Shown here piece by piece: positions 1 to 64,000 of a DNA stretch of 64,000 bases. A program made the position numbers and the translations under genes. Within the stretch, counting starts at the first letter, position 1; every line of letters begins with the position of its first letter. This stretch comes from Herbidospora cretacea (GTDB lineage Bacteria > Actinomycetota > Actinomycetes > Streptosporangiales > Streptosporangiaceae), in assembly GCF_001570605.1 (NCBI RefSeq), contig NZ_BBXG01000009.1, forward strand, positions 186,001-250,000, given 5' to 3'. The notes under the pieces are model-generated. The model ran no database searches. It saw nothing but the letters and a program-made list of their open reading frames with translations, and was not told where the DNA came from.

Positions 1-2679
1 GGCCGGGGTCGTCCAGTTCTGGGCGTTGGTGCCGTTGCACGTGTAGAGCTGGATCTTCGCGCCGTCGGCGGTGCTGGCGCCAGACACGTCGAGGCACTTG
101 CCGAAGGCCCGGATGGTCTGCCCGGTGCGGGTCCAGGTCTGCGATGCCGAGCTGTTGCACGTGTAGATCTGGATCTGGGTGCCGTCGGCGGTGGCCCCGC
201 TGCGGACGTCCAGGCACTTGCCGCCCAGGCCGGTGATCCGGCCGTTGGCAGTCGGGGTGCCGGTCGTGAAGGTGAAGGTGTCGAGGTCGAACAGGGCTCC
301 GGTGCCGGTGCCCGCGAAGGTCAGGTAGAGCGAGGTGGCGGTCGACGGAGCCCCGGAGATCGTGCCGGTGACGGTGGCGAAGGTCTCCCAGCCGCCGGTC
401 GGGGCGACGGTGGCCTGACCGATGATCGTGCCGGTGGGCGATCCGGTGCGGAACTGGAGGGTGCCGCCGATGCCGGCCGAGGAGACCCGGGCCGAGAACG
501 ACGTCGCGTTGTTCAGCTTGTACGGGTCGAACTGGATCCAGTCGCCGTTGTGGATGTCACCGACGGTCCGGCCGCCGTCGGCGGTGGCCTTCGTCATCAG
601 CGTCACGCCCTGCGCCGTCTTGTAGTGCTCGGCCTGGCGCTTGCGCGGCTGCAGGATGTTCTGCGCGTGGACGTTCAGGCCGCCGTTGTCGGTGTAGGAC
701 GCGTCGAAGATCGGGAAGATGTTGGCCGCGTCGTCGTGCTCGCCGTCGACCGGGATGGTGATCGTGCCGGAGCACCCGGTCTGCGAGGTGATCTGGTGGG
801 CGTGCTGGTCGTGGCCCAGCGCGTAGGCCATGGTCACCCGGGAGCAGTTGACCGCGCCGTCCTCGGGGTCGGTGACGGTGACGCTCCACGGCACGGCGTC
901 GCCGAAGGAGACGAGCTGGCCGGAGGCGGGCAGGTTGATCGTCACGGTCGGGGCGGTGTTGCCGACGCTGATGACGACGCTGGAGGTCCCGGTCGCGCCC
1001 TGCGGGTCGCGCACGGTCAGCGTGGCGGTGTAGGTGCCGTTCGCCGAGTAGGTCTTGGTCGGGTTGGCCGCCGTCGACGTGGTGCCGTCGCCGAAGGCCC
1101 ACGAGTAGGTGAGCGTGCCGCCCTCGGGGTCACTGCTGCCCGCAGAGGAGAACGTCACCGACAGCGGGGCCGCGCCCGAGGTGCGGTTCGAGCCGGCCAC
1201 GGCGGTCGGGGCGCGGTTGCCGCCGCCGACGTAGTCGTAGCGGTAGAGGGCGCTGTTGGCGTCGCCGTTGAAGTAGCCGGTGCCGTAGTCGAGGACGTAG
1301 TAGGCGCCGTCGGGGCCGAACGCCGAGTCCATGACCTGCTTGCCGTTCCACGGGAAGGTGTCGATCGTGCCCACCGACCCGTCGCTGTTCACGTGGATGG
1401 GCTTGACCCAGCCGCGGCCGAACTCGGTGGCGAAGAACTGGCCGTCGAAGGACTGCGGGAACTTCGTGGCCGAGGTGTTCGCGGCGTCGTAGCGGTAGAC
1501 CGGGCCGCCCATGGGCGACTCGCTGCCGCCGCCGAACGCCGACGGGGTGCCGGCGTCGCCGCCGTAGCGGATCCAGGCCGCGCGCGGCTGCGGCAGCGTC
1601 TGGAGGCCGGTGTTGCGGAAGGAGTTGTTCGTCGGCTGCCCGGCGCAGTTGTACTTCGCCCCGGTCGCGTTGGTGGCGAAGTTCCACTCGTTGTACGTCT
1701 CGGTCGTGGTGTTCGTGCCGGTGCAGTAGGGCCAGCCGTAGTTGCCGGGACTCGTGACGCGGTTGAACTCGACCTGGCCGGAGGGGCCCCGGGTCGAGCT
1801 GGTGGCACCCGCGTCGGGGCCGTAGTCGCCGACGTAGACGACGCCCGTGGCCTTGTCGACGCTGATCCGGAACGGGTTCCGGAAGCCCATCGCGTAGATC
1901 TCGGGACGGGTGTTCGCCGTCCCCGGCGCGAACAGGTTGCCCGACGGGATCGAGTAGGTCCCGTTGGCGTTCACCTTGATGCGCAGGATCTTGCCGCGCA
2001 GGTCGTTGGTGTTGCCCGCGCTGCGCTGCGCGTCGTAGGCCGGGTTGCGCTCGGTCCGCTCGTCGAGCGGCGAGTAGCCGGACGACTCGAACGGGTTGGT
2101 GTCGTCACCCGTCGACAGGTAGAGGTTGCCGGCCGCGTCGAAGTCCATGTCGCCGCCGACGTGGCAGCAGATGCCCCGGCTGGCGGGCACGTCCAGGACG
2201 GTGACCTGGCTGCCGGTGTTGAGGGTGAAGTCGGCGTTGAGCGTGAACCGGGACAGGCGGTTCACGCCGGTCCAGGTGGTCCAGGTGGCGGCGGTTCCGG
2301 TGGCGGGGGCGTCGCCGGAGGGGGTGCTCAGCGGCGGGGCGTAGTAGAGGTAGATCTGCCGGTTGGAGGCGAAACCAGGGTCGACGGCGACGCCCTGGAG
2401 GCCCTCCTCGTCGTGCGTGTAGACCGGCAGCGTGCCGATCACGGTGGTGTTCCCGGCGGCGTCGGTCCGCCGGAGGGTGCCGTTGCGGGCGGTGTGCAGG
2501 ACCGAGCGGTCGGGCAGCACCGCGAGCGACATCGGTTCGCCCGTCTCGGCCACCCCCTTGGCCAGGGTGACCTGCTGGAAGTCGGTCGCGTTGATGGTGT
2601 GGGCCTGGGCGGGGACGGCGGTGACGCCTGTCAGGAGCAGTGATAAGGCGGCGATGAGCGGCCAGCGGCGGTGTTTCAT
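1..2679 (-). CDS. Secreted PQQ-type sugar dehydrogenase-like protein with PKD, CBM6 and ricin-lectin domains (3' end outside window)
   Basis: The reading frame is open from the ATG at 2679 to base 1, so the C-terminus is missing. The first ~27 residues form a signal peptide ending AQA. A glucose/sorbosone dehydrogenase-type beta-propeller follows (to about residue 500), recognisable from EEGLQGVAVDPGF, ICCHVGGDMDFD, MGFRNPFR and GDYGPDAG. Then come a PKD domain (SSDPEGGTLTYSWAFGDG), a CBM6-like sandwich beginning QAEHYKTAQG, and a ricin-type lectin with two GKCLDV-type repeats that runs into the window edge. Family knowledge: these propellers oxidise sugars or sugar-containing polymers outside the cell, and the lectin and CBM modules would dock it on polysaccharide. 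It is a shorter paralogue of the gene at 4063-9729. A divergent ROK regulator lies 130 bp upstream and is the likely controller. The exact substrate is unknown. Confidence 0.88.
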   Translation of the reverse strand, partial: MKHRRWPLIAALSLLLTGVTAVPAQAHTINATDFQQVTLAKGVAETGEPMSLAVLPDRSVLHTARNGTLRRTDAAGNTTVIGTLPVYTHDEEGLQGVAVDPGFASNRQIYLYYAPPLSTPSGDAPATGTAATWTTWTGVNRLSRFTLNADFTLNTGSQVTVLDVPASRGICCHVGGDMDFDAAGNLYLSTGDDTNPFESSGYSPLDERTERNPAYDAQRSAGNTNDLRGKILRIKVNANGTYSIPSGNLFAPGTANTRPEIYAMGFRNPFRISVDKATGVVYVGDYGPDAGATSSTRGPSGQVEFNRVTSPGNYGWPYCTGTNTTTETYNEWNFATNATGAKYNCAGQPTNNSFRNTGLQTLPQPRAAWIRYGGDAGTPSAFGGGSESPMGGPVYRYDAANTSATKFPQSFDGQFFATEFGRGWVKPIHVNSDGSVGTIDTFPWNGKQVMDSAFGPDGAYYVLDYGTGYFNGDANSALYRYDYVGGGNRAPTAVAGSNRTSGAAPLSVTFSSAGSSDPEGGTLTYSWAFGDGTTSTAANPTKTYSANGTYTATLTVRDPQGATGTSSVVISVGNTAPTVTINLPASGQLVSFGDAVPWSVTVTDPEDGAVNCSRVTMAYALGHDQHAHQITSQTGCSGTITIPVDGEHDDAANIFPIFDASYTDNGGLNVHAQNILQPRKRQAEHYKTAQGVTLMTKATADGGRTVGDIHNGDWIQFDPYKLNNATSFSARVSSAGIGGTLQFRTGSPTGTIIGQATVAPTGGWETFATVTGTISGAPSTATSLYLTFAGTGTGALFDLDTFTFTTGTPTANGRITGLGGKCLDVRSGATADGTQIQIYTCNSSASQTWTRTGQTIRAFGKCLDVSGASTADGAKIQLYTCNGTNAQNWTTPA

Positions 2680-2809
2680 GCACTTCCTTAAGGCGAGCTT
2701 GACTCTTTCGCAGCGTAAATTGTTTCGGGAAGATGGTCTAGAAGTTACGTACGGTCCAACGCATCTTTTGTTTTTTTGTGCGAAAGTAGGTCGTGGGATA
2801 GTTTCCTCC
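2680..2809. promoter_or_regulatory. Divergent promoter region between sugar dehydrogenase gene and ROK regulator
   Basis: This 130-bp gap separates divergent starts at 2679 and 2810 and must hold both promoters. It is strikingly AT-rich for this DNA (for example the T-run at 2766-2777) and contains the short palindromic core TACGTA near 2745-2750. No inverted repeat long enough to name as the ROK operator stands out by eye. Confidence 0.5.
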
Positions 2810-4006
2810 GTGAAGACCAACCGCCCGGAGAACACGCACCAGGCCGCGCTGCTGCGCCTCCTGCGCGACGGCGCCCGGTCGCGAGCCGAGCTCAACGACC
2901 TCTCTTCTGACGCCGCCGGCTGGCGGATGTCCCGCTCGAAACTCAACACCGAGCTCGACCGCCTCATCGAGCTCGGCCTGGCCGAGCCCGACGGCTTCGC
3001 CGAGTCCCGGGGCGGACGGCGGTCCGGGCTGGTCAGGCTGGCGAGCGCCACCCGGTTCGCGGGCATCGACATCGGCGCCACCTCGGTCGACGTGGCCGTC
3101 ACCGACGGTGAGCTCAACGTGCTCGGCCACGTGAGCGAGCCGATCGACATCAGAAGCGGCCCCGGGCCGGTCCTCGACCGGGCCCTCGACCTCGTCGGCA
3201 AGCTCAAGGAGCAGGGCCTCTACACGCAGCTCAACGGGGCCGGCGTCGGGGTCCCCGGGCCGGTGAGCTTCGCCGAGGGGGTGCCGGTCGCGCCGCCGAT
3301 CATGCCCGGCTGGAACCGCTACCCGCTGCGCGAGACGATCAGCCAGGAACTCGGCTGCGCCGCGATGGTCGACAACGACGTGAACCTCATGGCGCTCGGC
3401 GAACTGCACGCCGGGGTCGCCCGCCAGGTCAACGACTTCCTGCTGGTCAAGATCGGCACCGGCGTCGGCTGCGGCATCGTGGTCGACGGCAAGATCTACC
3501 GAGGGGTGTCGGGCAGCGCGGGCGACATCGGCCACATGCGCATCGACGAGAACGGTCCGCTGTGCCCGTGCGGCAACACCGGCTGCCTGGAGGCCTATTT
3601 CGGCGGGTCGGCCCTGGCCGCCCAGGCCGAGGCGGCGGCCCGCAGCGGCTCCTCGCCCTACCTGGCGCAGCGGCTGGCCGAGGGTGGGCCGCTGACCGCC
3701 GAGGACGTCGCCGTCGCCGCCATGCAGGGCGACCCGGTGGCCATCAAGCTGATAAGGGACGGCGGCCGCCGCGTCGGCCAGGTGCTGGCCGGGCTGGTCA
3801 GCTTCTTCAACCCCGGCCTGGTGATCATCGCGGGCGGGGTGGCCCGGCTCGGCCACATCCTGCTCGCCGAGATCCGCAGCGTCGTCTACCGGCGGTCACT
3901 GCCGCTGGCGACGGGGAACCTGCCGATCGTGCTGTCGGAACTGGAGGACGTCGCGGGAGTGGTGGGCGCCGCCCGGCTCATCAGCGATCACGTCTACTCG
4001 GCGTGA
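2810..4006 (+). CDS. ROK family transcriptional regulator
   Basis: A 398-aa sugar-responsive repressor of the ROK family. The N-terminal ~75 residues form a winged helix (LLRLLRDGARSRAELNDL, then a recognition-helix region). The remainder is a ROK sugar-kinase fold with FAGIDIGATSVDVAV (phosphate-binding loop), DNDVNLMALGE, GTGVGCGIV, GDIGHM and the zinc-binding CPCGNTGCLEAY. The GTG at 2810 is chosen because the protein then begins just before the helix-turn-helix; the frame stays open upstream but that part has no ROK similarity. No clear Shine-Dalgarno is visible, so the mRNA may be nearly leaderless. It sits between two paralogous secreted sugar dehydrogenases, transcribed away from one and towards the other, so control of both by a sugar ligand is a reasonable inference. 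Confidence 0.9.
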   Translation: MKTNRPENTHQAALLRLLRDGARSRAELNDLSSDAAGWRMSRSKLNTELDRLIELGLAEPDGFAESRGGRRSGLVRLASATRFAGIDIGATSVDVAVTDGELNVLGHVSEPIDIRSGPGPVLDRALDLVGKLKEQGLYTQLNGAGVGVPGPVSFAEGVPVAPPIMPGWNRYPLRETISQELGCAAMVDNDVNLMALGELHAGVARQVNDFLLVKIGTGVGCGIVVDGKIYRGVSGSAGDIGHMRIDENGPLCPCGNTGCLEAYFGGSALAAQAEAAARSGSSPYLAQRLAEGGPLTAEDVAVAAMQGDPVAIKLIRDGGRRVGQVLAGLVSFFNPGLVIIAGGVARLGHILLAEIRSVVYRRSLPLATGNLPIVLSELEDVAGVVGAARLISDHVYSA

Positions 4007-4020
4007 AGTCGGTGTGAAGA

Positions 4021-4054
4021 AGGTGCCGGGCTTCCGTCGGAAAGCCCGGCACCT
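4021..4054. terminator. Bidirectional terminator between convergent genes
   Basis: A perfect 13-bp stem (4021-4033 with 4042-4054, AGGTGCCGGGCTT pairing with AAGCCCGGCACCT) with an 8-nt loop lies between the ROK gene stop at 4006 and the convergent stop at 4063. It can serve both strands. Confidence 0.85.
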
Positions 4055-4062
4055 CTCCGTTT

Positions 4063-7000
4063 CTAGCTGCTGTACCGCTGGATCAGCGCCTCGGCGTCCC
4101 TCAGCAGGACCGCCTTCACCTCGGCGTTGTTGACGATCTTGGGATCGTTCACCGCCTCGACGAACCGCTCCAGCTTCTTCAGGATCTTCGGCTTGTCGCG
4201 GTCGCGACCCTTGTCCTCAGAGGCCATGACCTTGGCGATGTCGTCCTGGAGCTTGGCGGCTCCGGTCTCCGAGATCTTCCCGGCCGCCTGGAACCGCTCG
4301 ATCAGGAGCGAGACGTCGTCGGTCGAGGTCGTGGTCGTGAACCTGACCTCCTTGGTGTACATCCCGCCCGCGTCGGTCGTGACGGTCACCAGGAGGACGT
4401 GCTCGCCCAGGGCGAGCTTGTGGAGGGGCAGGATCGAGCCCGACACGACCGGCTGGCCGTCGAGCGTGCCGGTCACCGTCTTGACGCCGGCGCCCGTCAC
4501 CGCCCAGGCGATCGTCAGGTCGGCGCCGTCACCGTAGGAGCCGCCGTCCTCGATGCCGGTGATCACGATCGTCGGCTCGGTGTCCTCGATCGTGATCGTC
4601 GCGGCCTTGGTCTCCTCGACGTTGCCGGCCTTGTCGACCGCCCGGTAGCGGAGCTCGTGGTCGCCCGCACCGGTCACGGCGACCGCGGCGGTGTAGGTCG
4701 TCCAGTCGCCGCCGTCGAGGCTGTACTCGATCTTCTCCACGCCCGACGTCGCGTCGGTCGCGGACAGCGCCACCTGGTTCCCCGGCTGGAACTCGGCCGT
4801 GGTCAGGGGGGTGGTCGCGTCGACCTTCAGCGCCAGAGACTTGGCCTGCTCGACGTTGCCGGCCTTGTCGGCCGAGCGGTAGTTCAGCGTGTGCGGGCCG
4901 TCGCCGGTCACCACGACCGGTTCGACGTACGTCGTCCACGCTCCGCCGTCGAGCTGGAACTCGGTCTTCTCGACACCGCTGCCACCGGTGTCGTCGGTGG
5001 CGGCCAGCGCCACCTGGACCAGGCTGGTGAACCAGCCGCCGGCCGGGAGCGCCGGGTTCGGCGTCGCGGTCGTGGCCGGGGCGGTGGTGTCGCTGGTCGG
5101 CTGGGTCACCTTGAAGTAGTCGAACTTGGCCGGCTTGGCCGCCGTCTGGTTGGCGCCCAGGGCGAACAGGCCGATCCGGCCCGCGCCGACCGCCGTGTTG
5201 GTCACGGCCTCGGCGATGTTCGTCCAGGTGGTGCCGTCGGCCGAGTAGGAACCGCGGAAGGTGGTGCCGGTCTTCTGGAGGCGCAGGTGCCAGACGCCCT
5301 GGGTGAGGTTGTTCGCCCCGGGCTGCGGATTCTGCACCGAACCGCCGACCTCGCTGCGCAGCTCGATGCGGCGGGTGACCGCCGAGCCGGCCGTGTTGTC
5401 GGTGAGGAAGTCGAACTTCACGTAGTTGTCGTCGTCGACGTACACGATCAGACCACCCTGGTGGTACTGCTCGTTGAACGCCGAGCCGTCGAGCTTGGTC
5501 TCCAGGGTCCAGTCGCCCGAGGGCGCGGTCTGGAGGATGAAGTTCTTGGGCGCGGTGTTGGCCGTGCCGTAGATGTCACCCTGCGCGGTGTCGATCTCCA
5601 GGTTGCCGCCGACGACCCGGTGGGTGGCGGCGTCCGGGCGGACGACCGCGTTCCAGCGGCAGACGTCGAGCGCGGTGCCGTCGAACTCGTCGTTCGGGCC
5701 CGGCTTGACGGCCTTGTCGTCGGGGGTGATGTGGAACCAGTCGAACGCGGCGTCGACGATCGGGCGGGTGCCCGAACCGGCCAGCGAGACCAGGCCGATG
5801 CGCGGGTTGGTGATCCCGGCCAGCGACTTGGTCTGCGTCATCGCGGTGAAGGTCGCGCCGTCCTGCGAGTAGTGCGCGGTGATGTTGGCGCCGTCGCTGA
5901 CGAACCGCACGTAGACGGTGTCGGCGTAGGCGTCGCCGAGGTTCGGCGAGTTGCTGGCGGCGACCTCGTTCGGCACGCCGTTCTCCTCGCGGATGAACTG
6001 GAACACGCGGTTGGCGTGGTCGTTCGTGCCGCGCGCCTGGAGAACCATCTTGGCGTAGTTGTCGTCGTCGCCGTAGATGAGCAGGCCCGCCTGCTGGTAC
6101 TGGTTGCGGGCGTCCATGGTGAACTTCGCGGTGGCCGTCCACGCGCCGGAGGGCGCGGGCTGGAGCACGATGTTCGGGGTGCCCGTGTTGTTGGTGCCGT
6201 AGATGTCGGTCAGCGAGGTCGGCAGGATGACCTTGCCGTCCTGGACCCGGAGGTTCTGGTCCTCGCGGATGACCGACCAGCGGTCGCGGTCGAGCGACGT
6301 GCCGAGGAAGTCGTCGGAACGACCCGAGAAGCACGTGCTGGTGACCGCGTCCACCCGGATGGCGACCGAGGCGGTGGTGGCCGCGCCGCGGGCGTCGGTC
6401 ACGGTCACCGAAGCGGTGTGCGTGCCGGGCGCCGCGTAGGTGTTGCTCGCCGTCGCGGTCGTCGGCCCGAAGTTCCACTTGTACGTCAGCGGCGTGTCCC
6501 CATCGGGGTCGGTCGCCGTGGCGGTGAAGTCGACCTTCAGCGGGGCCGTGCCCGACAGCGGGCTGGCCGTGACCGTCACGGCCGGGCGCTGGTTCTCGGT
6601 GACGCCCTTGCCGATGAAGTCGATCCAGTTGAAGTTGAGCAGCGAGTCGCCCGCCGCCGCGCTCGCGGGCTTGCGCAGCACGAAGAACAGCGGCCCGGTC
6701 GTCGCCGGAGCGCTGGCCAGGTTCAGCGTGACGTCCTTGTACGTCTGCCACGCCCCCGTCGGGGTGATGTCGATCTGGCCGACCACCGGGCCGTTGTCCG
6801 GGTTGCCGGTCTTCACGAGCACCGTGCCGCCCACGCCGGCCGAGGCCGTGCGGAAGCGGATCTGGGAGATGCCGCCCAGGTTGACCGGGGTGAAGGAGAA
6901 CCAGTCGCCGTCCTGGGTGAACCCGATGTTCTGGTTGCCGCCCTGAGCGTCACCGGTCGCCTCGATCTGCACGCCCGCCGGGTCGGTGCCGACGCCGTCG

Positions 7001-9729
7001 GCGACGCGGCCGGTGCCGGAGAAGTGCTCGGCCTGCTTGCGCTTGGGCTGGAGGATGACCTCGGCCCGGCCGGTCAGCGACTGCGAACCGCCCTGGCCGC
7101 CCTTGTCGGCGTAAGTCGCCTCAAGGATGTAGAAGAGGTTGTCGTCGATCCCGTGACCGCTGTCGGTCAGGGTCTGGATCGTCCCCTCACACCCCTCGTG
7201 CTGGTCGAGCGGGTGGCCGTGGCTGTCGTGACCCAGGTAGGCCTGGATCTGCACCCTGGCGCAGTCGATCGTGCCGTCCTCGGGGTCGGTGACGGTGATC
7301 TTGTAGTTCACCTGGTCGCCGAACTCGAAGAAGCCGCCGTTCGGGGGCAGGTCGAGGGTGACGGTCGGGCGGGTGTTGCCGGCGTTGATCGGCAGGTTGG
7401 CGGTGCCGGTCAGGCCGTCGGGGTTGGTCACCTTGAGCACCGCGCTGAACTGGCCGGCCTGGGTGTAGGTGTGGCTGGGGTGCTGCGCGGTCGAGTCGGT
7501 CGTTCCGTCGCCGTCGAAGTCCCAGGCGTACGTGAGCGGCTTGCCGTCGGGGTCACTGGAGCCCTGGCTGGAGAACTGCACCGTGAGCGGGGCCGGGCCG
7601 TCGGTCTTGTCGGCCGTGATCCGGGCGATCGGCGGGCGGGTGCCCTTCACGTAGTCGACGCGATAGATGCCGGAGTCGGCGTTGTCGCCGCCGAAGCCGG
7701 AGCCCCACTCGATGAGGTACAGGGCGCCGTCAGGACCGAACTTGATGTCCATGGGACGCTTGAAGCTCATCCCGGTCAGGATCTGGTTGATCTTGACCTG
7801 GGCGTCGCCGGCCTCGTTGAGCAGGAACGAGAACATCTTGTTCGTGTTCCACTCGCCCATGATGGCCTTGCCGTCCCAGTAGGCCGGCCACTTGCGGTCC
7901 GACTCGATCGCCGGGTCGAAGCGGTAGACCGGGCCCGCCATCGGCGCGCCGCCGTTGAGCTCGGGGAACCGGTTCGGGTTGACGCTGCTGACGTAGTCGA
8001 TCGTGGCCGGGATGGCCGGCGGGAGCTGCGTCAGGCCGGTGTTGTTCGGCGATTCGTTGACCGGGTTGGCGCAGTTGAAGGGCTGCCCCGGCGTCTTGGT
8101 CGCGAAGTTCCAATCGATGTACGGCGTGTTGTTGCCCACGCAGTACGGCCATCCGTAGAAGCCGGTCTTGCTGACCAGGTTCCACTCGACGGTGCCCTGC
8201 GGGCCGCGCTGGGGGTTGCTCGCGCCGGCGTCGGGGCCGTAGTCGGCGACCATCACGTGGCCGGTCTTGGCGTCCAGGCCCATGCGGAACGGGTTGCGGA
8301 AGCCCATCGCGTAGATCTCGGGACGGGTCTTGGCGGTGCCCGGCGGGAACATGTTGCCCGGCGGGATCGTGTAGGTGCCGTCCGGCTGGACCCGGATGCG
8401 CAGCAGCTTGCCGCTCAGGTCGTTGGTGTTGGCGGAGGTGCGCTGCGCGTCCCAGGTGGCACGGCCGGCCTGCTCGTCGATCGGGGCGTAACCGTCCGAG
8501 GCGAACGGGTTGGTGTTGTCACCCGTCGAGAGCCACAGGTCGCCGGTCTTGTGGTCGAGCAGGATCTGGCTGCCATGGTGGCAGCACTCCGCGCGCTGCA
8601 CCGGGATGTTCAGGACCTGCTTCTCGCTGGCCATGTCGAGGGTGTCGCCGACGACCGTGAAACGGCTCAGCCGGTCGACGTTGACCCCAGCGGGCGAGTA
8701 GTACACGAACACCTGGTTGTTGGTGTCGAAGTTCGTGTCCAGCGCGATGCCCATGAGGCCGGCCTCGTTGGCCGTGTGCACGTTGAACTTCGCCGCCGTG
8801 ACCGTGGCGCCGCTCGGCTTGATGATCTTGAAGTCGCCGAGACGGTCGACGAAGAAGACGCGGCCGTCCTTGGCGACGTCCATCATCATCGGGTTCGACG
8901 TGTTGTCGTCGAGGGTGATCTTCTCGTAGCTGCCGGACTGGGAGGCCGCGCAGTCGGCCTTCTCGACGCCCGCCGCCGTGCGGATGCCGCCGAGCAGCAT
9001 CTTGGTGAAGTTGGCCTCGACGAAGCTCTCCTTGGTGTGGCCGAGGCCGGTGTACCAGGAGCGCCCGCCGTCGTAGTCCTGGCACCAGGAGATGGGGTGG
9101 TCGATCCCCATCGTGCCGCCGGTGTAGGTCCGCTCGTCGAGCGACTGCAGCACGTGCACGGTGCTACGTGGGTTGGTCTGGTAGTCGTACCACTCGTCGA
9201 CCCGGGTCCAGGTCGTCGGCAGGTGCGCCGTCGAGGGGTGCGCGGGGTCCTCGGTCCGGAGGGTGGCCTGCTGGGTGGCCGGGTGGCTCTTGAAGTAGCC
9301 GCCGACCAGCTTGCCGTACCACTCCCAGTTGTAGTGGGTGTCGGAGGCCGAGTGGATGCCCGCGAAACCGCCGCCGTTCTGGATGTACGTCTCCAGCGCC
9401 TCCCGCTCGGAGGCGTTGCTCAGCGGGTCGCCGGTGGTCGACAGGAAGACGACGGCGGCGTACTGCGCGAGGTTGGCGTCGGTGAAGGCCGCGCTGTTCT
9501 CCGTCGCGTCGACGGCGAAGTTGTTCTCCGTGCCGAGCTTCTGGATCGCGGCGATGCCGTCGGGGATCGAGTCGTGCCGGAAACCGGTCGTCTTGGAGAA
9601 GACGAGGACCTTGAACTCGGGATCGGCGGCTATCTGGGCCGCGGCGGCCGGGGAGGCCAGCACGGGCGTGAGGGGCAGCACAAGCGCGGCGGCTAACAGG
9701 ATGACCCTGGCCAGCCTTCCAAAACGCAT
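4063..9729 (-). CDS. Secreted 1888-aa ThuA / sugar dehydrogenase / PKD / CBM6 multidomain protein
   Basis: Domain order: signal peptide (1-31, ends AAAA); ThuA-like domain (~38-260, KVLVFSKTTGFRHDSI, GGGFAGIHSASD, HPISWCQDY); PQQ-type sugar dehydrogenase propeller (~268-690, ECCHHGSQ, MGFRNPFRMGLD); PKD (~695-780); CBM6-like module (~895-1045, KRKQAEHF); second PKD (~1055-1135); two DUF1349-like concanavalin folds (~1145-1330 and ~1345-1525, both containing AGLLIY/GGLIVY and DDDNY); two OmpL47-type repeats (YRSADKAGNVE, YRAVDKAGNVE); an Ig-like strand region; and a helical FIMAH-type C-terminus (LLIERFQAAGKI...). The fusion of ThuA with a propeller is known in actinobacteria and Planctomycetes-like degraders. 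It probably acts outside the cell on a glycan or its released sugars. The ATG at 9729 directly precedes the signal peptide. Homology boundaries are approximate. Confidence 0.9.
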   Translation of the reverse strand: MRFGRLARVILLAAALVLPLTPVLASPAAAAQIAADPEFKVLVFSKTTGFRHDSIPDGIAAIQKLGTENNFAVDATENSAAFTDANLAQYAAVVFLSTTGDPLSNASEREALETYIQNGGGFAGIHSASDTHYNWEWYGKLVGGYFKSHPATQQATLRTEDPAHPSTAHLPTTWTRVDEWYDYQTNPRSTVHVLQSLDERTYTGGTMGIDHPISWCQDYDGGRSWYTGLGHTKESFVEANFTKMLLGGIRTAAGVEKADCAASQSGSYEKITLDDNTSNPMMMDVAKDGRVFFVDRLGDFKIIKPSGATVTAAKFNVHTANEAGLMGIALDTNFDTNNQVFVYYSPAGVNVDRLSRFTVVGDTLDMASEKQVLNIPVQRAECCHHGSQILLDHKTGDLWLSTGDNTNPFASDGYAPIDEQAGRATWDAQRTSANTNDLSGKLLRIRVQPDGTYTIPPGNMFPPGTAKTRPEIYAMGFRNPFRMGLDAKTGHVMVADYGPDAGASNPQRGPQGTVEWNLVSKTGFYGWPYCVGNNTPYIDWNFATKTPGQPFNCANPVNESPNNTGLTQLPPAIPATIDYVSSVNPNRFPELNGGAPMAGPVYRFDPAIESDRKWPAYWDGKAIMGEWNTNKMFSFLLNEAGDAQVKINQILTGMSFKRPMDIKFGPDGALYLIEWGSGFGGDNADSGIYRVDYVKGTRPPIARITADKTDGPAPLTVQFSSQGSSDPDGKPLTYAWDFDGDGTTDSTAQHPSHTYTQAGQFSAVLKVTNPDGLTGTANLPINAGNTRPTVTLDLPPNGGFFEFGDQVNYKITVTDPEDGTIDCARVQIQAYLGHDSHGHPLDQHEGCEGTIQTLTDSGHGIDDNLFYILEATYADKGGQGGSQSLTGRAEVILQPKRKQAEHFSGTGRVADGVGTDPAGVQIEATGDAQGGNQNIGFTQDGDWFSFTPVNLGGISQIRFRTASAGVGGTVLVKTGNPDNGPVVGQIDITPTGAWQTYKDVTLNLASAPATTGPLFFVLRKPASAAAGDSLLNFNWIDFIGKGVTENQRPAVTVTASPLSGTAPLKVDFTATATDPDGDTPLTYKWNFGPTTATASNTYAAPGTHTASVTVTDARGAATTASVAIRVDAVTSTCFSGRSDDFLGTSLDRDRWSVIREDQNLRVQDGKVILPTSLTDIYGTNNTGTPNIVLQPAPSGAWTATAKFTMDARNQYQQAGLLIYGDDDNYAKMVLQARGTNDHANRVFQFIREENGVPNEVAASNSPNLGDAYADTVYVRFVSDGANITAHYSQDGATFTAMTQTKSLAGITNPRIGLVSLAGSGTRPIVDAAFDWFHITPDDKAVKPGPNDEFDGTALDVCRWNAVVRPDAATHRVVGGNLEIDTAQGDIYGTANTAPKNFILQTAPSGDWTLETKLDGSAFNEQYHQGGLIVYVDDDNYVKFDFLTDNTAGSAVTRRIELRSEVGGSVQNPQPGANNLTQGVWHLRLQKTGTTFRGSYSADGTTWTNIAEAVTNTAVGAGRIGLFALGANQTAAKPAKFDYFKVTQPTSDTTAPATTATPNPALPAGGWFTSLVQVALAATDDTGGSGVEKTEFQLDGGAWTTYVEPVVVTGDGPHTLNYRSADKAGNVEQAKSLALKVDATTPLTTAEFQPGNQVALSATDATSGVEKIEYSLDGGDWTTYTAAVAVTGAGDHELRYRAVDKAGNVEETKAATITIEDTEPTIVITGIEDGGSYGDGADLTIAWAVTGAGVKTVTGTLDGQPVVSGSILPLHKLALGEHVLLVTVTTDAGGMYTKEVRFTTTTSTDDVSLLIERFQAAGKISETGAAKLQDDIAKVMASEDKGRDRDKPKILKKLERFVEAVNDPKIVNNAEVKAVLLRDAEALIQRYSS

Positions 9730-9902
9730 GAAGGGACCTTTCCTGACAGTGGACGTACGTCAGGCGAAGCGCGCGCGCCGATCACGCTGCCACCGATATT
9801 CAGTTGGGCCGGAGATGCCACTCCCCGGATGACTCCCGTGATTTGTAACACGGAAGTTTCCGGGGAGCCCAGAGGTGATCAGGTAACGAGTTGACCTTGT
9901 TT
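9730..9902. promoter_or_regulatory. Upstream region of the 1888-aa gene
   Basis: This 173-bp gap lies upstream of the minus-strand gene at 4063-9729 and downstream of the esterase-like gene. It contains a perfect 10-bp palindrome GACGTACGTC (9752-9761) set inside imperfect arms CCTGAC (9742-9747) and GTCAGG (9759-9764), about 23 bp from the start codon. That is a plausible operator position, but I cannot tie it to the nearby ROK protein. Confidence 0.35.
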
Positions 9903-11180
9903 TTAGTCGAGAGGCTTGGGCAGCCTGATGGTCACGATGCGGCTCTTCACGCCGGAGTCGATCAGCCGCCCGTCGGCGCCGAACTCGCCCAGCCCGAAGT
10001 CGTTGTCGTTGGCCACGGCGATCGTCCGCGGGTCGAGGATCGCCAGGCCCTCGACCTTGCCCGGCAGCGTCGGGGCCACCTTCGACAGGTCGGCGATCAG
10101 CGTCTTCGGGGCGGGACGCACCTGCGTCAGGTCGGTCAGGGCCTCCAGCGACGGGGTGGTGGACGCGTCGTCGTACCGGCCGCCGAGGAGGTTCTTCGCC
10201 TTGGCCAGGTTGATCTCGTAGATGTGCGCGACCCGGTCGGTGCGCTCGTCGACCAGGATGCGGTCGCCGGCGACGTGGGCCAGGCCGGAGATCTTCATCT
10301 GGCTCTGGTCGCCGTCGTACGACGGGTCGAAGACGTTGACGTCCTCGAACTGGTAGGCGTACTCGCCGGTGATCCGGCCGCGCCGGATGTCGAAGGTGAG
10401 GATGCGGGCGACGCGGGACTTGTCGCCGACGGCCTTGGCCGGGTTCTGCAGCGGACTCTGCACGGCCAGGTAGAGCGTGCCGCCGTTGATCGCCAGGCCC
10501 TCGAAGCCCCGGTTCTGCGGGCGGGTGGCCAGGATCGCCGGGAGGACGTCCTTCACCGGGTAGTCCGCGCCGGTCAGGTTGAGGCCCTGGGGGACGTACC
10601 GGGCGATGACCCGGCCCTTCGGCGACACGTGGATCAGCGACGGGCTGTACTCGTCGACCAGCCAGAAGTCGCCGTGCCGGTCAACGACGACGTCCTCGGT
10701 GTCGACGCCGCTCGGGTTGTAGGCCAGCTTGGTGAGCCCGTCCCAGGTGTAGGGCAGTTCGTCGTGGCCCGCCTGGTTCGACATGCCCGTGATCGGCTTA
10801 CCCGACCGCCCGGTGAGCGGGATCCACTTCTTGACCTCGACGCCGTGGCGGGTCGAGACCTTGGCGATGGCCGGGGCGAACTCGGGGATCGGGAAGGTCC
10901 GCCGCTTTTCGCCCCCGACGGTCGGCTGCCCGTTGGGCCCCCGGTCGGTGACCATCCAGAACTCGCCGTCCCGCCCGGCCGGGAAGAGGCCGCTGCCGAC
11001 GCCGCCGAGCTTCACGCCGCGGTCGTCCTGGATCGACGGCTGAAGGTCCTTGAGGGGGACCGCCGCGAGGGTGACGTCCGCGACGACGACCGGGGCGGGA
11101 GCGGGCTTCGCCGTGGCCGTGCCGGGGATGACGAGCGTCGCGGCGGCCAGGGCCAGACCGGCGAGGGCGGGACGGAGCAT
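9903..11180 (-). CDS. Secreted phytase-like esterase (esterase-like activity of phytase family)
   Basis: A 425-aa exported protein with signal peptide MLRPALAGLALAAATLVIPG...AKA. Its body reads as a phytase-like beta-propeller: GVKLGGVGSGLFP, FWMVTDRGPNGQP, FWLVDEYSPSLIHVSPKG, NRGFEGLAINGGTLYLAVQSPL, and VEGLAILDPRTIAVANDNDFG. These are hallmarks of the esterase-like-activity-of-phytase family. The start at 11180 is preferred over the in-frame ATG at 11222 because it has GGAAGG 7 nt upstream and opens directly on the signal peptide. Members act on phosphate or carboxylic esters outside the cell, and the true substrate is rarely known. No export-linked partner is adjacent; the gene stands alone between two giant genes. 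Confidence 0.85.
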   Translation of the reverse strand: MLRPALAGLALAAATLVIPGTATAKPAPAPVVVADVTLAAVPLKDLQPSIQDDRGVKLGGVGSGLFPAGRDGEFWMVTDRGPNGQPTVGGEKRRTFPIPEFAPAIAKVSTRHGVEVKKWIPLTGRSGKPITGMSNQAGHDELPYTWDGLTKLAYNPSGVDTEDVVVDRHGDFWLVDEYSPSLIHVSPKGRVIARYVPQGLNLTGADYPVKDVLPAILATRPQNRGFEGLAINGGTLYLAVQSPLQNPAKAVGDKSRVARILTFDIRRGRITGEYAYQFEDVNVFDPSYDGDQSQMKISGLAHVAGDRILVDERTDRVAHIYEINLAKAKNLLGGRYDDASTTPSLEALTDLTQVRPAPKTLIADLSKVAPTLPGKVEGLAILDPRTIAVANDNDFGLGEFGADGRLIDSGVKSRIVTIRLPKPLD

Positions 11181-11307
11181 CGGCTTACCTTCCGTTTTGT
11201 CACAGGATTGCCAGCCGATCACCGTAATGACCGTTCTTGAACGGCAGGCTTCATCCGGATGAAGGGAAACCGGCGGGCCTCCGCCCCGCCCGGCGCCGCT
11301 CGGTGCG

Positions 11308-14300
11308 TCAGGTCAAGGTGAAGCGGATGGGTCCCGCCAGCACCGTGTAGCCGTCGTCGTGCAGGTAGTACGCCGCGTACGCGCCCGGGCCGTGGAGTCT
11401 GTCGGTCGGCATCACGAGCGTGCCGTCCGCGCCGGGGGTGTAGCGCCAGTCGATGGACGCGCCGTCCTTGGGGGCCATGGTGGCGGGGTAGAGGCCGATC
11501 CAGTTCTTGGCGCTGACCGTCGCGGGCAGCGTGGAGTAGGCGAAGGTCAGGCTCGTGCCCCTGGGGACCGACGTCGCGCCCAGGGTGAGCTTGGCGTCGG
11601 GGGCCGCCGCCGCGGCGGGCAGCGCGGGGGTGAGCGGGGCGTCGTCCGGTTGCAGGTTGTAGTAGGCCGCCAGGCGGCCCACGATCGTGTCGGCGTAGGG
11701 GGCCAGGCGGGCGAAGTTGCCGGCCAGCGCGGCCCTGGCCGCCTTGTTGAGCGCGGCGAAGTCCTTGGTCGCGCCGGTCAGGTGCGGTTGGAGCCTGGTG
11801 ATGAGCGCGTAGTCGCTGGCGATGCCGAGCGAGCCCATCGCCTGGGCCAGCGACGGGGTGCTCACCCCGGTGTCCAGCACCCGGCTGACGAACGTGACCC
11901 GGTGCATGATCCGCCAGCACGGCGGCTTGGTCTCGGTCTGCCGGGCGCGCTTGAGCGCCAGCGCGTTCGGGTCGGTGCCCCGGTCGAGCCACTCGGGGTC
12001 GATCACCTTGCCGTAGAAGTCCTCGAAGTTGTCGGTGGTGGTGTCGAGGTAGAGCGTCATGAACCGGTAGGCGTCGACCCGGCCGGGCACCAGGATCGGC
12101 TTGCCCTCGGCGTCGAACTGCGGCTTGTCGCTGACGAACTTCTGCAGCTCGGCGCCGGGGCCGCAGCTCACGTCGAGACTGAACGTGCGGGTGGCCTGCT
12201 TGGACTTCTTGCGGGTGACGCTGTACCCGGCGCCCATGGACGCCTCCAGGCCGAACTTGTTGCCGTGGATCATGACGTCGAAGCTGATGCCGTAGTGGCC
12301 GCCGAAGGTGGACTTGAAGGAGAACGCCCCCGAGGTGGTCTCGGTGACCTGGTCGGTGGTGGCCGTCGTCTCGGCGAAGAAGCCGCCGGCGGCGGTCCAC
12401 ACGTAGGTGTTGACGATGTTGCGGCGCGAGGCCGACCGGGTGGCCGCTCGTTTCGCCTCCGGGTCGCCGCCGGAACCGGTCTCGGTGGTGGCGCCGGTGC
12501 CGCCCGTCATCCCGTTGAGCACCTTGGCCGCCTGGCCGTGGGTGGGGTCCCAGGTGTGGGTCTGGACCGACACCGAGTCGTAGAAACCCTGCAACTGCTG
12601 CTGCTCGCGCTGGATGCGCTTCTTGATCCGGTAGGCCTCGGCGGGGCGGTAGTAGCTGTACTCGCCGCTCACCCCGTCGGCGGCGTTGGGGAAGTGCGGG
12701 TCGGGGAACGGACGCAGGCCGGGGACCTGGCCGTACTCGTGGTAGCCGACGACCCCGTCCAGCGTGCCCTGCTTGGTGTAGCGGGGGTTGATCGGGAACG
12801 GGATCAGGTTCCAGTCACGGGGGATGTCGGGGCTGGGCAGCATCCGGTAGGCGACGACGGCGCCGGTGTGCGCCAGGCGCAGCGCGTACATGTCGGCGGT
12901 CTCGGACTGGACGACGGCGAAACCGGTGTTGGCGGGCACCCAGCGGCGGCCCGCGGACGGGTTGACCTGCTTGGTGGCGTCGGCGTCCTCCCAGCCGCCG
13001 GCGAGGGTGACCTTGCTGGCGCGGGTGGTGTTGGCGCCCTGGGACACCTCCGTGGTGTCGCTCCAGCTGTTGGAGAAGTCGAGGGACAGATAGAAACCCC
13101 ACTCGTGCTTGACCGCGCTGATCGGCTTGGCGGTGCCGGCGCCCAGCGGCGCGGCGACGGCCCAGACCTCGTCGCCCATCGACTGGTCGAAGGAGATCTT
13201 CATCGCGGAGTCGACGCTGACGTCCCGCTGCGACGACATGGTGTTGACGACGTTGTCGGCCTGCACGAAGGAGACCGACGAGGCGCCCGCGTAGTCCTTC
13301 TTCTCGTCGGTCATGTTCTCCGACGGGACCGGCGGCGCGCCCTCGATGTAGCCGATGAGCTGGGGATCGAACTGCACCTGGCCGACCCAGGTAGTGGCCA
13401 GTTCGCCGACCTTGAAACCGGTGCTCAGCGCCCACGACTTGTCGTCCTGGAGGTAGCCGTAGGCCCGTTTGAGCACCCCGATGATCGAGTCGTCCGGGAG
13501 CCGCTGCACGTCGCCGTACTCGGTGGCGGCCGGGGTGGTCGCGATCGTGCCGTGGAAGGGGGTCTTGACGCCGGTCAGCGCCGAGCGGATCCGGGCGGCG
13601 TCGGTGGAGATCGGCGCGGTGGACAGCACGATCTTCGGGCCGGGGGCCGACTGGGTCAGGTGCTGGCCGCTCAGCCCGGCGTCCTTGACCAGCGCCCCGG
13701 CCGTCGTGTCGTCGGCCTCGAACGGGTAGTAGGCGAGCAGGTGCTGCCGGTCGCCCTTGACCCGGCCGAACATGTTGTCCAGGACCTGCTCCTGCGTGCG
13801 TATGGTCCGCCAGACCCGGATCTCGTCGAGGTCGCCGGTGAACCCCTCGCCCACCACCGAGCGCGGCGCGGCCGACCGGGCGACGGCCGGCCGCGTCATC
13901 GGCTCCGTCGCCACCGGGCTGCCGTTGCGATAGAGGGTGAACCTGTTGCCCGCCGGGTCGGGGGTGCGCACCCGCGTCACCGCGCGCAGCGTGGCGGGAT
14001 AGGAGCCGCACATGTCCTGCGTGGTGGAGCCCTTCGACTCCGGGAACCTCCACCAGGCGACCAGCCCCTGCGCCTTGGGACTGATGGGCACGCCGATCTG
14101 GTCGGCGTCCCTGGCCACGTTCCAGATCCGCACCTCCGACAGGACGCCCTTCAGGCCGGACACGGTCTTGCCCTCGACCATGCGGCCCAGCTCGGCGGGC
14201 GCGTCGTTGCCCACGGGCTTGGCGCCCTTGTAGCGGTGCGACCCGGCGTCGGCGCCGTCGACGTAGAAGCGGATCTCCACGCCCGTCTCGATGCCCGTCG

Positions 14301-17300
14301 GGTTCCTGCGCACGACGGCGACCTTGTGGAACCTGCCGGTCGTCAGGGCCGTGGTGGATTTGTGCACGACGGGCGCGGTCGTACCGGATCCGGCCTCGAA
14401 GGCGAAGGCGAGACGGTTGTCGTGGTCGACATACAGGCAGTAGGGCACGGCCGTCTGGCCGCCGTCGCCGAGCACGCCCTTGCCGACGAGCCCGTGCCGG
14501 CCGCCGGACTCGATCTGCACGAACGCCTCGATGGTCAGGTTCTCCACGATGTCCAGGCCGCCGGGGCCGCCGGCGTCCAGGTACCCGCCGCCGTCCATCC
14601 GCATCGCCCAGTCCTGGGTGAAGGCGACGGCCAGGTGGGCCCATTCGCCCGGCGGGAACAGGTCGGCGCTCTGCACGCTCTGCTCGTTGACCGTCGCGGC
14701 GATCCGGTAGGCGAAGGAGCCGTCGCCCTTCATGAGCTGCTCCAGGCTCAGCGCGTACCGGGTGGGGCCGGTGTCGGTGGCCAGGATCAGGTCTCCGTTG
14801 TTGACCACGGTCGGCCGGATCCACGCCTCCAGCGTCAGGTCGCCGGAGGCGGCCAGGGCCGCGATGTTGGCGGTGTTCGCCAGGTGCAGCCGGTTCTTGG
14901 CGTCGCGGTCGAAGGAGAACGCCCGGCCGGGGGCGTCGCCGTGCCAGCGCGGGCCGAGCGGCTGGCTGACGTCGGCGGCGGTCCCTGCGGGCACCGGCCC
15001 GGTGGCGCTCTGGGCGTTCGCGCTGACGATCAGCGAACCGGAGGCCACCGACACACCGGGGGCGCTGCAGGTGGCCTTGGTGTAGTCGTAGGCGGGGGTG
15101 CGCACCTTGGCGCCCGTACCTGCGGTCAGGCCGCCGCCGGTCAGCGTGATCTGCGTCGAACCGGCCGGGGCCGCCTCGGCCGTGCGGGCGTCGGCGCCGA
15201 CCGTCACGGCCGAGCCCGCGGTCAGCGCGGTCGCCAGCGGCTCTATCAGAGTCACCACCGTGTCCTGCACCGACAGCACCGTGCCCAGCTCGGTTCCTTT
15301 GGCGGTGCCGTTCAGCACCGAGGCCAGCCGGTCGGCCTGGTCGGGCACCGCGGGGAAGGTCTCCCTGGTCGTGCCGCGGCTCACCTCGACCGTGCACAGG
15401 CCCGCTCCGGCGGCGGTCACCTTGACCGCGAAGTCGGCCGACTTCACCGCCATGTCGCGGGCCGACAACCGCAGCGTGCCGTCGGCGACGGTGAACTGCT
15501 TGACGGCGGGGGCGATCGTGGCGGCGTAGTAGGCGGCGAAATACTGGCCCGAGCCGCCGCGGAAGTACAGCGCCACCTCGCCGGTCGAGCTGTCCAGCAG
15601 GGCGGGGGCGTTGGCCGTCCAGGCGAAGGACAGCAGCGCCCCGAGGGTGGTCAGGCCGGAGCGGTCGGTGTGCAGGGTCGGCATGGGCAGCACCGCCTCG
15701 GCCGCGCCCGCCTGCGCGCCGGTCAGCGTGGCCAGGGTGTTGAGCGCGGCGTCGAGGGCCGCCTTGTCGGCGCCGAGCCGGCGGGAGGCCTCCTGCTGCT
15801 GGATCAGCCGCTGAACCAGCGGCATCACCTCGGCCATGATCTCGCCCTCCCGCTGCCGCCCCGAGTTCCTGGCCGGGCCGACGATGGTCCGGTTGAGGGT
15901 GTACATGCTGAAGATGCCGCCGTTGTGCAGTTCCTCCCCGAGCTGGTTCAGCCGGGACTGGGTGGCCGGCATCCAGTCGGTGAGCTGCTGGTCGGTGTAG
16001 AGCTTGGCGCGCGCCGCGGTCACCGCGTCCTCCGCCTGGCGGACTCTCTCGGCGTCCTTGGTCGGGTCGGGGGTGCCGATCCAGGCCAGGTCGACGACGC
16101 CGGGCACCCGGGCCAGGCGGCCGTCCTTGGAGACGGCGAAGTCGAGAGTGGCGACGTAGGAGCGGTCGGCCGGTTCGCCCTGGGGCGGCGGCCCGGAGGT
16201 GGCGAAGGCCAGCAGCACGCGCGCCTGCCTGCGTTCGGGCACCGGCGCCTGGCCGTAGCCCGTCACCGAGGACTGCTGCTGGTAGTACAGCGTCGCGGTC
16301 AGGCCGGCGACGGCTTTCCGGCCGGTGACGGTGAACGACTGACGGGTGATGCCGGGGCCGTCGTAGACGGGGGCGTCGGAGTCGGCCCACACGGGGCCGG
16401 GGTCGAAGCGGCCGGAGAACCTGTTGGGGCCGCGGTCGCGGACGTTCACTCCCGCGCCCTCGTCGAGGGGGAAGTAGGCGTACAGGCCGGTCTCGCCGCC
16501 CGACAGGCGCCGGCCCCGGGTGGCGAAGTCGGTGCGCGCGATCGTCCAGATCCGCACTTCGTCGATCAGGCCGGCGAACCCGTCGGCGGGGGTCTGACCG
16601 GGGCCGCGCCCGCCGATCGCGATCCGGGCGCTGACGTCGACCGTCTCGGACGTCGTGAGCGTGCCCGCCGCCGCGCCGTTCAGGTACAGCCGCAGCGCCG
16701 CTCCGTCGAAGACGGCCGCCACGTGCGCCCAGACACCCGTCGGCGCCGCCGTCGTCGAGGTCAGGGTCTGGGAGCCGTGGCCGAACCTCAGCCTGCCGTC
16801 GGCCTGGAGGCTCACGTGCACCGGGCTGTCCATGCCGGTGCGCCGGGTGCGCCCGATGATCAGCCCGGTCCCGGTGGCGGCGGCGGGCTTGATCCAGGCC
16901 TCCAGCGTGTACGGCCCCGCCGGCGCGGCCGTGACGTCCAGGCCCGCGATCAGCGGTGCGCCCGTGCCGTCGAAGCGGAGCGCCGTCCCGGCCCGGTCCT
17001 GCGGCGGCTTGACCGGAACCAGCAGCTTGCGGGTGTGCGAGTCGATGCCGGGGGACCGTTCCAAAACCGAGGCGGCGTACTTGGGGTCGGGGCTGGTCCA
17101 CAGTTCGGTTCCGGCGGGGTTGAACAGCCCTTCGGGGGTCTGCTCCAGGTTGTGGCCGTGGACGGTGCCCGACGTGTCGGCGGTGAAGATCTGCCAGCGG
17201 GTGTGCCCGGTGACGGCCGTGGGCAGCGTCAGCGCGGTGAACAGGCCGCCGGTGAGCCGTCCGGCGAACGACAGTTTCATGGTCGGCTCGAAGAACTGCT

Positions 17301-17946
17301 TGCCCTCCATGTCCCGGGTGCCGAGCGTGTCACCGCCGGAGGCGGGCAGGATCCGGCTGCGGCTGCGCTGGTAGCGCACGTCCACCACCGGCTTGAGCTC
17401 GGCGCCCACCAGGACGAAGCGGTCGCACAGCAGCGCGGCGTCGGCCTTGGCCGGCTTTCCCCCGGTGGCGTCGCCGGTCAGCCGCCCGGCGGTCGTCTCG
17501 TAGACCGACCCGGTCGCGCCCGCCGCCACCGACTGGCGGAACACCAGCAGGTAGCGGCCGTCGGAGACCACCTGGATGGGGAACTCGGAGGTCAGCCGGG
17601 CGGTCGTGGACAGGAACGGGTCCTCCTCGCCGGGCAGCAGCTTCTCCGAGGGCGGCACCTCGGCCGAGCCCAGCTTCTTGACGACCGGCATGACGGCCAC
17701 CTGGGGCGACTCGGCGCCCACGTCGACGATCTCGGCCGGGAACACCAGCACGGCCGGGTCGGCGTTCCAGTAGGCCGCGTCGAGTGCGCCGCGCGCCCGG
17801 TCGGCCTGGTCGAGGCTGAGCACGCTGTAGTAGACCCGCCGGTCGGCGCCGAGGGCGAAGCCGACCACGGTGCCGTTGTGCCGGACCATTGTCGTGGAGA
17901 TGTACTCGCGGTCCTTGTAGACCTTGGTCAGGGTTTTGTCGTACAC
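11308..17946 (-). CDS. Giant 2212-aa LamG (concanavalin-like) domain protein, possible pore-forming segment, no signal peptide
   Basis: The start is GTG at 17946, with GAGGAG 9 nt upstream; an in-frame stop lies only ~19 codons further up, so no export signal can be added. Layout by residue: 1-320 unknown (includes VVSDGRYLLVFRQS); first LamG 321-475 (WAHVAAVFDGAALRLYLNG, GLIDEVRIW); 530-1000 unknown, with a helical part 630-745 (KLYTDQQLTDWM); second LamG 1007-1110 resuming at 1331-1385; a complete third LamG nested at 1111-1330; 1400-1870 unknown; an alternating Ser/Thr/Phe/Gly amphipathic stretch 1873-1926; and a C-terminal Ig-like domain 2118-2212 with the NWIGLYP signature. LamG folds bind glycans or proteins. 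The amphipathic stretch resembles membrane-inserting hairpins of beta-pore proteins, which is only my reading. No operon partner is visible. Function unknown. Confidence 0.8.
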   Translation of the reverse strand: MYDKTLTKVYKDREYISTTMVRHNGTVVGFALGADRRVYYSVLSLDQADRARGALDAAYWNADPAVLVFPAEIVDVGAESPQVAVMPVVKKLGSAEVPPSEKLLPGEEDPFLSTTARLTSEFPIQVVSDGRYLLVFRQSVAAGATGSVYETTAGRLTGDATGGKPAKADAALLCDRFVLVGAELKPVVDVRYQRSRSRILPASGGDTLGTRDMEGKQFFEPTMKLSFAGRLTGGLFTALTLPTAVTGHTRWQIFTADTSGTVHGHNLEQTPEGLFNPAGTELWTSPDPKYAASVLERSPGIDSHTRKLLVPVKPPQDRAGTALRFDGTGAPLIAGLDVTAAPAGPYTLEAWIKPAAATGTGLIIGRTRRTGMDSPVHVSLQADGRLRFGHGSQTLTSTTAAPTGVWAHVAAVFDGAALRLYLNGAAAGTLTTSETVDVSARIAIGGRGPGQTPADGFAGLIDEVRIWTIARTDFATRGRRLSGGETGLYAYFPLDEGAGVNVRDRGPNRFSGRFDPGPVWADSDAPVYDGPGITRQSFTVTGRKAVAGLTATLYYQQQSSVTGYGQAPVPERRQARVLLAFATSGPPPQGEPADRSYVATLDFAVSKDGRLARVPGVVDLAWIGTPDPTKDAERVRQAEDAVTAARAKLYTDQQLTDWMPATQSRLNQLGEELHNGGIFSMYTLNRTIVGPARNSGRQREGEIMAEVMPLVQRLIQQQEASRRLGADKAALDAALNTLATLTGAQAGAAEAVLPMPTLHTDRSGLTTLGALLSFAWTANAPALLDSSTGEVALYFRGGSGQYFAAYYAATIAPAVKQFTVADGTLRLSARDMAVKSADFAVKVTAAGAGLCTVEVSRGTTRETFPAVPDQADRLASVLNGTAKGTELGTVLSVQDTVVTLIEPLATALTAGSAVTVGADARTAEAAPAGSTQITLTGGGLTAGTGAKVRTPAYDYTKATCSAPGVSVASGSLIVSANAQSATGPVPAGTAADVSQPLGPRWHGDAPGRAFSFDRDAKNRLHLANTANIAALAASGDLTLEAWIRPTVVNNGDLILATDTGPTRYALSLEQLMKGDGSFAYRIAATVNEQSVQSADLFPPGEWAHLAVAFTQDWAMRMDGGGYLDAGGPGGLDIVENLTIEAFVQIESGGRHGLVGKGVLGDGGQTAVPYCLYVDHDNRLAFAFEAGSGTTAPVVHKSTTALTTGRFHKVAVVRRNPTGIETGVEIRFYVDGADAGSHRYKGAKPVGNDAPAELGRMVEGKTVSGLKGVLSEVRIWNVARDADQIGVPISPKAQGLVAWWRFPESKGSTTQDMCGSYPATLRAVTRVRTPDPAGNRFTLYRNGSPVATEPMTRPAVARSAAPRSVVGEGFTGDLDEIRVWRTIRTQEQVLDNMFGRVKGDRQHLLAYYPFEADDTTAGALVKDAGLSGQHLTQSAPGPKIVLSTAPISTDAARIRSALTGVKTPFHGTIATTPAATEYGDVQRLPDDSIIGVLKRAYGYLQDDKSWALSTGFKVGELATTWVGQVQFDPQLIGYIEGAPPVPSENMTDEKKDYAGASSVSFVQADNVVNTMSSQRDVSVDSAMKISFDQSMGDEVWAVAAPLGAGTAKPISAVKHEWGFYLSLDFSNSWSDTTEVSQGANTTRASKVTLAGGWEDADATKQVNPSAGRRWVPANTGFAVVQSETADMYALRLAHTGAVVAYRMLPSPDIPRDWNLIPFPINPRYTKQGTLDGVVGYHEYGQVPGLRPFPDPHFPNAADGVSGEYSYYRPAEAYRIKKRIQREQQQLQGFYDSVSVQTHTWDPTHGQAAKVLNGMTGGTGATTETGSGGDPEAKRAATRSASRRNIVNTYVWTAAGGFFAETTATTDQVTETTSGAFSFKSTFGGHYGISFDVMIHGNKFGLEASMGAGYSVTRKKSKQATRTFSLDVSCGPGAELQKFVSDKPQFDAEGKPILVPGRVDAYRFMTLYLDTTTDNFEDFYGKVIDPEWLDRGTDPNALALKRARQTETKPPCWRIMHRVTFVSRVLDTGVSTPSLAQAMGSLGIASDYALITRLQPHLTGATKDFAALNKAARAALAGNFARLAPYADTIVGRLAAYYNLQPDDAPLTPALPAAAAAPDAKLTLGATSVPRGTSLTFAYSTLPATVSAKNWIGLYPATMAPKDGASIDWRYTPGADGTLVMPTDRLHGPGAYAAYYLHDDGYTVLAGPIRFTLT

Positions 17947-18258
17947 GAAATTGAACTCCTCGCCGATTGCGTCCGACTCGCCGACCCGAAACCCGTGTCA
18001 GGGATTCGATTCGCCCTCTCACCTGGGCGAACAAGTCCTGGTAATTAAGTGCGTCACGTGCGGTGGACCGATCCATCCACCAACTCATCACGGGGCGTTG
18101 ACGATGACAATCAAGAAATTGGCTGTCTTGTCAGAGTGCGGTGCCGGTGATAATTCGCATTGTTCGCGCCTTCGGTGACGAGGGATCCCCGGGCCCGTGC
18201 GGATGCCGGCGTCCTCCTGGACGTCGCCGATTTCCCGCCGTTCTGGTGTGATTAGCCC
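17947..18258. other. 312-bp divergent intergenic region
   Basis: No convincing gene lies here. It separates the divergent giant LamG gene and the LuxR regulator. The best promoter-like element for the plus strand is TTGTCA at 18128-18133 with GATAAT at 18149-18154, but the 15-bp spacer is short. The GTG of the LuxR gene follows GATTAG by only a few bases, and no Shine-Dalgarno is visible. Confidence 0.45.
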
Positions 18259-21036
18259 GTGCTTGCGCTCCTTGGGCGGGATGACGAACGGCGGCGGCTG
18301 GATCTGCTGCTCGGCAACGCGCGTAACGGTCATGGCGGGTCGCTTCTGGTCACCGGGGAACCGGGGATCGGCAAGACGGCGCTGCTGGAGGCGACGACCA
18401 CCGGCGCGGCCGGGCTGAAGACGGTCCGGCTCGACGGGTTCGAGTCGGAGATGACCCTTCCCTTCGCCGCGATCCAGCGGCTGACGATCCCGCTGACCGG
18501 CCACCTCCGGGCCCTGCCCGAACGGCAGCGCGAAGCGATCAAGGTCGCCTCGGGGCTGGCCGACGGGCCGCCGCCCGACCGGTTCCTCGTCGGTCTCGGC
18601 GTGCTGGGGCTGTTCGCGGCGGCGGCCGCCGACGAACCCGTGCTCTGCGCGGTGGACGACGCCCACCTGCTCGACCAGGAGAGCCTCGACGTCATGGCGT
18701 TCGTGGCCCGCCGGATCGCGGTCGAGCCGGTCGCGCTGCTGTTCGCGGCCCGGGACGAGCAGGACATCGCCTCGCGTCTCGCGGGAGTCCCCGAGCTGCT
18801 GCTCGAAGGGCTGAGCCAGGAGTCGGCGACCGCGCTGCTGATCCGGTCGCTGGCCACCCCGATCGACCCGGCGTCGGCGGCGGCCATCGCCCGCGCGACC
18901 GGCGGCAACCCGCTCGCGCTGATCGACCTGGCCGAGGAGGCCAGGGACATGGCCGGGCTCGGGTTCGGCGGCGACCCGATCCCGGTCGGCCGCCGTCTGG
19001 AGGCCCACTACGCCCGGCGCGTGGAGCAGACCGATCCGCAGGTCCGCCTCTGGGTGCTGCTGGCCGCCGCCGACACCACCGACAACGCCGAGCTGATCAC
19101 CTCGGCCGCCCGCGAGCTGGGCCTCGACGACGACGTCGTCGACCGGGCCGAGGCGGTCGGGCTGGTGGAACTGCACGACACGATCAGGTTCCGCCACCCG
19201 CTGGTCAGGTCGGCCGTCTACAACGCCTCCGCCGGGGCCGACCGCAGACGCGCCCACCGGGCCCTCGCGAAGGCCGCCGCCGACCTCGGGATGGTCGAGC
19301 TCGAAGCCTGGCACGCCGCCAAGGCCACCTTCGGCACCGACGCGGCGGTGGCCGACCGGCTGGAGCACGCCGCCGACCTGGCCGCCCGCCGAGGCGGTCT
19401 GGCCTCCCGGGCCAGCATCCTCACCCGCGCCGCCGAGCTCACCCCGACCGGGCCGGTGAAGAACTCCCGACTGGCCGGGGCGGCGGAGGCGGCGGTCGCC
19501 GTGGGCGCGGTGCAGGTCGCGCAGGACCTGATGGCCCGGATCGACGAGGTGACGGCCGACCGCGTCGACCACGGCCGGGTCATCGTCGTGCGCTGCGCCC
19601 TCGCGCTGTTCTCCGGCGACGCGCGGATCCTGCCCTTCTCGGCGGCCCGCCTGGTCGAGGCGGCCGACGCGTTCCGCGGGCGCGACTTCGAACGCGAACA
19701 GCGCGCCCTGCTGAAGGCCTACGAGTTCTGCAACGTCATCGACCGGCTCATGGCCGGCATCACCCAGCGGGAACTGGGCGAACGGATCACCGAGGCGGCG
19801 TCGGCCGGCGGCCCGCTGTCGGAGATCCTCGACGGCATCGGCGCGCTCATCCTGCTGCCCTACGCCGAGGCGGTGCCGCGCGCCCGGGTGGCCTTCGACG
19901 CGCTGATGGCGCTGCCCGACCACGAGGTCATGCACATGTCCTCGGCGATGGCGGCGCTCGGCATGTTCCTGTGGGACGAGGCGGCGCGCGGGGCCGGGCT
20001 GGCCCGCGCCATCGCGGCGGCCCGGGAGGCGGGCGCGCTCCAGGCGCTCGACTCGCTGCTGTGGGTCAACTCCCTCGCCGAGATCTGCGGCGGCACGGTC
20101 CGCGCGGCCGAGGAGTCGATGGCGCAGGTCCGCGAGGTCCGGCTGGCGATGGGCTACGACGCCGAGAACGTGATCAACGCGGCGCTGATGGCGTGGACGG
20201 GCGCGCCCAAGCACGTGGTGGTCGCCATCGCCGAAGGGGCCAACGCGGTCGGGTTCGGCGGGGTCGGCGCGACGGCGTTCGCCTCCGTCGCCCAGCGCGA
20301 CCTGGCGGAGGGCGACTACCGGGCCGCGTACGACCGGCTCAAGCCGCTGATCGACGAACCGTATCTGCAGGTCACGCCGCTGCACTTCCCCGACTACGTG
20401 GAGGCGGCGGCGCGCAGCGGCCGGGCCGCCGAGGCGCGCGTGTACGCCGACCGGCTGGTGGAGATGGCCGAGGTCAACGGCTCGACGTGGTGCCGGGGGG
20501 TGGCCCTGCGCTCGAAGGCGCTCGTCGGCGACGAGCCGGAGGCCGACTACGCGGCGGCCGTCGAGGCGCTCGAAGGGACCGGCGCGGTGGTCGACCTGGC
20601 CAGGGCGCACCTGCTCTACGGCGAGTGGCTGCGCCGGGCCCGCCGTCGTCGTGAGGCGGGTGAGCGGCTCCAAGCGGCGGCCGGCCTGTTCGAGCAGACG
20701 GGCGCGCACATCTTCGTACCGAGAACGAAGGCGGAGCTTGAGGCGGCAGGCCTGAAGCTGGCCCCGGTCACCCGCCGGACGGGCGGGGCGAGCGGCTGGA
20801 ACCTGCCCAACGGACAGACGGTCCCCCTGGCCAGCGCCGACATGCCCGACCTCACCCCGCAGGAGCTCACCATCGCCCGCCAGGCGGCCGAGGGCCGGAC
20901 CAACGCCGAGATCGCCGGCACGCTGTTCATCAGCGTCAACACCGTCGACTACCACCTGCGGAAGGTGTTCCAGAAGCTCGGTATCTCCTCACGCCGCCAG
21001 CTCGCCGACAAACTACGCGAATCACGTGGTTCGTAA
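18259..21036 (+). CDS. LAL-type LuxR family transcriptional regulator (ATPase plus HTH)
   Basis: A 925-aa large ATP-binding LuxR regulator. Residues 33-40 are a Walker A loop (GEPGIGKT) and VLCAVDDAHLLD is Walker B, followed by an AAA-like sensor region. The middle ~500 residues are helical and TPR-like. The last ~65 residues are a LuxR HTH (LTPQELTIARQAAEGRTNAEIA, VNTVDYHLRKVFQKLGI). GTG at 18259 puts the protein start at the usual MLLGRDxE-type LAL opening; no strong ribosome site precedes it. Two alpha/beta hydrolase genes follow 54 bp downstream on the same strand, and the giant LamG gene is divergent. LAL regulators often activate linked genes, so either neighbour could be a target. The ligand is unknown. 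Confidence 0.9.
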   Translation: MLALLGRDDERRRLDLLLGNARNGHGGSLLVTGEPGIGKTALLEATTTGAAGLKTVRLDGFESEMTLPFAAIQRLTIPLTGHLRALPERQREAIKVASGLADGPPPDRFLVGLGVLGLFAAAAADEPVLCAVDDAHLLDQESLDVMAFVARRIAVEPVALLFAARDEQDIASRLAGVPELLLEGLSQESATALLIRSLATPIDPASAAAIARATGGNPLALIDLAEEARDMAGLGFGGDPIPVGRRLEAHYARRVEQTDPQVRLWVLLAAADTTDNAELITSAARELGLDDDVVDRAEAVGLVELHDTIRFRHPLVRSAVYNASAGADRRRAHRALAKAAADLGMVELEAWHAAKATFGTDAAVADRLEHAADLAARRGGLASRASILTRAAELTPTGPVKNSRLAGAAEAAVAVGAVQVAQDLMARIDEVTADRVDHGRVIVVRCALALFSGDARILPFSAARLVEAADAFRGRDFEREQRALLKAYEFCNVIDRLMAGITQRELGERITEAASAGGPLSEILDGIGALILLPYAEAVPRARVAFDALMALPDHEVMHMSSAMAALGMFLWDEAARGAGLARAIAAAREAGALQALDSLLWVNSLAEICGGTVRAAEESMAQVREVRLAMGYDAENVINAALMAWTGAPKHVVVAIAEGANAVGFGGVGATAFASVAQRDLAEGDYRAAYDRLKPLIDEPYLQVTPLHFPDYVEAAARSGRAAEARVYADRLVEMAEVNGSTWCRGVALRSKALVGDEPEADYAAAVEALEGTGAVVDLARAHLLYGEWLRRARRRREAGERLQAAAGLFEQTGAHIFVPRTKAELEAAGLKLAPVTRRTGGASGWNLPNGQTVPLASADMPDLTPQELTIARQAAEGRTNAEIAGTLFISVNTVDYHLRKVFQKLGISSRRQLADKLRESRGS

Positions 21037-21055
21037 CCAAAGGCCCCCGCGCGAC

Positions 21056-21077
21056 GCTCGAATCACCACATTCGAGC
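21056..21077. promoter_or_regulatory. Inverted repeat upstream of the hydrolase pair
   Basis: GCTCGAAT (21056-21063) and ATTCGAGC (21070-21077) form a perfect 8-bp inverted repeat with a 6-nt centre. It ends 2 bp before the AGGAGG ribosome site of the gene at 21091. It could be an operator or a small mRNA hairpin; it lacks a T-run and so is not a typical terminator. Confidence 0.45.
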
Positions 21078-21090
21078 CCAGGAGGCCCCA

Positions 21091-21912
21091 ATGCCTTTTG
21101 TCACCGCTGACGACGGTGCGCGGATCTTCTACAAAGACTGGGGGACCGAAGGGTCCCCGGTCCTGTTCAGCCACGGCTGGCCGCTGAACGCCGACGCCTG
21201 GGAGGCCTCGGCCCTGTTCGTGGCCAACCACGGCCACCGCGCCATCGCGCACGACCGGCGAGGCCACGGCCGCTCCTCGCAGACCTGGCACGGCAACGAG
21301 ATGGACACCTACGCCGACGACCTGGCCTGCCTGATCGAGCACCTCGACCTGCGCGATCTCACCCTCGTCGGTCACTCGACCGGCGGCGGCGAGATCGTCC
21401 ACTACATCGGGCGCCACGGCACCGCCCGCGTCTCCAGGGTCATCCTGGTCGGCGCGGTGCCGCCGCTCATGCTGAGGACCGACGACAACCCCGAGGGGCT
21501 GCCGATCGAGGTGTTCGACGGCATCCGCGCGGGGGAGGCGGCGAACCGTTCGCAGCTCTACCGCGACCTCGCCGACGGCCCGTTCTTCGGCCACAACCGC
21601 AAGGGCGACGTGGCGCAGGGCTTCCGGGACGCCTTCTGGCTCCAGAGCATGGCCTGCGGGCACCGGGCGGCCTATGAGTGCATCGCCGCCTTCTCGGCCA
21701 CCGACTTCCGGCCCGACCTGGCCAAGATCGATGTCCCGACGCTGGTCATCCACGGGGACGACGACCAGATCGTGCCGTTCGAGGTCGGTGGCAAGCGGTC
21801 GGCCGAGCTGATCGACGGCGCCGTCCTGAAGGTCTACGAGGGCAGCGGCCACGCCCTCCCCGACACCGACCGTGACCGCCTCCACGCCGACATTTTGGAG
21901 TTCATCTCATGA
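21091..21912 (+). CDS. Alpha/beta hydrolase, non-haem chloroperoxidase type
   Basis: A 273-aa cytoplasmic alpha/beta hydrolase. The nucleophile is Ser96 in GHSTGGG. The acid is in the strand-end segment [13 protein letters not shown] and the histidine in [10 protein letters not shown] near the C-terminus; HGWPL near residue 29 supplies the oxyanion hole. The sequence closely follows the cofactor-free haloperoxidase/esterase family, whose members are mostly esterases or peracid-forming enzymes in vivo. AGGAGG lies 5 nt before the ATG. Its stop overlaps the start of the next hydrolase (ATGA at 21909-21912), so the two are translationally coupled. The natural substrate cannot be told from sequence. 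Confidence 0.9.
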
Positions 21913-22700
21913 CGACCGTCGTTCTCGTCCACGGCCTGTGGGTCACGCCGCGCAGCTGGGAAGAGTGGGTTCCCCACCTGGAGGCCAAGGGCCTGAAGGT
22001 GCTCACCCCGGCCTATCCGGGCTTCGAGATCGAGGTGGAGGCGCTGCGGGAGAACCCCGACGTCATCGCCGACCTCACCGTCAATGACACCGTCGCCCAC
22101 CTGGCCTCGGTGATCCAGGCCGAGCCCGAGCCGCCGATCATCATCGGCCACTCGTTCGGCGGCACGCTGACCCAGCTGCTGCTGGCCAAGGGCCTCGGCT
22201 CGGCCGGTGTGGTGATCGACTCGGCGCCGACCGAGGGGGTGCGGGTCAACCCGATCTCGCAGGCCAGGTCGCTGTTCCCGGCGCTGAAGAACCCGGCCAA
22301 CCGGCACCGCGCCGTCGGCTTCACGCCGGAGGAGTTCCACTACGCCTTCACCAACACGCTGTCGGAGGAGGAGTCGCTCAAGGTCTGGGAGCGCTACGCG
22401 ATCGCCGCGCCCGGCTACTGGGTCTGGGAGTACGGCCTGTTCGCCAACTTCAAGCCCGGCCACCAGGACACGTGGGTCGACTACGACGCCGACCGCGCGC
22501 CCCTGCTGTTCATCGGCGGCGAGAAGGACCACATCATGCCGCCGTCGGTGAACAAGTCGAACGCCAAGCACTACCGGAACTCGCCCGTGCTGACGGACTA
22601 CTACGAGTTCGCGGGCCGCGACCACTGGACCTGCGGCGCGCCCGGCTGGCAGGCCGTCGCCGACCACGCCGTGGAGTGGGCCCTGAAGCACAGGCGCTGA
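21909..22700 (+). CDS. Alpha/beta hydrolase
   Basis: A 263-aa alpha/beta hydrolase starting inside the previous gene's stop (ATGA). It opens [17 protein letters not shown] with the oxyanion HG motif. The nucleophile is Ser82 in GHSFGG, an acid follows in [11 protein letters not shown], and the histidine is in [13 protein letters not shown]. No signal peptide. It is not a close copy of its upstream partner: this one lacks the chloroperoxidase features and has a longer cap region ([19 protein letters not shown]). Similar proteins are annotated broadly as lipases or esterases. Coupling with the first hydrolase suggests successive steps on one substrate, or a shared stress response. Confidence 0.88.
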
Positions 22701-22713
22701 CGTTCCGCGCGAG

Positions 22714-22744
22714 AGCCCGTTCCCTCGTCAGGGGGGAGCGGGCT
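22714..22744 (+). terminator. Terminator after the hydrolase pair
   Basis: Arms AGCCCGTTCCC (22714-22724) and GGGAGCGGGCT (22734-22744) pair over 11 bp with one G-T position, followed by TTCGCTTCTC. It lies 13 bp after the stop codon at 22700. Confidence 0.8.
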
Positions 22745-22758
22745 TTCGCTTCTCATCC

Positions 22759-22927
22759 GAAAGTTTCTTCTCCCCTGCTGGGCCGGACCGTGGCATTCAT
22801 CTGGTTACATCGAGCGACATCCGTCCGAGAGGGGGCTCTGAGCTGGTGATTCGCAGCTGAGCTGCGGGTTCAGGTTTCGGCGATGTTTCTGAAAGTTGTT
22901 GACAGCCCGGGGGTCCCCGCTGACACT
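22759..22927 (+). promoter_or_regulatory. Candidate xylanase promoter with GAAA/TTTC boxes
   Basis: TTGACA at 22899-22904 with GACACT at 22922-22927 (17-bp spacer) is a plausible promoter 65 bp before the xylanase start. Immediately upstream lies TTTCTGAAA (22886-22894), and GAAAGTTTC lies further up at 22759-22767. Short GAAA/TTTC inverted boxes are a recurring feature in front of actinomycete xylanase genes, so a substrate-responsive operator is likely. The assignment is by pattern only. Confidence 0.45.
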
Positions 22928-22992
22928 ACCCGGGATACCGATTCGCTCCCGTCGGTCGTTTCGCGCCCCTTTGGCAGGGAGGAAGCACGTCC

Positions 22993-23958
22993 ATGAAAAA
23001 AGGCTTAGCGGCCGCGGGCATCTGGGCCACGGTGATCGCCATGGTCCTGATGTCGCCCGGCGTCGCGCAGGCTGCCGTGACCACCAACCAGACCGGCACC
23101 AACAACGGCTACTGGTTCTCCTTCTGGACCGACAGCCAGGGCACGGTCTCGATGGAGCTGGGCTCCGGCGGCAACTACAGCACCTCGTGGCGCAACACCG
23201 GCAACTTCGTCGCCGGTAAGGGCTGGCAGACGGGCGGCCGCAGATCGGTGTCGTACTCGGGCAGCTTCAACCCGTCGGGAAACGCGTACCTGACCCTCTA
23301 CGGGTGGACCCGTAACCCGCTGATCGAGTACTACATCGTCGACAACTGGGGCACCTACCGTCCGACCGGCTCCTACAAGGGCACGGTGACCAGCGACGGC
23401 GGCACCTACGACATCTACGAGACGACCCGCACCAACGCGCCCTCGATCGAGGGGACCCGGACGTTCAAGCAGTTCTGGAGCGTGCGGCAGCAGAAGAAGA
23501 CCGGTGGCACCATCACCTCCGGCAACCACTTCGACGCGTGGTCGCGGGCCGGCATGCAGCTCGGCAACCACGACTACATGATCCTGGCGACCGAGGGCTA
23601 CCAGAGCAGCGGCAGCTCCAACATCACGATCGGCGGCGGCAACCCCAACCCGCAGCCGACCCCCACCCCCACCAACGGTGGCGGCGGAGGCGGCGGCTGC
23701 ACGGCGTCGCTGTCGGCGGGCCAGTCGTGGAGTGACCGCTACAACCTGAACGTGTCGGTGAGCGGATCGAGCAACTGGACGGTCACGATGAACGTCCCGT
23801 CGCCCGCGAAGATCAGCTCGACGTGGAACATCTCCGCGTCCTACCCGAACGCGCAGACCCTCACGGCACGGCCCAACGGCAGTGGCAACAACTGGGGCGT
23901 GACCATCATGCGCAACGGCAACAGCACGTGGCCGACGGTGTCCTGCCAGGCCGGCTGA
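22993..23958 (+). CDS. Secreted GH11 endo-1,4-beta-xylanase with C-terminal CBM2
   Basis: A 321-aa exported enzyme that cleaves internal beta-1,4-xylosidic bonds of xylan. Signal peptide 1-27 (ends VAQA). The GH11 beta-jelly roll spans ~30-215 with both catalytic glutamates visible: the nucleophile Glu112 in NPLIEYYIV and the acid/base Glu201 in [11 protein letters not shown] Pro/Thr/Gly linker (~215-235, TPTPTN then a glycine run) leads to a CBM2-type module (~236-321) with its terminal cysteine pair (CTASLSAG ... VSCQAG) and exposed tryptophans (NWTVTM, STWNIS, NNWGVTI). The CBM anchors the enzyme to cellulose or xylan. GGGAGG lies 8-13 nt before the ATG at 22993. It stands alone, with its own promoter and terminator. 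Confidence 0.95.
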
Positions 23959-23969
23959 CGCCTTCGACC

Positions 23970-24002
23970 CACGGAAAGCCCACGGAAAGCCCACGGAAAG
24001 CC
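23970..24002. repeat. Three tandem 11-bp repeats
   Basis: CACGGAAAGCC is repeated three times head to tail just after the xylanase stop. The last copy supplies the left arm of the terminator at 23995-24027, and the two earlier copies could pair with the same right arm. Confidence 0.85.
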
Positions 24003-24027
24003 CAGGTGATCGGCGCCTGGGCTTTCC
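23995..24027. terminator. Terminator between xylanase and convergent gene
   Basis: GGAAAGCCCAGG (23995-24006) pairs perfectly over 12 bp with CCTGGGCTTTCC (24016-24027) around a 9-nt loop. It sits between convergent stops at 23958 and 24038 and can act in both directions. Confidence 0.88.
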
Positions 24028-24037
24028 GCTCGCCGTC

Positions 24038-25708
24038 CTACTGGGGGCAGGCCTGGCCGGGCAGGGTCAGCGACGCCCGCGCGTGGCTGACGACCACGTC
24101 GACCCCGGCGATCGTCGTGACGTGGATGGCGTTGACCTTGATGCCGGCGCCGTTCCCGTAGGGGATCCGCTCGTTCAGCACGATCTTGGCCACCAGCGGG
24201 ATGGTGATCGTGTGGTTCAGCGGCGGGTTGGTGACGGTCGAGCCGTTGACCTTGAGCGTGGTGAACGTGGTCGTCCCCGCCGTGGTCACCGTCCCGCTCT
24301 CGGTGGCGGTCGCGGTCGCCTGCGCGGTGATCTCCTCGGCCGTGATCAGGCCGTTGAGCAGGTTCAGGTTCGCGGTGGTGGCCTTCGCCTTCGCCGTACG
24401 CAGCCCGTCAGGCCCCACCGTGCCGGAGGCCTCCGTGGTGAGCACGCCGAGCGAGGCGACGGCCGGGAGCACCGCCGTCAGGAGCGTGTCGCTGTCGGAG
24501 CCGGGTGTGGCCGTGCAGGAGATGTCCGAGGGAACCAGCGGCGCGCCACCGATCAGCGGCGCGGTCACCTTCGCGGCGTGGGCGTGGGCGTCGAACTTGT
24601 GCTGCGGCGCGACGAAGTTCACCGTCGCACACGCGGCCGGCGGGTTGATGCCGATCCGGGTGGACACGTCGGCGGGGCAGGTCGTGTACGTCCCGATGGT
24701 CGCGGCCTTCACGGGCACGGTGATCGTGCAGGTCGCCTCGCCGTCGGCGATGCCGCCCCCGGCGGAGACCACGCCGCCGGCCACCGAGACCGACGGGCTC
24801 ACACAGTCGCTCGTCGGCGTCCCGGCCGGGGTCAGCCCGTCGGGCAGGTCGACCTTGAACGACCAGCCGATCTTCTCGCGCAGCTCCGAGGTGTTCGTCA
24901 CGGTCAGCGTGAGGTTGGCGGTCTGCCCGACCGCCGGGCTCGCCGGCGAGTAGGAGAGGCCGAGCTGCGGGGTCACGTCGAGCACCCGCACGTTGTCGAT
25001 CGCCCCGTCGTTGCCGTTGGTCCCGGCCTGCGTGTTCACCATGCGGATGCCGAGCTGCGACCCGGCGAACAGCACCGGCGCGTCGCTCGTGTACGTCCCC
25101 ACCGAGATCCCGTTGATCACGGCTCCCGGGGCGGCGCAGGTGTCGATGGGCTGGCTGAACGTCGGGATCGCGTTGGCCCCGTCGAGCAGGTAGAACGCGA
25201 TGAGCGGATGGGCCACGTTGCAGTTGACCGCCGCCGCGTCGACCGAGAACGTGACGAAGCGGCTGCCGCCGCCTCCGATCGGCACCGGATGCTCGGTCTC
25301 GAGCTGCACCTTGGGCGCGCCCGGTGGTGTGTGCGTGAACGCCGTCACGGCGTGGTTCTCCACCGCGTTCTCCCCGGCCCACTGCCCGAGCGCGCCGGCG
25401 AGCTGGAGCACGGTCGGCCACCAGCCGCCGCACTGCACGCCGAGCGGGGGCGGCGGGTTGGGGTTGAGCCGGCTGGCGATGATGCCGTTGCACGACGTCA
25501 GCCAGGCCGGGTCGGCGGTGTAGGTCATGGCGTGGGGCGCGGGCCCGGTGTAGTCGGTGACCATGATGGGCGCCGCGCCCTGGCCGTTCTCGAACCTCTC
25601 ACTGAACACGACCTGCGGATCGGCGGGCGCCGCCGTGGCCGCTCGCGGGGACAGGACGACGCTCAGAGGGATGAGGGTGAGAACGACCGCGGGAACGATT
25701 CGTCGCAA
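24038..25708 (-). CDS. Secreted choice-of-anchor P family protein with DUF11-like repeat
   Basis: A 556-aa exported protein of unknown role. It has a signal peptide 1-27 (ends AATAAP). Residues ~30-240 look like a secreted beta-sandwich beginning FSERFENGQG and containing several Trp and Cys. A DUF11-like region follows (~245-370, LGLSYSPASPAVGQTANLTLTVTNTS). The C-terminal ~180 residues match the choice-of-anchor P pattern (HAHAAKVTAPLIGGAPLVPSD, NERIPYGNGAGIKVNAIHVTT). In this family the C-terminus is thought to hold the protein at the cell surface. There is no sorting motif or transmembrane tail. It is transcribed towards the xylanase and shares the terminator at 23995-24027. Confidence 0.75.
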   Translation of the reverse strand: MRRIVPAVVLTLIPLSVVLSPRAATAAPADPQVVFSERFENGQGAAPIMVTDYTGPAPHAMTYTADPAWLTSCNGIIASRLNPNPPPPLGVQCGGWWPTVLQLAGALGQWAGENAVENHAVTAFTHTPPGAPKVQLETEHPVPIGGGGSRFVTFSVDAAAVNCNVAHPLIAFYLLDGANAIPTFSQPIDTCAAPGAVINGISVGTYTSDAPVLFAGSQLGIRMVNTQAGTNGNDGAIDNVRVLDVTPQLGLSYSPASPAVGQTANLTLTVTNTSELREKIGWSFKVDLPDGLTPAGTPTSDCVSPSVSVAGGVVSAGGGIADGEATCTITVPVKAATIGTYTTCPADVSTRIGINPPAACATVNFVAPQHKFDAHAHAAKVTAPLIGGAPLVPSDISCTATPGSDSDTLLTAVLPAVASLGVLTTEASGTVGPDGLRTAKAKATTANLNLLNGLITAEEITAQATATATESGTVTTAGTTTFTTLKVNGSTVTNPPLNHTITIPLVAKIVLNERIPYGNGAGIKVNAIHVTTIAGVDVVVSHARASLTLPGQACPQ

Positions 25709-25799
25709 GGGTGCTTTCCCTTCGTGGCGAACTGGCGGTCCTCAGTCCTCACACAAAGTCCCCGACGAATCACTTACTGTCAAGAAAGGGTGACGTTTG

Positions 25800-26558
25800 T
25801 CAGGAGTTATGCCATTCGTCATCAGTGGCTGAATCGCTGGCCGAGGGCTCCTGGATATGGGTCTTCGCCCCCCAGCCCCTGAGGAGGGAATCGGTGACCC
25901 TGGTGAAGACCCAGGTCTCCCGGTCCTCGCTCGTGGAGGTCCACACGCGACGGACGAGCCCGTCCTTCCCGATCCACAACCGCCAAACGATCTTCTCCTT
26001 GGCCGTCTTCGCATCGGGGCGGTCGCCACCCCAGGAGTGCCGGACCCCGGGAGAGAGCCGAAAGAGGTCCCCGTAGGTGATGACGCCGCGGTGGATGGTC
26101 GTGCGGGTGCCGTCGTAGACGCCGCCCTGGCCCTTGCCGGAGGCCCTGGCCAGCAGCGCTTTCAGGGTCGCGGGTTCGTCGAGGGGGATCTCGCCCGATG
26201 ACAACCTCGGGATGTCGCCGGGGAAGTCGTATCTGACCCAGGACTTCGTCGGCGGGGTCGGGCAGATCCAGCCCTGACAGTAGGAGCGGCCCTTGAAGGT
26301 GAGCCAGCGCGGCGGCGGAGACGGGTACTCCGCGTGGGGCCGGTCGCGCTTGTCGACTGCCACGACTCCGCCGGGCCCGAATTCGACCCGGTAGTTCTCG
26401 CCGAAGCTGGACCCGTCGTGCGCATCGGTGTAGGTCGTCGTCATGGTGACGCCGCGACCTGCCACGAACTGGGCCCGGAGCGCGTCGGGCGGGGTGGTGA
26501 ACGCCGTCGTGGACACCATGACGGTCACCGCGACGGCGGTGGATAAGAGGCGTTTCAT
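25800..26558 (-). CDS. Exported hypothetical protein
   Basis: A 252-aa protein I do not recognise. It has a signal peptide of about 21 residues (MKRLLSTAVAVTVMVSTTAFT) and no lipobox, so it should be released or loosely wall-associated. The mature part is rich in Trp, Arg and Asp, with one Cys pair in YCQGWICPTPP. The layout (GENYRVEFGPGGVVAVD, VWRLWIGKDGLVRRVWTSTS) suggests an antiparallel beta-sheet with alternating hydrophobic residues, as in lipoprotein-like LolA/LppX folds, but that is only an impression. It lies 51 bp downstream of the TetR gene on the same strand and could be co-transcribed with it. Confidence 0.65.
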   Translation of the reverse strand: MKRLLSTAVAVTVMVSTTAFTTPPDALRAQFVAGRGVTMTTTYTDAHDGSSFGENYRVEFGPGGVVAVDKRDRPHAEYPSPPPRWLTFKGRSYCQGWICPTPPTKSWVRYDFPGDIPRLSSGEIPLDEPATLKALLARASGKGQGGVYDGTRTTIHRGVITYGDLFRLSPGVRHSWGGDRPDAKTAKEKIVWRLWIGKDGLVRRVWTSTSEDRETWVFTRVTDSLLRGWGAKTHIQEPSASDSATDDEWHNS

Positions 26559-26608
26559 GGAATCTGCCTTTCGCCGTCCAGATCCGACGAAATTGACTTT
26601 GGCAGTGG

Positions 26609-27190
26609 TCAGTCACGAATGGATGACTTGAGGTTATCGATCGCCTCCGTGAGGCCTATCTCCAAATAGCGGATGTCGTCGGTCGCGACCAGCATCGTCG
26701 CGCCGCCCGCTATCGCGCCGATGATCTGCGCCGCCACGCGCTCGGCGTCGGCGTCCGGCCGGACCGCTCGCACGCCGGCCGCGATCGCGCCCTGCCAGCG
26801 GGCGTACATGCCCGTGATGATGTCGCCGACCGCCGGGTTGGCCAGGCCGAGCTGCGCGGTCAGCGCCGACAGCGGGCACTTGCGGCGCTGGGCCGCGTAG
26901 CGGGCGATGACCCGGTCGCGCCAGGCCTCCCACTGGTCCCACGACGTCAGGTCGCTCAGGTAGGGCTGCTGGTCGTCGAGGACGCGTTCGGCCTCGTGGG
27001 CGGCCACGGCGAGCAGCATGTCGGATTTGCCGTCGGGGAAGTAGTGGAAGAGCTGGCTCTTGCTCGTCGTGGTCGCGGCGCGGATGTCGTCGAGGCCGAC
27101 GTTGGCGGGGCCGTGTTCGCGGATCAGCAGGGCGGCGCCCTCGACGATGCGCTGCCGGGTGGCGGCGCCCTTCGGGGTCAGTGCTCTCAC
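26609..27190 (-). CDS. TetR family transcriptional regulator
   Basis: A 193-aa repressor. Residues ~10-55 form the TetR HTH (TRQRIVEGAALLIREHG, ANVGLDDIRAATTTSKSQLFHYF), followed by a helical ligand-binding domain with a single cysteine motif RRKCPLSAL typical of the subfamily with a TetR_C_6/LmrA-like end. The start is GTG at 27190; a promoter-like TGGACT-17-TAGATT on the minus strand would place the transcript start at about the GTG, suggesting leaderless translation. It is divergent from the SDR gene at 27277, and the region between holds a clear inverted repeat, so it most likely represses that gene and itself. Confidence 0.9.
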   Translation of the reverse strand: MRALTPKGAATRQRIVEGAALLIREHGPANVGLDDIRAATTTSKSQLFHYFPDGKSDMLLAVAAHEAERVLDDQQPYLSDLTSWDQWEAWRDRVIARYAAQRRKCPLSALTAQLGLANPAVGDIITGMYARWQGAIAAGVRAVRPDADAERVAAQIIGAIAGGATMLVATDDIRYLEIGLTEAIDNLKSSIRD

Positions 27191-27214
27191 CTGGGTAATC
27201 TATCAAAAGTGAAC

Positions 27215-27259
27215 TTGACAGTCCATTTTTCCCGTGCCACTTTGGACCGCGTAGTCCAA
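27215..27259. promoter_or_regulatory. TetR operator and SDR promoter
   Basis: TTGACA at 27215-27220 begins a plausible plus-strand promoter. A perfect inverted repeat TTGGAC-N6-GTCCAA (27242-27259) covers the region just downstream of its -10 position, where a bound repressor would block transcription of the SDR gene. A further half-site AGTCCA lies at 27220-27225. Confidence 0.6.
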
Positions 27260-27276
27260 TCACGGAGGAGTTCCAC

Positions 27277-28047
27277 ATGGACCTGCAGCTCATGGGCAAG
27301 CGCGCCCTGGTGACCGGATCGACCAGCGGTCTCGGCGAGGAGATCGCCAGGACCCTCGCCGCCGAGGGGGTGGCGGTGGTCGTCCACGGAAGGGACCGGG
27401 CGCGGGCCGACGCGGTCGCGAAGGAGATCGGCGGGACCGTCGCGCTCGGCGACCTGACCACCGACGAGGGGGCCGACGCCGTCCGCGAGGCGGCCGGGGA
27501 GGTCGACATCCTCGTCAACAACCTCGGGGTCTTCGATCCAACTCTGACCTGGGAGAACGTGACGGCCGACGACTGGAAGGACATCTACGACGTCAACGTC
27601 GTGACCTCGGTGCGGATGATCAAACGGTTCGTGCCGGGCATGAAGGAGCGCGGCTGGGGGCGGGTCATCCAGATCAGCAGCGTCCTCGGGGCCCAGCCGA
27701 CGGAGACCCAGCCCCACTACTCCGCGACCAACGCCGCCCGCGACAACCTGGCCGCCGCGCTGTCGCGCGAGCTGAAGGACTCGGGGGTCACCTCGAACGC
27801 GGTCGCGGCCGGCGGCATCCTCACGCCGTCGTCGAAGGTCCGGCTCCTCGAGATGGGGCGGCAGGCGGGCTGGGGTGAGACCTGGGAGGAGATGGCGGAG
27901 ACCGCGCAGCGCCGCCTCACCACGATGGTCGACGTCGGGCGGATCGGGCTGCCGGAGGAGTACGCCGACCTGGTGACCTTCCTGGCCAGCCCCAGGTCGG
28001 GGTACGTGACGGGGACGACGCTGCGGGTCGACGGCGGGTGGCACTAG
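27277..28047 (+). CDS. Short-chain dehydrogenase/reductase, catalytic Lys replaced by Asn
   Basis: A 256-aa NAD(P)-binding Rossmann enzyme. The coenzyme loop is TGSTSGLG near residue 15, NNLG stands in the usual NNAG place, and the catalytic Ser is in IQISSVLG. The active-site Tyr is in HYSATNAARDN, where the normal YxxxK lysine is an asparagine (TAC...AAC in the DNA). The C-terminal GGWH ends like many FabG-type proteins. GGAGG precedes the ATG by 8 nt. The divergent TetR gene and the operator between them point to induction by a small molecule, perhaps its substrate. With the lysine missing, catalysis may be weak, use another residue, or be absent. Confidence 0.88.
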   Translation: MDLQLMGKRALVTGSTSGLGEEIARTLAAEGVAVVVHGRDRARADAVAKEIGGTVALGDLTTDEGADAVREAAGEVDILVNNLGVFDPTLTWENVTADDWKDIYDVNVVTSVRMIKRFVPGMKERGWGRVIQISSVLGAQPTETQPHYSATNAARDNLAAALSRELKDSGVTSNAVAAGGILTPSSKVRLLEMGRQAGWGETWEEMAETAQRRLTTMVDVGRIGLPEEYADLVTFLASPRSGYVTGTTLRVDGGWH

Positions 28048-28086
28048 TCACTCCGGCGAAGAGCGGGCTTGACCGATAAACCCCTA

Positions 28087-28109
28087 TTTCCTACAGTTAA
28101 AGTAGGAAA
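28087..28109 (+). promoter_or_regulatory. Inverted repeat in front of the sulfur-poor ABC/monooxygenase operon
   Basis: TTTCCTAC (28087-28094) and GTAGGAAA (28102-28109) are perfect 8-bp arms around a 7-nt AT-rich centre, ending only 6 bp before the GTG start at 28116. The right arm overlaps the AGGAAAG ribosome-site region. This is the natural place for an operator that shuts the operon when preferred sulfur is present. Confidence 0.6.
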
Positions 28110-28115
28110 GCAGAG

Positions 28116-29750
28116 GTGATCTCCTTGCGCTCGCTCCGTGCCCCCCTTGCCGGTCTACTCCTGGTTCCGCTGCTCGCCGCGTGTGGCGGGACCGCGGCGC
28201 CCGCCGGGCAGCCGTCCACCCCCTCCCAGGGCGGTTCGCTCGTCTTCGGAGTCGACACCGAACCCCTCAACCTCGACCCCCACGCCAGCCCGCAGATCGT
28301 GACCAGCCTGTTCACCCGGCCGGTGCTCGACTCGCTGGTCACCCTCGACGACAAGGGCGGCATCGGCCCCTGGCTGGCGACCTCGTGGGACATCTCGGCC
28401 GACGGCCTGACCTACACGTTCAAGCTCCGCCCTGACGTGAAGTTCACCGACGGCACCCCCTTCGACGCCGAAGCGGTCAAGGTCAACCTCGACCACATCG
28501 TCGACCCGAAGACGAAGTCGCAGCTCGCGGCGTCGGCGTTCGGGCCTTACGAGAAGACGACCGTCGTCGACCCGCAGACGGTGGAGGTGAAATTCAAGCG
28601 GCCCTACTCCCCGTTCCTCGCGGCGCTGTCGACGGCGTTCTTCGGGATCCAGTCGCCCAAGCAGCTCGCCCTCGGGCCCGAGACGCTGGCCAAGAAGGTC
28701 GTCGGGACCGGGCCGTTCGTCATCGACGCGTTCGTGCCGCACCAGGGCATCACCTACCACCGCAACCCCGACTACAAGTGGCCCCCGGCGTGGGCGGGCC
28801 ACACCGGGCCCGCGCTGCTCGAACGGCTGGAGTACAAGGTCCTCATCGAGGACTCGGTGAGGCTCGGGGCGCTGACCAGCGGGCAGATCGACGCCATCGC
28901 GAGCGTGCCGCCGGTCAGCGTCAAGCAGGTCGAGGGCGACTCGCGGCTGACGATCGTGCGGCGGCAGGCGCCGGGCGGGAACTACAACTACTACCCGAAC
29001 ACCGCCAAGGGCGTCTTCACCGACCCGAAGGTGCGGCAGGCGTTCCGCGACGGCATCGACTTCGGCACCGTCGTGAACAAGCTCTACTTCGGGGCCTTCG
29101 AGCCCGCCAAGGGGCCGATCTCCCCGGTGACCGCCGGGTTCGACCCGGCCGTGCAGCGGACCTACGACGTCGCCAAGGCCAACCAGCTGCTCGACGAGGC
29201 CGGGTGGACCGGCCGCGACGCCGAGGGCTTCCGCACCAAGAACTTCGAGCGGCTGACCGTCCACTGGCCGTTCCAGAAGGCGACCGCCCGCGAACAGCGG
29301 GGCACGCTGTCGGAACAGGTGCAGGCCGAGGCCAAGAAGCTCGGGTTCGACGTGGTGTTCGACGACGTCACGCCGACCGACTTCCCGCCGAAGGCGATGG
29401 CCGGCGACTACGACCTCATCGACTTCAGCTGGCAGCGGGCCGAGGGCGACACGCTCCGCACCCTGTTCGGGATCTCCAACATCCCCAGCGAGAAGCTGTG
29501 GGGCCAGAACCTGGCCCGCTACGACGACGCCGAGGTCGACGCCTGGCTCGAAGAGGCCCTGGCCACCACCGACCTGGCCGCGCGGGCCGCCCTCTACGCC
29601 AAGGTCCAGCAGCGGGTCACCGCCGACGCGGCCGTCATCCCGGTCTACTCGTTCACCTATCTGCTGGGCGCGTCGAAGAGCGTCCGCGACATCACGTGGG
29701 AGCCGCAGGGCCACCCCACCTTCTACGACGCGTGGGTGTCGAAGGCATGA
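28116..29750 (+). CDS. ABC transporter substrate-binding lipoprotein (SBP family 5)
   Basis: A 544-aa extracytoplasmic lipoprotein that captures the ligand for the downstream permeases. It has a lipoprotein signal with lipobox LLAACGG (Cys about 23). The mature protein follows the peptide/nickel-binding family 5 pattern: FGVDTEPLNLDPHAS, DGLTYTFKLRPDVKFTDGTPF, GTGPFVIDAF and VRQAFRDGIDF. The start is GTG at 28116. By eye it has only one internal Met and one Cys, the lipobox Cys, which is remarkable for 544 residues and fits a sulfur-starvation protein. Its stop overlaps the permease start (ATGA at 29747). The ligand is inferred to be an organosulfur compound from its monooxygenase neighbours, not shown by sequence. 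Confidence 0.92.
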   Translation: MISLRSLRAPLAGLLLVPLLAACGGTAAPAGQPSTPSQGGSLVFGVDTEPLNLDPHASPQIVTSLFTRPVLDSLVTLDDKGGIGPWLATSWDISADGLTYTFKLRPDVKFTDGTPFDAEAVKVNLDHIVDPKTKSQLAASAFGPYEKTTVVDPQTVEVKFKRPYSPFLAALSTAFFGIQSPKQLALGPETLAKKVVGTGPFVIDAFVPHQGITYHRNPDYKWPPAWAGHTGPALLERLEYKVLIEDSVRLGALTSGQIDAIASVPPVSVKQVEGDSRLTIVRRQAPGGNYNYYPNTAKGVFTDPKVRQAFRDGIDFGTVVNKLYFGAFEPAKGPISPVTAGFDPAVQRTYDVAKANQLLDEAGWTGRDAEGFRTKNFERLTVHWPFQKATAREQRGTLSEQVQAEAKKLGFDVVFDDVTPTDFPPKAMAGDYDLIDFSWQRAEGDTLRTLFGISNIPSEKLWGQNLARYDDAEVDAWLEEALATTDLAARAALYAKVQQRVTADAAVIPVYSFTYLLGASKSVRDITWEPQGHPTFYDAWVSKA

Positions 29751-30658
29751 TCCGCCGCCTGCTGACCCGGCTCGGCGCCTCGGCGCTGGTGCTGTGGGGG
29801 GCGGTGACCGTCTCGTTCACCGCCCTGCACCTCACCCCCGGCAACGTCGTCGACGTGCTGATCGGCAGTTCGATCGTCACGCCGGAGGTCCGGGCGCAGA
29901 TCATCGCCGACTACGGGCTCGACCGGCCGCTACCGGTCCAGTACGTCACCTACCTGGGCCGGGTGGTCCGCGGCGACCTCGGGCAGTCCTACCAGCTCCA
30001 CGAGCCGGTGGTCACCGCGATCGGCGCGCAGCTCGGGCCCTCGCTCCAGCTCGCGGGGTCGGCGCTGCTGGTCGCGGTGACCGTCTCGGTGACGCTGGCC
30101 GTGCTGACCGCCCGGCGGTCGCGGTGGATCCAGGTGGTCGAGCTCGTCGGGGTGTCGATCCCGACGTTCTGGACGGCGATCCTGCTGCTCACCGTGTTCT
30201 CCTTCCAGCTCGGCTGGTTCCCGGCCGTCGGCGCCGACGGGTTCGCCGGGCTGGTGCTGCCGGTGATCGCGGTGTCGATCCCGATCACGACGCTGCTCAC
30301 CCAGATGATGCGCGAGAACCTGGAGCTCGTCCTGGAGGAGCCGTTCGTGCTGACCGCGCGGTCGCGCGGCCTCTCCGACCTGGGGGTACGGCTCCGCCAC
30401 GCGCTCCGGCACGTCCTCGTCCCCGCCGTCACGCTGCTCGGCTGGGTGATCGGGCTGCTGGTCGGCGCGATGGTCGCGGTCGAGCAGATCTTCTCCCGGC
30501 AGGGTCTCGGGCAGCTCACGCTGTCGGCCGTGACGGGCAAGGACCTGCCGGTCGTGATGGGCGTGGTGCTGTTCACGGCGGTCCTGTACGTCGTGGTCAA
30601 CATCGTCGTCGACCTGCTCTACCTGGTCATCGACCCGCGCCTGCGGAGCGCCGCGTGA
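29747..30658 (+). CDS. ABC transporter permease (DppB/OppB type)
   Basis: A 303-aa inner-membrane permease, first of the pair. It has an N-terminal transmembrane helix (LGASALVLWGAVTVSFTALHL), the family sequence HLTPGN and GLDRPLPVQYVTYLGRVVRGDLGQSY, then five further hydrophobic segments. The EAA-type coupling loop that contacts the ATPase reads LTARSRGLSDLGVRLRHALR. ATG at 29747 overlaps the binding-protein stop, and its own stop overlaps the next start (GTGA at 30655). No Cys and four internal Met, low for a membrane protein. Confidence 0.92.
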   Translation: MIRRLLTRLGASALVLWGAVTVSFTALHLTPGNVVDVLIGSSIVTPEVRAQIIADYGLDRPLPVQYVTYLGRVVRGDLGQSYQLHEPVVTAIGAQLGPSLQLAGSALLVAVTVSVTLAVLTARRSRWIQVVELVGVSIPTFWTAILLLTVFSFQLGWFPAVGADGFAGLVLPVIAVSIPITTLLTQMMRENLELVLEEPFVLTARSRGLSDLGVRLRHALRHVLVPAVTLLGWVIGLLVGAMVAVEQIFSRQGLGQLTLSAVTGKDLPVVMGVVLFTAVLYVVVNIVVDLLYLVIDPRLRSAA

Positions 30659-31449
30659 GACGGCACGCCGGCTTCACCCTCGCCACGGTCGTGCTGGCCC
30701 TGATGACCCTGGCCGCCCTCGCCCCCGGCCTGCTGACCGGCGGCGACCCCGGCGGCGCCGACGCGCTCAAGGCCCTGGAGGGGCCGAGCGCCGACCACTG
30801 GTTCGGCACCGACGCCAACGGCCGCGACGTCTTCACCCGCATCGTGTACGGCGCCGGGCCCTCCCTGCTGGCCGGTCTCGGCGCCACCGCCCTGGCCGTG
30901 GTCGCCGGCACCGCGCTCGGGCTGCTGGCCGCGCTCGGCGGGCGGGTGCTCGACGAACTGGTGATGCGGCTGGTCGAGGTCGTGCTGGCGCTGCCGACGC
31001 TGCTGCTGGCGCTGCTGGTCATCACGGTCACCGGGCCGGGCACGGTCAACGTGATCCTCGCCATCGCCCTCTACACCGCGCCCGGCTACGCCCGGCTGGT
31101 CCGGGCCCAGACCATGGTGATCAAGCGGGCCGGGTTCGTCGAGGCGGCCGTCTCGCTCGGGCTGAGCCGGGGCCGGATCATCTGGCGGCACGTGCTGCCC
31201 AACGCGTTCGAGCCGCTGCTGGTGCTGGCCACCATCGAGGTCGGCACCGCCCTCGTGGCCGCCGCCTCGCTCAGCTACCTCGGGCTCGGGCCGCAGCCGC
31301 CGGCGCCCGAATGGGGGGCGATGCTCTCGGCCGGGCGCGACTACTTCTCCGTCGCCTGGTGGATCGCCGTCTTCCCCGGCGTCGCGATCACCCTGACCGT
31401 CCTGTCCATCACCGTCGCCGGACGGCGTCTCCAGCGGAGGGTCGCATGA
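30655..31449 (+). CDS. ABC transporter permease (DppC/OppC type)
   Basis: A 264-aa second permease subunit. The opening RHAGFTLATVVLALMTLAALAP is the first membrane helix, followed by the DppC signature HWFGTDANGRDVFTRIVYGA. The coupling loop reads EAAVSLGLSRGRIIWRHVLPN. The C-terminal part has LSYLGLGPQPPAPEWGAML, typical of this family. GTG at 30655 sits in the GTGA overlap with the upstream gene, and its stop overlaps the ATPase start at 31446. It forms the membrane channel together with the product of 29747-30658. No Cys is present. Confidence 0.92.
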   Translation: MRRHAGFTLATVVLALMTLAALAPGLLTGGDPGGADALKALEGPSADHWFGTDANGRDVFTRIVYGAGPSLLAGLGATALAVVAGTALGLLAALGGRVLDELVMRLVEVVLALPTLLLALLVITVTGPGTVNVILAIALYTAPGYARLVRAQTMVIKRAGFVEAAVSLGLSRGRIIWRHVLPNAFEPLLVLATIEVGTALVAAASLSYLGLGPQPPAPEWGAMLSAGRDYFSVAWWIAVFPGVAITLTVLSITVAGRRLQRRVA

Positions 31450-33011
31450 GCGTCCCGGTGGTCGAGGTCACCGACCTGCGTGTCTCCTTCCCCGCGGTGG
31501 ACGCCGTCCGGGGCGTGTCGTTCGCCGTCCACCCCGGGGAGTGCGTGGCCATCGTCGGGGAGTCGGGGTCGGGCAAGAGCGTGACCGCGCGCACCCTGCT
31601 CGGGCTGACCGGCGAGGAGGCCACAGTCACCGCCGGGCGGCTGGCCGTCGACGGCGTGGACGCCTCGACGTTCAACGAACGGCAGTGGCGGTCCATCCGG
31701 GGCAGGCGCATCGGTTACGTGCTGCAGGACGCCCTGGTCTCGCTCGACGCGCTCCGCCCGGTGGGCAAGGAGATCGCCGAGGCGCTGCGGCTGCCCTGGC
31801 GCAGGGCCAGGCGGCGGGTGGTCGAACTCCTCGACGAGGTGGGCGTGCCCGAGCCGGAGGTCCGGGCGAGGCAGTATCCGCACGAACTGTCCGGCGGCCT
31901 GCGGCAGCGGGCCCTGATCGCCTCGGCCATCGCCTGCGGGCCGAAGCTGCTGATCGCCGACGAGCCGACCACCGCGCTCGACGTCACCGTGCAGGCGCAG
32001 ATCCTGCGGCTGCTGGCCGAGCGCAAACGCGGCGGTCAGGCGCTGCTGCTGATCAGCCACGACCTCGCGGTGGTGGCGGAACTGGCCGACCGGATCCTGG
32101 TCATGAAGGACGGCGTCGTCGTGGAGGACGGCCCGGCCGGACAGGTGCTCGGGGCGCCGGAGCATCCGTACACGAAGACCCTGCTCGCCGCCATCCCGGG
32201 ACCGGGCTCCCGGAGCACCCGCCCGGGTGAGGTGGTGATCCGGGCGACCGACCTGGTCAAGACGTTCGGGAGAAGGACCGCCGTCGACGGGGTCTCCTTC
32301 GAGCTGCGGGCCGGGCAGACGCTCGGCGTCGTGGGGGAGTCGGGGTCGGGCAAGACCACCACGGCCCGGCTGGTGCTCGGCCTGCTCAAGCCCGACCGGG
32401 GCTCGGTCGAGGTGGACCGGCGGCAGGTGCAGGTGGTCTACCAGGACCCGCTCAGCTCCTTCGACCCCCGGTTCACGGTGCGCCGCATCCTCGACGAGGC
32501 ACTGGAGGTCGGCGGGACGCCCCGGCGTGAACGCGGCCGACGCTCGGTCGAGCTGCTCGCCCAGGTCGGCCTCGACGCCGGGGTGCTCGACCGGCGGCCG
32601 CTGAAGCTGTCCGGCGGGCAGCGGCAGCGGGTGGCGATCGCCCGCGCGCTGGCCCCGCGTCCCCGCGTGATCGTCTGCGACGAGCCGGTGTCGGCGCTCG
32701 ACGTGTCGATCCAGGCCCAGGTGCTCGACCTGCTCACCGGGCTGCAGGCCGAACTCGGGGTCGCCTATCTGTTCATCTCGCACCACCTCGGGGTGGTGCA
32801 CCACGTCAGCGACCACGTGCTGGTGCTGAAGGACGGCCGGGCCGTCGAGTCGGGCGACGCGCACCGGATCTTCACGGCGCCGTCCGATCCGTACACCCGA
32901 GAACTGCTCGCAGCCGTGCCAGGAGGGCACTATGACCAAGCAGATCCATCTCGCCGCGCACTTCCCGGGCGTGAACAACACGACCGTCTGGTCCGACCCC
33001 CGGTCGGGTAG
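31446..33011 (+). CDS. Double ABC ATPase (fused DppD-DppF type)
   Basis: A 521-aa protein with two complete nucleotide-binding domains in one chain, so a single gene powers the importer. First domain: Walker A GESGSGKS, signature LSGGLRQRA, Walker B LLIADEPTTALD. Second: Walker A GESGSGKTT, signature LSGGQRQRV, Walker B VIVCDEPVSALD, H-loop ISHHLGVVHHVSD. After the normal family end near LLAAVPG it carries about 27 extra residues (HYDQADPSRRALP...) that overlap the next gene by 80 bp in another frame. That tail is probably not functional, being dictated by the downstream gene. Only one internal Met; Met is absent even from the Q-loop regions, where it is usually common. Confidence 0.92.
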   Translation: MSVPVVEVTDLRVSFPAVDAVRGVSFAVHPGECVAIVGESGSGKSVTARTLLGLTGEEATVTAGRLAVDGVDASTFNERQWRSIRGRRIGYVLQDALVSLDALRPVGKEIAEALRLPWRRARRRVVELLDEVGVPEPEVRARQYPHELSGGLRQRALIASAIACGPKLLIADEPTTALDVTVQAQILRLLAERKRGGQALLLISHDLAVVAELADRILVMKDGVVVEDGPAGQVLGAPEHPYTKTLLAAIPGPGSRSTRPGEVVIRATDLVKTFGRRTAVDGVSFELRAGQTLGVVGESGSGKTTTARLVLGLLKPDRGSVEVDRRQVQVVYQDPLSSFDPRFTVRRILDEALEVGGTPRRERGRRSVELLAQVGLDAGVLDRRPLKLSGGQRQRVAIARALAPRPRVIVCDEPVSALDVSIQAQVLDLLTGLQAELGVAYLFISHHLGVVHHVSDHVLVLKDGRAVESGDAHRIFTAPSDPYTRELLAAVPGGHYDQADPSRRALPGREQHDRLVRPPVG

Positions 33012-34254
33012 CCAGATCGACTTCGACTCCTTCAAACACTTGGCGCAGACGGCGGAACGCGGCAAGTTCGACTTCTTCTTCCTGGCCGAGGGCCTGCGGC
33101 TGCGCGAGATGAAGGGCCGCATCCACGACCTCGACGTCGTGGGCCGGCCCGAGTCGCTGACCGTGCTGTCGGCCCTGTCGGCGGTGACCACCCACCTGGG
33201 GCTCGCCGCGACGGTCAACTCCACCTTCAACGAGCCCTACGAGGTGGCCCGGCGGCTGGCCTCCCTCGACCACCTGTCGGGCGGCCGGGCCGCCTGGAAC
33301 GTCGTGACGAGCTGGGACGCCTTCACCGGCGAGAACTTCCGGCGCGGCGGCTACCTGGCCGAGGCCGACCGCTACACCCGCGCCAAGGAGTTCCTCCAGA
33401 CCGCCCGCGAACTGTGGGACTCGTGGGCGCCCGACGCGCTGACCAGGTCGGGCGGCGAGTTCGTCCGGCCGGACGGCATCGGCTTCTTCGAGCACCGGGG
33501 GCAGCACTTCGACATCCGGGGACGGTTCGACGTGCCCCGGCCGCCACAGGGAAACCCGGTGATCATCCAGGCCGGCGACTCCGAGGAGGGCCGCGAGTTC
33601 GCCGCCTCCTCCTCCGACGTCATCTTCAGCCGGCACAGCAAGCTGGAGGAGGGGCGCATCTTCTACCGCGACGTCAAGAGCCGCCTCGCCAAGTACGGCC
33701 GCGCCCCGGAGGACCTCAAGATCCTCCCGGCCGTCACCTACGTCCTGGGCGACACCCAGGAGGAGGCCGAGGAGCGGGCGGCCGAGATCCGCCGCGCCCA
33801 GGTCGGGCCGCAGACCGCGATCCTGTTCCTGGAGGCGATCTGGGGCCGCGACCTGTCCGGCTACGACCCCGACGGCCCCCTGCCCGACATCGAGCCCGAC
33901 CTGTCGACCGACGTCTCCAAGGGCCGGGCCCAGTTCCGCCGCGACCGGGCCGAGACGGCGGCCAAGTGGCGGGCGCTGGCCGAGGAGAAGAACCTGTCGA
34001 TCCGCGAGCTGGTCATCGAGACCGCCGCGCCGCAGACCTTCGTCGGCACCGCCGCCTCGGTCGCGGCGGAGATCGACACCTTCGTGCAGACCGACGCCGC
34101 CGACGGCTTCATCTTCGTGCCCCACATCACCCCGGGCGGCCTCGACGACCTGGTCGACAAGGTCGTGCCGCTGCTCCAGGAGAAGGGCGTCTTCCGCGCC
34201 GACTACACCGGCCCGACCCTGCGCCACCACCTCGGACTGAAGGAGCTCTCATGA
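32932..34254 (+). CDS. Flavin-dependent monooxygenase, NtaA/SnaA/DszA family
   Basis: A 440-aa luciferase-like (TIM barrel) enzyme using reduced FMN from a separate reductase and O2. Family signatures: AHFPGVNNTTVW near the start, [57 protein letters not shown], and GTAASVAAEIDTFVQ. Relatives oxidise nitrilotriacetate, sulfones or streptogramins; the context here favours carbon-sulfur bond cleavage. AGGAGG lies 5 nt before the ATG at 32932, inside the end of the ATPase gene. By eye the protein has no Cys and one internal Met. Its stop overlaps the next monooxygenase start (ATGA at 34251). No flavin reductase gene is linked. Confidence 0.92.
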   Translation: MTKQIHLAAHFPGVNNTTVWSDPRSGSQIDFDSFKHLAQTAERGKFDFFFLAEGLRLREMKGRIHDLDVVGRPESLTVLSALSAVTTHLGLAATVNSTFNEPYEVARRLASLDHLSGGRAAWNVVTSWDAFTGENFRRGGYLAEADRYTRAKEFLQTARELWDSWAPDALTRSGGEFVRPDGIGFFEHRGQHFDIRGRFDVPRPPQGNPVIIQAGDSEEGREFAASSSDVIFSRHSKLEEGRIFYRDVKSRLAKYGRAPEDLKILPAVTYVLGDTQEEAEERAAEIRRAQVGPQTAILFLEAIWGRDLSGYDPDGPLPDIEPDLSTDVSKGRAQFRRDRAETAAKWRALAEEKNLSIRELVIETAAPQTFVGTAASVAAEIDTFVQTDAADGFIFVPHITPGGLDDLVDKVVPLLQEKGVFRADYTGPTLRHHLGLKELS

Positions 34255-35375
34255 CTCTCCACCTCGCGGTCGCCCTCGACGGCGCCGGATGGCACCCGGC
34301 CGCCTGGCGGGCCGAGGGCGCCCAGCCCGACCGGCTGTTCACCGCCGGATACTGGGCCGACCTGGTCGTCGAGGCCGAACGCGGCCTGCTCGACTGGGTC
34401 ACCTTCGAAGACTCCCTCAGCCTCCAGTCGTCCCGGTACGACGGCCCCGACGGCCGCCACGACCAGGTGCGCGGCAAACTCGACGCGGTGCTGCTGGCCG
34501 CCGCCGTGGCCCCGCTGACCTCGAAGATCGGCCTGATCCCGACGACCAGCGTGACCCACACCGAGCCGTTCCACGTGGCGATCGGCATCGCCTCGCTCGA
34601 CCACGCCAGCAAGGGCCGGGCGGGCTGGCGTCCGCGCGTCTCCGGGCGGCCCGACGAGGCGGCCCACTTCGGCCGCCGCGAGTTCCCGCCGTTCGACCTG
34701 GCCAACCAGGGCTTCATCGACGACCTCTTCGAGGAGGCCGCCGACGCCGTCGAGGTGGTCCGCCGCCTGTGGGACAGCTGGGAGGACGACGCCGAGATCC
34801 GCGACGCCGCCACCGGGCGCTTCATCGACCGCGACCGGCTCCACTACATCGACTTCGAAGGCCGCTTCTTCTCGGTCAAGGGCCCGTCGATCACCCCGCG
34901 CCCGCCGCAGGGCCAGCCGCTCGTGACCTCTCTCGGGCACGGCCCCGGCCCGTACGCGTTCGCCGCCAGGAACGCCGACGTGCTCTACGTGACCCCGACC
35001 GACCGGGACGACGCGCGCCGGATCGCCGGGGAGGTCCGGGAGCTCAACCCCGGCCTGAAGGTCTTCGCCGACCTGGTCGTCTTCTTCGGTGACCACAAGG
35101 CCCGCCTCGACGAGCTCGACGGCGCGCCGCTGGAGTCGGACGCCCACGTCTTCGAGGGCACCCCCGCCCAACTCGCCGACCTGCTGCTCGACTGGGGTTT
35201 CGAGGGCTACCGGCTCCGCCCGGGGGTGCTGCCGCACGACCTGACCGCCATCACCCGGGGCCTGGTGCCCGAGCTCCAGGCGCGGGGGGCGTTCCGGACC
35301 GTGTACGAGACCCCGGACCTGCGCGGGCGACTGGGGCTGGCCCGCCCGGCCAGCCGGTACGCGAGGGTGTCGTGA
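34251..35375 (+). CDS. Flavin-dependent monooxygenase (luciferase-like)
   Basis: A 374-aa luciferase-like monooxygenase starting in the ATGA overlap with the previous gene. It reads as a single TIM barrel: LLDWVTFEDSLSLQSS, SKIGLIPTTSVTHTEPFHVA, LDHASKGRAGWRP, and FFSVKGPSITPRPPQGQPLV, the last matching the DszA-like segment of its neighbour. By eye it contains neither Cys nor internal Met, the most extreme case in the operon. The C-terminal region (GFEGYRLRPGVLPHDL) is the usual dimer-end of this family. It probably acts on the same imported compound as the other three monooxygenases, perhaps a different oxidation step or side-chain class. Confidence 0.9.
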   Translation: MTLHLAVALDGAGWHPAAWRAEGAQPDRLFTAGYWADLVVEAERGLLDWVTFEDSLSLQSSRYDGPDGRHDQVRGKLDAVLLAAAVAPLTSKIGLIPTTSVTHTEPFHVAIGIASLDHASKGRAGWRPRVSGRPDEAAHFGRREFPPFDLANQGFIDDLFEEAADAVEVVRRLWDSWEDDAEIRDAATGRFIDRDRLHYIDFEGRFFSVKGPSITPRPPQGQPLVTSLGHGPGPYAFAARNADVLYVTPTDRDDARRIAGEVRELNPGLKVFADLVVFFGDHKARLDELDGAPLESDAHVFEGTPAQLADLLLDWGFEGYRLRPGVLPHDLTAITRGLVPELQARGAFRTVYETPDLRGRLGLARPASRYARVS

Positions 35376-36406
35376 AGTTCCTCGCCCTCACCCTCGGCTT
35401 CCACCACGACCAGGGCAAGCCGGTCAACCAGCGCTTCCGCGAGATCGTCGAGAGCGCCGTGCGGGCCGAGGAGCTCGGCTTCGACGGCTTCGCCTTCGGG
35501 GAACGCCACGAACGGCCGTTCCTGTCGTCGTCGCCCACCGTGGTGCTCAGCCACATCGCGGCGAAGACGTCCACGATCCGGCTCTTCACCGCCGTCACCA
35601 CGCTCGCGCTGCTCGACCCGGTCAGGGCGTTCGAGGACTACTCGACCCTCGACCACCTGTCGGGCGGCCGTCTGGAACTGATCATCGGCAAGGGCAACGG
35701 CACCGCGCAGGCCGAGCTGTTCCACGTCACCGAGGCCGACCAGTGGGACCGCAACCGGGAGAGCTACGAGCTGTTCCGCCGCCTCTGGCGGGAGGACAAG
35801 GTGACCTGGGAGGGCAGGTTCCGCCCGGCGCTCGTCGACGCCGAGGTGCTGCCCCGCCCGTTCCAGCAGCCCGTCCGCGTCTGGCACGGCAGCGCCACCA
35901 GCCGTGAGTCGGTCGACCTGGCCGCCTTCTACGGCGACCCGCTGTTCTCCGCCAACGTCTCCAACCCGGTCGAGCCCTACGCCGAACTCGTCGCCCACTA
36001 CCGGGAACGCTGGGAGCACCACGGCCACGACCCGAAGGACGTCGTGGTCGGCGCGGGGACCGCCGGCTACTACAGCGCGCCCAAGTCGCAGGACGCGATC
36101 GAGACGTACCGGCCGGTCTTCGACGCGCGGCTGAGGTTCTTCGCCTCGCGCGGCCTCGACCCGGTCTTCCACAGCCTGGAGGACGCCATCGAGCGCAGCT
36201 CCATCCTGGTCGGCAGCCCCCAGCAGATCATCGACAAGGTCCACCGCTACCACGACCTGCTCGGCCACGAGGTGATGCACCTCTCGGCCGAGGCCGAGGG
36301 TCTCACCGAGGCGCAGCACCGCGACTCGCTCGAACTGTTCCAGGCCGAGATCGCGCCCGTACTCCGCACCGACATCCCCAGCAGACCCCTGGGAGGGCTC
36401 GCATGA
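35372..36406 (+). CDS. Flavin-dependent monooxygenase (luciferase-like)
   Basis: A 344-aa luciferase-like enzyme, GTG start at 35372 overlapping the previous stop (GTGA). The sequence [44 protein letters not shown] and [17 protein letters not shown] is characteristic of the bacterial-luciferase superfamily with the FMN-contacting strands intact. The C-terminal [22 protein letters not shown] places it among the LLM class with a substrate lid formed by that helix. No Cys and one internal Met by eye. It is translationally coupled on both sides. The specific substrate is not identifiable from sequence. Confidence 0.9.
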
Positions 36407-37527
36407 CCCGGCTGTCCATCCTCGACCTGGCCCCCATCGTCTCCGGCGGCACCGCGAGCCAGGCCCTCGCCAACACCCTCGACCTGGCACGCAAGGCGGA
36501 GGCGGCCGGCTACCACCGCTACTGGTTGGCCGAACACCACTTCACGCCGGGCGTGGCCAGCGCGGCCCCGGCCGTGCTGATCGGCGCGGTCGCCGCCGCG
36601 ACCAGCACGATCCGGGTGGGGTCCGGCGCGGTCCAGCTCGGCCACCAGACCGCACTCGGCGTCGTCGAGCAGTTCGGCACCCTCGACGCCCTCCATCCCG
36701 GCCGCATCGACCTCGGTCTGGGCCGGTCGGGACAGCGGGCCAAGGAATTCCGCGCCGCGGCCGACGCGCCCCCGCCCCCGCCGCAGGAGGCGCGGGTGGT
36801 CGACGGCCTGCTGATCCCCAAGCCGTTCTCGTTCGCCTCGATCGCCGACAAGTCGATCTTCACGCTCTGGGCGCAGCTCCTCCAGCAGCCCGGCGCGGAG
36901 TCACCCGACTTCGCCGAGCAGGTCGACGACATCAGGTCGTTCATCGCCGGGACCTACCGGTCGGCCGACGGCGTCGAGGCGCACGTCACCCCAGGTGAGG
37001 GAGCCGAGCTGGAGCTGTGGATCCTCGGCAGCAGCGGCGGCCAGAGCGCCCAGGCAGCGGCCGAACGCGGCCTGCCGTTCGCCGCCAACTACCACGTCAG
37101 CCCGTCGGCGGTGCTGGAGGCGGTGGAGGCCTACCGGGACGCCTTCAAGCCCTCGGAGCTGCACGCCAAGCCCCACGTCATGGTCTCCGCCGACGTCGTC
37201 GTCGCGGAGACCGAGGCTGAGGCGCGCCGGATCGCCGAGCCCTACGGCCTGTGGGTCCGCAGCATCCGCAGCGGCCGGGGCGCCATCCCCTTCCCCACCC
37301 CCGAGGAGGCGCTCGCCCACGAATGGTCGCCCGAGGACCGCGAGCTGATCGCCGACCGCCTCGACACCCAGTTCGTCGGCACGCCGGAGCAGGTCGTCGA
37401 GAAGCTGCGGACCCTCCGCGACGTGACCGGAGCCGACGAACTGCTGGTCACCACCATCACCCACGACCACGCCGACCGCGTCCGCTCGACCGAGCTCCTC
37501 GGCCGGGCCTGGAAGGAGCTCTCATGA
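36403..37527 (+). CDS. Flavin-dependent monooxygenase, MsnO8-like subfamily
   Basis: A 374-aa luciferase-like enzyme whose opening [26 protein letters not shown] and [25 protein letters not shown] matches the MsnO8/alkanal-type LLM oxidoreductases. Other landmarks are [38 protein letters not shown] and [26 protein letters not shown] at 36403 overlaps the previous stop, and its stop overlaps the next gene (ATGA at 37524). No Cys and one internal Met. It is the fourth monooxygenase in the operon, so the pathway either needs several oxidations or has broad substrate coverage. Confidence 0.9.
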
Positions 37528-38237
37528 CCACACGTGAGGACGAAGTGCGCGAACTGCTCACCCTCACCGGCACGACCTGGATCGACGGCGACACCGTCGT
37601 CCCCCACGTGCCGGGGGTGTGGACCCCGGCCGGCGGCGGCGTGGAACTGAAGGCAGGCCAGGACGACGGCCTGACCATCGACGGCGAACCGGTCACCGCC
37701 CCCGTCGTCATCACCCCCGACGTGTCCGGCCTTCGCTACGGCCGCGTCAAGATCCAGGCCCTCATCCGCGACGGCCTCCCGGTGATCCGCACCTGGGACC
37801 CCGACGCCGCGACCCTGCGCGCCTTCCAGGGCATCGACTCCTACCCCCACGACCCGGCGTGGATCCGCCCGGCCGTCTTCCGCCCCTACGGCGAGACCCG
37901 CCCCGAGACCGTACCCACCGCCGACGGCCGCGAACGCGACCTCCTGCTGGTCGGCGACGTCATCGTCGACCTCCCCGGCGGCACCCGCACCCTGGCCGTC
38001 ACCGAGACCCCCAGCGGCCTGTCCGCCCAGTTCGGCGACCTGACCAACGGCGAGGAGACCTTCCGCTTCCGCACCCTGCCCCTGCCCGCCCCCGACCCGG
38101 AGGGACGCCTGGAGGCCGACTTCAACGCGGCCCACCTCCCCCCGTGCGCCCTGACCGACCACTTCCTCTGCTTCCTGCCCCCACCGGGCAACCGCCTGGA
38201 CGTGAGGGTGACAGCGGGCGAGAGACGACTCATCTGA
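37524..38237 (+). CDS. DUF1684 family protein
   Basis: A 237-aa protein, last of the nine-gene operon, starting in the ATGA overlap. It belongs to the DUF1684 family: the conserved end [29 protein letters not shown] matches that family's DFNxAxxPPCAx...CxLPPPxNRL pattern, and [21 protein letters not shown] the middle part. Biochemical function is not established. It contains two Cys, both in the conserved motif, and no internal Met, so the Cys are probably important. It frequently travels with oxidoreductases. Its position suggests a role in the last handling step of the imported compound. No signal peptide. Confidence 0.85.
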
Positions 38238-38387
38238 ATCGGCCGCGCGAAGGCGTGGGCGGTCCCGTCGTGAAGAACTTCCTTTACGGCTCCGCCCACT
38301 CTCAGGCCAGGGCGACCTCTGCCAAGCCGGGCAGTGAACGGGATGGCGGCAAGGTGCCGACATGAGATGCCCTTGATTCGCGATGAA

Positions 38388-40148
38388 TCAGAAGAGAGTT
38401 TCTTCCTCGCCGGTCGGCGGCTTCGCTTTTAGAGTCGTTTTCGCCCGGATCTTTTTCGTGGGAAAGGCGGGTCCCGGGCCATAACGAACAGCGGTTCCTC
38501 GTTTCTGCTCGGAAGTGCGCGTGATGATCTCCCGGCCAACCAGGTCTCGCAGAATGTCGCGAGCAGCGTAGACATCCAGATCGAAGAGCCGCTGGATTGT
38601 CCTGCTGTTCACCTCCCCGTAGTCCTGCACGTGTTCGATGACTTTACGGTCGATCTCATCTATTGCTCTGCTGTGATAGGAGACGGCCGAGCCGAGCCGA
38701 GAGACGACCTCCCCGCGTAGGCGATAGGAAGGGAAGGTCCGGCGCATCGTGCCGCGGGTAGGTTCCAGCATGTTGACAGGGCTCGTCGAAAGACGAAGGA
38801 GACTGGCTTGCGCCTCCTCTGCCGAGCGTTGAATGATTGGGGCGATCTCATTGGCGTCGATCGTTCGCTTGCGGCAGAGCGCTCGGATTATCAGCAGCGC
38901 ATCGGTGTCCTCGCGTTCCTCGATGGGAAGCGTGGCCAGAAAACGCGCGATCTTCGTGTTGGGTGGTTGCCCACGGAACGCGACGGTGACCTGATCCTGG
39001 TCTTCTGTGATGATGGGGGCGTCTCGGCCAGACTTGATCATCTCCCGGAACATGCGGTCAACGCCCTGTCCCACCTCTTCTGCAAGCCCGAGAAGCCGAA
39101 ATGCCGCAGCCAGCGTGGGATATCTCGCCCGGGATCCGATGGTCAGAATGTTGTTGACCGTGATTCCGTTCACCAGTGGCCCTGGTGACGTTATGCGGAG
39201 ATACTCGGCCGAGTGATCGACGTTGATCGATGACCGCAATCGCCAGTCGCCGTGTATGAAAGCGTTGGCGATGGCCTCTCGAATTGCCGCCGAAGGATAG
39301 TCCTCAATCTGGATCTGCTGGCCATCGGCCAAGGTGACAGGGGTGATTCCCTGCCGCGATCCAATGGACTGAAGTACCTCCTCAAAGGCCAGCACCGCTG
39401 GTGACTGCAAGCGGATGATCGCATCCGCTTCTCCTGCCTGTGTCCGACGGTGCTGGTAGACGACAAGATCGTGAGCGGTTGATGACGCGCTTTCGCAGAG
39501 CAGGATCTCCCCGGCCCGGTTCAGCGAACCGTCATCCGCGATGACTTTCAGGACTCGGAGGAGGTCGAGGTCGGACAGGCGGCCATATGACTGGCGTGCC
39601 GCGTCCGAGGAATATTGGAGGAGGCGTCGGCAATATCGAATGGCGAACGGGTCGACGTCTTCCGTCGTGCGTCCGCTGGGAGTCGACGACCAATCGATTC
39701 CGCGCCGTTCTTCAGTGAGACGACTGATGTCCAATGGACGCATCGGAACGCACTGATCGTTGATGCGATGGTAGGCGTAACCCTTGGTCGTGGAGTAGAC
39801 GTCGAGGCCGGCGGGGACGGAGATCACCAGCAATCTCGCACCCGCGAAATCCACTGAGGAGATCTCTACCAGCAGGTTGGGACTCGTCAGTTGATGGATT
39901 CTTCCTCGCAGTACCACCGGGTCGATGGCACAACCTACGAACGCGTCCTGTCCCGCCTTGGAGTCGACGACCCCGACGATGATGAAGCCGCCACTCGCAT
40001 TGGCGAAGCAGACCGCAGCCTCGGTCAGATCGCTGCAGGCCTCCTTGAAGTCGGGCTTCGCCTCCTTGAAGTCCAGCCTCTCGTTCTCGCACTTACGCGC
40101 GATGGTGCCCGACTGGACAGCCTTCAGCGCCTGGAGAACGAGGTCCAT
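38388..40148 (-). CDS. Schlafen/AlbA_2-type ATP-binding protein, possible transferred defence or regulatory gene
   Basis: A 586-aa protein. Residues ~20-140 are an AlbA_2 (Schlafen-type) domain: NERLDFKEAKPDFKEACSDL, AVCFANASGGFIIVGVVD; note the internal duplication DFKEA-KP-DFKEA. Residues ~285-390 form the divergent ATP-binding domain (IREAIANAFIHGDWRLRSS, LRITSPGPLVNGI, EEVGQGVDRMF). The C-terminal ~100 residues look like a winged helix (AIDEIDRKVIEHVQDYGEVNSRTIQRLF), ending in a basic tail. ATG at 40148 with AAAGGAGG 9 nt upstream. Its codon use is visibly less GC-rich than every neighbour, suggesting horizontal acquisition. Such proteins act as transcription regulators or in phage defence; I cannot decide between them. 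Confidence 0.85.
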   Translation of the reverse strand: MDLVLQALKAVQSGTIARKCENERLDFKEAKPDFKEACSDLTEAAVCFANASGGFIIVGVVDSKAGQDAFVGCAIDPVVLRGRIHQLTSPNLLVEISSVDFAGARLLVISVPAGLDVYSTTKGYAYHRINDQCVPMRPLDISRLTEERRGIDWSSTPSGRTTEDVDPFAIRYCRRLLQYSSDAARQSYGRLSDLDLLRVLKVIADDGSLNRAGEILLCESASSTAHDLVVYQHRRTQAGEADAIIRLQSPAVLAFEEVLQSIGSRQGITPVTLADGQQIQIEDYPSAAIREAIANAFIHGDWRLRSSINVDHSAEYLRITSPGPLVNGITVNNILTIGSRARYPTLAAAFRLLGLAEEVGQGVDRMFREMIKSGRDAPIITEDQDQVTVAFRGQPPNTKIARFLATLPIEEREDTDALLIIRALCRKRTIDANEIAPIIQRSAEEAQASLLRLSTSPVNMLEPTRGTMRRTFPSYRLRGEVVSRLGSAVSYHSRAIDEIDRKVIEHVQDYGEVNSRTIQRLFDLDVYAARDILRDLVGREIITRTSEQKRGTAVRYGPGPAFPTKKIRAKTTLKAKPPTGEEETLF

Positions 40149-40156
40149 CGTTTGAT

Positions 40157-40214
40157 GCCTCCTTTGGGGAAAGTAATACAGTGCAGGCTATACCCAAAGG
40201 AGGCTCAAAGGAGG
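40157..40214 (-). promoter_or_regulatory. Perfect 12-bp inverted repeat covering the Shine-Dalgarno, plus extra repeat copies
   Basis: GCCTCCTTTGGG (40157-40168, plus strand) and CCCAAAGGAGGC (40193-40204) are perfect inverted arms with a 24-bp centre. The gene-proximal arm contains the AAAGGAGG ribosome site (40158-40165 on the minus strand). A further direct copy (CTCAAAGGAGGG, 40204-40215) lies outside. This fits an autoregulatory operator, or an mRNA hairpin that hides the ribosome site if transcription begins upstream of 40204. Confidence 0.65.
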
Positions 40215-40270
40215 GCTTCTTGGCCGTGTCCGCGAGGCCCTGACCTGTGATGACGGGCAGAGACCAGTGT

Positions 40271-41251
40271 TCAGCCCGAATCGAGCAGGGCCGAGCTGCC
40301 GCCGACCAGGTGGCGTTCGACGATCTCGACGATGACCGTCTCCGCGTCGTCCCACTCCACCGGGCCGTCGTTGCGCTGGTAGGTCAGGTTCGCGAAGTAG
40401 GGGCGCAGCCAGGGCATCGAGTTGCGGGTGAACGAGTCGCCGATCAGAACGGTCTTGGGCTCGTACCGGGGAGCGCCGTCGCGGGCGAGCTCATACCGGT
40501 CGATCAGCTCCTCGCGGGGCGCGCCGAGCAGCGGGCCGAGGTCGCCCTCGCGGTGCGCCTGGCCGGTGAAGACGAGGTCGGTCTCGGCGGCCAGGTCGGG
40601 GTCGAGGGCGCGGGCCACCTCGGCGGCGTAGAGGGCGGCGGCGCGGTCGGTCCAGTGGCTGTCGGTGCGCCAGTAGGCGGGTTTCCCCGTCTCCCGCTGG
40701 AGTTGCTCCAACGGGGTCCGCAGGTCGACGTACCCAGGGAGGTTCGCGGCTTGGAGCGCGGTCCAGAATTCGGCTTTGCGGTCGAGGAGGCACCGGCGGC
40801 CGGGGAAACGGGCGGGGAGCCACTGCGGGGAGATCGTCGTCTTGTCGGGGGCGACCGTGAGGACGAAGCGTTTGCCGGCCGCCTCGACCCGCTCGCCCAG
40901 CCGGCGCAGGGCGTCGATCGTCTCGCTGATCGGGCGTCTCTGGTGGCATGCCTCGGTCACGTCGTCGCCGAAGTAGAGCCAGTCGTCCTCGCCCTCGATG
41001 ACCTTCGGGTAGCCGTGGCCGTAGGCCGGTGCGTGGCCGAAGAGCGACTCGGTCAGGAAGACGTTGGCGCGGACGGCCTGCTGGCGCAGCGGCATGTGGG
41101 CGGTGGCCCAGGCGTCCCAGTTCCCGCCGATGGCGGGGACGGGCGGCAACGGCTTGTTCTCCATCTCCACGGCGCGCACGCCGACCGTGAACGCCATCGC
41201 CGGGGCGAAGAAGAAGAGCAGCGCGGCCAGGCGGGTCCGCATGGCGTCCAC
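40271..41251 (-). CDS. AlgX/AlgJ-like SGNH O-acetyltransferase
   Basis: A 326-aa membrane-anchored extracytoplasmic enzyme with one N-terminal membrane helix (LAALLFFFAPAMAFTVGVRA). It matches AlgX/AlgJ-type acetyltransferases: NKPLPPVPAIGG, GEDDWLYFGDD, VLTVAPDKTTIS, the D-x-H pair in YWRTDSHWTDRAA, and the nucleophile serine in LIGDSFTRNSMPWL. It would take acetyl groups passed by the MBOAT partner and place them on a surface polysaccharide. It lies 1 bp downstream of the MBOAT gene (41253) on the same strand, so the pair is one operon. The polymer is unknown; no alginate genes are present. Confidence 0.88.
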   Translation of the reverse strand: MDAMRTRLAALLFFFAPAMAFTVGVRAVEMENKPLPPVPAIGGNWDAWATAHMPLRQQAVRANVFLTESLFGHAPAYGHGYPKVIEGEDDWLYFGDDVTEACHQRRPISETIDALRRLGERVEAAGKRFVLTVAPDKTTISPQWLPARFPGRRCLLDRKAEFWTALQAANLPGYVDLRTPLEQLQRETGKPAYWRTDSHWTDRAAALYAAEVARALDPDLAAETDLVFTGQAHREGDLGPLLGAPREELIDRYELARDGAPRYEPKTVLIGDSFTRNSMPWLRPYFANLTYQRNDGPVEWDDAETVIVEIVERHLVGGSSALLDSG

Positions 41252-41252
41252 C

Positions 41253-42602
41253 TCAGAACTGGTAGTAGAGGAACGGGCTGAACGTGCCGGCGGCGACCAG
41301 CAGCGCGGTGTAGGGGGCGGCCACCCAGGTCACCGCCGCGCGCAGCGGGCGGGGGCCGCTTTCGAGCCGCAGGCCGAGCGGGCGGCCGGGCAGGAACACG
41401 ATGACCAGTGCCAGCGCGAAGACGGCGAGGCGTTGCGGGTTGGCGGCGTGTTCGACGAACTCGTCGAGCGGGCCGGGCCGCCACGTCACCATCGCGCCGA
41501 GCATGTTCCACGCGACCGGCATGCTCTCGGCGCGGAACACCACCCAGCCGAAGACGACCAGGAGGAGGGTGACGGCGCGACTGCGCAGCGGGCCGAGCAG
41601 GCGTTCGGCGACCAGCAGCAGGCCGTGGTAGAGGCCCCAGACGAGGAAGGTCCAGTCGGCGCCGTGCCACAGACCGCACAGAATGAAGATCGCCATCAGG
41701 TTGCGATAGGTCTTCCACGGGCCCTCCCGATTTCCGCCGAGCGGGATGTAGACGTAGTCGCGGAACCACCGCGACAGCGACATGTGCCATCGACGCCAGA
41801 AATCGGTTATCGACCGGGCCGAATAAGGCCGGTCGAAATTCTCCGGAAGCCGGAAACCGATCATGAGACCCAAGCCGATTGCCATGTCCGAGTATCCGGA
41901 GAAGTCGAAATAAATCTGCAGCGTGTACGCCAGCGCGCCTACCCATGCCGTCACGGTGGACATCTCGGCGCCCGGCGCGAAAGCGGCGTCGGCGATCGGC
42001 GCCAGCGAGTCGGCGATGACGACCTTCTTGGCCAGGCCCAGTGCGAACCGGGGGAATCCGGCGGCCAGACCGCCTTCCACCGGCTTCTCCAGTTGCCCCG
42101 AGATCTCGTGATAGCGCACGATCGGACCCGCCACGAGCTGCGGGAACATCGCGATGTACGTCACGAACCCGACCACGCTGGTCTGTGCCGGAGTGCTGCG
42201 GCGGTAGACGTCCACGATGTAAGAGATGTGGTGGAAGGTGAAGAACGAGATGCCGATCGGCAGCGCCAGTTCGACCAGGGGAACGCCTTCCAGGCCGAGC
42301 GCGCGAATCTGCTCGGTGGCGAATCCGGCATACTTCCAGATGGCCAGAATGGACAAGTTCCACGTGATCGCCGCGACCACGACGGCCTTGCGGTGACGCT
42401 CGATCCGGTCGAGCATTCGCCCCGCCGCGTGGTTCACCGCGATGGCCGACACCAGCAGCAGCGTGTACGCCCCCGCCCCCCACGCGTAGAAAACCAGGCT
42501 GGCCGCCGCGACGATTCCGTTGCGTAATCGGGGCAGCAGCCAATAGGCCACCAGGGTGACCGGCATGAAGAACCACAGAAACAGTGGCGAGGCAAAAGAC
42601 AT
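41253..42602 (-). CDS. MBOAT family membrane O-acyltransferase (AlgI-like)
   Basis: A 449-aa multi-pass membrane protein that moves acetyl groups across the membrane for polysaccharide O-acetylation. AlgI-family landmarks: ALPIGISFFTFHHISYIVDVYR, AMFPQLVAGPIVRY, YFDFSGYSDMAIGLG, DFWRRWHMSLSRWFRDYVYIPLGGNR, and the catalytic histidine in CGLWHGADWTF. The ATG at 42602 gives MSFASPLFLWFFMP, the normal family start; the frame runs upstream to 42695 but adds nothing recognisable. It is coupled to the AlgX-like gene downstream. Its first helices are complete, so nothing seems truncated. Confidence 0.92.
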   Translation of the reverse strand: MSFASPLFLWFFMPVTLVAYWLLPRLRNGIVAAASLVFYAWGAGAYTLLLVSAIAVNHAAGRMLDRIERHRKAVVVAAITWNLSILAIWKYAGFATEQIRALGLEGVPLVELALPIGISFFTFHHISYIVDVYRRSTPAQTSVVGFVTYIAMFPQLVAGPIVRYHEISGQLEKPVEGGLAAGFPRFALGLAKKVVIADSLAPIADAAFAPGAEMSTVTAWVGALAYTLQIYFDFSGYSDMAIGLGLMIGFRLPENFDRPYSARSITDFWRRWHMSLSRWFRDYVYIPLGGNREGPWKTYRNLMAIFILCGLWHGADWTFLVWGLYHGLLLVAERLLGPLRSRAVTLLLVVFGWVVFRAESMPVAWNMLGAMVTWRPGPLDEFVEHAANPQRLAVFALALVIVFLPGRPLGLRLESGPRPLRAAVTWVAAPYTALLVAAGTFSPFLYYQF

Positions 42603-42734
42603 CGTCGGGCATTCCACCAAAGAACAGATGTGCTCGGCATAAGCGATTTTCCCGGTTCCGTCCGCGATCAGCCCTGATCCTGTGACACGCGGCACCCTCC
42701 TGAACCGCCGTGCCCGGCCTTACGTCTCTGGGGC

Positions 42735-43496
42735 ATGAGACTGAGAACCACCCTGCTGGTGGCCCTGTTGTCGCTGGTCACGGCCTGTGGCGGCGGCGAA
42801 CCCACGGCGACCGCCGCCGAGCCGGAGCAGCCCGCCGCGGCGGCCCCGGCCACCCCGGTCGCGGTCCTGCGGGCCGAAGGCGGGTTCGTCACCGCGAGCA
42901 TGAACGTGCTGCGCGCCCCCCGGGTCGTCGTCTACAGCGACGGCCTGGTGATCGCCGATGCGGCGTACAAGATGAATCTTTCCGAGGCCGAGGTCACCCA
43001 GACCGTCGAGGCCCTGCGCAAATATCTGACCGGTCAGCCCGCGACCGTCACGCCGAAGCCGGGCGCGCCGATGGTGACCGACATCCCGGCGACCGTGCTG
43101 GGCGTGGCCGGGGCCGACGGCAAGCTGATCGAGGTGAAGGCTGAGGCGCTCGACCAGGTCGCCGACTTCTACCCGAAGGAGCTCGTCGACGCCAAGAAGC
43201 TGCTCGACGGCCTGGTGACCAAGGCGACGGAGAAGAACGAGAAGTACACCGCCGACCGGGTGCGGGTGGTCGCCGAGTCGGTGCCGACCGCCGAGGGCAA
43301 GAGGACGCCGTGGCCGGCGGGCGTGCCCGAGCCGTCGGGCCAGATCGACCCGGTCTGGCAGCACGACCTGACCGGCGCCGAGGTCCCGGCCCTGATCAAG
43401 GTCGCGCCCCCGGTCCCGGACGGCGGCCTGCCCATCTTCACCACGAAGACGGGCGTGTACGTGCTGTCGTGGCGGTATCTGCTGCCGGACGAGTGA
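42735..43496 (+). CDS. Lipoprotein of unknown function
   Basis: A 253-aa lipoprotein. The signal peptide MRLRTTLLVALLSLVTACGGG ends in the lipobox VTAC. An Ala/Pro/Glu/Thr-rich spacer (~20-42) precedes a mature domain with FVTASMNVLRAPRVVVYSDGLVIADAAYK, a pattern seen in several actinobacterial secreted proteins without known role. The C-terminus (TGVYVLSWRYLLPDE) ends in an aromatic strand. It is divergent from the O-acetylation operon, with 132 bp between starts that must contain both promoters. I do not recognise a catalytic motif. Confidence 0.75.
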   Translation: MRLRTTLLVALLSLVTACGGGEPTATAAEPEQPAAAAPATPVAVLRAEGGFVTASMNVLRAPRVVVYSDGLVIADAAYKMNLSEAEVTQTVEALRKYLTGQPATVTPKPGAPMVTDIPATVLGVAGADGKLIEVKAEALDQVADFYPKELVDAKKLLDGLVTKATEKNEKYTADRVRVVAESVPTAEGKRTPWPAGVPEPSGQIDPVWQHDLTGAEVPALIKVAPPVPDGGLPIFTTKTGVYVLSWRYLLPDE

Positions 43497-43506
43497 CGCC
43501 GGGGGT

Positions 43507-43535
43507 GGCCCCGCCGGGGAGCGTGCGGCGGGGCC
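43507..43535. terminator. Terminator between convergent genes
   Basis: GGCCCCGCCG (43507-43516) pairs perfectly with CGGCGGGGCC (43526-43535) around a 9-nt loop, 10 bp after the lipoprotein stop at 43496 and ahead of the convergent stop at 43573. Confidence 0.8.
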
Positions 43536-43572
43536 TGAAGCCTTAGTTTGTATGGTAACCAAATGAATAAGG

Positions 43573-44715
43573 CTAGGAAAGGAAGTCCAGCAGGATCTGG
43601 CGGCTGTGCTGGGCGGGCAGGCTGCCGTAGGCGTCGTCGGGGGCGTGCTCGGCGAACGGCAGGATCCTGGTGGTCACCGGGACGCGGCTCTCGGTGAGCA
43701 GGCGGGCGAAGGCGGTGACGTCCTGCGGCCGGGCGCCGCGGTCGCGGTCGCCCACGACGAGCAGGGTCGGCATGAGGCCGGGCCTCACGAAGCTCGTCGG
43801 GGAGACCTCGCGGTAGCGGCCGGGGACCTGCGCGGGGGTGCCGCCGGTGTACTGCTCGGCGGCGTGGCGGCTGCCCATCTCGTTGCGGGTCCACATCGCG
43901 GTCACGTCGGTCACGGGGTAGAAGCCGACCACGCTGGCAGGGGGCGGCGGGGCCTCGCCGCAGCTCGACCCGATCTCACCGGCCCGCAGACGGTAGGCGG
44001 CGTTCAGGGCCAGCCCGCCGCCGGCCGACATGCCGCCCATCGACAGCCGGTCGGGGTCGAGCCGGAAGCGGGCCGCGTTGGCGCGGGTCCAGGCCAGCGC
44101 GCAGACGAAGTCCTGCGGAGCCTTGTCCCAGGTGGGAGCGCCGGGGGCGGACAGCCGGTAGTCGACGGCGATGGCGGCCACGCCGTGGTCGGCCAGCCAG
44201 CGGCCGGTGCCGCGCAGGTCGCTCCGGTCGAAGGTCTGGAAGCCGCCCGCGTGGGCCAGCACGATCGCCGGCGCCCGGGAGACCCCGCGCGGCAGGTAGA
44301 CGTCGGCCTTGAGGTCGCCGCCGAACGTCTCGGTGACGTCGGGCTTCACGTCGGGGTAGGCGAACTCGGTGAACATCTCCGTCCACCGGACGTCGGTCCC
44401 GGCGGCGTAGGCCGCCTTGGCCTGGATCCCGGCGACGACGACGGCCGCCGCCGTCGACACGGCGGTGATCACCGTCAGCGCCCGGCCCCACCGCCGCAGT
44501 CCCAAGCGCCAGGCCAGCAGGCCCAGCAGCAGACCGGCCAGCCCGATCAGGGCGACGTGCAGGGGATACTGGCCGGTCAGGACCGGGCCGATGATCCCGG
44601 CCTTCGGGATCGCCGGGACGTACGCCCCCAGGACCAGCGCCCCGGCCACGAAGGCGAGCAACGAGGCCAGCAGGGCGAGCAGGATTTTGGGCACGGCGAA
44701 GAGAACTCTTGTCAT
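43573..44715 (-). CDS. Membrane-anchored alpha/beta hydrolase
   Basis: A 380-aa protein with three N-terminal membrane helices (~8-32, ~50-70, ~80-98) and an extracytoplasmic hydrolase domain. The hydrolase part is of the hormone-sensitive-lipase/esterase kind: oxyanion HAGG in VLAHAGGFQTF, nucleophile Ser in GMSAGGGLAL, an acid in VVGDRDRGARP, and His in LPFAEHAPDD. It starts 10 bp after the response regulator stop (44726) on the same strand, so it is the third gene of a histidine kinase - regulator - hydrolase operon and may be part of an envelope response. Substrate unknown; esters of lipids or cell-wall components are possible. Confidence 0.85.
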   Translation of the reverse strand: MTRVLFAVPKILLALLASLLAFVAGALVLGAYVPAIPKAGIIGPVLTGQYPLHVALIGLAGLLLGLLAWRLGLRRWGRALTVITAVSTAAAVVVAGIQAKAAYAAGTDVRWTEMFTEFAYPDVKPDVTETFGGDLKADVYLPRGVSRAPAIVLAHAGGFQTFDRSDLRGTGRWLADHGVAAIAVDYRLSAPGAPTWDKAPQDFVCALAWTRANAARFRLDPDRLSMGGMSAGGGLALNAAYRLRAGEIGSSCGEAPPPPASVVGFYPVTDVTAMWTRNEMGSRHAAEQYTGGTPAQVPGRYREVSPTSFVRPGLMPTLLVVGDRDRGARPQDVTAFARLLTESRVPVTTRILPFAEHAPDDAYGSLPAQHSRQILLDFLS

Positions 44716-44725
44716 CAGGGGTTCC

Positions 44726-45394
44726 TCAGAAGGTCAGCCGGCCGGGGGTGACCAGGCCGGTCTCGTAGGCGAAGACGGCCGCTTGGGTGCGGTCGCGCAG
44801 GTGGAGCTTGGACAGGATGCGGCCGACGTGTGACTTCACGGTCTGCTCGGCCACGTGGATGGCGGTGGCGATCTCGGCGTTCGACAGGCCCTGGGCGACC
44901 AGGACCAGCACCTCGGTCTCCCGTTCGGTCAGCCCGGCGATCCGCTCGGTGACGCCGGGGAGAAGCGGGCCGCCCTGGCGGGCGAACCGGGTGATCAGGC
45001 GGCGGGTCACCCCGGGGGCGAGCAGCGCGTCACCGGCGGCGACGACCCTGATCGCCTCGGCGAGCTGACCGCCGGAGGCGTCCTTCAGCAGGAACCCGCT
45101 CGCCCCGGCGCGGAGCGCCTCGTAGACGTATTCGTCGAGGTCGAAGGTGGTGAGGATGAGCACCCGGGCCGGGCGGGTGCGGGTGATCTCCCGGGTGGCC
45201 TCGATACCGTTCATCTCCGGCATCCGGACGTCCATCACGATCACGTCGGGGGAGAGCCCGGCCGCCTTCGCGACGGCGTCGGCGCCGTCGACGGCCGTGC
45301 CGACGACCTCGATCCCCGGCTGGACGCCGAGCAGGATCGAGAAGCCCTCCCGGACCATGGCCTGGTCGTCGGCGATGAGCACGCGGATGGTCAT
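44726..45394 (-). CDS. NarL/LuxR-type response regulator
   Basis: A 222-aa two-component regulator. Receiver domain 1-120 with acidic pair DD (9-10), phosphoacceptor Asp55 in VIVMDVRMPEM, and Lys in GFLLKDAS. The C-terminal LuxR HTH reads LTERETEVLVLVAQGLSNAEIATAIHV and VKSHVGRILSKLHL. Its ATG overlaps the stop of the upstream sensor kinase by 4 bp, making the two a cognate pair. It would activate target genes when phosphorylated. The downstream hydrolase gene is a likely member of its operon rather than proof of its regulon. Confidence 0.93.
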   Translation of the reverse strand: MTIRVLIADDQAMVREGFSILLGVQPGIEVVGTAVDGADAVAKAAGLSPDVIVMDVRMPEMNGIEATREITRTRPARVLILTTFDLDEYVYEALRAGASGFLLKDASGGQLAEAIRVVAAGDALLAPGVTRRLITRFARQGGPLLPGVTERIAGLTERETEVLVLVAQGLSNAEIATAIHVAEQTVKSHVGRILSKLHLRDRTQAAVFAYETGLVTPGRLTF

Positions 45395-46407
45395 GACGTC
45401 TCCGAGACGGGCAGCACGGCGCGGACGGCCCAGCCGCCGTCGCCGGTGGGTCCGGTGGTGAGGGTGCCGCCCAGCATGGCGGCGCGTTCCCGCATGCCCA
45501 GGATGCCGTGCCCCGCTCCGGGCGAGGGCGCGGGCGGCCCGCCGGGCGCGGTGTTGGTGACGTCGATCCGGAGCTCGCCGCCGTCGAGGGCGACCCGCAC
45601 GCCGACGGTCGCGCCGGGGGCGTGCCGCATCGCGTTGGTGACCGCCTCCTGGACGATCCGGTACGCGTTCAGGCTGACCCCGGGCGGCAGGCTGCCCAGG
45701 TCGCCGGAGGTGTCCGCGCCCTCCACCAGCCGGTCGAGATCGGCCAGCGACGGCTGCGGCGCGGTCGAGGGGTCGGCGCGGAGCACGCCGAGCAGCCGCC
45801 GCAGCTCGGCCAGACCCTCCAGAGCGGTCGCCCGGATCGTGGCGAACGCCTCGGTCAGCTCCGGCGGCGGATCGCTCACCCGGTAGGGGCCGGCGTCGGC
45901 CTGGATCGAGATCACCGACATGTGGTGGGCGACCACGTCGTGGAGCTCGCGGGCGATCCTGGCCCGCTCTTCGAGGACGGCGTTCTCGGCGAGCTGCCCG
46001 GCCAGCCGGTCACGCGCCTCCTGGCGGCTGTGGACCAGCCACCCGGCCGCCCCGGCCCCGGCGACGGCGGCCACCGCGACCGGCCCGCCGAAGACCGCCG
46101 GCAGCGCGCCGACCAGCGTGAACGCGGCCGTCGTACGCGGCGTCTCCCGCAGGGCCAGCAGCAGGACGATCCCGGCCTGGACGGTCCAGCCGTACACGGC
46201 GTCGGTGGCGGTCGGCGGGTGGACCAGGTGCACCCCGGTCAGCAGCGCGGTCGACGCCGCCCAGGCCGGGACCGGCCACCACAGCGCCGCCACCAGCATC
46301 GCGGCGTGCACGATAGCCGTGACCTGGGCGAACTGGTCGTCGCCCGTCATCGCCAGGAGCGCCGCGGCCACCACGACCAGGGCCCTGAGGAGCAGTCGGA
46401 ACGTCAT
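45391..46407 (-). CDS. Sensor histidine kinase (NarX/DesK-like, HisKA_3)
   Basis: A 338-aa membrane kinase with several N-terminal hydrophobic helices (to about residue 145) and no large extracellular loop, so it probably senses something in or near the membrane. The dimerisation/phosphoacceptor helix is RIARELHDVVAHHMSVIS (His in ELHDVVAHH), and the ATPase end has YRIVQEAVTNAMRHAPG and a final GHGILGMRERAAMLGG box. ATG at 46407 has GGGAG just upstream and is preferred over the in-frame GTG at 46416. It forms an operon with the response regulator at 44726-45394. Confidence 0.92.
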   Translation of the reverse strand: MTFRLLLRALVVVAAALLAMTGDDQFAQVTAIVHAAMLVAALWWPVPAWAASTALLTGVHLVHPPTATDAVYGWTVQAGIVLLLALRETPRTTAAFTLVGALPAVFGGPVAVAAVAGAGAAGWLVHSRQEARDRLAGQLAENAVLEERARIARELHDVVAHHMSVISIQADAGPYRVSDPPPELTEAFATIRATALEGLAELRRLLGVLRADPSTAPQPSLADLDRLVEGADTSGDLGSLPPGVSLNAYRIVQEAVTNAMRHAPGATVGVRVALDGGELRIDVTNTAPGGPPAPSPGAGHGILGMRERAAMLGGTLTTGPTGDGGWAVRAVLPVSETS

Positions 46408-46489
46408 GGCTCCCACGGTAGGAACCGGGGCCCCTGGTCCGCGTCACTCTCAGGTAGGGGCCGGGAGGCCGGTGCGGGAGGATGAGCGG

Positions 46490-47173
46490 ATGGCAGGAAC
46501 GAAGGTGCTCGTCGTCGAGGACGACCCGGCGATCGGGGCCGAGCTCACCGAGGCCCTCGGCGTCAACGGGTACGCCCCGACCCTGGCCGTCGACGGGCGC
46601 GCCGCCCTCCGGGCGGTCGAGGAGGAGGCGCCCGACCTGGTGCTGCTCGACCTCGGGCTGCCCGACCTCGACGGGGTGGTGGTGTGCCGCAAGCTGCGGC
46701 TGGCCGCGCCCGAGGCGGTGATCGTCGTGCTGACCGCCCGGACCGAGGAGCTCGACGTGGTGGTCGCCCTCGACGCGGGGGCCGACGACTATCTGACCAA
46801 GCCCTTCCGGCTGGCCGAGCTGATGGCCCGGCTGCGGGCCCACCTGCGCCGCCAGGCCGTGGTCGCCCCCGGGCGCGCGCTGACGGTCGGCGGCCTGCGG
46901 CTCGACGTCGCGGCCCGGCGTGCCTACCTCGACGGCGTCGAGCTCTCGCTCCGGCCCAAGGAGTTCGACCTGCTGGCGGTCCTGGCCGGGCAGCCGGGCG
47001 AGGTCGTGACCCGCGAGGAGCTGATGGACCGCGTGTGGGACGAACACTGGTTCGGCTCGACCAAGACGCTCGACGTGCACGTGTTCGCGCTGCGCCGGAA
47101 GCTGGAGGAGCCCGGCGGCAAGGCCCCCCGCATCACGACGGTGCGGGGGCGCGGCTACCGGATGGAGGCCTGA
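46490..47173 (+). CDS. OmpR-type winged-helix response regulator
   Basis: A 227-aa regulator. Receiver 1-120 with EDD (10-12), Asp54 in LVLLDLGLPDL, and Lys in YLTKPFRLAE; winged helix ~130-225 with LRPKEFDLLAVLAGQPGEVVTREEL and TLDVHVFALRRKL. GGGAGG sits 8 nt upstream of ATG 46490. No kinase is adjacent on the same strand: the neighbours are a divergent NarL-type system and the convergent TetR gene, whose 3' end overlaps this one by 41 bp. The best candidate partner is the kinase at 48910-50136, separated by three unrelated genes. Confidence 0.92.
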   Translation: MAGTKVLVVEDDPAIGAELTEALGVNGYAPTLAVDGRAALRAVEEEAPDLVLLDLGLPDLDGVVVCRKLRLAAPEAVIVVLTARTEELDVVVALDAGADDYLTKPFRLAELMARLRAHLRRQAVVAPGRALTVGGLRLDVAARRAYLDGVELSLRPKEFDLLAVLAGQPGEVVTREELMDRVWDEHWFGSTKTLDVHVFALRRKLEEPGGKAPRITTVRGRGYRMEA

Positions 47174-47771
47174 CCGCCTCGCCGACCTGGAGCAGGCGCA
47201 GGCTGCTGGCCCAGAGCTGGTCGAGCTGACCCGGGTCGTTGAAGAGTTTGGCCAGCATGACCATGCCCTCGATCTGGGCCACGATCGACTTCGCCGCGCC
47301 CGGCGCGTCGATGGCGGGCACCTCGCCGAGCGCCTGGGCCGCCTCGATGGAACGGCGGATCATCTCGGCCTGCTCGTCGAAGATCACCCGGAGCCGTTCT
47401 CTCATTGGGTCGTCGCCCGAGCTCAGCTCAAGGCTCAGGTTGCCGAACAGGCAGCCGCAGACCACGCCCGACTCGTTCAGCGAGAACTTCTGGATCTCCA
47501 CCGTGAAGGCGAACAGCTCTTTGAGCCGCCCGGCCAGCGGCCCCTCGCCGTCGAGCACCCGCTGCCAGTGGCCGCGCTGCGAACCCCACTGGAGGTCGAT
47601 GATCTCCAGCGCGAGGGCCTGCTTCGACTCGAAGAAATGGTAAAAACTGCCCTTCGGCGTGCCCGCCTTGGCGCAGATCTCCGCGACTCCGATGGAACCG
47701 TAGGAGCGCAGGGAGAACAGTTCGGTGGCGGCGGTGATGATCCGCTCTCGAGCGTCTGACGTGCGTCCCAT
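47133..47771 (-). CDS. TetR family transcriptional regulator
   Basis: A 212-aa repressor with HTH in residues ~8-52 (ARERIITAATELFSLRSYGSIGVAEICAKAGTPKGSFYHFF, shown here only as pattern: HTH ending in the KGSFYHFF motif). The ligand domain includes GCLFGNLSLELS, typical of the AcrR/YxaF-LmrA group that answers to xenobiotics or flavonoid-like compounds. It is divergent from the SDR/SnoaL pair, and two related operator-like sites lie between. Its 3' end overlaps the convergent response regulator by 41 bp. Confidence 0.9.
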   Translation of the reverse strand: MGRTSDARERIITAATELFSLRSYGSIGVAEICAKAGTPKGSFYHFFESKQALALEIIDLQWGSQRGHWQRVLDGEGPLAGRLKELFAFTVEIQKFSLNESGVVCGCLFGNLSLELSSGDDPMRERLRVIFDEQAEMIRRSIEAAQALGEVPAIDAPGAAKSIVAQIEGMVMLAKLFNDPGQLDQLWASSLRLLQVGEAVRPPSGSRAPAPS

Positions 47772-47784
47772 GGTTGCGAGTATA

Positions 47785-47832
47785 CGACCGGTCGGCTAGA
47801 ACTGATAGAAATAGTTGACCGACCGTCTACTA
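47785..47832. promoter_or_regulatory. Two related TetR operator-like sites
   Basis: CGACCGGTCG (47785-47794) is a perfect palindrome followed by GCTAG. A second related site, TTGACCGACCGTCTACTAG (47815-47833), repeats the ACCG/GTC core 30 bp on. Both lie in the 71-bp gap between the divergent TetR and SDR starts. This is a usual arrangement for autorepression and control of the SDR operon. Confidence 0.6.
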
Positions 47833-47842
47833 GGAGCGAGAC

Positions 47843-48550
47843 ATGTCAGATCAGCGCGCCGCCGTCATCACCGGCGCATCCCAGGGCATCGGGGCGGCCC
47901 TGGTGACCGCCTACCGCAAGATCGGATTCGCCGTGGTGGCGAACTCCCGATCCATCCGGAGCAGCGACGACCCCGGAGTGGTCACCGTGGCCGGCGACGT
48001 CGCCGACCCCGCCACCGCGACGGAGATCGTCGCGACCGCGCTCGACCGGTTCGGCCGGATCGACACGCTGGTCAACAACGCGGGCGTCTTCGTCGCCAAG
48101 CCGTTCACCGACTACACGCCCGACGACTACGCCACGGTGATGAACACCAACGTCGGCGGCTTCTTCCACCTGACGCAGCGGGTCGTCGAGCCGATGGTGC
48201 GGCAGGGCGGCGGCCACATCGTCAGCATCACCACGACGCTCGTCGAGTCGGCCCGCTCCGACGTCCCGTCGGTGCTCGCCTCGCTGAGCAAGGGAGGCAT
48301 CGCGGCGGCCACCAAGTCCCTGGCCATCGAGTACGCCGACCGCGGCATCCGGGTCAACGCCGTCTCGCCCGGCCTGATCGACACCCCGCTCCAGGGCGGC
48401 GCGACCCCCGAGCAGCTCGCCGAGTTCCACCCGCTGAAGAAGGCCGGGACCGTCGAGGACGTCGCCCACGGCGTGCTCTACCTGGAGCAGGCCCCGCTGG
48501 TCACCGGCGAGTGGCTGCACATCGACGGCGGACAGAGCGCGGGCCGATGA
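47843..48550 (+). CDS. SDR family oxidoreductase, non-canonical active site
   Basis: A 235-aa Rossmann protein: coenzyme loop TGASQGIGAA near residue 10, NNAGVFV, and C-terminal GEWLHIDGGQSAGR. The active-site region reads PSVLASLSKGGIAAATKSLAIEY; the lysine is there but the tyrosine four residues before it is not (Ala in its place). Some related proteins in other bacteria share this LASLxKGG form, so it may be a distinct subgroup rather than a mutation. The stop overlaps the SnoaL-like gene start (ATGA at 48547). Probably repressed by the divergent TetR protein. Confidence 0.88.
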   Translation: MSDQRAAVITGASQGIGAALVTAYRKIGFAVVANSRSIRSSDDPGVVTVAGDVADPATATEIVATALDRFGRIDTLVNNAGVFVAKPFTDYTPDDYATVMNTNVGGFFHLTQRVVEPMVRQGGGHIVSITTTLVESARSDVPSVLASLSKGGIAAATKSLAIEYADRGIRVNAVSPGLIDTPLQGGATPEQLAEFHPLKKAGTVEDVAHGVLYLEQAPLVTGEWLHIDGGQSAGR

Positions 48551-48924
48551 GCGAGACGATCTTCGCCGAGGTCCTGGCCGTGTGGAAGCACGGCATCGAC
48601 GCCCACGACCCCGAAGAGGTCGGGACGGTGTTCGCCGAGGACGCGCTGTTCCAGGGCGCCCGGCCCGAGCCGTCCCGGGGGCGTGCGGCGGTGGTCGCCT
48701 ACTACGACGGCCAGCCCCCGGGCCTGCGCGTCGACTACGAGATCGTCGACGCGCGCCCGTCGTCGCCCGACGTGATCACCGGTTACGCCGCCGTCGCGTT
48801 CACCTTCGCGGGCGGCGACCGCCTGACCGGGCACGTGACGATGGTCCTCGAACGCGCCGGCGACCGGTGGCTCGTGGGTCACTACCACGTCACCCTGAAG
48901 CGCGAGGGGTCAGCGGCTCGGTAG
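48547..48924 (+). CDS. SnoaL-like / nuclear transport factor 2-fold protein
   Basis: A 125-aa protein with the cone-shaped NTF2/SnoaL pattern: an N-terminal helix (EVLAVWKHGIDAHDPEEVGTVFAEDALFQG), then curved strands ending in VTMVLERAGDRWLVGHYHVTLKR. Members can be small cyclases, isomerases or hydrolases, or simply binding proteins. It starts in the ATGA overlap with the SDR, so both are made together, and its 3' end overlaps the convergent sensor kinase by 15 bp. The exact role is unknown. Confidence 0.82.
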   Translation: MSETIFAEVLAVWKHGIDAHDPEEVGTVFAEDALFQGARPEPSRGRAAVVAYYDGQPPGLRVDYEIVDARPSSPDVITGYAAVAFTFAGGDRLTGHVTMVLERAGDRWLVGHYHVTLKREGSAAR

Positions 48925-50136
48925 CAGGAGGCTGAAGATCGGCGGGCGGTCGCGGCGCAGGACCAGCCGGCCGCCCTCCGCCTCCGCCAGCGACCGGGCC
49001 AGGCCCAGGCCGATGCCGTGGCCGTCGCGGGGGATGCGGCCGAAGACGTCGTGGCCCTCGCGGACGCCCTCGCCCTGGTCGGAGACCTCGATGGCGATGC
49101 CCGCGCCCACGTCGGCGACGGTCAGCGCGACCTCGCCCGCTCCGTGCCGCCGGGCGTTGTCGAGCAGCACCAGGAGGATCTGGCGGACCGCCGCCGTCGA
49201 GGCGGTCACCTCCGGGAGGTCGTCGTCGACGCGGATGGTCACCTCGTCCCAGTCGGCGCGGATCTCCGCGAGCAGGACCGGCAGGTCGAGCGGGGCGTGG
49301 CCGGTGTCGCGGGACAGGGTCACCAGGTCCTCGATGACGGTCCGCAGCCGCTCCGCCCGGGACAGCGCGCTGGCGATCTTCTCCGGCGACGGCCGGTCGA
49401 GGGCCGACTCCAGGCCCAGCATCAGGCCGGTCACCCCGGTCCTGAGCTGGTGGGACACCTCGCCGCTGAACGCCCTCTCCCGGGCCAGCACCTCCCCGAG
49501 CCGCCCGGCGGTGGCCGCGAGGGCCTCACCCGCCTGGTCGACCTCCAGGACACCTGATCTGGGGGCCCGTACGGTGAAATCGCCGTCGCCCAGCGCCTGC
49601 GCGGCGCCCGTCAGGCGTTCGAGGGGGATCGCCAGCCGCCGGGACAGGTAGATCGCCACGGCCGCGCCGACGCCGAGCGCGGCCACCGCGAGGATGGCGA
49701 TGAGCTGCCAGGCCTCGTACACCTCCTCGGTGATCTCCTCGTAGGGGGTGGCCACCCTGACCACGCCCGTGCCTGACGGGATCGGCGCCGCCGCGGCGTA
49801 GTCGGTTCCCTCCTCGCCCTGGTGGGGCAGGCCGTCGCGGGTGCGGGCGGCGAGCGAGGAGGTCGCGGGGCCCACGCCGGCCTTGAGCCTTCCGTCGGTG
49901 GTGTAGACGCCGATGACGACGTCGTCGTCGTCCGGCCGGGGCGCGGCGGCCGGGTCGTCGCGGAGGACGGCGGCGTGGCGGTAGGCGTTGCGGGCCAGCT
50001 CGGAGGCGGTCCGGTCGTGGTAGCGGTCGCTGATCAGCACCGCGAGCGGCACCGCGAACAGCACCACCGCGAGGGCGGTCACGCCGAGGATCGCGGCCAG
50101 GGCGCGCTGCCGGAGTGGGGTCCCTTCGGGCGTCAT
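48910..50136 (-). CDS. HAMP-containing sensor histidine kinase
   Basis: A 408-aa membrane kinase: transmembrane helix ~13-35, extracytoplasmic sensor ~36-135, second helix ~140-162 (LIAILAVAALGVGAAVAIYL), HAMP ~163-215, and a phosphoacceptor helix with ERAFSGEVSHQLRTGVTGL (His in SHQLRT). The ATPase has N box LLDNARRHGAG, DQGEGV, and HGIGLGLARSLAEAEGG. Its kind usually pairs with OmpR-type regulators. None is adjacent, but the OmpR-type gene at 46490-47173 is 1.7 kb away in opposite orientation. ATG at 50136 is the natural family start. Confidence 0.9.
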   Translation of the reverse strand: MTPEGTPLRQRALAAILGVTALAVVLFAVPLAVLISDRYHDRTASELARNAYRHAAVLRDDPAAAPRPDDDDVVIGVYTTDGRLKAGVGPATSSLAARTRDGLPHQGEEGTDYAAAAPIPSGTGVVRVATPYEEITEEVYEAWQLIAILAVAALGVGAAVAIYLSRRLAIPLERLTGAAQALGDGDFTVRAPRSGVLEVDQAGEALAATAGRLGEVLARERAFSGEVSHQLRTGVTGLMLGLESALDRPSPEKIASALSRAERLRTVIEDLVTLSRDTGHAPLDLPVLLAEIRADWDEVTIRVDDDLPEVTASTAAVRQILLVLLDNARRHGAGEVALTVADVGAGIAIEVSDQGEGVREGHDVFGRIPRDGHGIGLGLARSLAEAEGGRLVLRRDRPPIFSLLLPSR

Positions 50137-50173
50137 GTCGGTATCGTCCCAGCTGTTTCTCAAGGTGAACGCA

Positions 50174-50183
50174 GGGTTAACCC
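50174..50183. promoter_or_regulatory. Palindrome between kinase and PAP2 genes
   Basis: GGGTTAACCC is a perfect 10-bp palindrome midway in the 90-bp gap between divergent genes starting at 50136 and 50227. It is a possible binding site for the response regulator partner, but a 10-bp palindrome can occur by chance. Confidence 0.3.
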
Positions 50184-50226
50184 AACCCTCATCGGGCGCT
50201 GACCAGGCAGTCCTTAGCGTGAAAGA

Positions 50227-50847
50227 GTGATCAGGCTTGTGGCGGGGCTGCCCCTGCTGGTTCTCGTGACGGTGCTGGGGTTCACCGCCGAGACCCCCGG
50301 CTGGACGTCCGCCGATCTGGCGGTGGGTCAGGTCGTACAGGACGGAAGAAACCCCGTCCTGACGGCGGTCGCGCTGCTGCTGAACCTCGGGTTCGGCACC
50401 GAGGCGGGTGTCGTCATCTCGGTGTGCCTGGCGCTGTTCGCCCTGGTCGTGCGGACCCCCGAGGCGGTGAGGGCGCTCCTGGTGGTGCTCGCCGGGTGGG
50501 GCGCCGGGGCGGTGTTCAAGGTCCTGGTGCACCGGCCCCGGCCGCCGGGCTCCGGCTCGATGCTGGGCCTGACGGGCGAGACGAGTTTCCCGTCGGGGCA
50601 CGTCTGCCTGACCGCCGCCGTCGCGGTCGCCGTCTGGGTGCTGGTCCGGCGCGGCTGGGTGATCGCGGTGGGCGTGGTGCTCGTGGCGGGCCAGATGTTC
50701 GCCCGCGTCTACCTCGGGGTGCACTATCCGACCGACGTGCTCGCCTCGATCATCGTGGTCGCGGCGACGTCGATCCTGGTGCTCGCGGGCGGGGCTCACC
50801 ACGATCCGAGGGCGTCCCGCAGAGCCCTGCCGTCCTACAGCGGGTAG
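50227..50847 (+). CDS. PAP2 superfamily membrane phosphatase
   Basis: A 206-aa integral membrane phosphatase, probably acting on undecaprenyl-pyrophosphate or lipid phosphates at the outer membrane face. The three PAP2 motifs are visible: KVLVHRPRP (KX6RP), FPSGH (catalytic His), and RVYLGVHYPTD (R...H...D). Five to six hydrophobic segments surround them. GTG at 50227 is the start. It is divergent from a sensor kinase, and its 3' end overlaps the convergent DoxX-like gene by 13 bp. PAP2-kinase pairing is common in cell-envelope stress loci, so regulation by that kinase is plausible. Confidence 0.9.
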   Translation: MIRLVAGLPLLVLVTVLGFTAETPGWTSADLAVGQVVQDGRNPVLTAVALLLNLGFGTEAGVVISVCLALFALVVRTPEAVRALLVVLAGWGAGAVFKVLVHRPRPPGSGSMLGLTGETSFPSGHVCLTAAVAVAVWVLVRRGWVIAVGVVLVAGQMFARVYLGVHYPTDVLASIIVVAATSILVLAGGAHHDPRASRRALPSYSG

Positions 50848-51209
50848 GGCCCGAAACGTCCCCACGCCACGAACGCCGACAGCACCAGCAGCACGATCGC
50901 CGGGATCGCCATCGGCAGTTCCCTGCGCCGCACGTGGACGAGCACCGCGCCTGCCATGGCGACGGCCAGCCCGGTCGCCGCGATCGGAACGAGGATCGGC
51001 GCGATCCCGGTCACCCCCGGCACGACCAGTCCCAGGCCCCCCAGCCCCTCGATCGCGCCGATGGCCTTGACCTGGGCGGCCGAGAAGTCCTCGGTCCAGG
51101 CGAGACCCGATTTGGCCAGCTCTTCCTTGGGCCGGCCGATCTTCATCGCCCCCGCGCCGATGAAGGCGAGGGCGAGGAGGGCCGCGACGACCCAGAGGAC
51201 TATGTTCAT
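50835..51209 (-). CDS. DoxX family membrane protein
   Basis: A 124-aa protein with four transmembrane helices: VVAALLALAFIGAGAMKI near the start, a conserved GLAWTEDFSAAQVKAIGAIEGLGGLGLV stretch (pattern only), then two further helices. DoxX-like proteins support membrane redox reactions or detoxification; the actinobacterial versions are often induced by organic electrophiles. AAAGGAAC lies before ATG 51209. It is divergent from a MarR gene with two matching operators between, so it is almost certainly the MarR target. Confidence 0.88.
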   Translation of the reverse strand: MNIVLWVVAALLALAFIGAGAMKIGRPKEELAKSGLAWTEDFSAAQVKAIGAIEGLGGLGLVVPGVTGIAPILVPIAATGLAVAMAGAVLVHVRRRELPMAIPAIVLLVLSAFVAWGRFGPYPL

Positions 51210-51225
51210 GGGGGTTCCTTTGTGA

Positions 51226-51273
51226 CTTGAAGATTCAACCGCAACCTAGCCCCCGATCACTTGAAGCGTCAAG
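51226..51273. promoter_or_regulatory. Paired MarR operators
   Basis: CTTGAAGATTCAA (51226-51238) and CTTGAAGCGTCAAG (51260-51273) are two copies of one palindromic pattern, CTTGA-N4-TCAAG. They are spaced 34 bp apart in the 77-bp gap between the divergent DoxX and MarR genes. One site abuts each gene's start. Confidence 0.7.
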
Positions 51274-51286
51274 TAAAGTAACCCCC

Positions 51287-51763
51287 ATGGACGACCAGCC
51301 GCGATGGCTCACCGACGAGGAGATGGAGGCCTGGCTCGCCCTGATCAGCATGCTGATCAAGCTCCCGCAGGCCCTCGACGGCCAGCTCCAGCGCGACGCC
51401 GGGATCAGCCACTTCGAATACCAGGTGCTCGCCGGCCTGTCGATGAGCCCCGACCGCACCATCCGGATGAGCGAGCTCGCCCAGCTCGCCGACGGCTCGC
51501 TCTCGCGGCTCTCCCACGTGGTCAGCCGCCTGGAGAAGCGCGGCTGGGTGCGCCGCTGCGCCGATCCCGGCGACGGCCGCTACACGCTGGCGGTGCTGAC
51601 CGACGACGGCTGGGAGAAGGTCGTCGCGACGGCCCCCGGCCACGTGGCGACCGTGCGCGCGAGCGTCATCGACCCCCTCACCAAGGCCCAGATCCGCCAG
51701 TTGCGCGACATCGGCCGCCGGATCACCGAGGCCGTCGACCCCGGCGGCGCCTGCCCCGGGTGA
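51287..51763 (+). CDS. MarR family transcriptional regulator
   Basis: A 158-aa winged-helix repressor: helices around HFEYQVLAGLSMSPDRTIRMSELAQLADGSLSRLSHVVSRLEKRGWVRR contain the recognition helix, and the wing is CADPGDGRYTLAVLT. ATG at 51287 is preferred over an in-frame upstream codon, because the DNA before it carries the paired operators and gives no MarR similarity. It is divergent from the DoxX-like gene. MarR proteins usually release DNA when oxidised or bound by phenolic compounds; no cysteine is placed near the DNA-binding helix except in RRCADPGD. Confidence 0.9.
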   Translation: MDDQPRWLTDEEMEAWLALISMLIKLPQALDGQLQRDAGISHFEYQVLAGLSMSPDRTIRMSELAQLADGSLSRLSHVVSRLEKRGWVRRCADPGDGRYTLAVLTDDGWEKVVATAPGHVATVRASVIDPLTKAQIRQLRDIGRRITEAVDPGGACPG

Positions 51764-51881
51764 GCCGGCCGTTTCAGACAGACGGAAAAGCGGGATCAGG
51801 CTCAGACGTGGGGACGGCTCGATCGGGTTCCCTTTGATGCCAATTGTCACTAGCGACCCGTAAGGCCGGTGATGGCCCGGC

Positions 51882-53165
51882 ATGCTCCGCTTCATGCGAA
51901 GGATCGTGCTCGCCTGTGTGATGTTCCTGGCCTTCCTGACGGTCCCGGCCCGTGCCGCCGCACCGCCGGAGGAGTGCCCGCCCGGCGAGATCGCCGCGAT
52001 CGCCTCGCTCGACGGCGGATACTGGCTGGCCGGCAAGGACGGCCGCGTCCACGCCTACGGCACCGCCAAGCTCTTCGGCTCTCCCGGCAAGCCGGTCGCC
52101 GCCATCGAGGCGACCGCGTCCGGCAACGGCTACTGGCTCGTCGCCGCCGACGGCTCCTTCCGGGGGTACGGCGACGCCACGGCCTCCCGCGAGACCCCGC
52201 TCAAGCTGGCCTCACCCGTGGTCGGCGCGACCCGCACCGAGACCGGACTCTGGCTGACCACCGCCGACGGCACCGTGATCGCCCCCGACGGCACTCTCAC
52301 GGCCCGCAAGCGAGCGGTCGTCGACATCGTGGCGACGTCCACCGGAAAGGGCTACTGGCTCGTCGGCGCCGACGGCTCGATCCGCGGCTACGGAGACGCG
52401 AAGGCCGTCTCCGGCACGCCCGTCGACCTGAGGGCCCCCATCGTCTCGGCGACCGCGCTGGGTCCCGGCCTGGTGCTGGCCGGCGCGGACGGCGCGGTGT
52501 TCGCCCTGGCCGGGGCCACCTTCCACGGCTCGGCGGCCAACCTCCGGCTGGCCAGGCCGGTCATCGGCGTGACCGCCGCGACCCCCGGCGGCTACACCCT
52601 CGCCGCCGGCGACGGCGCGGTCTTCACCTTCGGCACCGACGGCTTCATGGGCAACGCCGTCACGACCTCCGACGCCTGCGAGCCCACCGAACCGGCCCCC
52701 GGCTCGGAGATCGTCAAGATCGCCAGAGCGATCAAGGACGGCCAGGTGGTGCCCGGCTGGACCGGCGGCCCGGTCCCCTACGCCTGGGGCGGCGGCCACG
52801 GCTCGGCCCCCGGCCCGTCGTTCGGCACCTGCAACTGGTACACCGGCCCCCAGCCGTGCCGCGCCAACGTGACCTACGGCGTCGACTGCTCGGGCTTCGC
52901 CCGCTGGGTCTACCACCTGGCCTACGGCCGCGACGTCCTGGGCGGCGAGAACACCAACGGCCAGCTCAGAAAGCTGACCAAGGCGACCACGGGCCGCCCC
53001 GGCGACCTGGTCTTCTACGGCAACAGCACTTCGGACACCCGCCACGTGGCGGTCTACGTCGGCAACGGCAGGATCATCAACGCGCTCCGCACCGGCACGG
53101 TCATCCGCGAGGACCCGATCGACGTGAGCCGGGGCCGCCTGCCGGGCTTCTACCGGGTGAGCTAA
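51882..53165 (+). CDS. Secreted NlpC/P60 peptidoglycan hydrolase with N-terminal propeller-like repeats
   Basis: A 427-aa exported protein. Signal peptide ~1-27 (ends ARAAA); an internal Met four codons on (51894) is an alternative start. Residues ~30-265 contain about six short repeats of the form GYWLVxxDGSxRGYGDA, resembling beta-propeller blades. After a short linker the NlpC/P60 domain (~285-427) has the catalytic Cys in YGVDCSGFARWVYH, the His in DTRHVAVYVGNG, and a polar third residue after NGRIINAL. It would cleave peptide stems of peptidoglycan, with the repeats perhaps binding the wall. Its end overlaps the convergent DUF2255 gene by 4 bp. Confidence 0.9.
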   Translation: MLRFMRRIVLACVMFLAFLTVPARAAAPPEECPPGEIAAIASLDGGYWLAGKDGRVHAYGTAKLFGSPGKPVAAIEATASGNGYWLVAADGSFRGYGDATASRETPLKLASPVVGATRTETGLWLTTADGTVIAPDGTLTARKRAVVDIVATSTGKGYWLVGADGSIRGYGDAKAVSGTPVDLRAPIVSATALGPGLVLAGADGAVFALAGATFHGSAANLRLARPVIGVTAATPGGYTLAAGDGAVFTFGTDGFMGNAVTTSDACEPTEPAPGSEIVKIARAIKDGQVVPGWTGGPVPYAWGGGHGSAPGPSFGTCNWYTGPQPCRANVTYGVDCSGFARWVYHLAYGRDVLGGENTNGQLRKLTKATTGRPGDLVFYGNSTSDTRHVAVYVGNGRIINALRTGTVIREDPIDVSRGRLPGFYRVS

Positions 53166-53539
53166 CGCGGAACGAGCTTGAGCGTGGTCTCCTTCGCCGG
53201 TGAGGCGACCAACGGGTCGACGTAGGCGGTGTCCTGGTCGCGGTATTTCATCCGGTAGGCAAGGTCGACGGCGTCGTTGGTCGGCGAGTCGTGCTCGCGG
53301 ACGAACCGCACCTCCTTCCGCACCCCGCCCGCGGTGATCTGACCCTCGCCGGCGATCTGGGAGACGGTGAACCAGTGGCTGTCCTCGCCCCGGTAGGAGC
53401 GGACGAACAGGTCGTCGTTGTGGCGGACGACCCAGATGGTGACCGGCTTGATGAGGGTGCCGTCGACGAGCCGGGGCGCGATCTCCAACTCCGCGGCCTC
53501 GCCGATCGCGACGAGTTCGTCGTTGGTCCAGGTAGCCAT
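53162..53539 (-). CDS. DUF2255 family protein
   Basis: A 125-aa protein beginning MATWTNDELVAIGEAAELEIAP and containing TIWVVRHNDDLFVRSYRGEDSHWF, the core of the DUF2255 family. Members are small beta-barrel proteins distantly like flavin-binding folds, with no defined reaction. The last part (RMKYRDQDTAYVDPLVASPAKETTLKLVP) is also conserved in the family. No signal peptide. It lies upstream of the RraA-like gene in reverse order (both minus strand, 83 bp apart) but may have its own promoter. Confidence 0.85.
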   Translation of the reverse strand: MATWTNDELVAIGEAAELEIAPRLVDGTLIKPVTIWVVRHNDDLFVRSYRGEDSHWFTVSQIAGEGQITAGGVRKEVRFVREHDSPTNDAVDLAYRMKYRDQDTAYVDPLVASPAKETTLKLVPR

Positions 53540-53622
53540 GATGATTCCTCCGTGCCGGTTGTCCCTGCCGCCATCGTCCGATCGGGAGGGGGCGGGCGAC
53601 CGGAGGCTCGCCGTTCCCGAGG

Positions 53623-54093
53623 TCAGCCGCCTCGGGTGGTCACCAGGATGCCGTCGTCGTCGCTGTACATCGTCGCGCCGGGGTGGAACAGGGCGCCGCC
53701 GATGATCAGGGCGACGTCACGGGTGCCGAGGCCGTGTTTGTGGCTCTTGCGGGGGTTGCTCCCGAGGGCCTTGATGCCGAGATCGAGGGCGGACAGCGCC
53801 GCCACATCGCGGACGGCGCCGTTGATCACCACGCCCTCCCAGCCGTTGGCGACGGCCGTGCCCGCGATCACGTCGCCCATCAGCGCGGCCTCCAGGGAGC
53901 CGCCGCCGTCGACGACCAGGACCCGGCCGTGGCCGGGCTCCGCAAGGACCGACTTGAGCAGCACGTTGTCCTCGTGGCAGCGGACCGTGGTGACGAGACC
54001 GTGGAAGGCGCGGCGGGAGCCGTACTGACGGAACTGGAGGCTGCACGACTGCAGGGCCTCGCCATGCTCGTCGTAAAGATCGGCGGTGGACAT
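53623..54093 (-). CDS. RraA family protein
   Basis: A 156-aa RraA-like protein. The family core is present: [64 protein letters not shown]. Bacterial RraA binds RNase E and damps RNA decay, whereas many relatives are 4-hydroxy-4-methyl-2-oxoglutarate aldolases; the D and R residues of GAVRD are shared by both. ATG at 54093 gives the usual start (a second ATG at 54099 adds two residues). Which activity applies cannot be decided from sequence. Confidence 0.87.
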
Positions 54094-54153
54094 GTGCATG
54101 ATCCTCGCATGCCGTCACTCCGGGTGGCGGTCCACTCACTAGGGTCGCGGACC

Positions 54154-54549
54154 ATGAGGTTCTTGGTACGGGCTGTCGTGGCCCTGGTGGCCGCCGGTGG
54201 GGTGGCGTTCGGCGCGCCCGCGGCCCACGCCGACCCGAAGGGGTCGCTGCTCGGGGGGCTCGTCGGGGCCGACCTCGGCACCGTGGTCGGGCTGGTGCCG
54301 AGCCTGGTCTGCGGCAACCGGCTGATCAGCTACAACTCGTCGGCCGACAACTCGCCGACGCTCTGCGTCAACGGCGCCATCGCGAGCGGGAACTCCGTGG
54401 ACAGCGGGAATTACCACAATTCGGGGAACCCGGTGAACAGCGGGAACTTCTCCAACGCCAACGGGGCCACCAACAGCAACAACTCGACCAGCAGCGGCAA
54501 TCTCGCCAACGGGCGTCAGAAGACCGCGATCGGGGAGCGGTTCCGATGA
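54154..54549 (+). CDS. Secreted chaplin-like Asn/Ser/Gly-rich protein
   Basis: A 131-aa protein with signal peptide 1-27 (AAHADP). The mature part begins with a chaplin-like cysteine pair: VCGN and CVNG separated by 17 residues, the same spacing and flanks as in Streptomyces chaplins. About 50 residues of NSGN-type repeats follow (GNSVDSGNYHNSGNPVNSGN, then NFSNANG). Chaplins self-assemble into amyloid-like surface layers on aerial hyphae, and the N/S/G repeats could do likewise. Its stop overlaps the next gene (ATGA at 54546), a partner sharing the repeat region but lacking the cysteine domain. Confidence 0.7.
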   Translation: MRFLVRAVVALVAAGGVAFGAPAAHADPKGSLLGGLVGADLGTVVGLVPSLVCGNRLISYNSSADNSPTLCVNGAIASGNSVDSGNYHNSGNPVNSGNFSNANGATNSNNSTSSGNLANGRQKTAIGERFR

Positions 54550-54872
54550 TGATCGTCGCGGCGCTGGCCATCGTCCCGGTCCTGATGAGCGGGGGCGGCC
54601 CCGCGCTCGTGGCCGGCCCCGTGTTCAGGGGCGGCCCCGGGCCGGGGGGCACCTCGGCCGCCATCACCAACGTCAGCAAGGACCGCGGTGGCATCACCAA
54701 CACCGGCAACAGCTACAACAGCGGCAATTACCGCAATCGCAAGAACGGCGTGAACAGCGGCAACTTCTCCAACGTGAACGGATCGGCCAACAGCGTCAAC
54801 GCCTCGGTCGCCTCCAACTTCGCCGACGGCCGGCAGAAGATCATCGTCATCGGCGGAAAACGCAGACGCTAG
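54546..54872 (+). CDS. Asn/Ser/Gly-rich small protein, partner of the chaplin-like protein
   Basis: A 108-aa protein coupled to the upstream gene. It opens with a short hydrophobic stretch (MMIVAALAIVPVLMSGGG) that could be a weak signal or membrane anchor. Residues ~45-100 repeat the neighbour's pattern: NTGNSYNSGNYRN, NSGNFSNVNGSANS, and the shared end ADGRQK. It has no cysteine and ends in the basic GGKRRR. Together the two look like paralogous structural proteins from a local duplication. No enzyme motif. Its end overlaps the convergent P450 gene by 4 bp. Confidence 0.65.
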   Translation: MMIVAALAIVPVLMSGGGPALVAGPVFRGGPGPGGTSAAITNVSKDRGGITNTGNSYNSGNYRNRKNGVNSGNFSNVNGSANSVNASVASNFADGRQKIIVIGGKRRR

Positions 54873-56014
54873 AGCCGGACCGGCAGCGCCGTCAGGCGGT
54901 AGGTGCCCGGGTCGGGGGCGCGGAGGGTCGCCGGGTCGGCGGCCGGACGCGGGTCGCGCTGGAGCAGTTCGGTCAGCGCGACCTGCGTCGTCACCCGGGC
55001 GATCGACGCGCCGACGCAGAAGTGCGGGCCGTGGGCGAAGCCGAGATGCGGGGCGCGGTCGCGGCTGACGTCGAGGGACCCGGGGTCGTCGAACACCCTC
55101 GGGTCGCGGTTGGCGCCGACGATCGCGCAGGTCACCGCCGTCCCGGCCGGGATCTCGACGCCGCACAGGTCCAGGTCCTCCCGGGCGTAGCGGGGGATGG
55201 AGAGCATCGTCGGGCCGCAGAACCGGATCAGCTCCTCGACCGCGCGCGGCATCAGTTCCGGCCGCTCGCGGAGCAGGGCGAGCTGCTCGGGGTGGGTCAT
55301 CAGGGCCAGCGCCGCGTTGGCGATCAGGTTCGTCGGGGTCTGACCGGCCATGACCAGGTGCCAGACCATGGTGACGAGTTCCTCGTCGGTCAGTTCCGAG
55401 GCCACCAGGTCGGTCAGCAGGTCGTCGCCGGGTTCCGCGCGCCGCCGGGCCACCGCCGCCTTGGCGCCGGCGATGATGCCCGGGACCGCCGCCGCGAAGT
55501 CGGCCCCGCCGCCGCCCGCCACCGTCGCGCCGTGGGCGCGCCAGGTCTCGCGGTCCTCCTCCGGCACGCCGACGAGCGCGCAGATCACGTCCATGGGAAG
55601 CGGGCGGGTGAAGGCGGGGATCAGGTCGGTCTCGCCGCTCAGGGGGTCGAGGAGGCCGGTGACGATCGCGGTGATCCTGGCCCGGAACGCCTCGGCCCGG
55701 CGCGGGGTGAAGGCGGGGGCGGCGGCCCTGCGGAGGCGGGCGTGCTCGGCGCCGTTCATCTCCGACATGGTCCGCATGTACGGAAGGCAGTCTTCCGGCA
55801 CGTCAGGACGCATGAAACTCTCTGCCCGGATCTCCAGCCGGGGGTCGCTGAGCGTCGCGCGGACGTCGTCGTAGCGCGTGACCACCATCCACTCAAGGCC
55901 ACCCGGCATCCGCAGGAGGGCGACCGGCCCGGCCTCCCTGGCCTGACCGTACACGCCGAAGGGGTCGGCCATGGTGGCGGCGAGGTCGATCTCGTACACG
56001 TATGCTCCAAGCAT
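54869..56014 (-). CDS. Cytochrome P450
   Basis: A 381-aa soluble bacterial P450. The haem-binding loop FAHGPHFCVGAS carries the thiolate Cys, the K-helix ExxR motif is EELIR, and the I-helix is MAGQTPTNLIANAAL. The short N-terminus (MLGAYVYEIDLAATMADPFGVYG) is typical of class-I enzymes that need ferredoxin and reductase, and no such genes are linked. It is divergent from a TetR gene with an inverted repeat covering this start codon, so it is probably induced by a small molecule. The substrate is not predictable from sequence. Confidence 0.93.
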   Translation of the reverse strand: MLGAYVYEIDLAATMADPFGVYGQAREAGPVALLRMPGGLEWMVVTRYDDVRATLSDPRLEIRAESFMRPDVPEDCLPYMRTMSEMNGAEHARLRRAAAPAFTPRRAEAFRARITAIVTGLLDPLSGETDLIPAFTRPLPMDVICALVGVPEEDRETWRAHGATVAGGGGADFAAAVPGIIAGAKAAVARRRAEPGDDLLTDLVASELTDEELVTMVWHLVMAGQTPTNLIANAALALMTHPEQLALLRERPELMPRAVEELIRFCGPTMLSIPRYAREDLDLCGVEIPAGTAVTCAIVGANRDPRVFDDPGSLDVSRDRAPHLGFAHGPHFCVGASIARVTTQVALTELLQRDPRPAADPATLRAPDPGTYRLTALPVRL

Positions 56015-56038
56015 TCCGATGATGAGAACATCTGAATG
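56012..56038. promoter_or_regulatory. Operator overlapping the P450 start codon
   Basis: CATTCCGATG (56012-56021) and CATCTGAATG (56029-56038) form 10-bp arms with one mismatch around a 7-nt centre. The left arm includes the P450 ATG (56014), so a bound repressor would cover both the start and its promoter. The divergent TetR gene begins 45 bp on. Confidence 0.55.
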
Positions 56039-56082
56039 GTGAAGCTATCCTGGTGGCCTTGATCCGGCAAGGCGGAGGCGAC

Positions 56083-57000
56083 ATGGCCCGGCTGTCCCGT
56101 GCGGAACACCAGCGGCTCACCCGCGAGCGGGTGCTCGCCGCCGCTCGCGAGGAGTTCCTGCTGTACGGCTTCCGCGACGCGAAGATCGACACGATCGCCG
56201 AGCGGGCCGAGCTCACCCGGGGCGCGGTCTACTCCAACTTCCCCGGCAAACGCGCGCTCTACTTCGCCGCCCTGGCCGCCGAACGCCCCGCCGTCAGCGG
56301 CCCCCCGGCGACCACCCGCGCCGAGGCGCTCCACGGGTTCGCCCGCGCCTGGCTGGCCGGGGTCCCGATCAGCTCCGACCCGTGGCTGGGCCGCGACCTG
56401 CTGCCCGAGGTCATGGCCGACGAGTTCACCCGCAAGCCGTTCAGCCAGCTCGTGAAGCTGAGCGCGATCCTGCTGGGCCTGGCCCTGGAACGTCTCGAAC
56501 CAGGCGCGGGCCGCCAGGTGCGCATAGCGGAACAGGCCCTCACGATCCTCCACGGCGCCGGCCAGTTCGCCGCCCACGCCGACCTCTTCGACGTGATCCG
56601 GACCTGCGAACACCTCGCCACCCTCGACCTCGGCGACTCGTGGCCGCCCCCTCACCTGGAGTTCGCGGCGAAGGTGGAACCGGCCGACGAACCGGCCGGC
56701 GACCTGCCCGAAGGCGTCGTGGTCACGCTCGCGCCGCACCGGGTGCCCGCGGTCGAAGAGGCGATCCGGGCGACGTCCGACGACGTCACGCTGATCGTGG
56801 CGGCGGGCGCCGAGCTCACGCTGCTCGCCCAGCTGGTCATCGGCGACACCCTCAACTGCCTGACGCCACTCCAGACGGCCCCGCCGTTGCGGGTGCTTTA
56901 CGGGCCGGAGGCGGCGGAAACGACGGAAACGGCCGTCCGGGTCACGAACGGCCGCATCGTCGCCAGAGCCGAGGGTTTCGGCGCCAGCCACGCCGTCGCC

Positions 57001-57027
<27 letters not shown>
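56083..57027 (+). CDS. TetR regulator with an extra C-terminal domain
   Basis: A 314-aa protein, well above the usual ~200 for TetR. Residues ~5-55 are a standard HTH ([17 protein letters not shown], then [17 protein letters not shown]), followed by a helical domain to about 190. Residues ~200-314 form an extra segment with alternating strands and helices ([45 protein letters not shown]) ending near the normal stop, so this is not a frameshift fusion that I can detect. ATG at 56083 follows GGAGG; earlier codons in frame lack a ribosome site. Likely represses the P450. Its 3' end overlaps tctA by 27 bp. Confidence 0.85.
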
Positions 57028-58506
<1,479 letters not shown>

Positions 58507-58507
58507 G

Positions 58508-58990
58508 TCAGAACAGCCCTTCCAGCGGCCCGCCGGGCAGCGTGACCCCGAGGCCCTTCACGAAGGCCAGGTAGGACGCCACGGCCAGCACGATCGCCAG
58601 CGCCCCGGCCCGCAGCCGGTTCTCGGCCCCGAGCACCCACGACACCCCGAAGAACAGCAGCGCGCCGGCGATCACCCAGCCCAGGAAGTCGACCGACACC
58701 GCGAACGCCAGGAAGATCACGCTGATCAGGGCGACCGACCTCTTGTCGGAGGTCGCGGACGGGTCGACGTCCTCGCTCTCCTCCGGGTCGCCCTGACCGC
58801 CGCGCAGCACGTCCACCACGTAGAAGACGCCGGTCGCGATCATGGCCGAGCCGACGATGATCGGGAAGAACCGCGGTCCCAGCCCGAGCGTCGAGGCCGC
58901 CGCCGTCACGTCGGCGGTGCCGACGATGACGAACACGCCGAGGGCGAGCACGGCCCCCGCGAGCAGCAGTTCCGGGTTCCTCCACCGCAT
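58508..58990 (-). CDS. tctB: Tripartite tricarboxylate transporter small membrane subunit TctB
   Basis: A 160-aa four-helix membrane protein: [47 protein letters not shown], a charged cytoplasmic loop ([17 protein letters not shown]), then [20 protein letters not shown] and [11 protein letters not shown]. This is the usual TctB layout, with FFPIIVG typical. ATG at 58990 overlaps the tctC stop by one base. No catalytic residues are expected; it supports TctA. Confidence 0.9.
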
Positions 58991-59955
58991 CAGGACACGA
59001 GCCCCATCTCGGCGATGATGCCTTTCACCCGGGCCGCCTCGGAGTTCAGATAGTCGGCGAACGGCTGCCCGGTCTGGAAGACGTCGATCCAGCCGTTCTT
59101 GGCCACCGCGTCCTTCCACGCCGCCGAGTCGTGCATCTTGGTCACCAGGTCGGTGAGCGACTGCCTGGCGGCGTCGTCGAGCCCGCCCGGGGCCACGAAC
59201 CCGCGCCAGTTGGCCAGCTCGACGTCGAGCCCGCCCTCCTTCAGCGTCGGCGCGTCGATGCTCTGGAGACGGTCCGGCGAGGACACCCCGAGGGCGCGCA
59301 GCTTGCCCGACTTCACGTGCTCGGCGAACTCGCCGATGCCGGAGATGCCGATGGCGACCTTGCCGCCGAGCAGCGAGTTCAGCGCCTCGCCGCCGCCGGA
59401 GTGGGCGATGTAGTTGACCAGCTTGGGGTCGACCCCGGCCGCCTTGGCCATCAGCCCGGCCAGGATGTGGTCGGTGCCGCCGGCCGAACCACCGGCCACG
59501 GCGACCTTGGCGGGGTCGGTCCGCCAGGCGTTGGCGAGGTCCTGAAGAGTCTTGAAGGGCGAGTTCGCGGGGACGACGACGATCTCGTACTCCTCGGTCA
59601 GCTTGGCGATCGGCGTCGTCTCGGCCAGCGTGACCTGGGACTTGTTCTGCTCGATGGCGCCCACCATGACCAGGCCCATCGTCATGAGCAGATTGCCGTT
59701 GCCCTTCTCCCCGACGAGCTGGGTGAGCCCGATCGTGCCGCCCGCGCCGGGCACGTTGTAGACCTCGACCTTGAGGTTCGGGTCGGCCGACTTGAAGGCC
59801 TGCTCGGCGGTACGAGAGGTCGTGTCCCACCCACCACCGGGAGCGGCCGGCGCCATGATCTTGATAGCGGAGGTCCCGCCACCGGACGACGACTGCGCAC
59901 CGCAGCCCGTGACGGCGACCAGCAACGCCGCCGCGAATATCAATGATCGTCGCAT
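58990..59955 (-). CDS. tctC: Tripartite tricarboxylate transporter substrate-binding lipoprotein TctC
   Basis: A 321-aa binding lipoprotein with lipobox VTGCG (Cys about 18). The family core is clear: IMAPAAPGGGWDTTSRTAEQAFK, VYNVPGAGGTIGLTQLVG, AGGSAGGTDHILAGLMA, and IAHSGGGEALNSLLGGKVAIGISG. It binds a carboxylate and delivers it to TctAB. The start at 59955 gives the usual signal peptide; an ATG 15 bp upstream (59970) has AGGAAACC in front and is a real alternative. The divergent sensor kinase begins 132 bp away, so its ligand probably signals through that system. Confidence 0.92.
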   Translation of the reverse strand: MRRSLIFAAALLVAVTGCGAQSSSGGGTSAIKIMAPAAPGGGWDTTSRTAEQAFKSADPNLKVEVYNVPGAGGTIGLTQLVGEKGNGNLLMTMGLVMVGAIEQNKSQVTLAETTPIAKLTEEYEIVVVPANSPFKTLQDLANAWRTDPAKVAVAGGSAGGTDHILAGLMAKAAGVDPKLVNYIAHSGGGEALNSLLGGKVAIGISGIGEFAEHVKSGKLRALGVSSPDRLQSIDAPTLKEGGLDVELANWRGFVAPGGLDDAARQSLTDLVTKMHDSAAWKDAVAKNGWIDVFQTGQPFADYLNSEAARVKGIIAEMGLVS

Positions 59956-60029
59956 CGCCGACTCCCACATTGGTTTCCTGAACGTGGTGAGGATGCTGAG
60001 CGACGGCGCACGATCCGTCGATCCTTTAT

Positions 60030-60080
60030 GTGATAGACGTCATATAGGTCATATTGGTCATGGACCGGGCCTCTTATAGT
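60030..60080 (+). promoter_or_regulatory. Tandem 9-bp direct repeats and promoter for the citrate-type sensor kinase
   Basis: GTCATATAG, GTCATATTG and GTCATGGAC follow each other exactly (60039-60065), with a degenerate fourth copy GTGATAGAC just before (60030-60038). A TATAGT box at 60075-60080 lies 7 bp before the GTG at 60087, suggesting a leaderless message. The array sits between tctC and the kinase gene, where a CitB/DcuR-type regulator would bind to switch both. Confidence 0.65.
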
Positions 60081-60086
60081 GAACCC

Positions 60087-61649
60087 GTGAAACGGCTGCT
60101 CAACGCCTCATTGGGCACCCAACTCTTCGTCCTCCAGATGGTGATCGTGCTGCTGACGGTCGTGGGCACCGCGACCGTCTGGGTCAGCCACACCCGCCGT
60201 CAGCTCGACGAGCAGTATGAACAGCGGGCCCTCGCCATCGCCGAGTCGGTCGCCGGCCTGCCCGGCGTCCGGGAGGCCTTCGACGACCCCCACCCCGAGG
60301 CCACGCTCCAGCCGATCGCGCTGAGCATCCAGAAGGCCACCGGCGCCGACTACGTCGTCGTCGCCAACCGCGACCAGATCCGCTACGCCCACCCGACCGC
60401 CTCCCTGATCGGTCAGAAGCTGTCGACCGACGGCACCGAGGTCCTGACCACGGGCGAGGAGTGGACCGGCGTCCAGACCGGCACCCTCGGCACCTCCGTG
60501 CGCGGCAAGGCCCCCATCTTCGGCCTCGACGGCCAGATCATCGGCCTGGCCAGCGTCGGGATACTGGAACAGACGGTCGCCGCCGAACTCGCCGACGCCC
60601 TCCCGCCGCTGATCTGGACGGTCTGCGGAGTCCTGGTCCTGGGCTCGGCCGCGGCGGCGTTCATCACCCGCCGGGTCCGGCGGCAGACCTTCGGCCTGGA
60701 ACCCAAGGAGATCGCCGGCCTGCTCGAACAGCGCGAAGGCGTGCTGCACGGGGTCAAGGAGGGCGTCGTCGCCCTCGACCTCGACGGCCGGATGACCCTG
60801 ATCAACGACGCGGCCCACGAACTCCTCGGCGACGTCGGCGGCTCCCTCGACGACCTCCCGGCGGGCGACCGCCTGCGCGACGTCATGGCCGGCGACGACG
60901 TCGGCGAAGACCGGATCGTGCTCCGCCACGGCCGCACCCTGGTGCTCAACCGGACCCCGGTCGAGGTGCGCGGCCAGTTGCGCGGCTGGGTGGTGACGCT
61001 GCGGGACCGCACCGAGCTGATCCGCCTCTCCCACCAGCTGGACGAGGCCAGCAACACCACCGACATGCTGCGCGCCCAGGCCCACGAGTTCGCCAACCGG
61101 ATGCACACCGTGGTGGGCCTGCTGGAGCTGGGCGAACACGAGATGGCCGTCCACTACATCACCGAATCGGCGGGCGGCCGGTACACCACCGACATCCGCG
61201 AGCAGGTCAAGGACCCGACCCTGGCGGCCCTGCTGCTGGCGAAGTCGGCCCAGGCGGCGGAGCGGGGAGCCGCGCTGCGCCTAGCCGACGACGCGAGCGT
61301 CGAAGAGGGGACCCTGGGCGACCCCCACGACGCCGTCCTCGTCGTCGGCAACCTGGTCGCCAACGCCCTCGACGCCCTCGACGACCGGGGCGGGACGGTG
61401 GAGGTGTGCGTCCGGACCTCCGAGGAGGGTCTGCACGTCCGGGTCAGCGACGACGGCCCCGGAGTGGCCGCCGACCTGGCCGAAGAGGTGTTCCGGGAGG
61501 GCTTCACCACCAAGGCGGCGCAGTCGGGCCCGCGAGGCCTCGGCCTGGCGCTGACGAGGCAGGCCTGCCTACGTCGCGGCGGCTGGGTGAAGGTGCACAA
61601 CGAGCGCGGCGCCGTCTTCACCGCGCTGCTGCCGAGGCGGTCAGGATGA
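60087..61649 (+). CDS. Sensor histidine kinase, CitA/DcuS type
   Basis: A 520-aa membrane kinase: helix ~8-30, extracytoplasmic PAS-like sensor (~31-175; DYVVVANRDQIRYAHPTASLIGQKLSTDG pattern), helix ~180-200, cytoplasmic PAS (~215-320), phosphoacceptor segment with LRAQAHEFANRMHTVVGLLE (His in AHEFANRMH), and ATPase with NLVANALDAL and GLGLALTRQACLRRGGWV. This is the CitA/DcuS class, which senses carboxylates such as citrate or fumarate, consistent with the Tct operon next door. GTG at 60087 suits the TATAGT position; an ATG at 60060 would add nine residues. Confidence 0.92.
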   Translation: MKRLLNASLGTQLFVLQMVIVLLTVVGTATVWVSHTRRQLDEQYEQRALAIAESVAGLPGVREAFDDPHPEATLQPIALSIQKATGADYVVVANRDQIRYAHPTASLIGQKLSTDGTEVLTTGEEWTGVQTGTLGTSVRGKAPIFGLDGQIIGLASVGILEQTVAAELADALPPLIWTVCGVLVLGSAAAAFITRRVRRQTFGLEPKEIAGLLEQREGVLHGVKEGVVALDLDGRMTLINDAAHELLGDVGGSLDDLPAGDRLRDVMAGDDVGEDRIVLRHGRTLVLNRTPVEVRGQLRGWVVTLRDRTELIRLSHQLDEASNTTDMLRAQAHEFANRMHTVVGLLELGEHEMAVHYITESAGGRYTTDIREQVKDPTLAALLLAKSAQAAERGAALRLADDASVEEGTLGDPHDAVLVVGNLVANALDALDDRGGTVEVCVRTSEEGLHVRVSDDGPGVAADLAEEVFREGFTTKAAQSGPRGLGLALTRQACLRRGGWVKVHNERGAVFTALLPRRSG

Positions 61650-62308
61650 TCAGGGTTCTCGTCGTCGACGACGACTTCATGGTGGCGCGGATCCACGTCG
61701 GCTACGTCGGCCGGGTGCCCGGCTTCTCGGTCGTCGGCACGGCCCACGGCGGCCGCGCGGCCATCACCTCAGTCGAGGAACTCCGGCCGGACCTCGTGCT
61801 GCTCGACGTCTACATGGCCGACATGTCAGGCCTCGACGTCCTCCACCACCTCAGAGGCCTGGCCCACCCGGTCGACATCCTGATGATCACAGCCGCCAAC
61901 GACATGCCGACCGTCCGCGCGGCGCTACGCGCGGGCGTGGTCAACTACCTGGTCAAACCCTTCACCGCCGCCGAACTCACCGACCGCCTCGACCAGTACG
62001 CCCAGACCCGCCGCCGCCTGGCCGCAGCAGGCCCGGCGGCCCAGGACGACATCGACCGCCTCCTGGGCGGCACGACCCGCACCGTCCTCCCGAAAGGCCT
62101 CTCCACCACCACCTGCGCCCTGGTCGCCGACGCCCTCCGCACCAACGGCGGCGACCTGTCAGCTGCGGAGACGGCGGCGGCGACGGGCCTGTCCCGGGTG
62201 AGCGCCCGGCGGTACCTGGAGTACCTGTGCGCCACGGGCCAGGTCGAACTCCGCCCGAGATACGGCACAGCGGGCCGCCCGGAACACCGCTACCGCTGGA
62301 CGTCCTGA
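61646..62308 (+). CDS. Response regulator, CitB/DcuR type
   Basis: A 220-aa regulator starting in the ATGA overlap with its kinase. Receiver domain with DDD (8-10), phosphoacceptor Asp54 in LVLLDVYMADMSG and Lys in YLVKPFTAAEL. The C-terminal HTH (~155-205: ADALRTNGGDLSAAETAAATGLSRVSARRYLEYL, pattern only) is the CitB winged type. It should bind the repeats at 60030-60065 and switch tctCBA on when the carboxylate is present. Its 3' end overlaps the convergent AbiEii gene by 19 bp. Confidence 0.92.
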   Translation: MIRVLVVDDDFMVARIHVGYVGRVPGFSVVGTAHGGRAAITSVEELRPDLVLLDVYMADMSGLDVLHHLRGLAHPVDILMITAANDMPTVRAALRAGVVNYLVKPFTAAELTDRLDQYAQTRRRLAAAGPAAQDDIDRLLGGTTRTVLPKGLSTTTCALVADALRTNGGDLSAAETAAATGLSRVSARRYLEYLCATGQVELRPRYGTAGRPEHRYRWTS

Positions 62309-63216
62309 GCCGACCACATCGCAGCGGCCGGATCCCACTCTCCGGGGTCGGGCCCGTGCAGCACTGGCGACAGGAACGCGTCGGCGGCGGCCCCGGCCTC
62401 AGCCATCGATCGGCATCCGCGCAGGCCGGAGACGTCACCGGCCGCAGACTCGTAACCGCGAGCCCAAGACGGGCCGGGGACCCGGAACTCCTGAGGCACC
62501 TGAAGGTCGATGCCCAGGCCTGTCCGCCGCCGTATCTCGCTGTCGAGCGCGACCCGGACCGCCGCGCCGCGCAGCCGTTCACGCTGGCTGATCAACAACA
62601 GATCGGCGAGGTCGCGCCAGCGGCTCGACGCGATTCCGTTGTGGCGTTCGTACATGGCGCAGATCTTGTCGGCGACGTGGTCGGCCAGAGGATAGAGCCG
62701 CGCGTCAGGCCAATCGACAGGCCAGGGCATCGCGATTCCGGGGGAAAGCGGAACGACATCGGGAACGCTTGTCGGATGGCGACCCGTGACGAAATCCACG
62801 GCCACCGAATCGAGTCGCCGGATTCCCAGCATCACATCGAAGGATTGCTTCGCGCCGCCGATCTCATCCGCGTGTTCGGCGTAGCTGGTGGGGACGAACA
62901 CAAAGAAATCGCCGAGGTCCACTCGGGCGGCAGCGAGCAGTGCGGTGCGGGCCTCTCCGATGTCTTCGGCCGACGGGTACTGTAGATCGATGTCCCGGCT
63001 GAGCCGGGCGGCGGACGGATAACGCAGCAGCAGGGCCTGGCCTCCCTTGAGCAGCCAGCCCTCCGGGTCGTGGTGGAAGACGCGGGCGGCCAGGCGGCTG
63101 AAATAGAAGCCGCGGAACACCATGGTGAGATTGAGCCCGTGCTGTTTTCCGTAGGCGGTGAGCCTGCTTTTCATCGCCTTCTCGAAGTCGCGCGGGCTGG
63201 CATAGGGCCTGCTCAA
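62290..63216 (-). CDS. abiEii: AbiEii-type toxin (nucleotidyltransferase), type IV toxin-antitoxin system
   Basis: A 308-aa nucleotidyltransferase toxin. The active-site motif is present: FLKGGQALLLR-like segment (residues ~54-64, here WLLKGGQALLLRYPSAARLS then RDIDLQ), with the DID triad and a later acidic VAVDFV. Relatives inhibit growth by adding nucleotides to RNA (AbiEii/MenT-like) and abort phage infection. Its ATG lies in the ATGA overlap with the antitoxin stop (63213-63216), so antitoxin is made first. The length and motifs look intact, so it is probably a working toxin. Confidence 0.9.
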   Translation of the reverse strand: MSRPYASPRDFEKAMKSRLTAYGKQHGLNLTMVFRGFYFSRLAARVFHHDPEGWLLKGGQALLLRYPSAARLSRDIDLQYPSAEDIGEARTALLAAARVDLGDFFVFVPTSYAEHADEIGGAKQSFDVMLGIRRLDSVAVDFVTGRHPTSVPDVVPLSPGIAMPWPVDWPDARLYPLADHVADKICAMYERHNGIASSRWRDLADLLLISQRERLRGAAVRVALDSEIRRRTGLGIDLQVPQEFRVPGPSWARGYESAAGDVSGLRGCRSMAEAGAAADAFLSPVLHGPDPGEWDPAAAMWSAQDVQR

Positions 63217-63932
63217 GGTCCGTCCTCCGGGGAGCGTTCTTCGAGTGGCCTTTTTATCGCACCGAGTCCGTCTGATTTATAAGTTTCGGCGATGAATCCC
63301 AGAAGGTAGGTCAGGAACTCGCGCCCCGAGGCTGAGCGTGGCAGGCCATATGCCGTGGCGAAAGGGGCAATCCTGACCGCGAGTCGATCCTGATCGGTCA
63401 GACCCAGCCTCAGCGCGTCCGCGACTACCCCGCCGACATGTCCGCCGTCGACGCGGGCGGTCAGCAGGTCGGCGACCGTTCGGTCGGCCGTCGTCACCGG
63501 GAGTCCGTCGACTAAGGTGACGTCGGATGCGTCGACGGCGGCGCGGTGAAGGCGGACCCCGGGCGCCCGGGTGGTCCGCCGGGTGGGGACCGTGATCTCC
63601 ACGAGCGAGGTCGGGATGTCACCGAGCCGGTGGAGCGCGCAGGCCGAGCCATGGGACACGATGCCGCCGAAGGTCTCCGGTTGATGCCGCTCCCAGGCGG
63701 GCCGAGCCGGATCGAGCCTGAGCCAGGCCAGCTTGATCTCCAGATGCTCCGGCACCGGCGCACCCCCGACCAGGTAGACCCCGCGGCCGACGCCCTCGAT
63801 GAGCCCGACTTCACTGAGACGAGCGAGGTCGACAGAGCTGAGCCCCGCGAGTTGGGCCTGGGTCGTGGTCACCAGGCCCCACTGATCGGTCGCTCGGCCG
63901 CTCACTGCTCGGAGCGCCAGATGACGCTTCAT
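63213..63932 (-). CDS. abiEi: AbiEi-type antitoxin
   Basis: A 239-aa DNA-binding antitoxin. An N-terminal winged helix covers ~10-75 (GLVTTTQAQLAGLSSVDLARLSEVGLIEGVGRGVYLVGG pattern), followed by the AbiEi C-terminal region (GGIVSHGSACALHRLGDI, VTTADRTVADLL). In type IV systems it does not bind the toxin; it counters its effect and represses the operon. The ATG at 63932 is chosen over an in-frame start at 63971, because a palindrome that must be its operator lies in 63943-63959. Confidence 0.88.
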   Translation of the reverse strand: MKRHLALRAVSGRATDQWGLVTTTQAQLAGLSSVDLARLSEVGLIEGVGRGVYLVGGAPVPEHLEIKLAWLRLDPARPAWERHQPETFGGIVSHGSACALHRLGDIPTSLVEITVPTRRTTRAPGVRLHRAAVDASDVTLVDGLPVTTADRTVADLLTARVDGGHVGGVVADALRLGLTDQDRLAVRIAPFATAYGLPRSASGREFLTYLLGFIAETYKSDGLGAIKRPLEERSPEDGP

Positions 63933-63942
63933 GCAGCAAACG

Positions 63943-63959
63943 CTACATCCTGGGTGTAG
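63943..63959. promoter_or_regulatory. AbiE operator palindrome
   Basis: CTACATCC (63943-63950) and GGGTGTAG (63952-63959) pair as 8-bp arms with one mismatch around a single base, 10 bp upstream of the antitoxin ATG. AbiEi-type antitoxins repress their own operon by binding such repeats. Confidence 0.6.
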
Positions 63960-64000
63960 GGATCGCTGCACTCGACTCTCGGAAATAAATCGGTTGCTGC

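Follow-up and report, generated by a model that had tools for sequence, protein, structure and literature searches.

Systems that recover cysteine from organosulfur compounds have been described in Bacillus subtilis, where CmoO/CmoJ (ytm) and YxeK (yxe/scm) salvage combines an importer with FMN monooxygenases that cleave C-S bonds. According to excerpts of PMC9239247, CymR, acting with CysK, represses the ytmI operon, in B. subtilis via the activator YtlI. For actinobacteria, excerpts of PMC7661421 describe two FMN monooxygenases of Gordonia NB4-1Y that are made on sulfonate and contain 0.2% and 0.67% Met+Cys, and excerpts of PMC8557817 describe sulfur-poor acquisition enzymes in the sulfur-limitation proteome of Rhodococcus IGTS8.

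Here, nine coupled genes (28116-38237) were analyzed in a window of 64,000 nucleotides from the soil actinobacterium Herbidospora cretacea. Like the B. subtilis systems, this operon encodes an importer and FMN monooxygenases of a putatively C-S-cleaving type. Unlike them, it has four monooxygenases of the LLM type, including an LLM1/LLM2 pair, as well as a DUF1684 gene and a palindrome over its promoter. In addition, a Pfam domain search found no GNAT, deacetylase or flavin reductase among its nine genes, and its importer is of the SBP_bac_5 type, with no SBP_bac_3 (amino-acid-type) importer in the operon. The excerpts on Gordonia NB4-1Y and Rhodococcus IGTS8 (PMC7661421, PMC8557817) contained neither this operon nor its operator or its Rrf2 link. 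Judged from its sequence, the locus is very probably a sulfur-limitation operon, likely repressed by a CymR-like Rrf2 protein, that would import an organosulfur compound and cleave its C-S bonds with FMN monooxygenases.

Gene content and family placement

The promoter, the palindrome and the nine genes were annotated as follows.

28069..28097, plus strand: promoter TTGACC - 17 nt - TACAGT, the sole sigma-70-like match in 27950-38450 (0.2 expected)
28088..28108, no strand: putative operator palindrome TTCCTAC-AGTTAAA-GTAGGAA, covering the -10 element
28116..29750, plus strand: SBP_bac_5 solute-binding lipoprotein (Pfam, 282 bits; best NCBIfam match TIGR04028, under cut-off)
29747..30658, plus strand: ABC permease 1, Opp/Nik type (profile match)
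30655..31449, plus strand: ABC permease 2 (profile match)
31446..33011, plus strand: fused double ABC ATPase (two ABC_tran and two oligo_HPY stretches)
32932..34254, plus strand: LLM1, NtaA/DmoA-family FMN monooxygenase, CmoJ/YxeK/DszA-like (TIGR03860, PDB relatives)
34251..35375, plus strand: LLM2, short divergent partner of LLM1 (alignment with LLM1, neighbourhood)
35372..36406, plus strand: LLM3, CE1758/Atu2307-type LLM (TIGR04036, 253 bits, under cut-off; PDB 2i7g)
36403..37527, plus strand: LLM4, MsnO8-family LLM and candidate S-oxygenase (TIGR03558, 343 bits against a family cut-off of 167; PDB 4us5)
37524..38237, plus strand: DUF1684 protein, the last gene of the operon (PF07920, 114 bits)

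The ATPase gene and LLM1 share an overlap of 80 nt. For the binding-protein gene, alignment suggests that TTG 28125, behind GAGGTGA, may be the true start. The SDR gene at 27277-28047 was rejected as a member of the operon, as its Met content is ordinary and it lies upstream of the operator; the other six Herbidospora loci also have it beside the operon, and none of the remaining loci compared has a close copy.

LLM1 passes the TIGR03860 (NtaA/DmoA) cut-off with 426 bits against 279.7, and its nearest PDB relative is YtnJ (306 bits), which we take to be CmoJ under its current name, ahead of DszA (275 bits). The original prediction of a DszA-like enzyme is thus borne out for the family and not for the nearest solved relative. 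Assignment of LLM1 as SsuD or SfnG was rejected, since its scores (46 of 518 and 83 of 383 bits, respectively) did not reach the equivalog cut-offs. LLM2, with 245 bits, stays under the TIGR03860 cut-off; in the alignment with LLM1 it shows 30% identity and is shorter by an internal segment.

Two further systems are related by type. TIGR04028, the best NCBIfam match of the binding protein, belongs with TIGR04027 to an ABC-LLM system (KPN_01854/KPN_01858), from which the binding protein differs in scoring 242.5 of 468.5 bits, under the cut-off. TIGR04027, an LLM model, carries a KPN number neighbouring that of TIGR04028. Elsewhere in this genome, an ssu-like operon (C17:145.6-149.2 kb) also combines an ABC importer with an LLM, which is SsuD-like (421.6 of 518 bits), and has a one-mismatch site upstream and a depleted content of 0.76% Met+Cys, whereas its transporter class and LLM subfamily are different.

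Met and Cys content in the genome and across actinobacteria

An earlier count of Met and Cys, made by eye, was exact in every figure on recount. The nine proteins (3,401 aa) contain 13 internal Met and 6 Cys, and the four LLMs together (1,532 aa) contain 3 internal Met and no Cys. LLM2 has neither Cys nor internal Met, and the binding protein has 1 Cys and 1 internal Met, against 6 internal Met in the neighbouring SDR.

As background, 703 other genes of the same genome (Cys, 0.76%; Met, 1.56%) were taken from the window and 40 stretches of 20 kb, which cover 864 kb of 8.28 Mb, about a tenth. This sampled tenth gave 319 overlapping runs, each 3,300 aa or longer, of which the operon was the poorest (0.56% Met+Cys), with 2.34% (SD 0.42) in runs without operon genes; equally low values in unrelated genes, on which the original prediction would have fallen, were not general. 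The poorest run free of operon genes, PKS-like by eye, had 0.84%. In 200,000 random nine-gene draws from 487 genes of at least 200 aa, none was as low as the operon (minimum, 1.09%). The depletion is specific to the two residues, with operon/background ratios of 0.23 for Cys and 0.25 for Met, 0.55 for Asn as the next, and 0.87 to 1.38 for the remainder.

It is also specific to the locus. When 30 LLM genes of the genome were ranked by Met+Cys poverty, the operon's four took ranks 1 to 4 (0-0.29%), followed by the other 26 at 0.82-3.48% (exact Mann-Whitney p 3.6e-5); these 30 are the loci given for 34 matches, the other four matches, one of which is the second part of LLM4, having been left out. 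The binding protein was the second poorest of 13 SBP_bac_5 proteins (0.37%; another, 0.36%), and the ATPase and the DUF1684 protein are low in Met+Cys as well. For BPD_transp_1, where 30 genes out of 109 matches were compared, the permeases ranked 8th and 11th and are therefore not exceptional for their family. Two other systems of this genome were not counted as support: a second LLM-ABC cluster (C17:65.8-69.4 kb) has 1.52% Met+Cys, and a second SBP_bac_5 system at C18, whose binding protein is equally poor, lies beside genes that are PKS-like by eye.

The depletion is conserved. In 38 of 38 gene-called loci with LLM2 orthologues, the operon-family genes were poorer than their own flanks (0.00-0.91% vs 0.96-3.02% Met+Cys). 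In 80 further loci, 19 gene families picked by recurrence alone (present in at least 8 loci) had a median of 0.40% (475 genes) vs 2.06% for 854 other genes, and 0.77% (243 genes) when the LLM1-4 families were excluded. An earlier count with 22 hand-named families gave 0.41% (484 genes) vs 2.09% (845 genes), a figure biased by choice after the composition had been seen; it left out seven recurrent families with medians of 2.31-4.07%, six of them present in fewer than 8 loci. In all these statistics, same-genus genomes are not independent, and some genomes occur in more than one locus set.

In other actinobacteria, most of the genes that recur next to the cluster are sulfur-poor, and many belong to sulfur-acquisition types, namely TauD, SsuE-like and other flavin reductases, SsuD-like LLM, cystine-type ABC, GNAT and sulfotransferase genes. 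In 72 of the 80 loci, LLM1 and LLM2 are direct neighbours with the same orientation. In other genera, the same LLM set is accompanied by GNAT genes, in two families that each occur in 11 of the 80 loci, and by SBP_bac_3/TcyN-like cystine-type ABC genes, in families found in 20-26 of the 80 loci; three mycobacterial loci have the order GNAT-LLM2-LLM4-LLM1. Some sulfur-poor neighbours, all singletons, have no sulfur link. Given these and the PKS-like run, low Met/Cys alone is not diagnostic.

The operator and its candidate regulator

The exact palindrome occurs twice in 8.28 Mb (reversed control, 0) and is found upstream of the operon in all seven Herbidospora genomes; TTGAC and TACAnT are kept in seven aligned Herbidospora sequences. 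The core CCTACN7GTAGG had 16 exact matches in 150 upstream stretches, 6 of them from Herbidospora and 4 from two Microbispora regions that were each counted once from either side; 19 permutations of the arms each gave 0. None of these stretches upstream of the Mycobacterium or Streptomyces clusters examined had a core match, and the regulator is therefore not universal. Within this genome, neither the two-mismatch palindrome (6 sites vs 7 for the reversed control) nor the bare core (5 vs 4) was in excess, and four AT-rich one-mismatch sites were found in the 864-kb sample. Among titles and the starts of abstracts in the open-licence PMC literature, no report of the palindrome as an operator was found.

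For looser patterns, 50 of 51 CCTAN9TAGG sites were intergenic, and WWCCTAN9TAGGWW occurred 4, 8, 2 and 2 times in four genomes (reversed control, 0, 1, 0 and 0). Four of the eight strict sites in Streptosporangium adjoin a sulfur-type gene, three have no clear one, and one was left out. The pattern TWCCTACTN5AGTAGGWA was found in 15 of 250 family genomes, with one genome for the reversed control among the matches listed. Behind these 15 sites lay six TauE/SafE genes, two LLM1 genes and one TauD gene (one TauE and TauD by Pfam), the other six having no clear sulfur gene. This pattern does not fit the own site of the window operon.

The operator is shared with sulfur genes: in other genera, TauE/SafE, TauD, Ssu-like and LLM genes have a site akin to it upstream. 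At 9 of the 15 sites from the 250-genome scan, the first gene has at most 1.0% Met+Cys, compared with 61 of 655 background genes; this count is the less biased one, as the other loci were chosen for carrying the cluster. Overall, 23 of 59 sites precede genes above 1.0%, and 26 of the 36 sites before sulfur-poor first genes lie less than 50 nt from the start codon.

In this genome, two Rrf2-gene operons are headed by an operator-type site, exact at C1 and with one mismatch at C2. At C1, where the exact TauE-associated site is present in 1 of 7 Herbidospora genomes, the Rrf2 gene lies behind TauE and its product is 67% identical to the query homologue. At C2, a second Rrf2 gene, encoding neither internal Met nor Cys, ends an ABC operon in which the Met+Cys content reaches 3.08% for an ATPase and 1.76% for a permease; a one-mismatch site heads this operon in all five of the Herbidospora loci read. 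The Rrf2 domain scored 102.7 bits in homologue L302. In a scan confined to the homologue in L303, the best named equivalog was CymR, at 72.9 bits against the NF047409 cut-off of 195, which was not reached. IscR and NsrR carry a cysteine triad, which is absent here (1 Cys at C1, 0 at C2).

From this evidence we infer a repressor of the Rrf2 family. It is unlikely that the operator belongs to another regulator with the Rrf2 genes as bystanders. At C1, TauE is divergent from a gene that is MarR-like by eye, and a LysR type was considered because CTAC-N7-GTAG fits T-N11-A, the rule for LysR sites. Against this stand the two Rrf2 paralogues in two different site-headed operons, one of them in all five Herbidospora loci read, and the short distances to the start codon, as for a repressor. 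As reported in excerpts of PMC8557817, none of the known global regulators of sulfur metabolism (CysB, Cbl, CmbR, McbR) has a homologue in Rhodococcus IGTS8, for which an Rrf2/CymR protein was proposed as candidate global sulfur regulator. With the operator and the two site-headed Rrf2 operons, such a candidate becomes directly testable in a related lineage.

Proposed pathway and substrate

The role in organosulfur scavenging foreseen by the original prediction is supported by the composition, the sulfur-type neighbours, the operator relatives and the depleted ssu-like operon. For induction, substrate and enzyme order, we infer the following. In sulfur-replete cells, a repressor, most likely an Rrf2 protein akin to CymR, would occupy the palindrome, which covers the -10 element, and keep the nine genes silent; when cysteine is low, the operon would be derepressed. 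A small organosulfur compound would then be taken up by the lipoprotein with its two permeases and the fused ATPase. The sulfur of this compound would be oxygenated by FMN monooxygenases, with LLM4 as candidate S-oxygenase, and oxidative C-S cleavage, with LLM1 and its usual neighbour LLM2 as candidates, would yield thiol or sulfite for cysteine synthesis. As the operon encodes no reductase, FMNH2 must come from one encoded elsewhere. Selection has probably stripped Met and Cys because these proteins must be made when both are scarce.

That the low Met/Cys content has nothing to do with sulfur, and reflects base composition, protein family or the oxidation resistance of FMN monooxygenases, is very improbable. 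The PKS-like run is consistent with such a cause, and oxidation resistance may be a factor for LLMs. A family or base-composition effect was rejected by the run, LLM-family and residue-ratio comparisons, namely the higher content of the other 26 LLMs and a fourfold drop confined to Met and Cys. In addition, the binding protein, ATPase and DUF1684 protein are low as well, and the common operator and many neighbours are sulfur-related.

Given a sulfur role, the favoured substrate is a thioether, a reading that narrows the explanation given above and is not an alternative to it. We give about an even chance to an S-substituted cysteine, its conjugate or a peptide, converted by the CmoO-like LLM4 to a sulfoxide and by the CmoJ/YxeK-like LLM1/LLM2 to a thiol. 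YtnJ as closest solved relative of LLM1, the GNAT and cystine-type ABC genes beside the same LLM set in other genera, and the mycobacterial gene order all point this way, and excerpts of PMC10863075 and PMC9706529 give N-acetylated S-substituted cysteines as the substrates of CmoO/CmoJ and YxeK. However, GNAT and deacetylase genes are missing from the window operon, its importer is of another type, and LLM4, an MsnO8-family protein, is at most a putative CmoO counterpart. A sulfonate or sulfone, cleaved to sulfite as by SsuD, SfnG or DszA, is possible, although rather doubtful: DszA is among the close solved relatives of LLM1, TauE/SafE, TauD and Ssu-like genes also have related operators, and the Gordonia monooxygenases made on fluorotelomer sulfonate are also sulfur-poor (excerpts of PMC7661421), whereas LLM1 scores far under the SsuD and SfnG cut-offs and the genome has a separate ssu-like operon.

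Beyond the thioether reading, a broader proposal, which could equally well hold or fail, is that Streptosporangiaceae and related actinobacteria have an Rrf2-repressed sulfur-starvation regulon controlled via TTCCTAC-N7-GTAGGAA, with one repressor paralogue free of internal Met and Cys. Its mostly sulfur-poor members would include the window operon, TauE/SafE, TauD, Ssu-like importers, sulfotransferase, carbonic anhydrase and the repressor operons, and LLM1 and LLM2 would together make up a heteromeric C-S-cleaving monooxygenase that represents a new subfamily. Bacterial luciferase has unequal subunits.

With about 3,400 residues at a quarter of the usual Met/Cys, kept across many actinobacteria, the operon is a clean case of proteome economy. 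Since the depletion is so widely kept, a low Met/Cys content may serve as a guide to uncharacterized genes for sulfur scavenging, DUF1684 and LLM2 being examples. DUF1684 relatives occur in other sulfur-poor clusters.

Methionine and cysteine in the operon and its relatives

All nine genes of the operon were recovered by the self-trained gene caller, whose calls are used throughout. For background, Met and Cys were counted in the window and 40 other 20-kb stretches (864 kb, one tenth of the genome), in which the 703 other genes averaged 2.33% Met+Cys. At this level about 79 such residues are expected in the operon, and 19 were observed. When overlapping runs of 3,300 aa or more were compared, the operon was the poorest of the 319, and none of 200,000 random draws of nine genes was as low. 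The original prediction, which held that the operon nearly lacks both residues and proposed ranking it against the genome, was confirmed on this one-tenth sample. Relative to background, the ratio was 0.25 for Met and 0.23 for Cys, and 0.87 to 1.38 for the remaining residues besides Asn. Asn was also reduced in the operon (28116-38237; ratio, 0.55).

Sulfur-acquisition proteins are known to be low in Cys and Met; PMC7661421 cites this as established and gives two Gordonia monooxygenases as 0.2% and 0.67% Met+Cys. Within their own families, the monooxygenases LLM1 to LLM4 were the four lowest of 30 LLM genes compared (30 loci from 34 matches), and the binding protein ranked 2nd of 13; the permeases ranked 8th and 11th (30 compared of 109 matches). 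The control, the ssu-like operon of the same genome, had 9 Met+Cys in 1,192 residues (0.76%). A second SBP_bac_5 transporter, downstream of PKS-like genes (L196, 5979-11179), has an equally Met/Cys-poor binding protein.

The depletion is conserved. LLM2, the short divergent partner of LLM1, had matches at an E value of ≤0.001 in 201 of 297 genomes of the order, paralogues included. At 38 loci with LLM2 orthologues (identity of at least 48%), some of which have no more of the nine genes than LLM1, LLM2, and LLM4, operon-family genes contained 0.00 to 0.91% Met+Cys versus 0.96 to 3.02% in the flanks and were below the flank in 38 of 38, loci of one genus not being independent of each other. Searching genome contigs with an LLM2 alignment gave at least 591 confirmed relatives, of which 80 were kept (by title, 79 actinobacterial and one labelled Melainabacteria). 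When gene families were picked by recurrence alone (present in at least 8 loci), the resulting 19 families had a median Met+Cys of 0.40% (475 genes) versus 2.06% for the 854 other genes, and 0.77% (243 genes) once the LLM1 to LLM4 families were removed. One of the 19, a GST-like family, had an ordinary content of 2.38%.

The promoter and its palindrome

The intergenic region upstream of the operon contains the following feature:

28088-28108, candidate operator palindrome TTCCTAC-AGTTAAA-GTAGGAA, between the SDR gene and the binding-protein gene

The palindrome overlies the -10 element of the sole promoter-like match in 10.5 kb, and seven aligned Herbidospora sequences conserve the palindrome together with the -35 and -10 elements. 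The binding protein may start at TTG 28125 (Shine-Dalgarno GAGGTGA) instead of GTG 28116; the position of this TTG is GTG in the six other aligned sequences.

The exact palindrome occurs twice in the genome, before the operon and before a TauE/SafE gene. The pattern WWCCTAN9TAGGWW added two sites, before a second TauE/SafE gene and before an FAD-NAD(P) protein gene (reversed control, 0). No excess was found in this genome for the palindrome with two mismatches (6 sites versus 7 in the control) or for its bare core (5 versus 4).

Shared sites in other genomes

Related sites are shared with clusters and sulfur genes elsewhere. In 150 stretches taken from upstream of cluster genes, exact CCTACN7GTAGG was found 16 times (6 in Herbidospora; 4 from two Microbispora regions counted from both sides) and 0 times for 19 arm permutations; none of the stretches before Streptomyces or Mycobacterium clusters contained it. 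By our gene calls, 50 of 51 CCTAN9TAGG sites in the examined loci were intergenic, compared with about 17% of the sampled H. cretacea sequence. TWCCTACTN5AGTAGGWA, which does not fit the operon's own site, had one match each in 15 of 250 family genomes, with 1 control genome among the matches listed. Behind these sites lay six TauE/SafE genes, two LLM1 genes, and one TauD gene (one TauE and the TauD assigned by Pfam, the others by sequence start); the six other sites had no clear sulfur gene behind them.

Sites also precede an ABC permease resembling SsuC in Microbispora, an SsuD-like LLM in Nonomuraea (both named by eye), and, in Streptosporangium, genes for a carbonic anhydrase and for a sulfotransferase. 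An LLM like that of Nonomuraea starts about 430 nt from a site in Streptosporangium (by eye). In H. cretacea, a one-mismatch site is likewise present at the ssu-like operon, and a two-mismatch palindrome lies immediately upstream of a sulfotransferase gene (L104, 535-1485), whose relatives in L293 (Streptosporangium) and L308 adjoin good sites. Operator-like sites precede carbonic anhydrase genes with ordinary Met/Cys in two genomes (L221 and L115; Pfam for the copy in the L221 genome only). In Streptomyces (L207, L215, L227, L231, L237, and L248), a GST-like gene (Pfam in L215 only) of ordinary Met/Cys content is preceded by the conserved variant CCTAGTGAAnnGGTAGG.

Candidate regulator, sulfur context, and proposed working

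An Rrf2 gene follows TauE/SafE in three of the six TauE/SafE site matches (Pfam for L302 and L303). The closest H. cretacea relative of the Rrf2 query, 67% identical, is directly behind the TauE gene headed by the exact palindrome. A second Rrf2 gene, which each of the 7 Herbidospora genomes carries (59 to 61% identity to the query), is the last gene of an Ssu-like ABC operon (by eye); in the loci read, its product has no internal Met or Cys. In all five loci compared (G000, which is H. cretacea, and G048, G029, G092, and G100), an AT-rich one-mismatch site lies 16 nt before the first called gene of this operon, with no other such site within 10 kb; the 864-kb sample holds four, two of them wholly intergenic. 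In H. cretacea, Met+Cys of this operon was 0.56% for the binding protein, 3.08% for the ATPase, and 1.76% for the permease. Among named NCBIfam equivalogs, CymR scored best for the scanned Rrf2 homologue, well below cut-off. CymR with CysK is reported to repress the ytmI operon in B. subtilis and Listeria (PMC9239247).

Many of the neighbour types scanned elsewhere with Pfam/NCBIfam fit sulfur acquisition. The types scanned were flavin reductase, FMN_red, TauD, DAO oxidoreductase, FAD-NAD(P) protein, SsuD-like LLM, SBP_bac_3, amino-acid-type permease, a TcyN-like ATPase (323.7 bits, below the cut-off of 406), GNATs, SufS-like class V aminotransferase, cysteine-dioxygenase-like protein, rhodanese, DUF1684, sulfotransferase, and GST-like proteins; the sulfur-poor neighbours also include genes without a sulfur link. 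In Rhodococcus IGTS8, TauD, SsuD, TcyA/TcyC, sarcosine oxidase, sulfotransferase, and an Rrf2/CymR protein are reported as more abundant on dibenzothiophene than on sulfate (PMC8557817).

The data show the composition, its conservation, the sulfur context, and the shared operator. Beyond these, we infer that an Rrf2 protein would repress at the operon promoter and that low cysteine would release this repression. A compound would then be imported and undergo S-oxygenation and C-S cleavage, and its sulfur would enter cysteine. CmoJ and YxeK are established C-S-cleaving enzymes (PMC10863075 and PMC9706529). In searches of open-licence PMC papers, the titles and abstract openings listed gave no published account of the operon, the operator, or the Rrf2 link in these genera.

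LLM1 and LLM2 are adjacent on the same strand in 72 of the 80 loci and separated by one gene in 5 more; in the remaining 3, one or the other was not assigned. LLM2 shares about 30% identity with LLM1 and is missing an inner segment. The subunits of bacterial luciferase are unequal, and the shortened LLM2 beside LLM1 may represent a similar arrangement. The reading frame of LLM1 shares 80 nt (32932-33011) with that of the ATPase.
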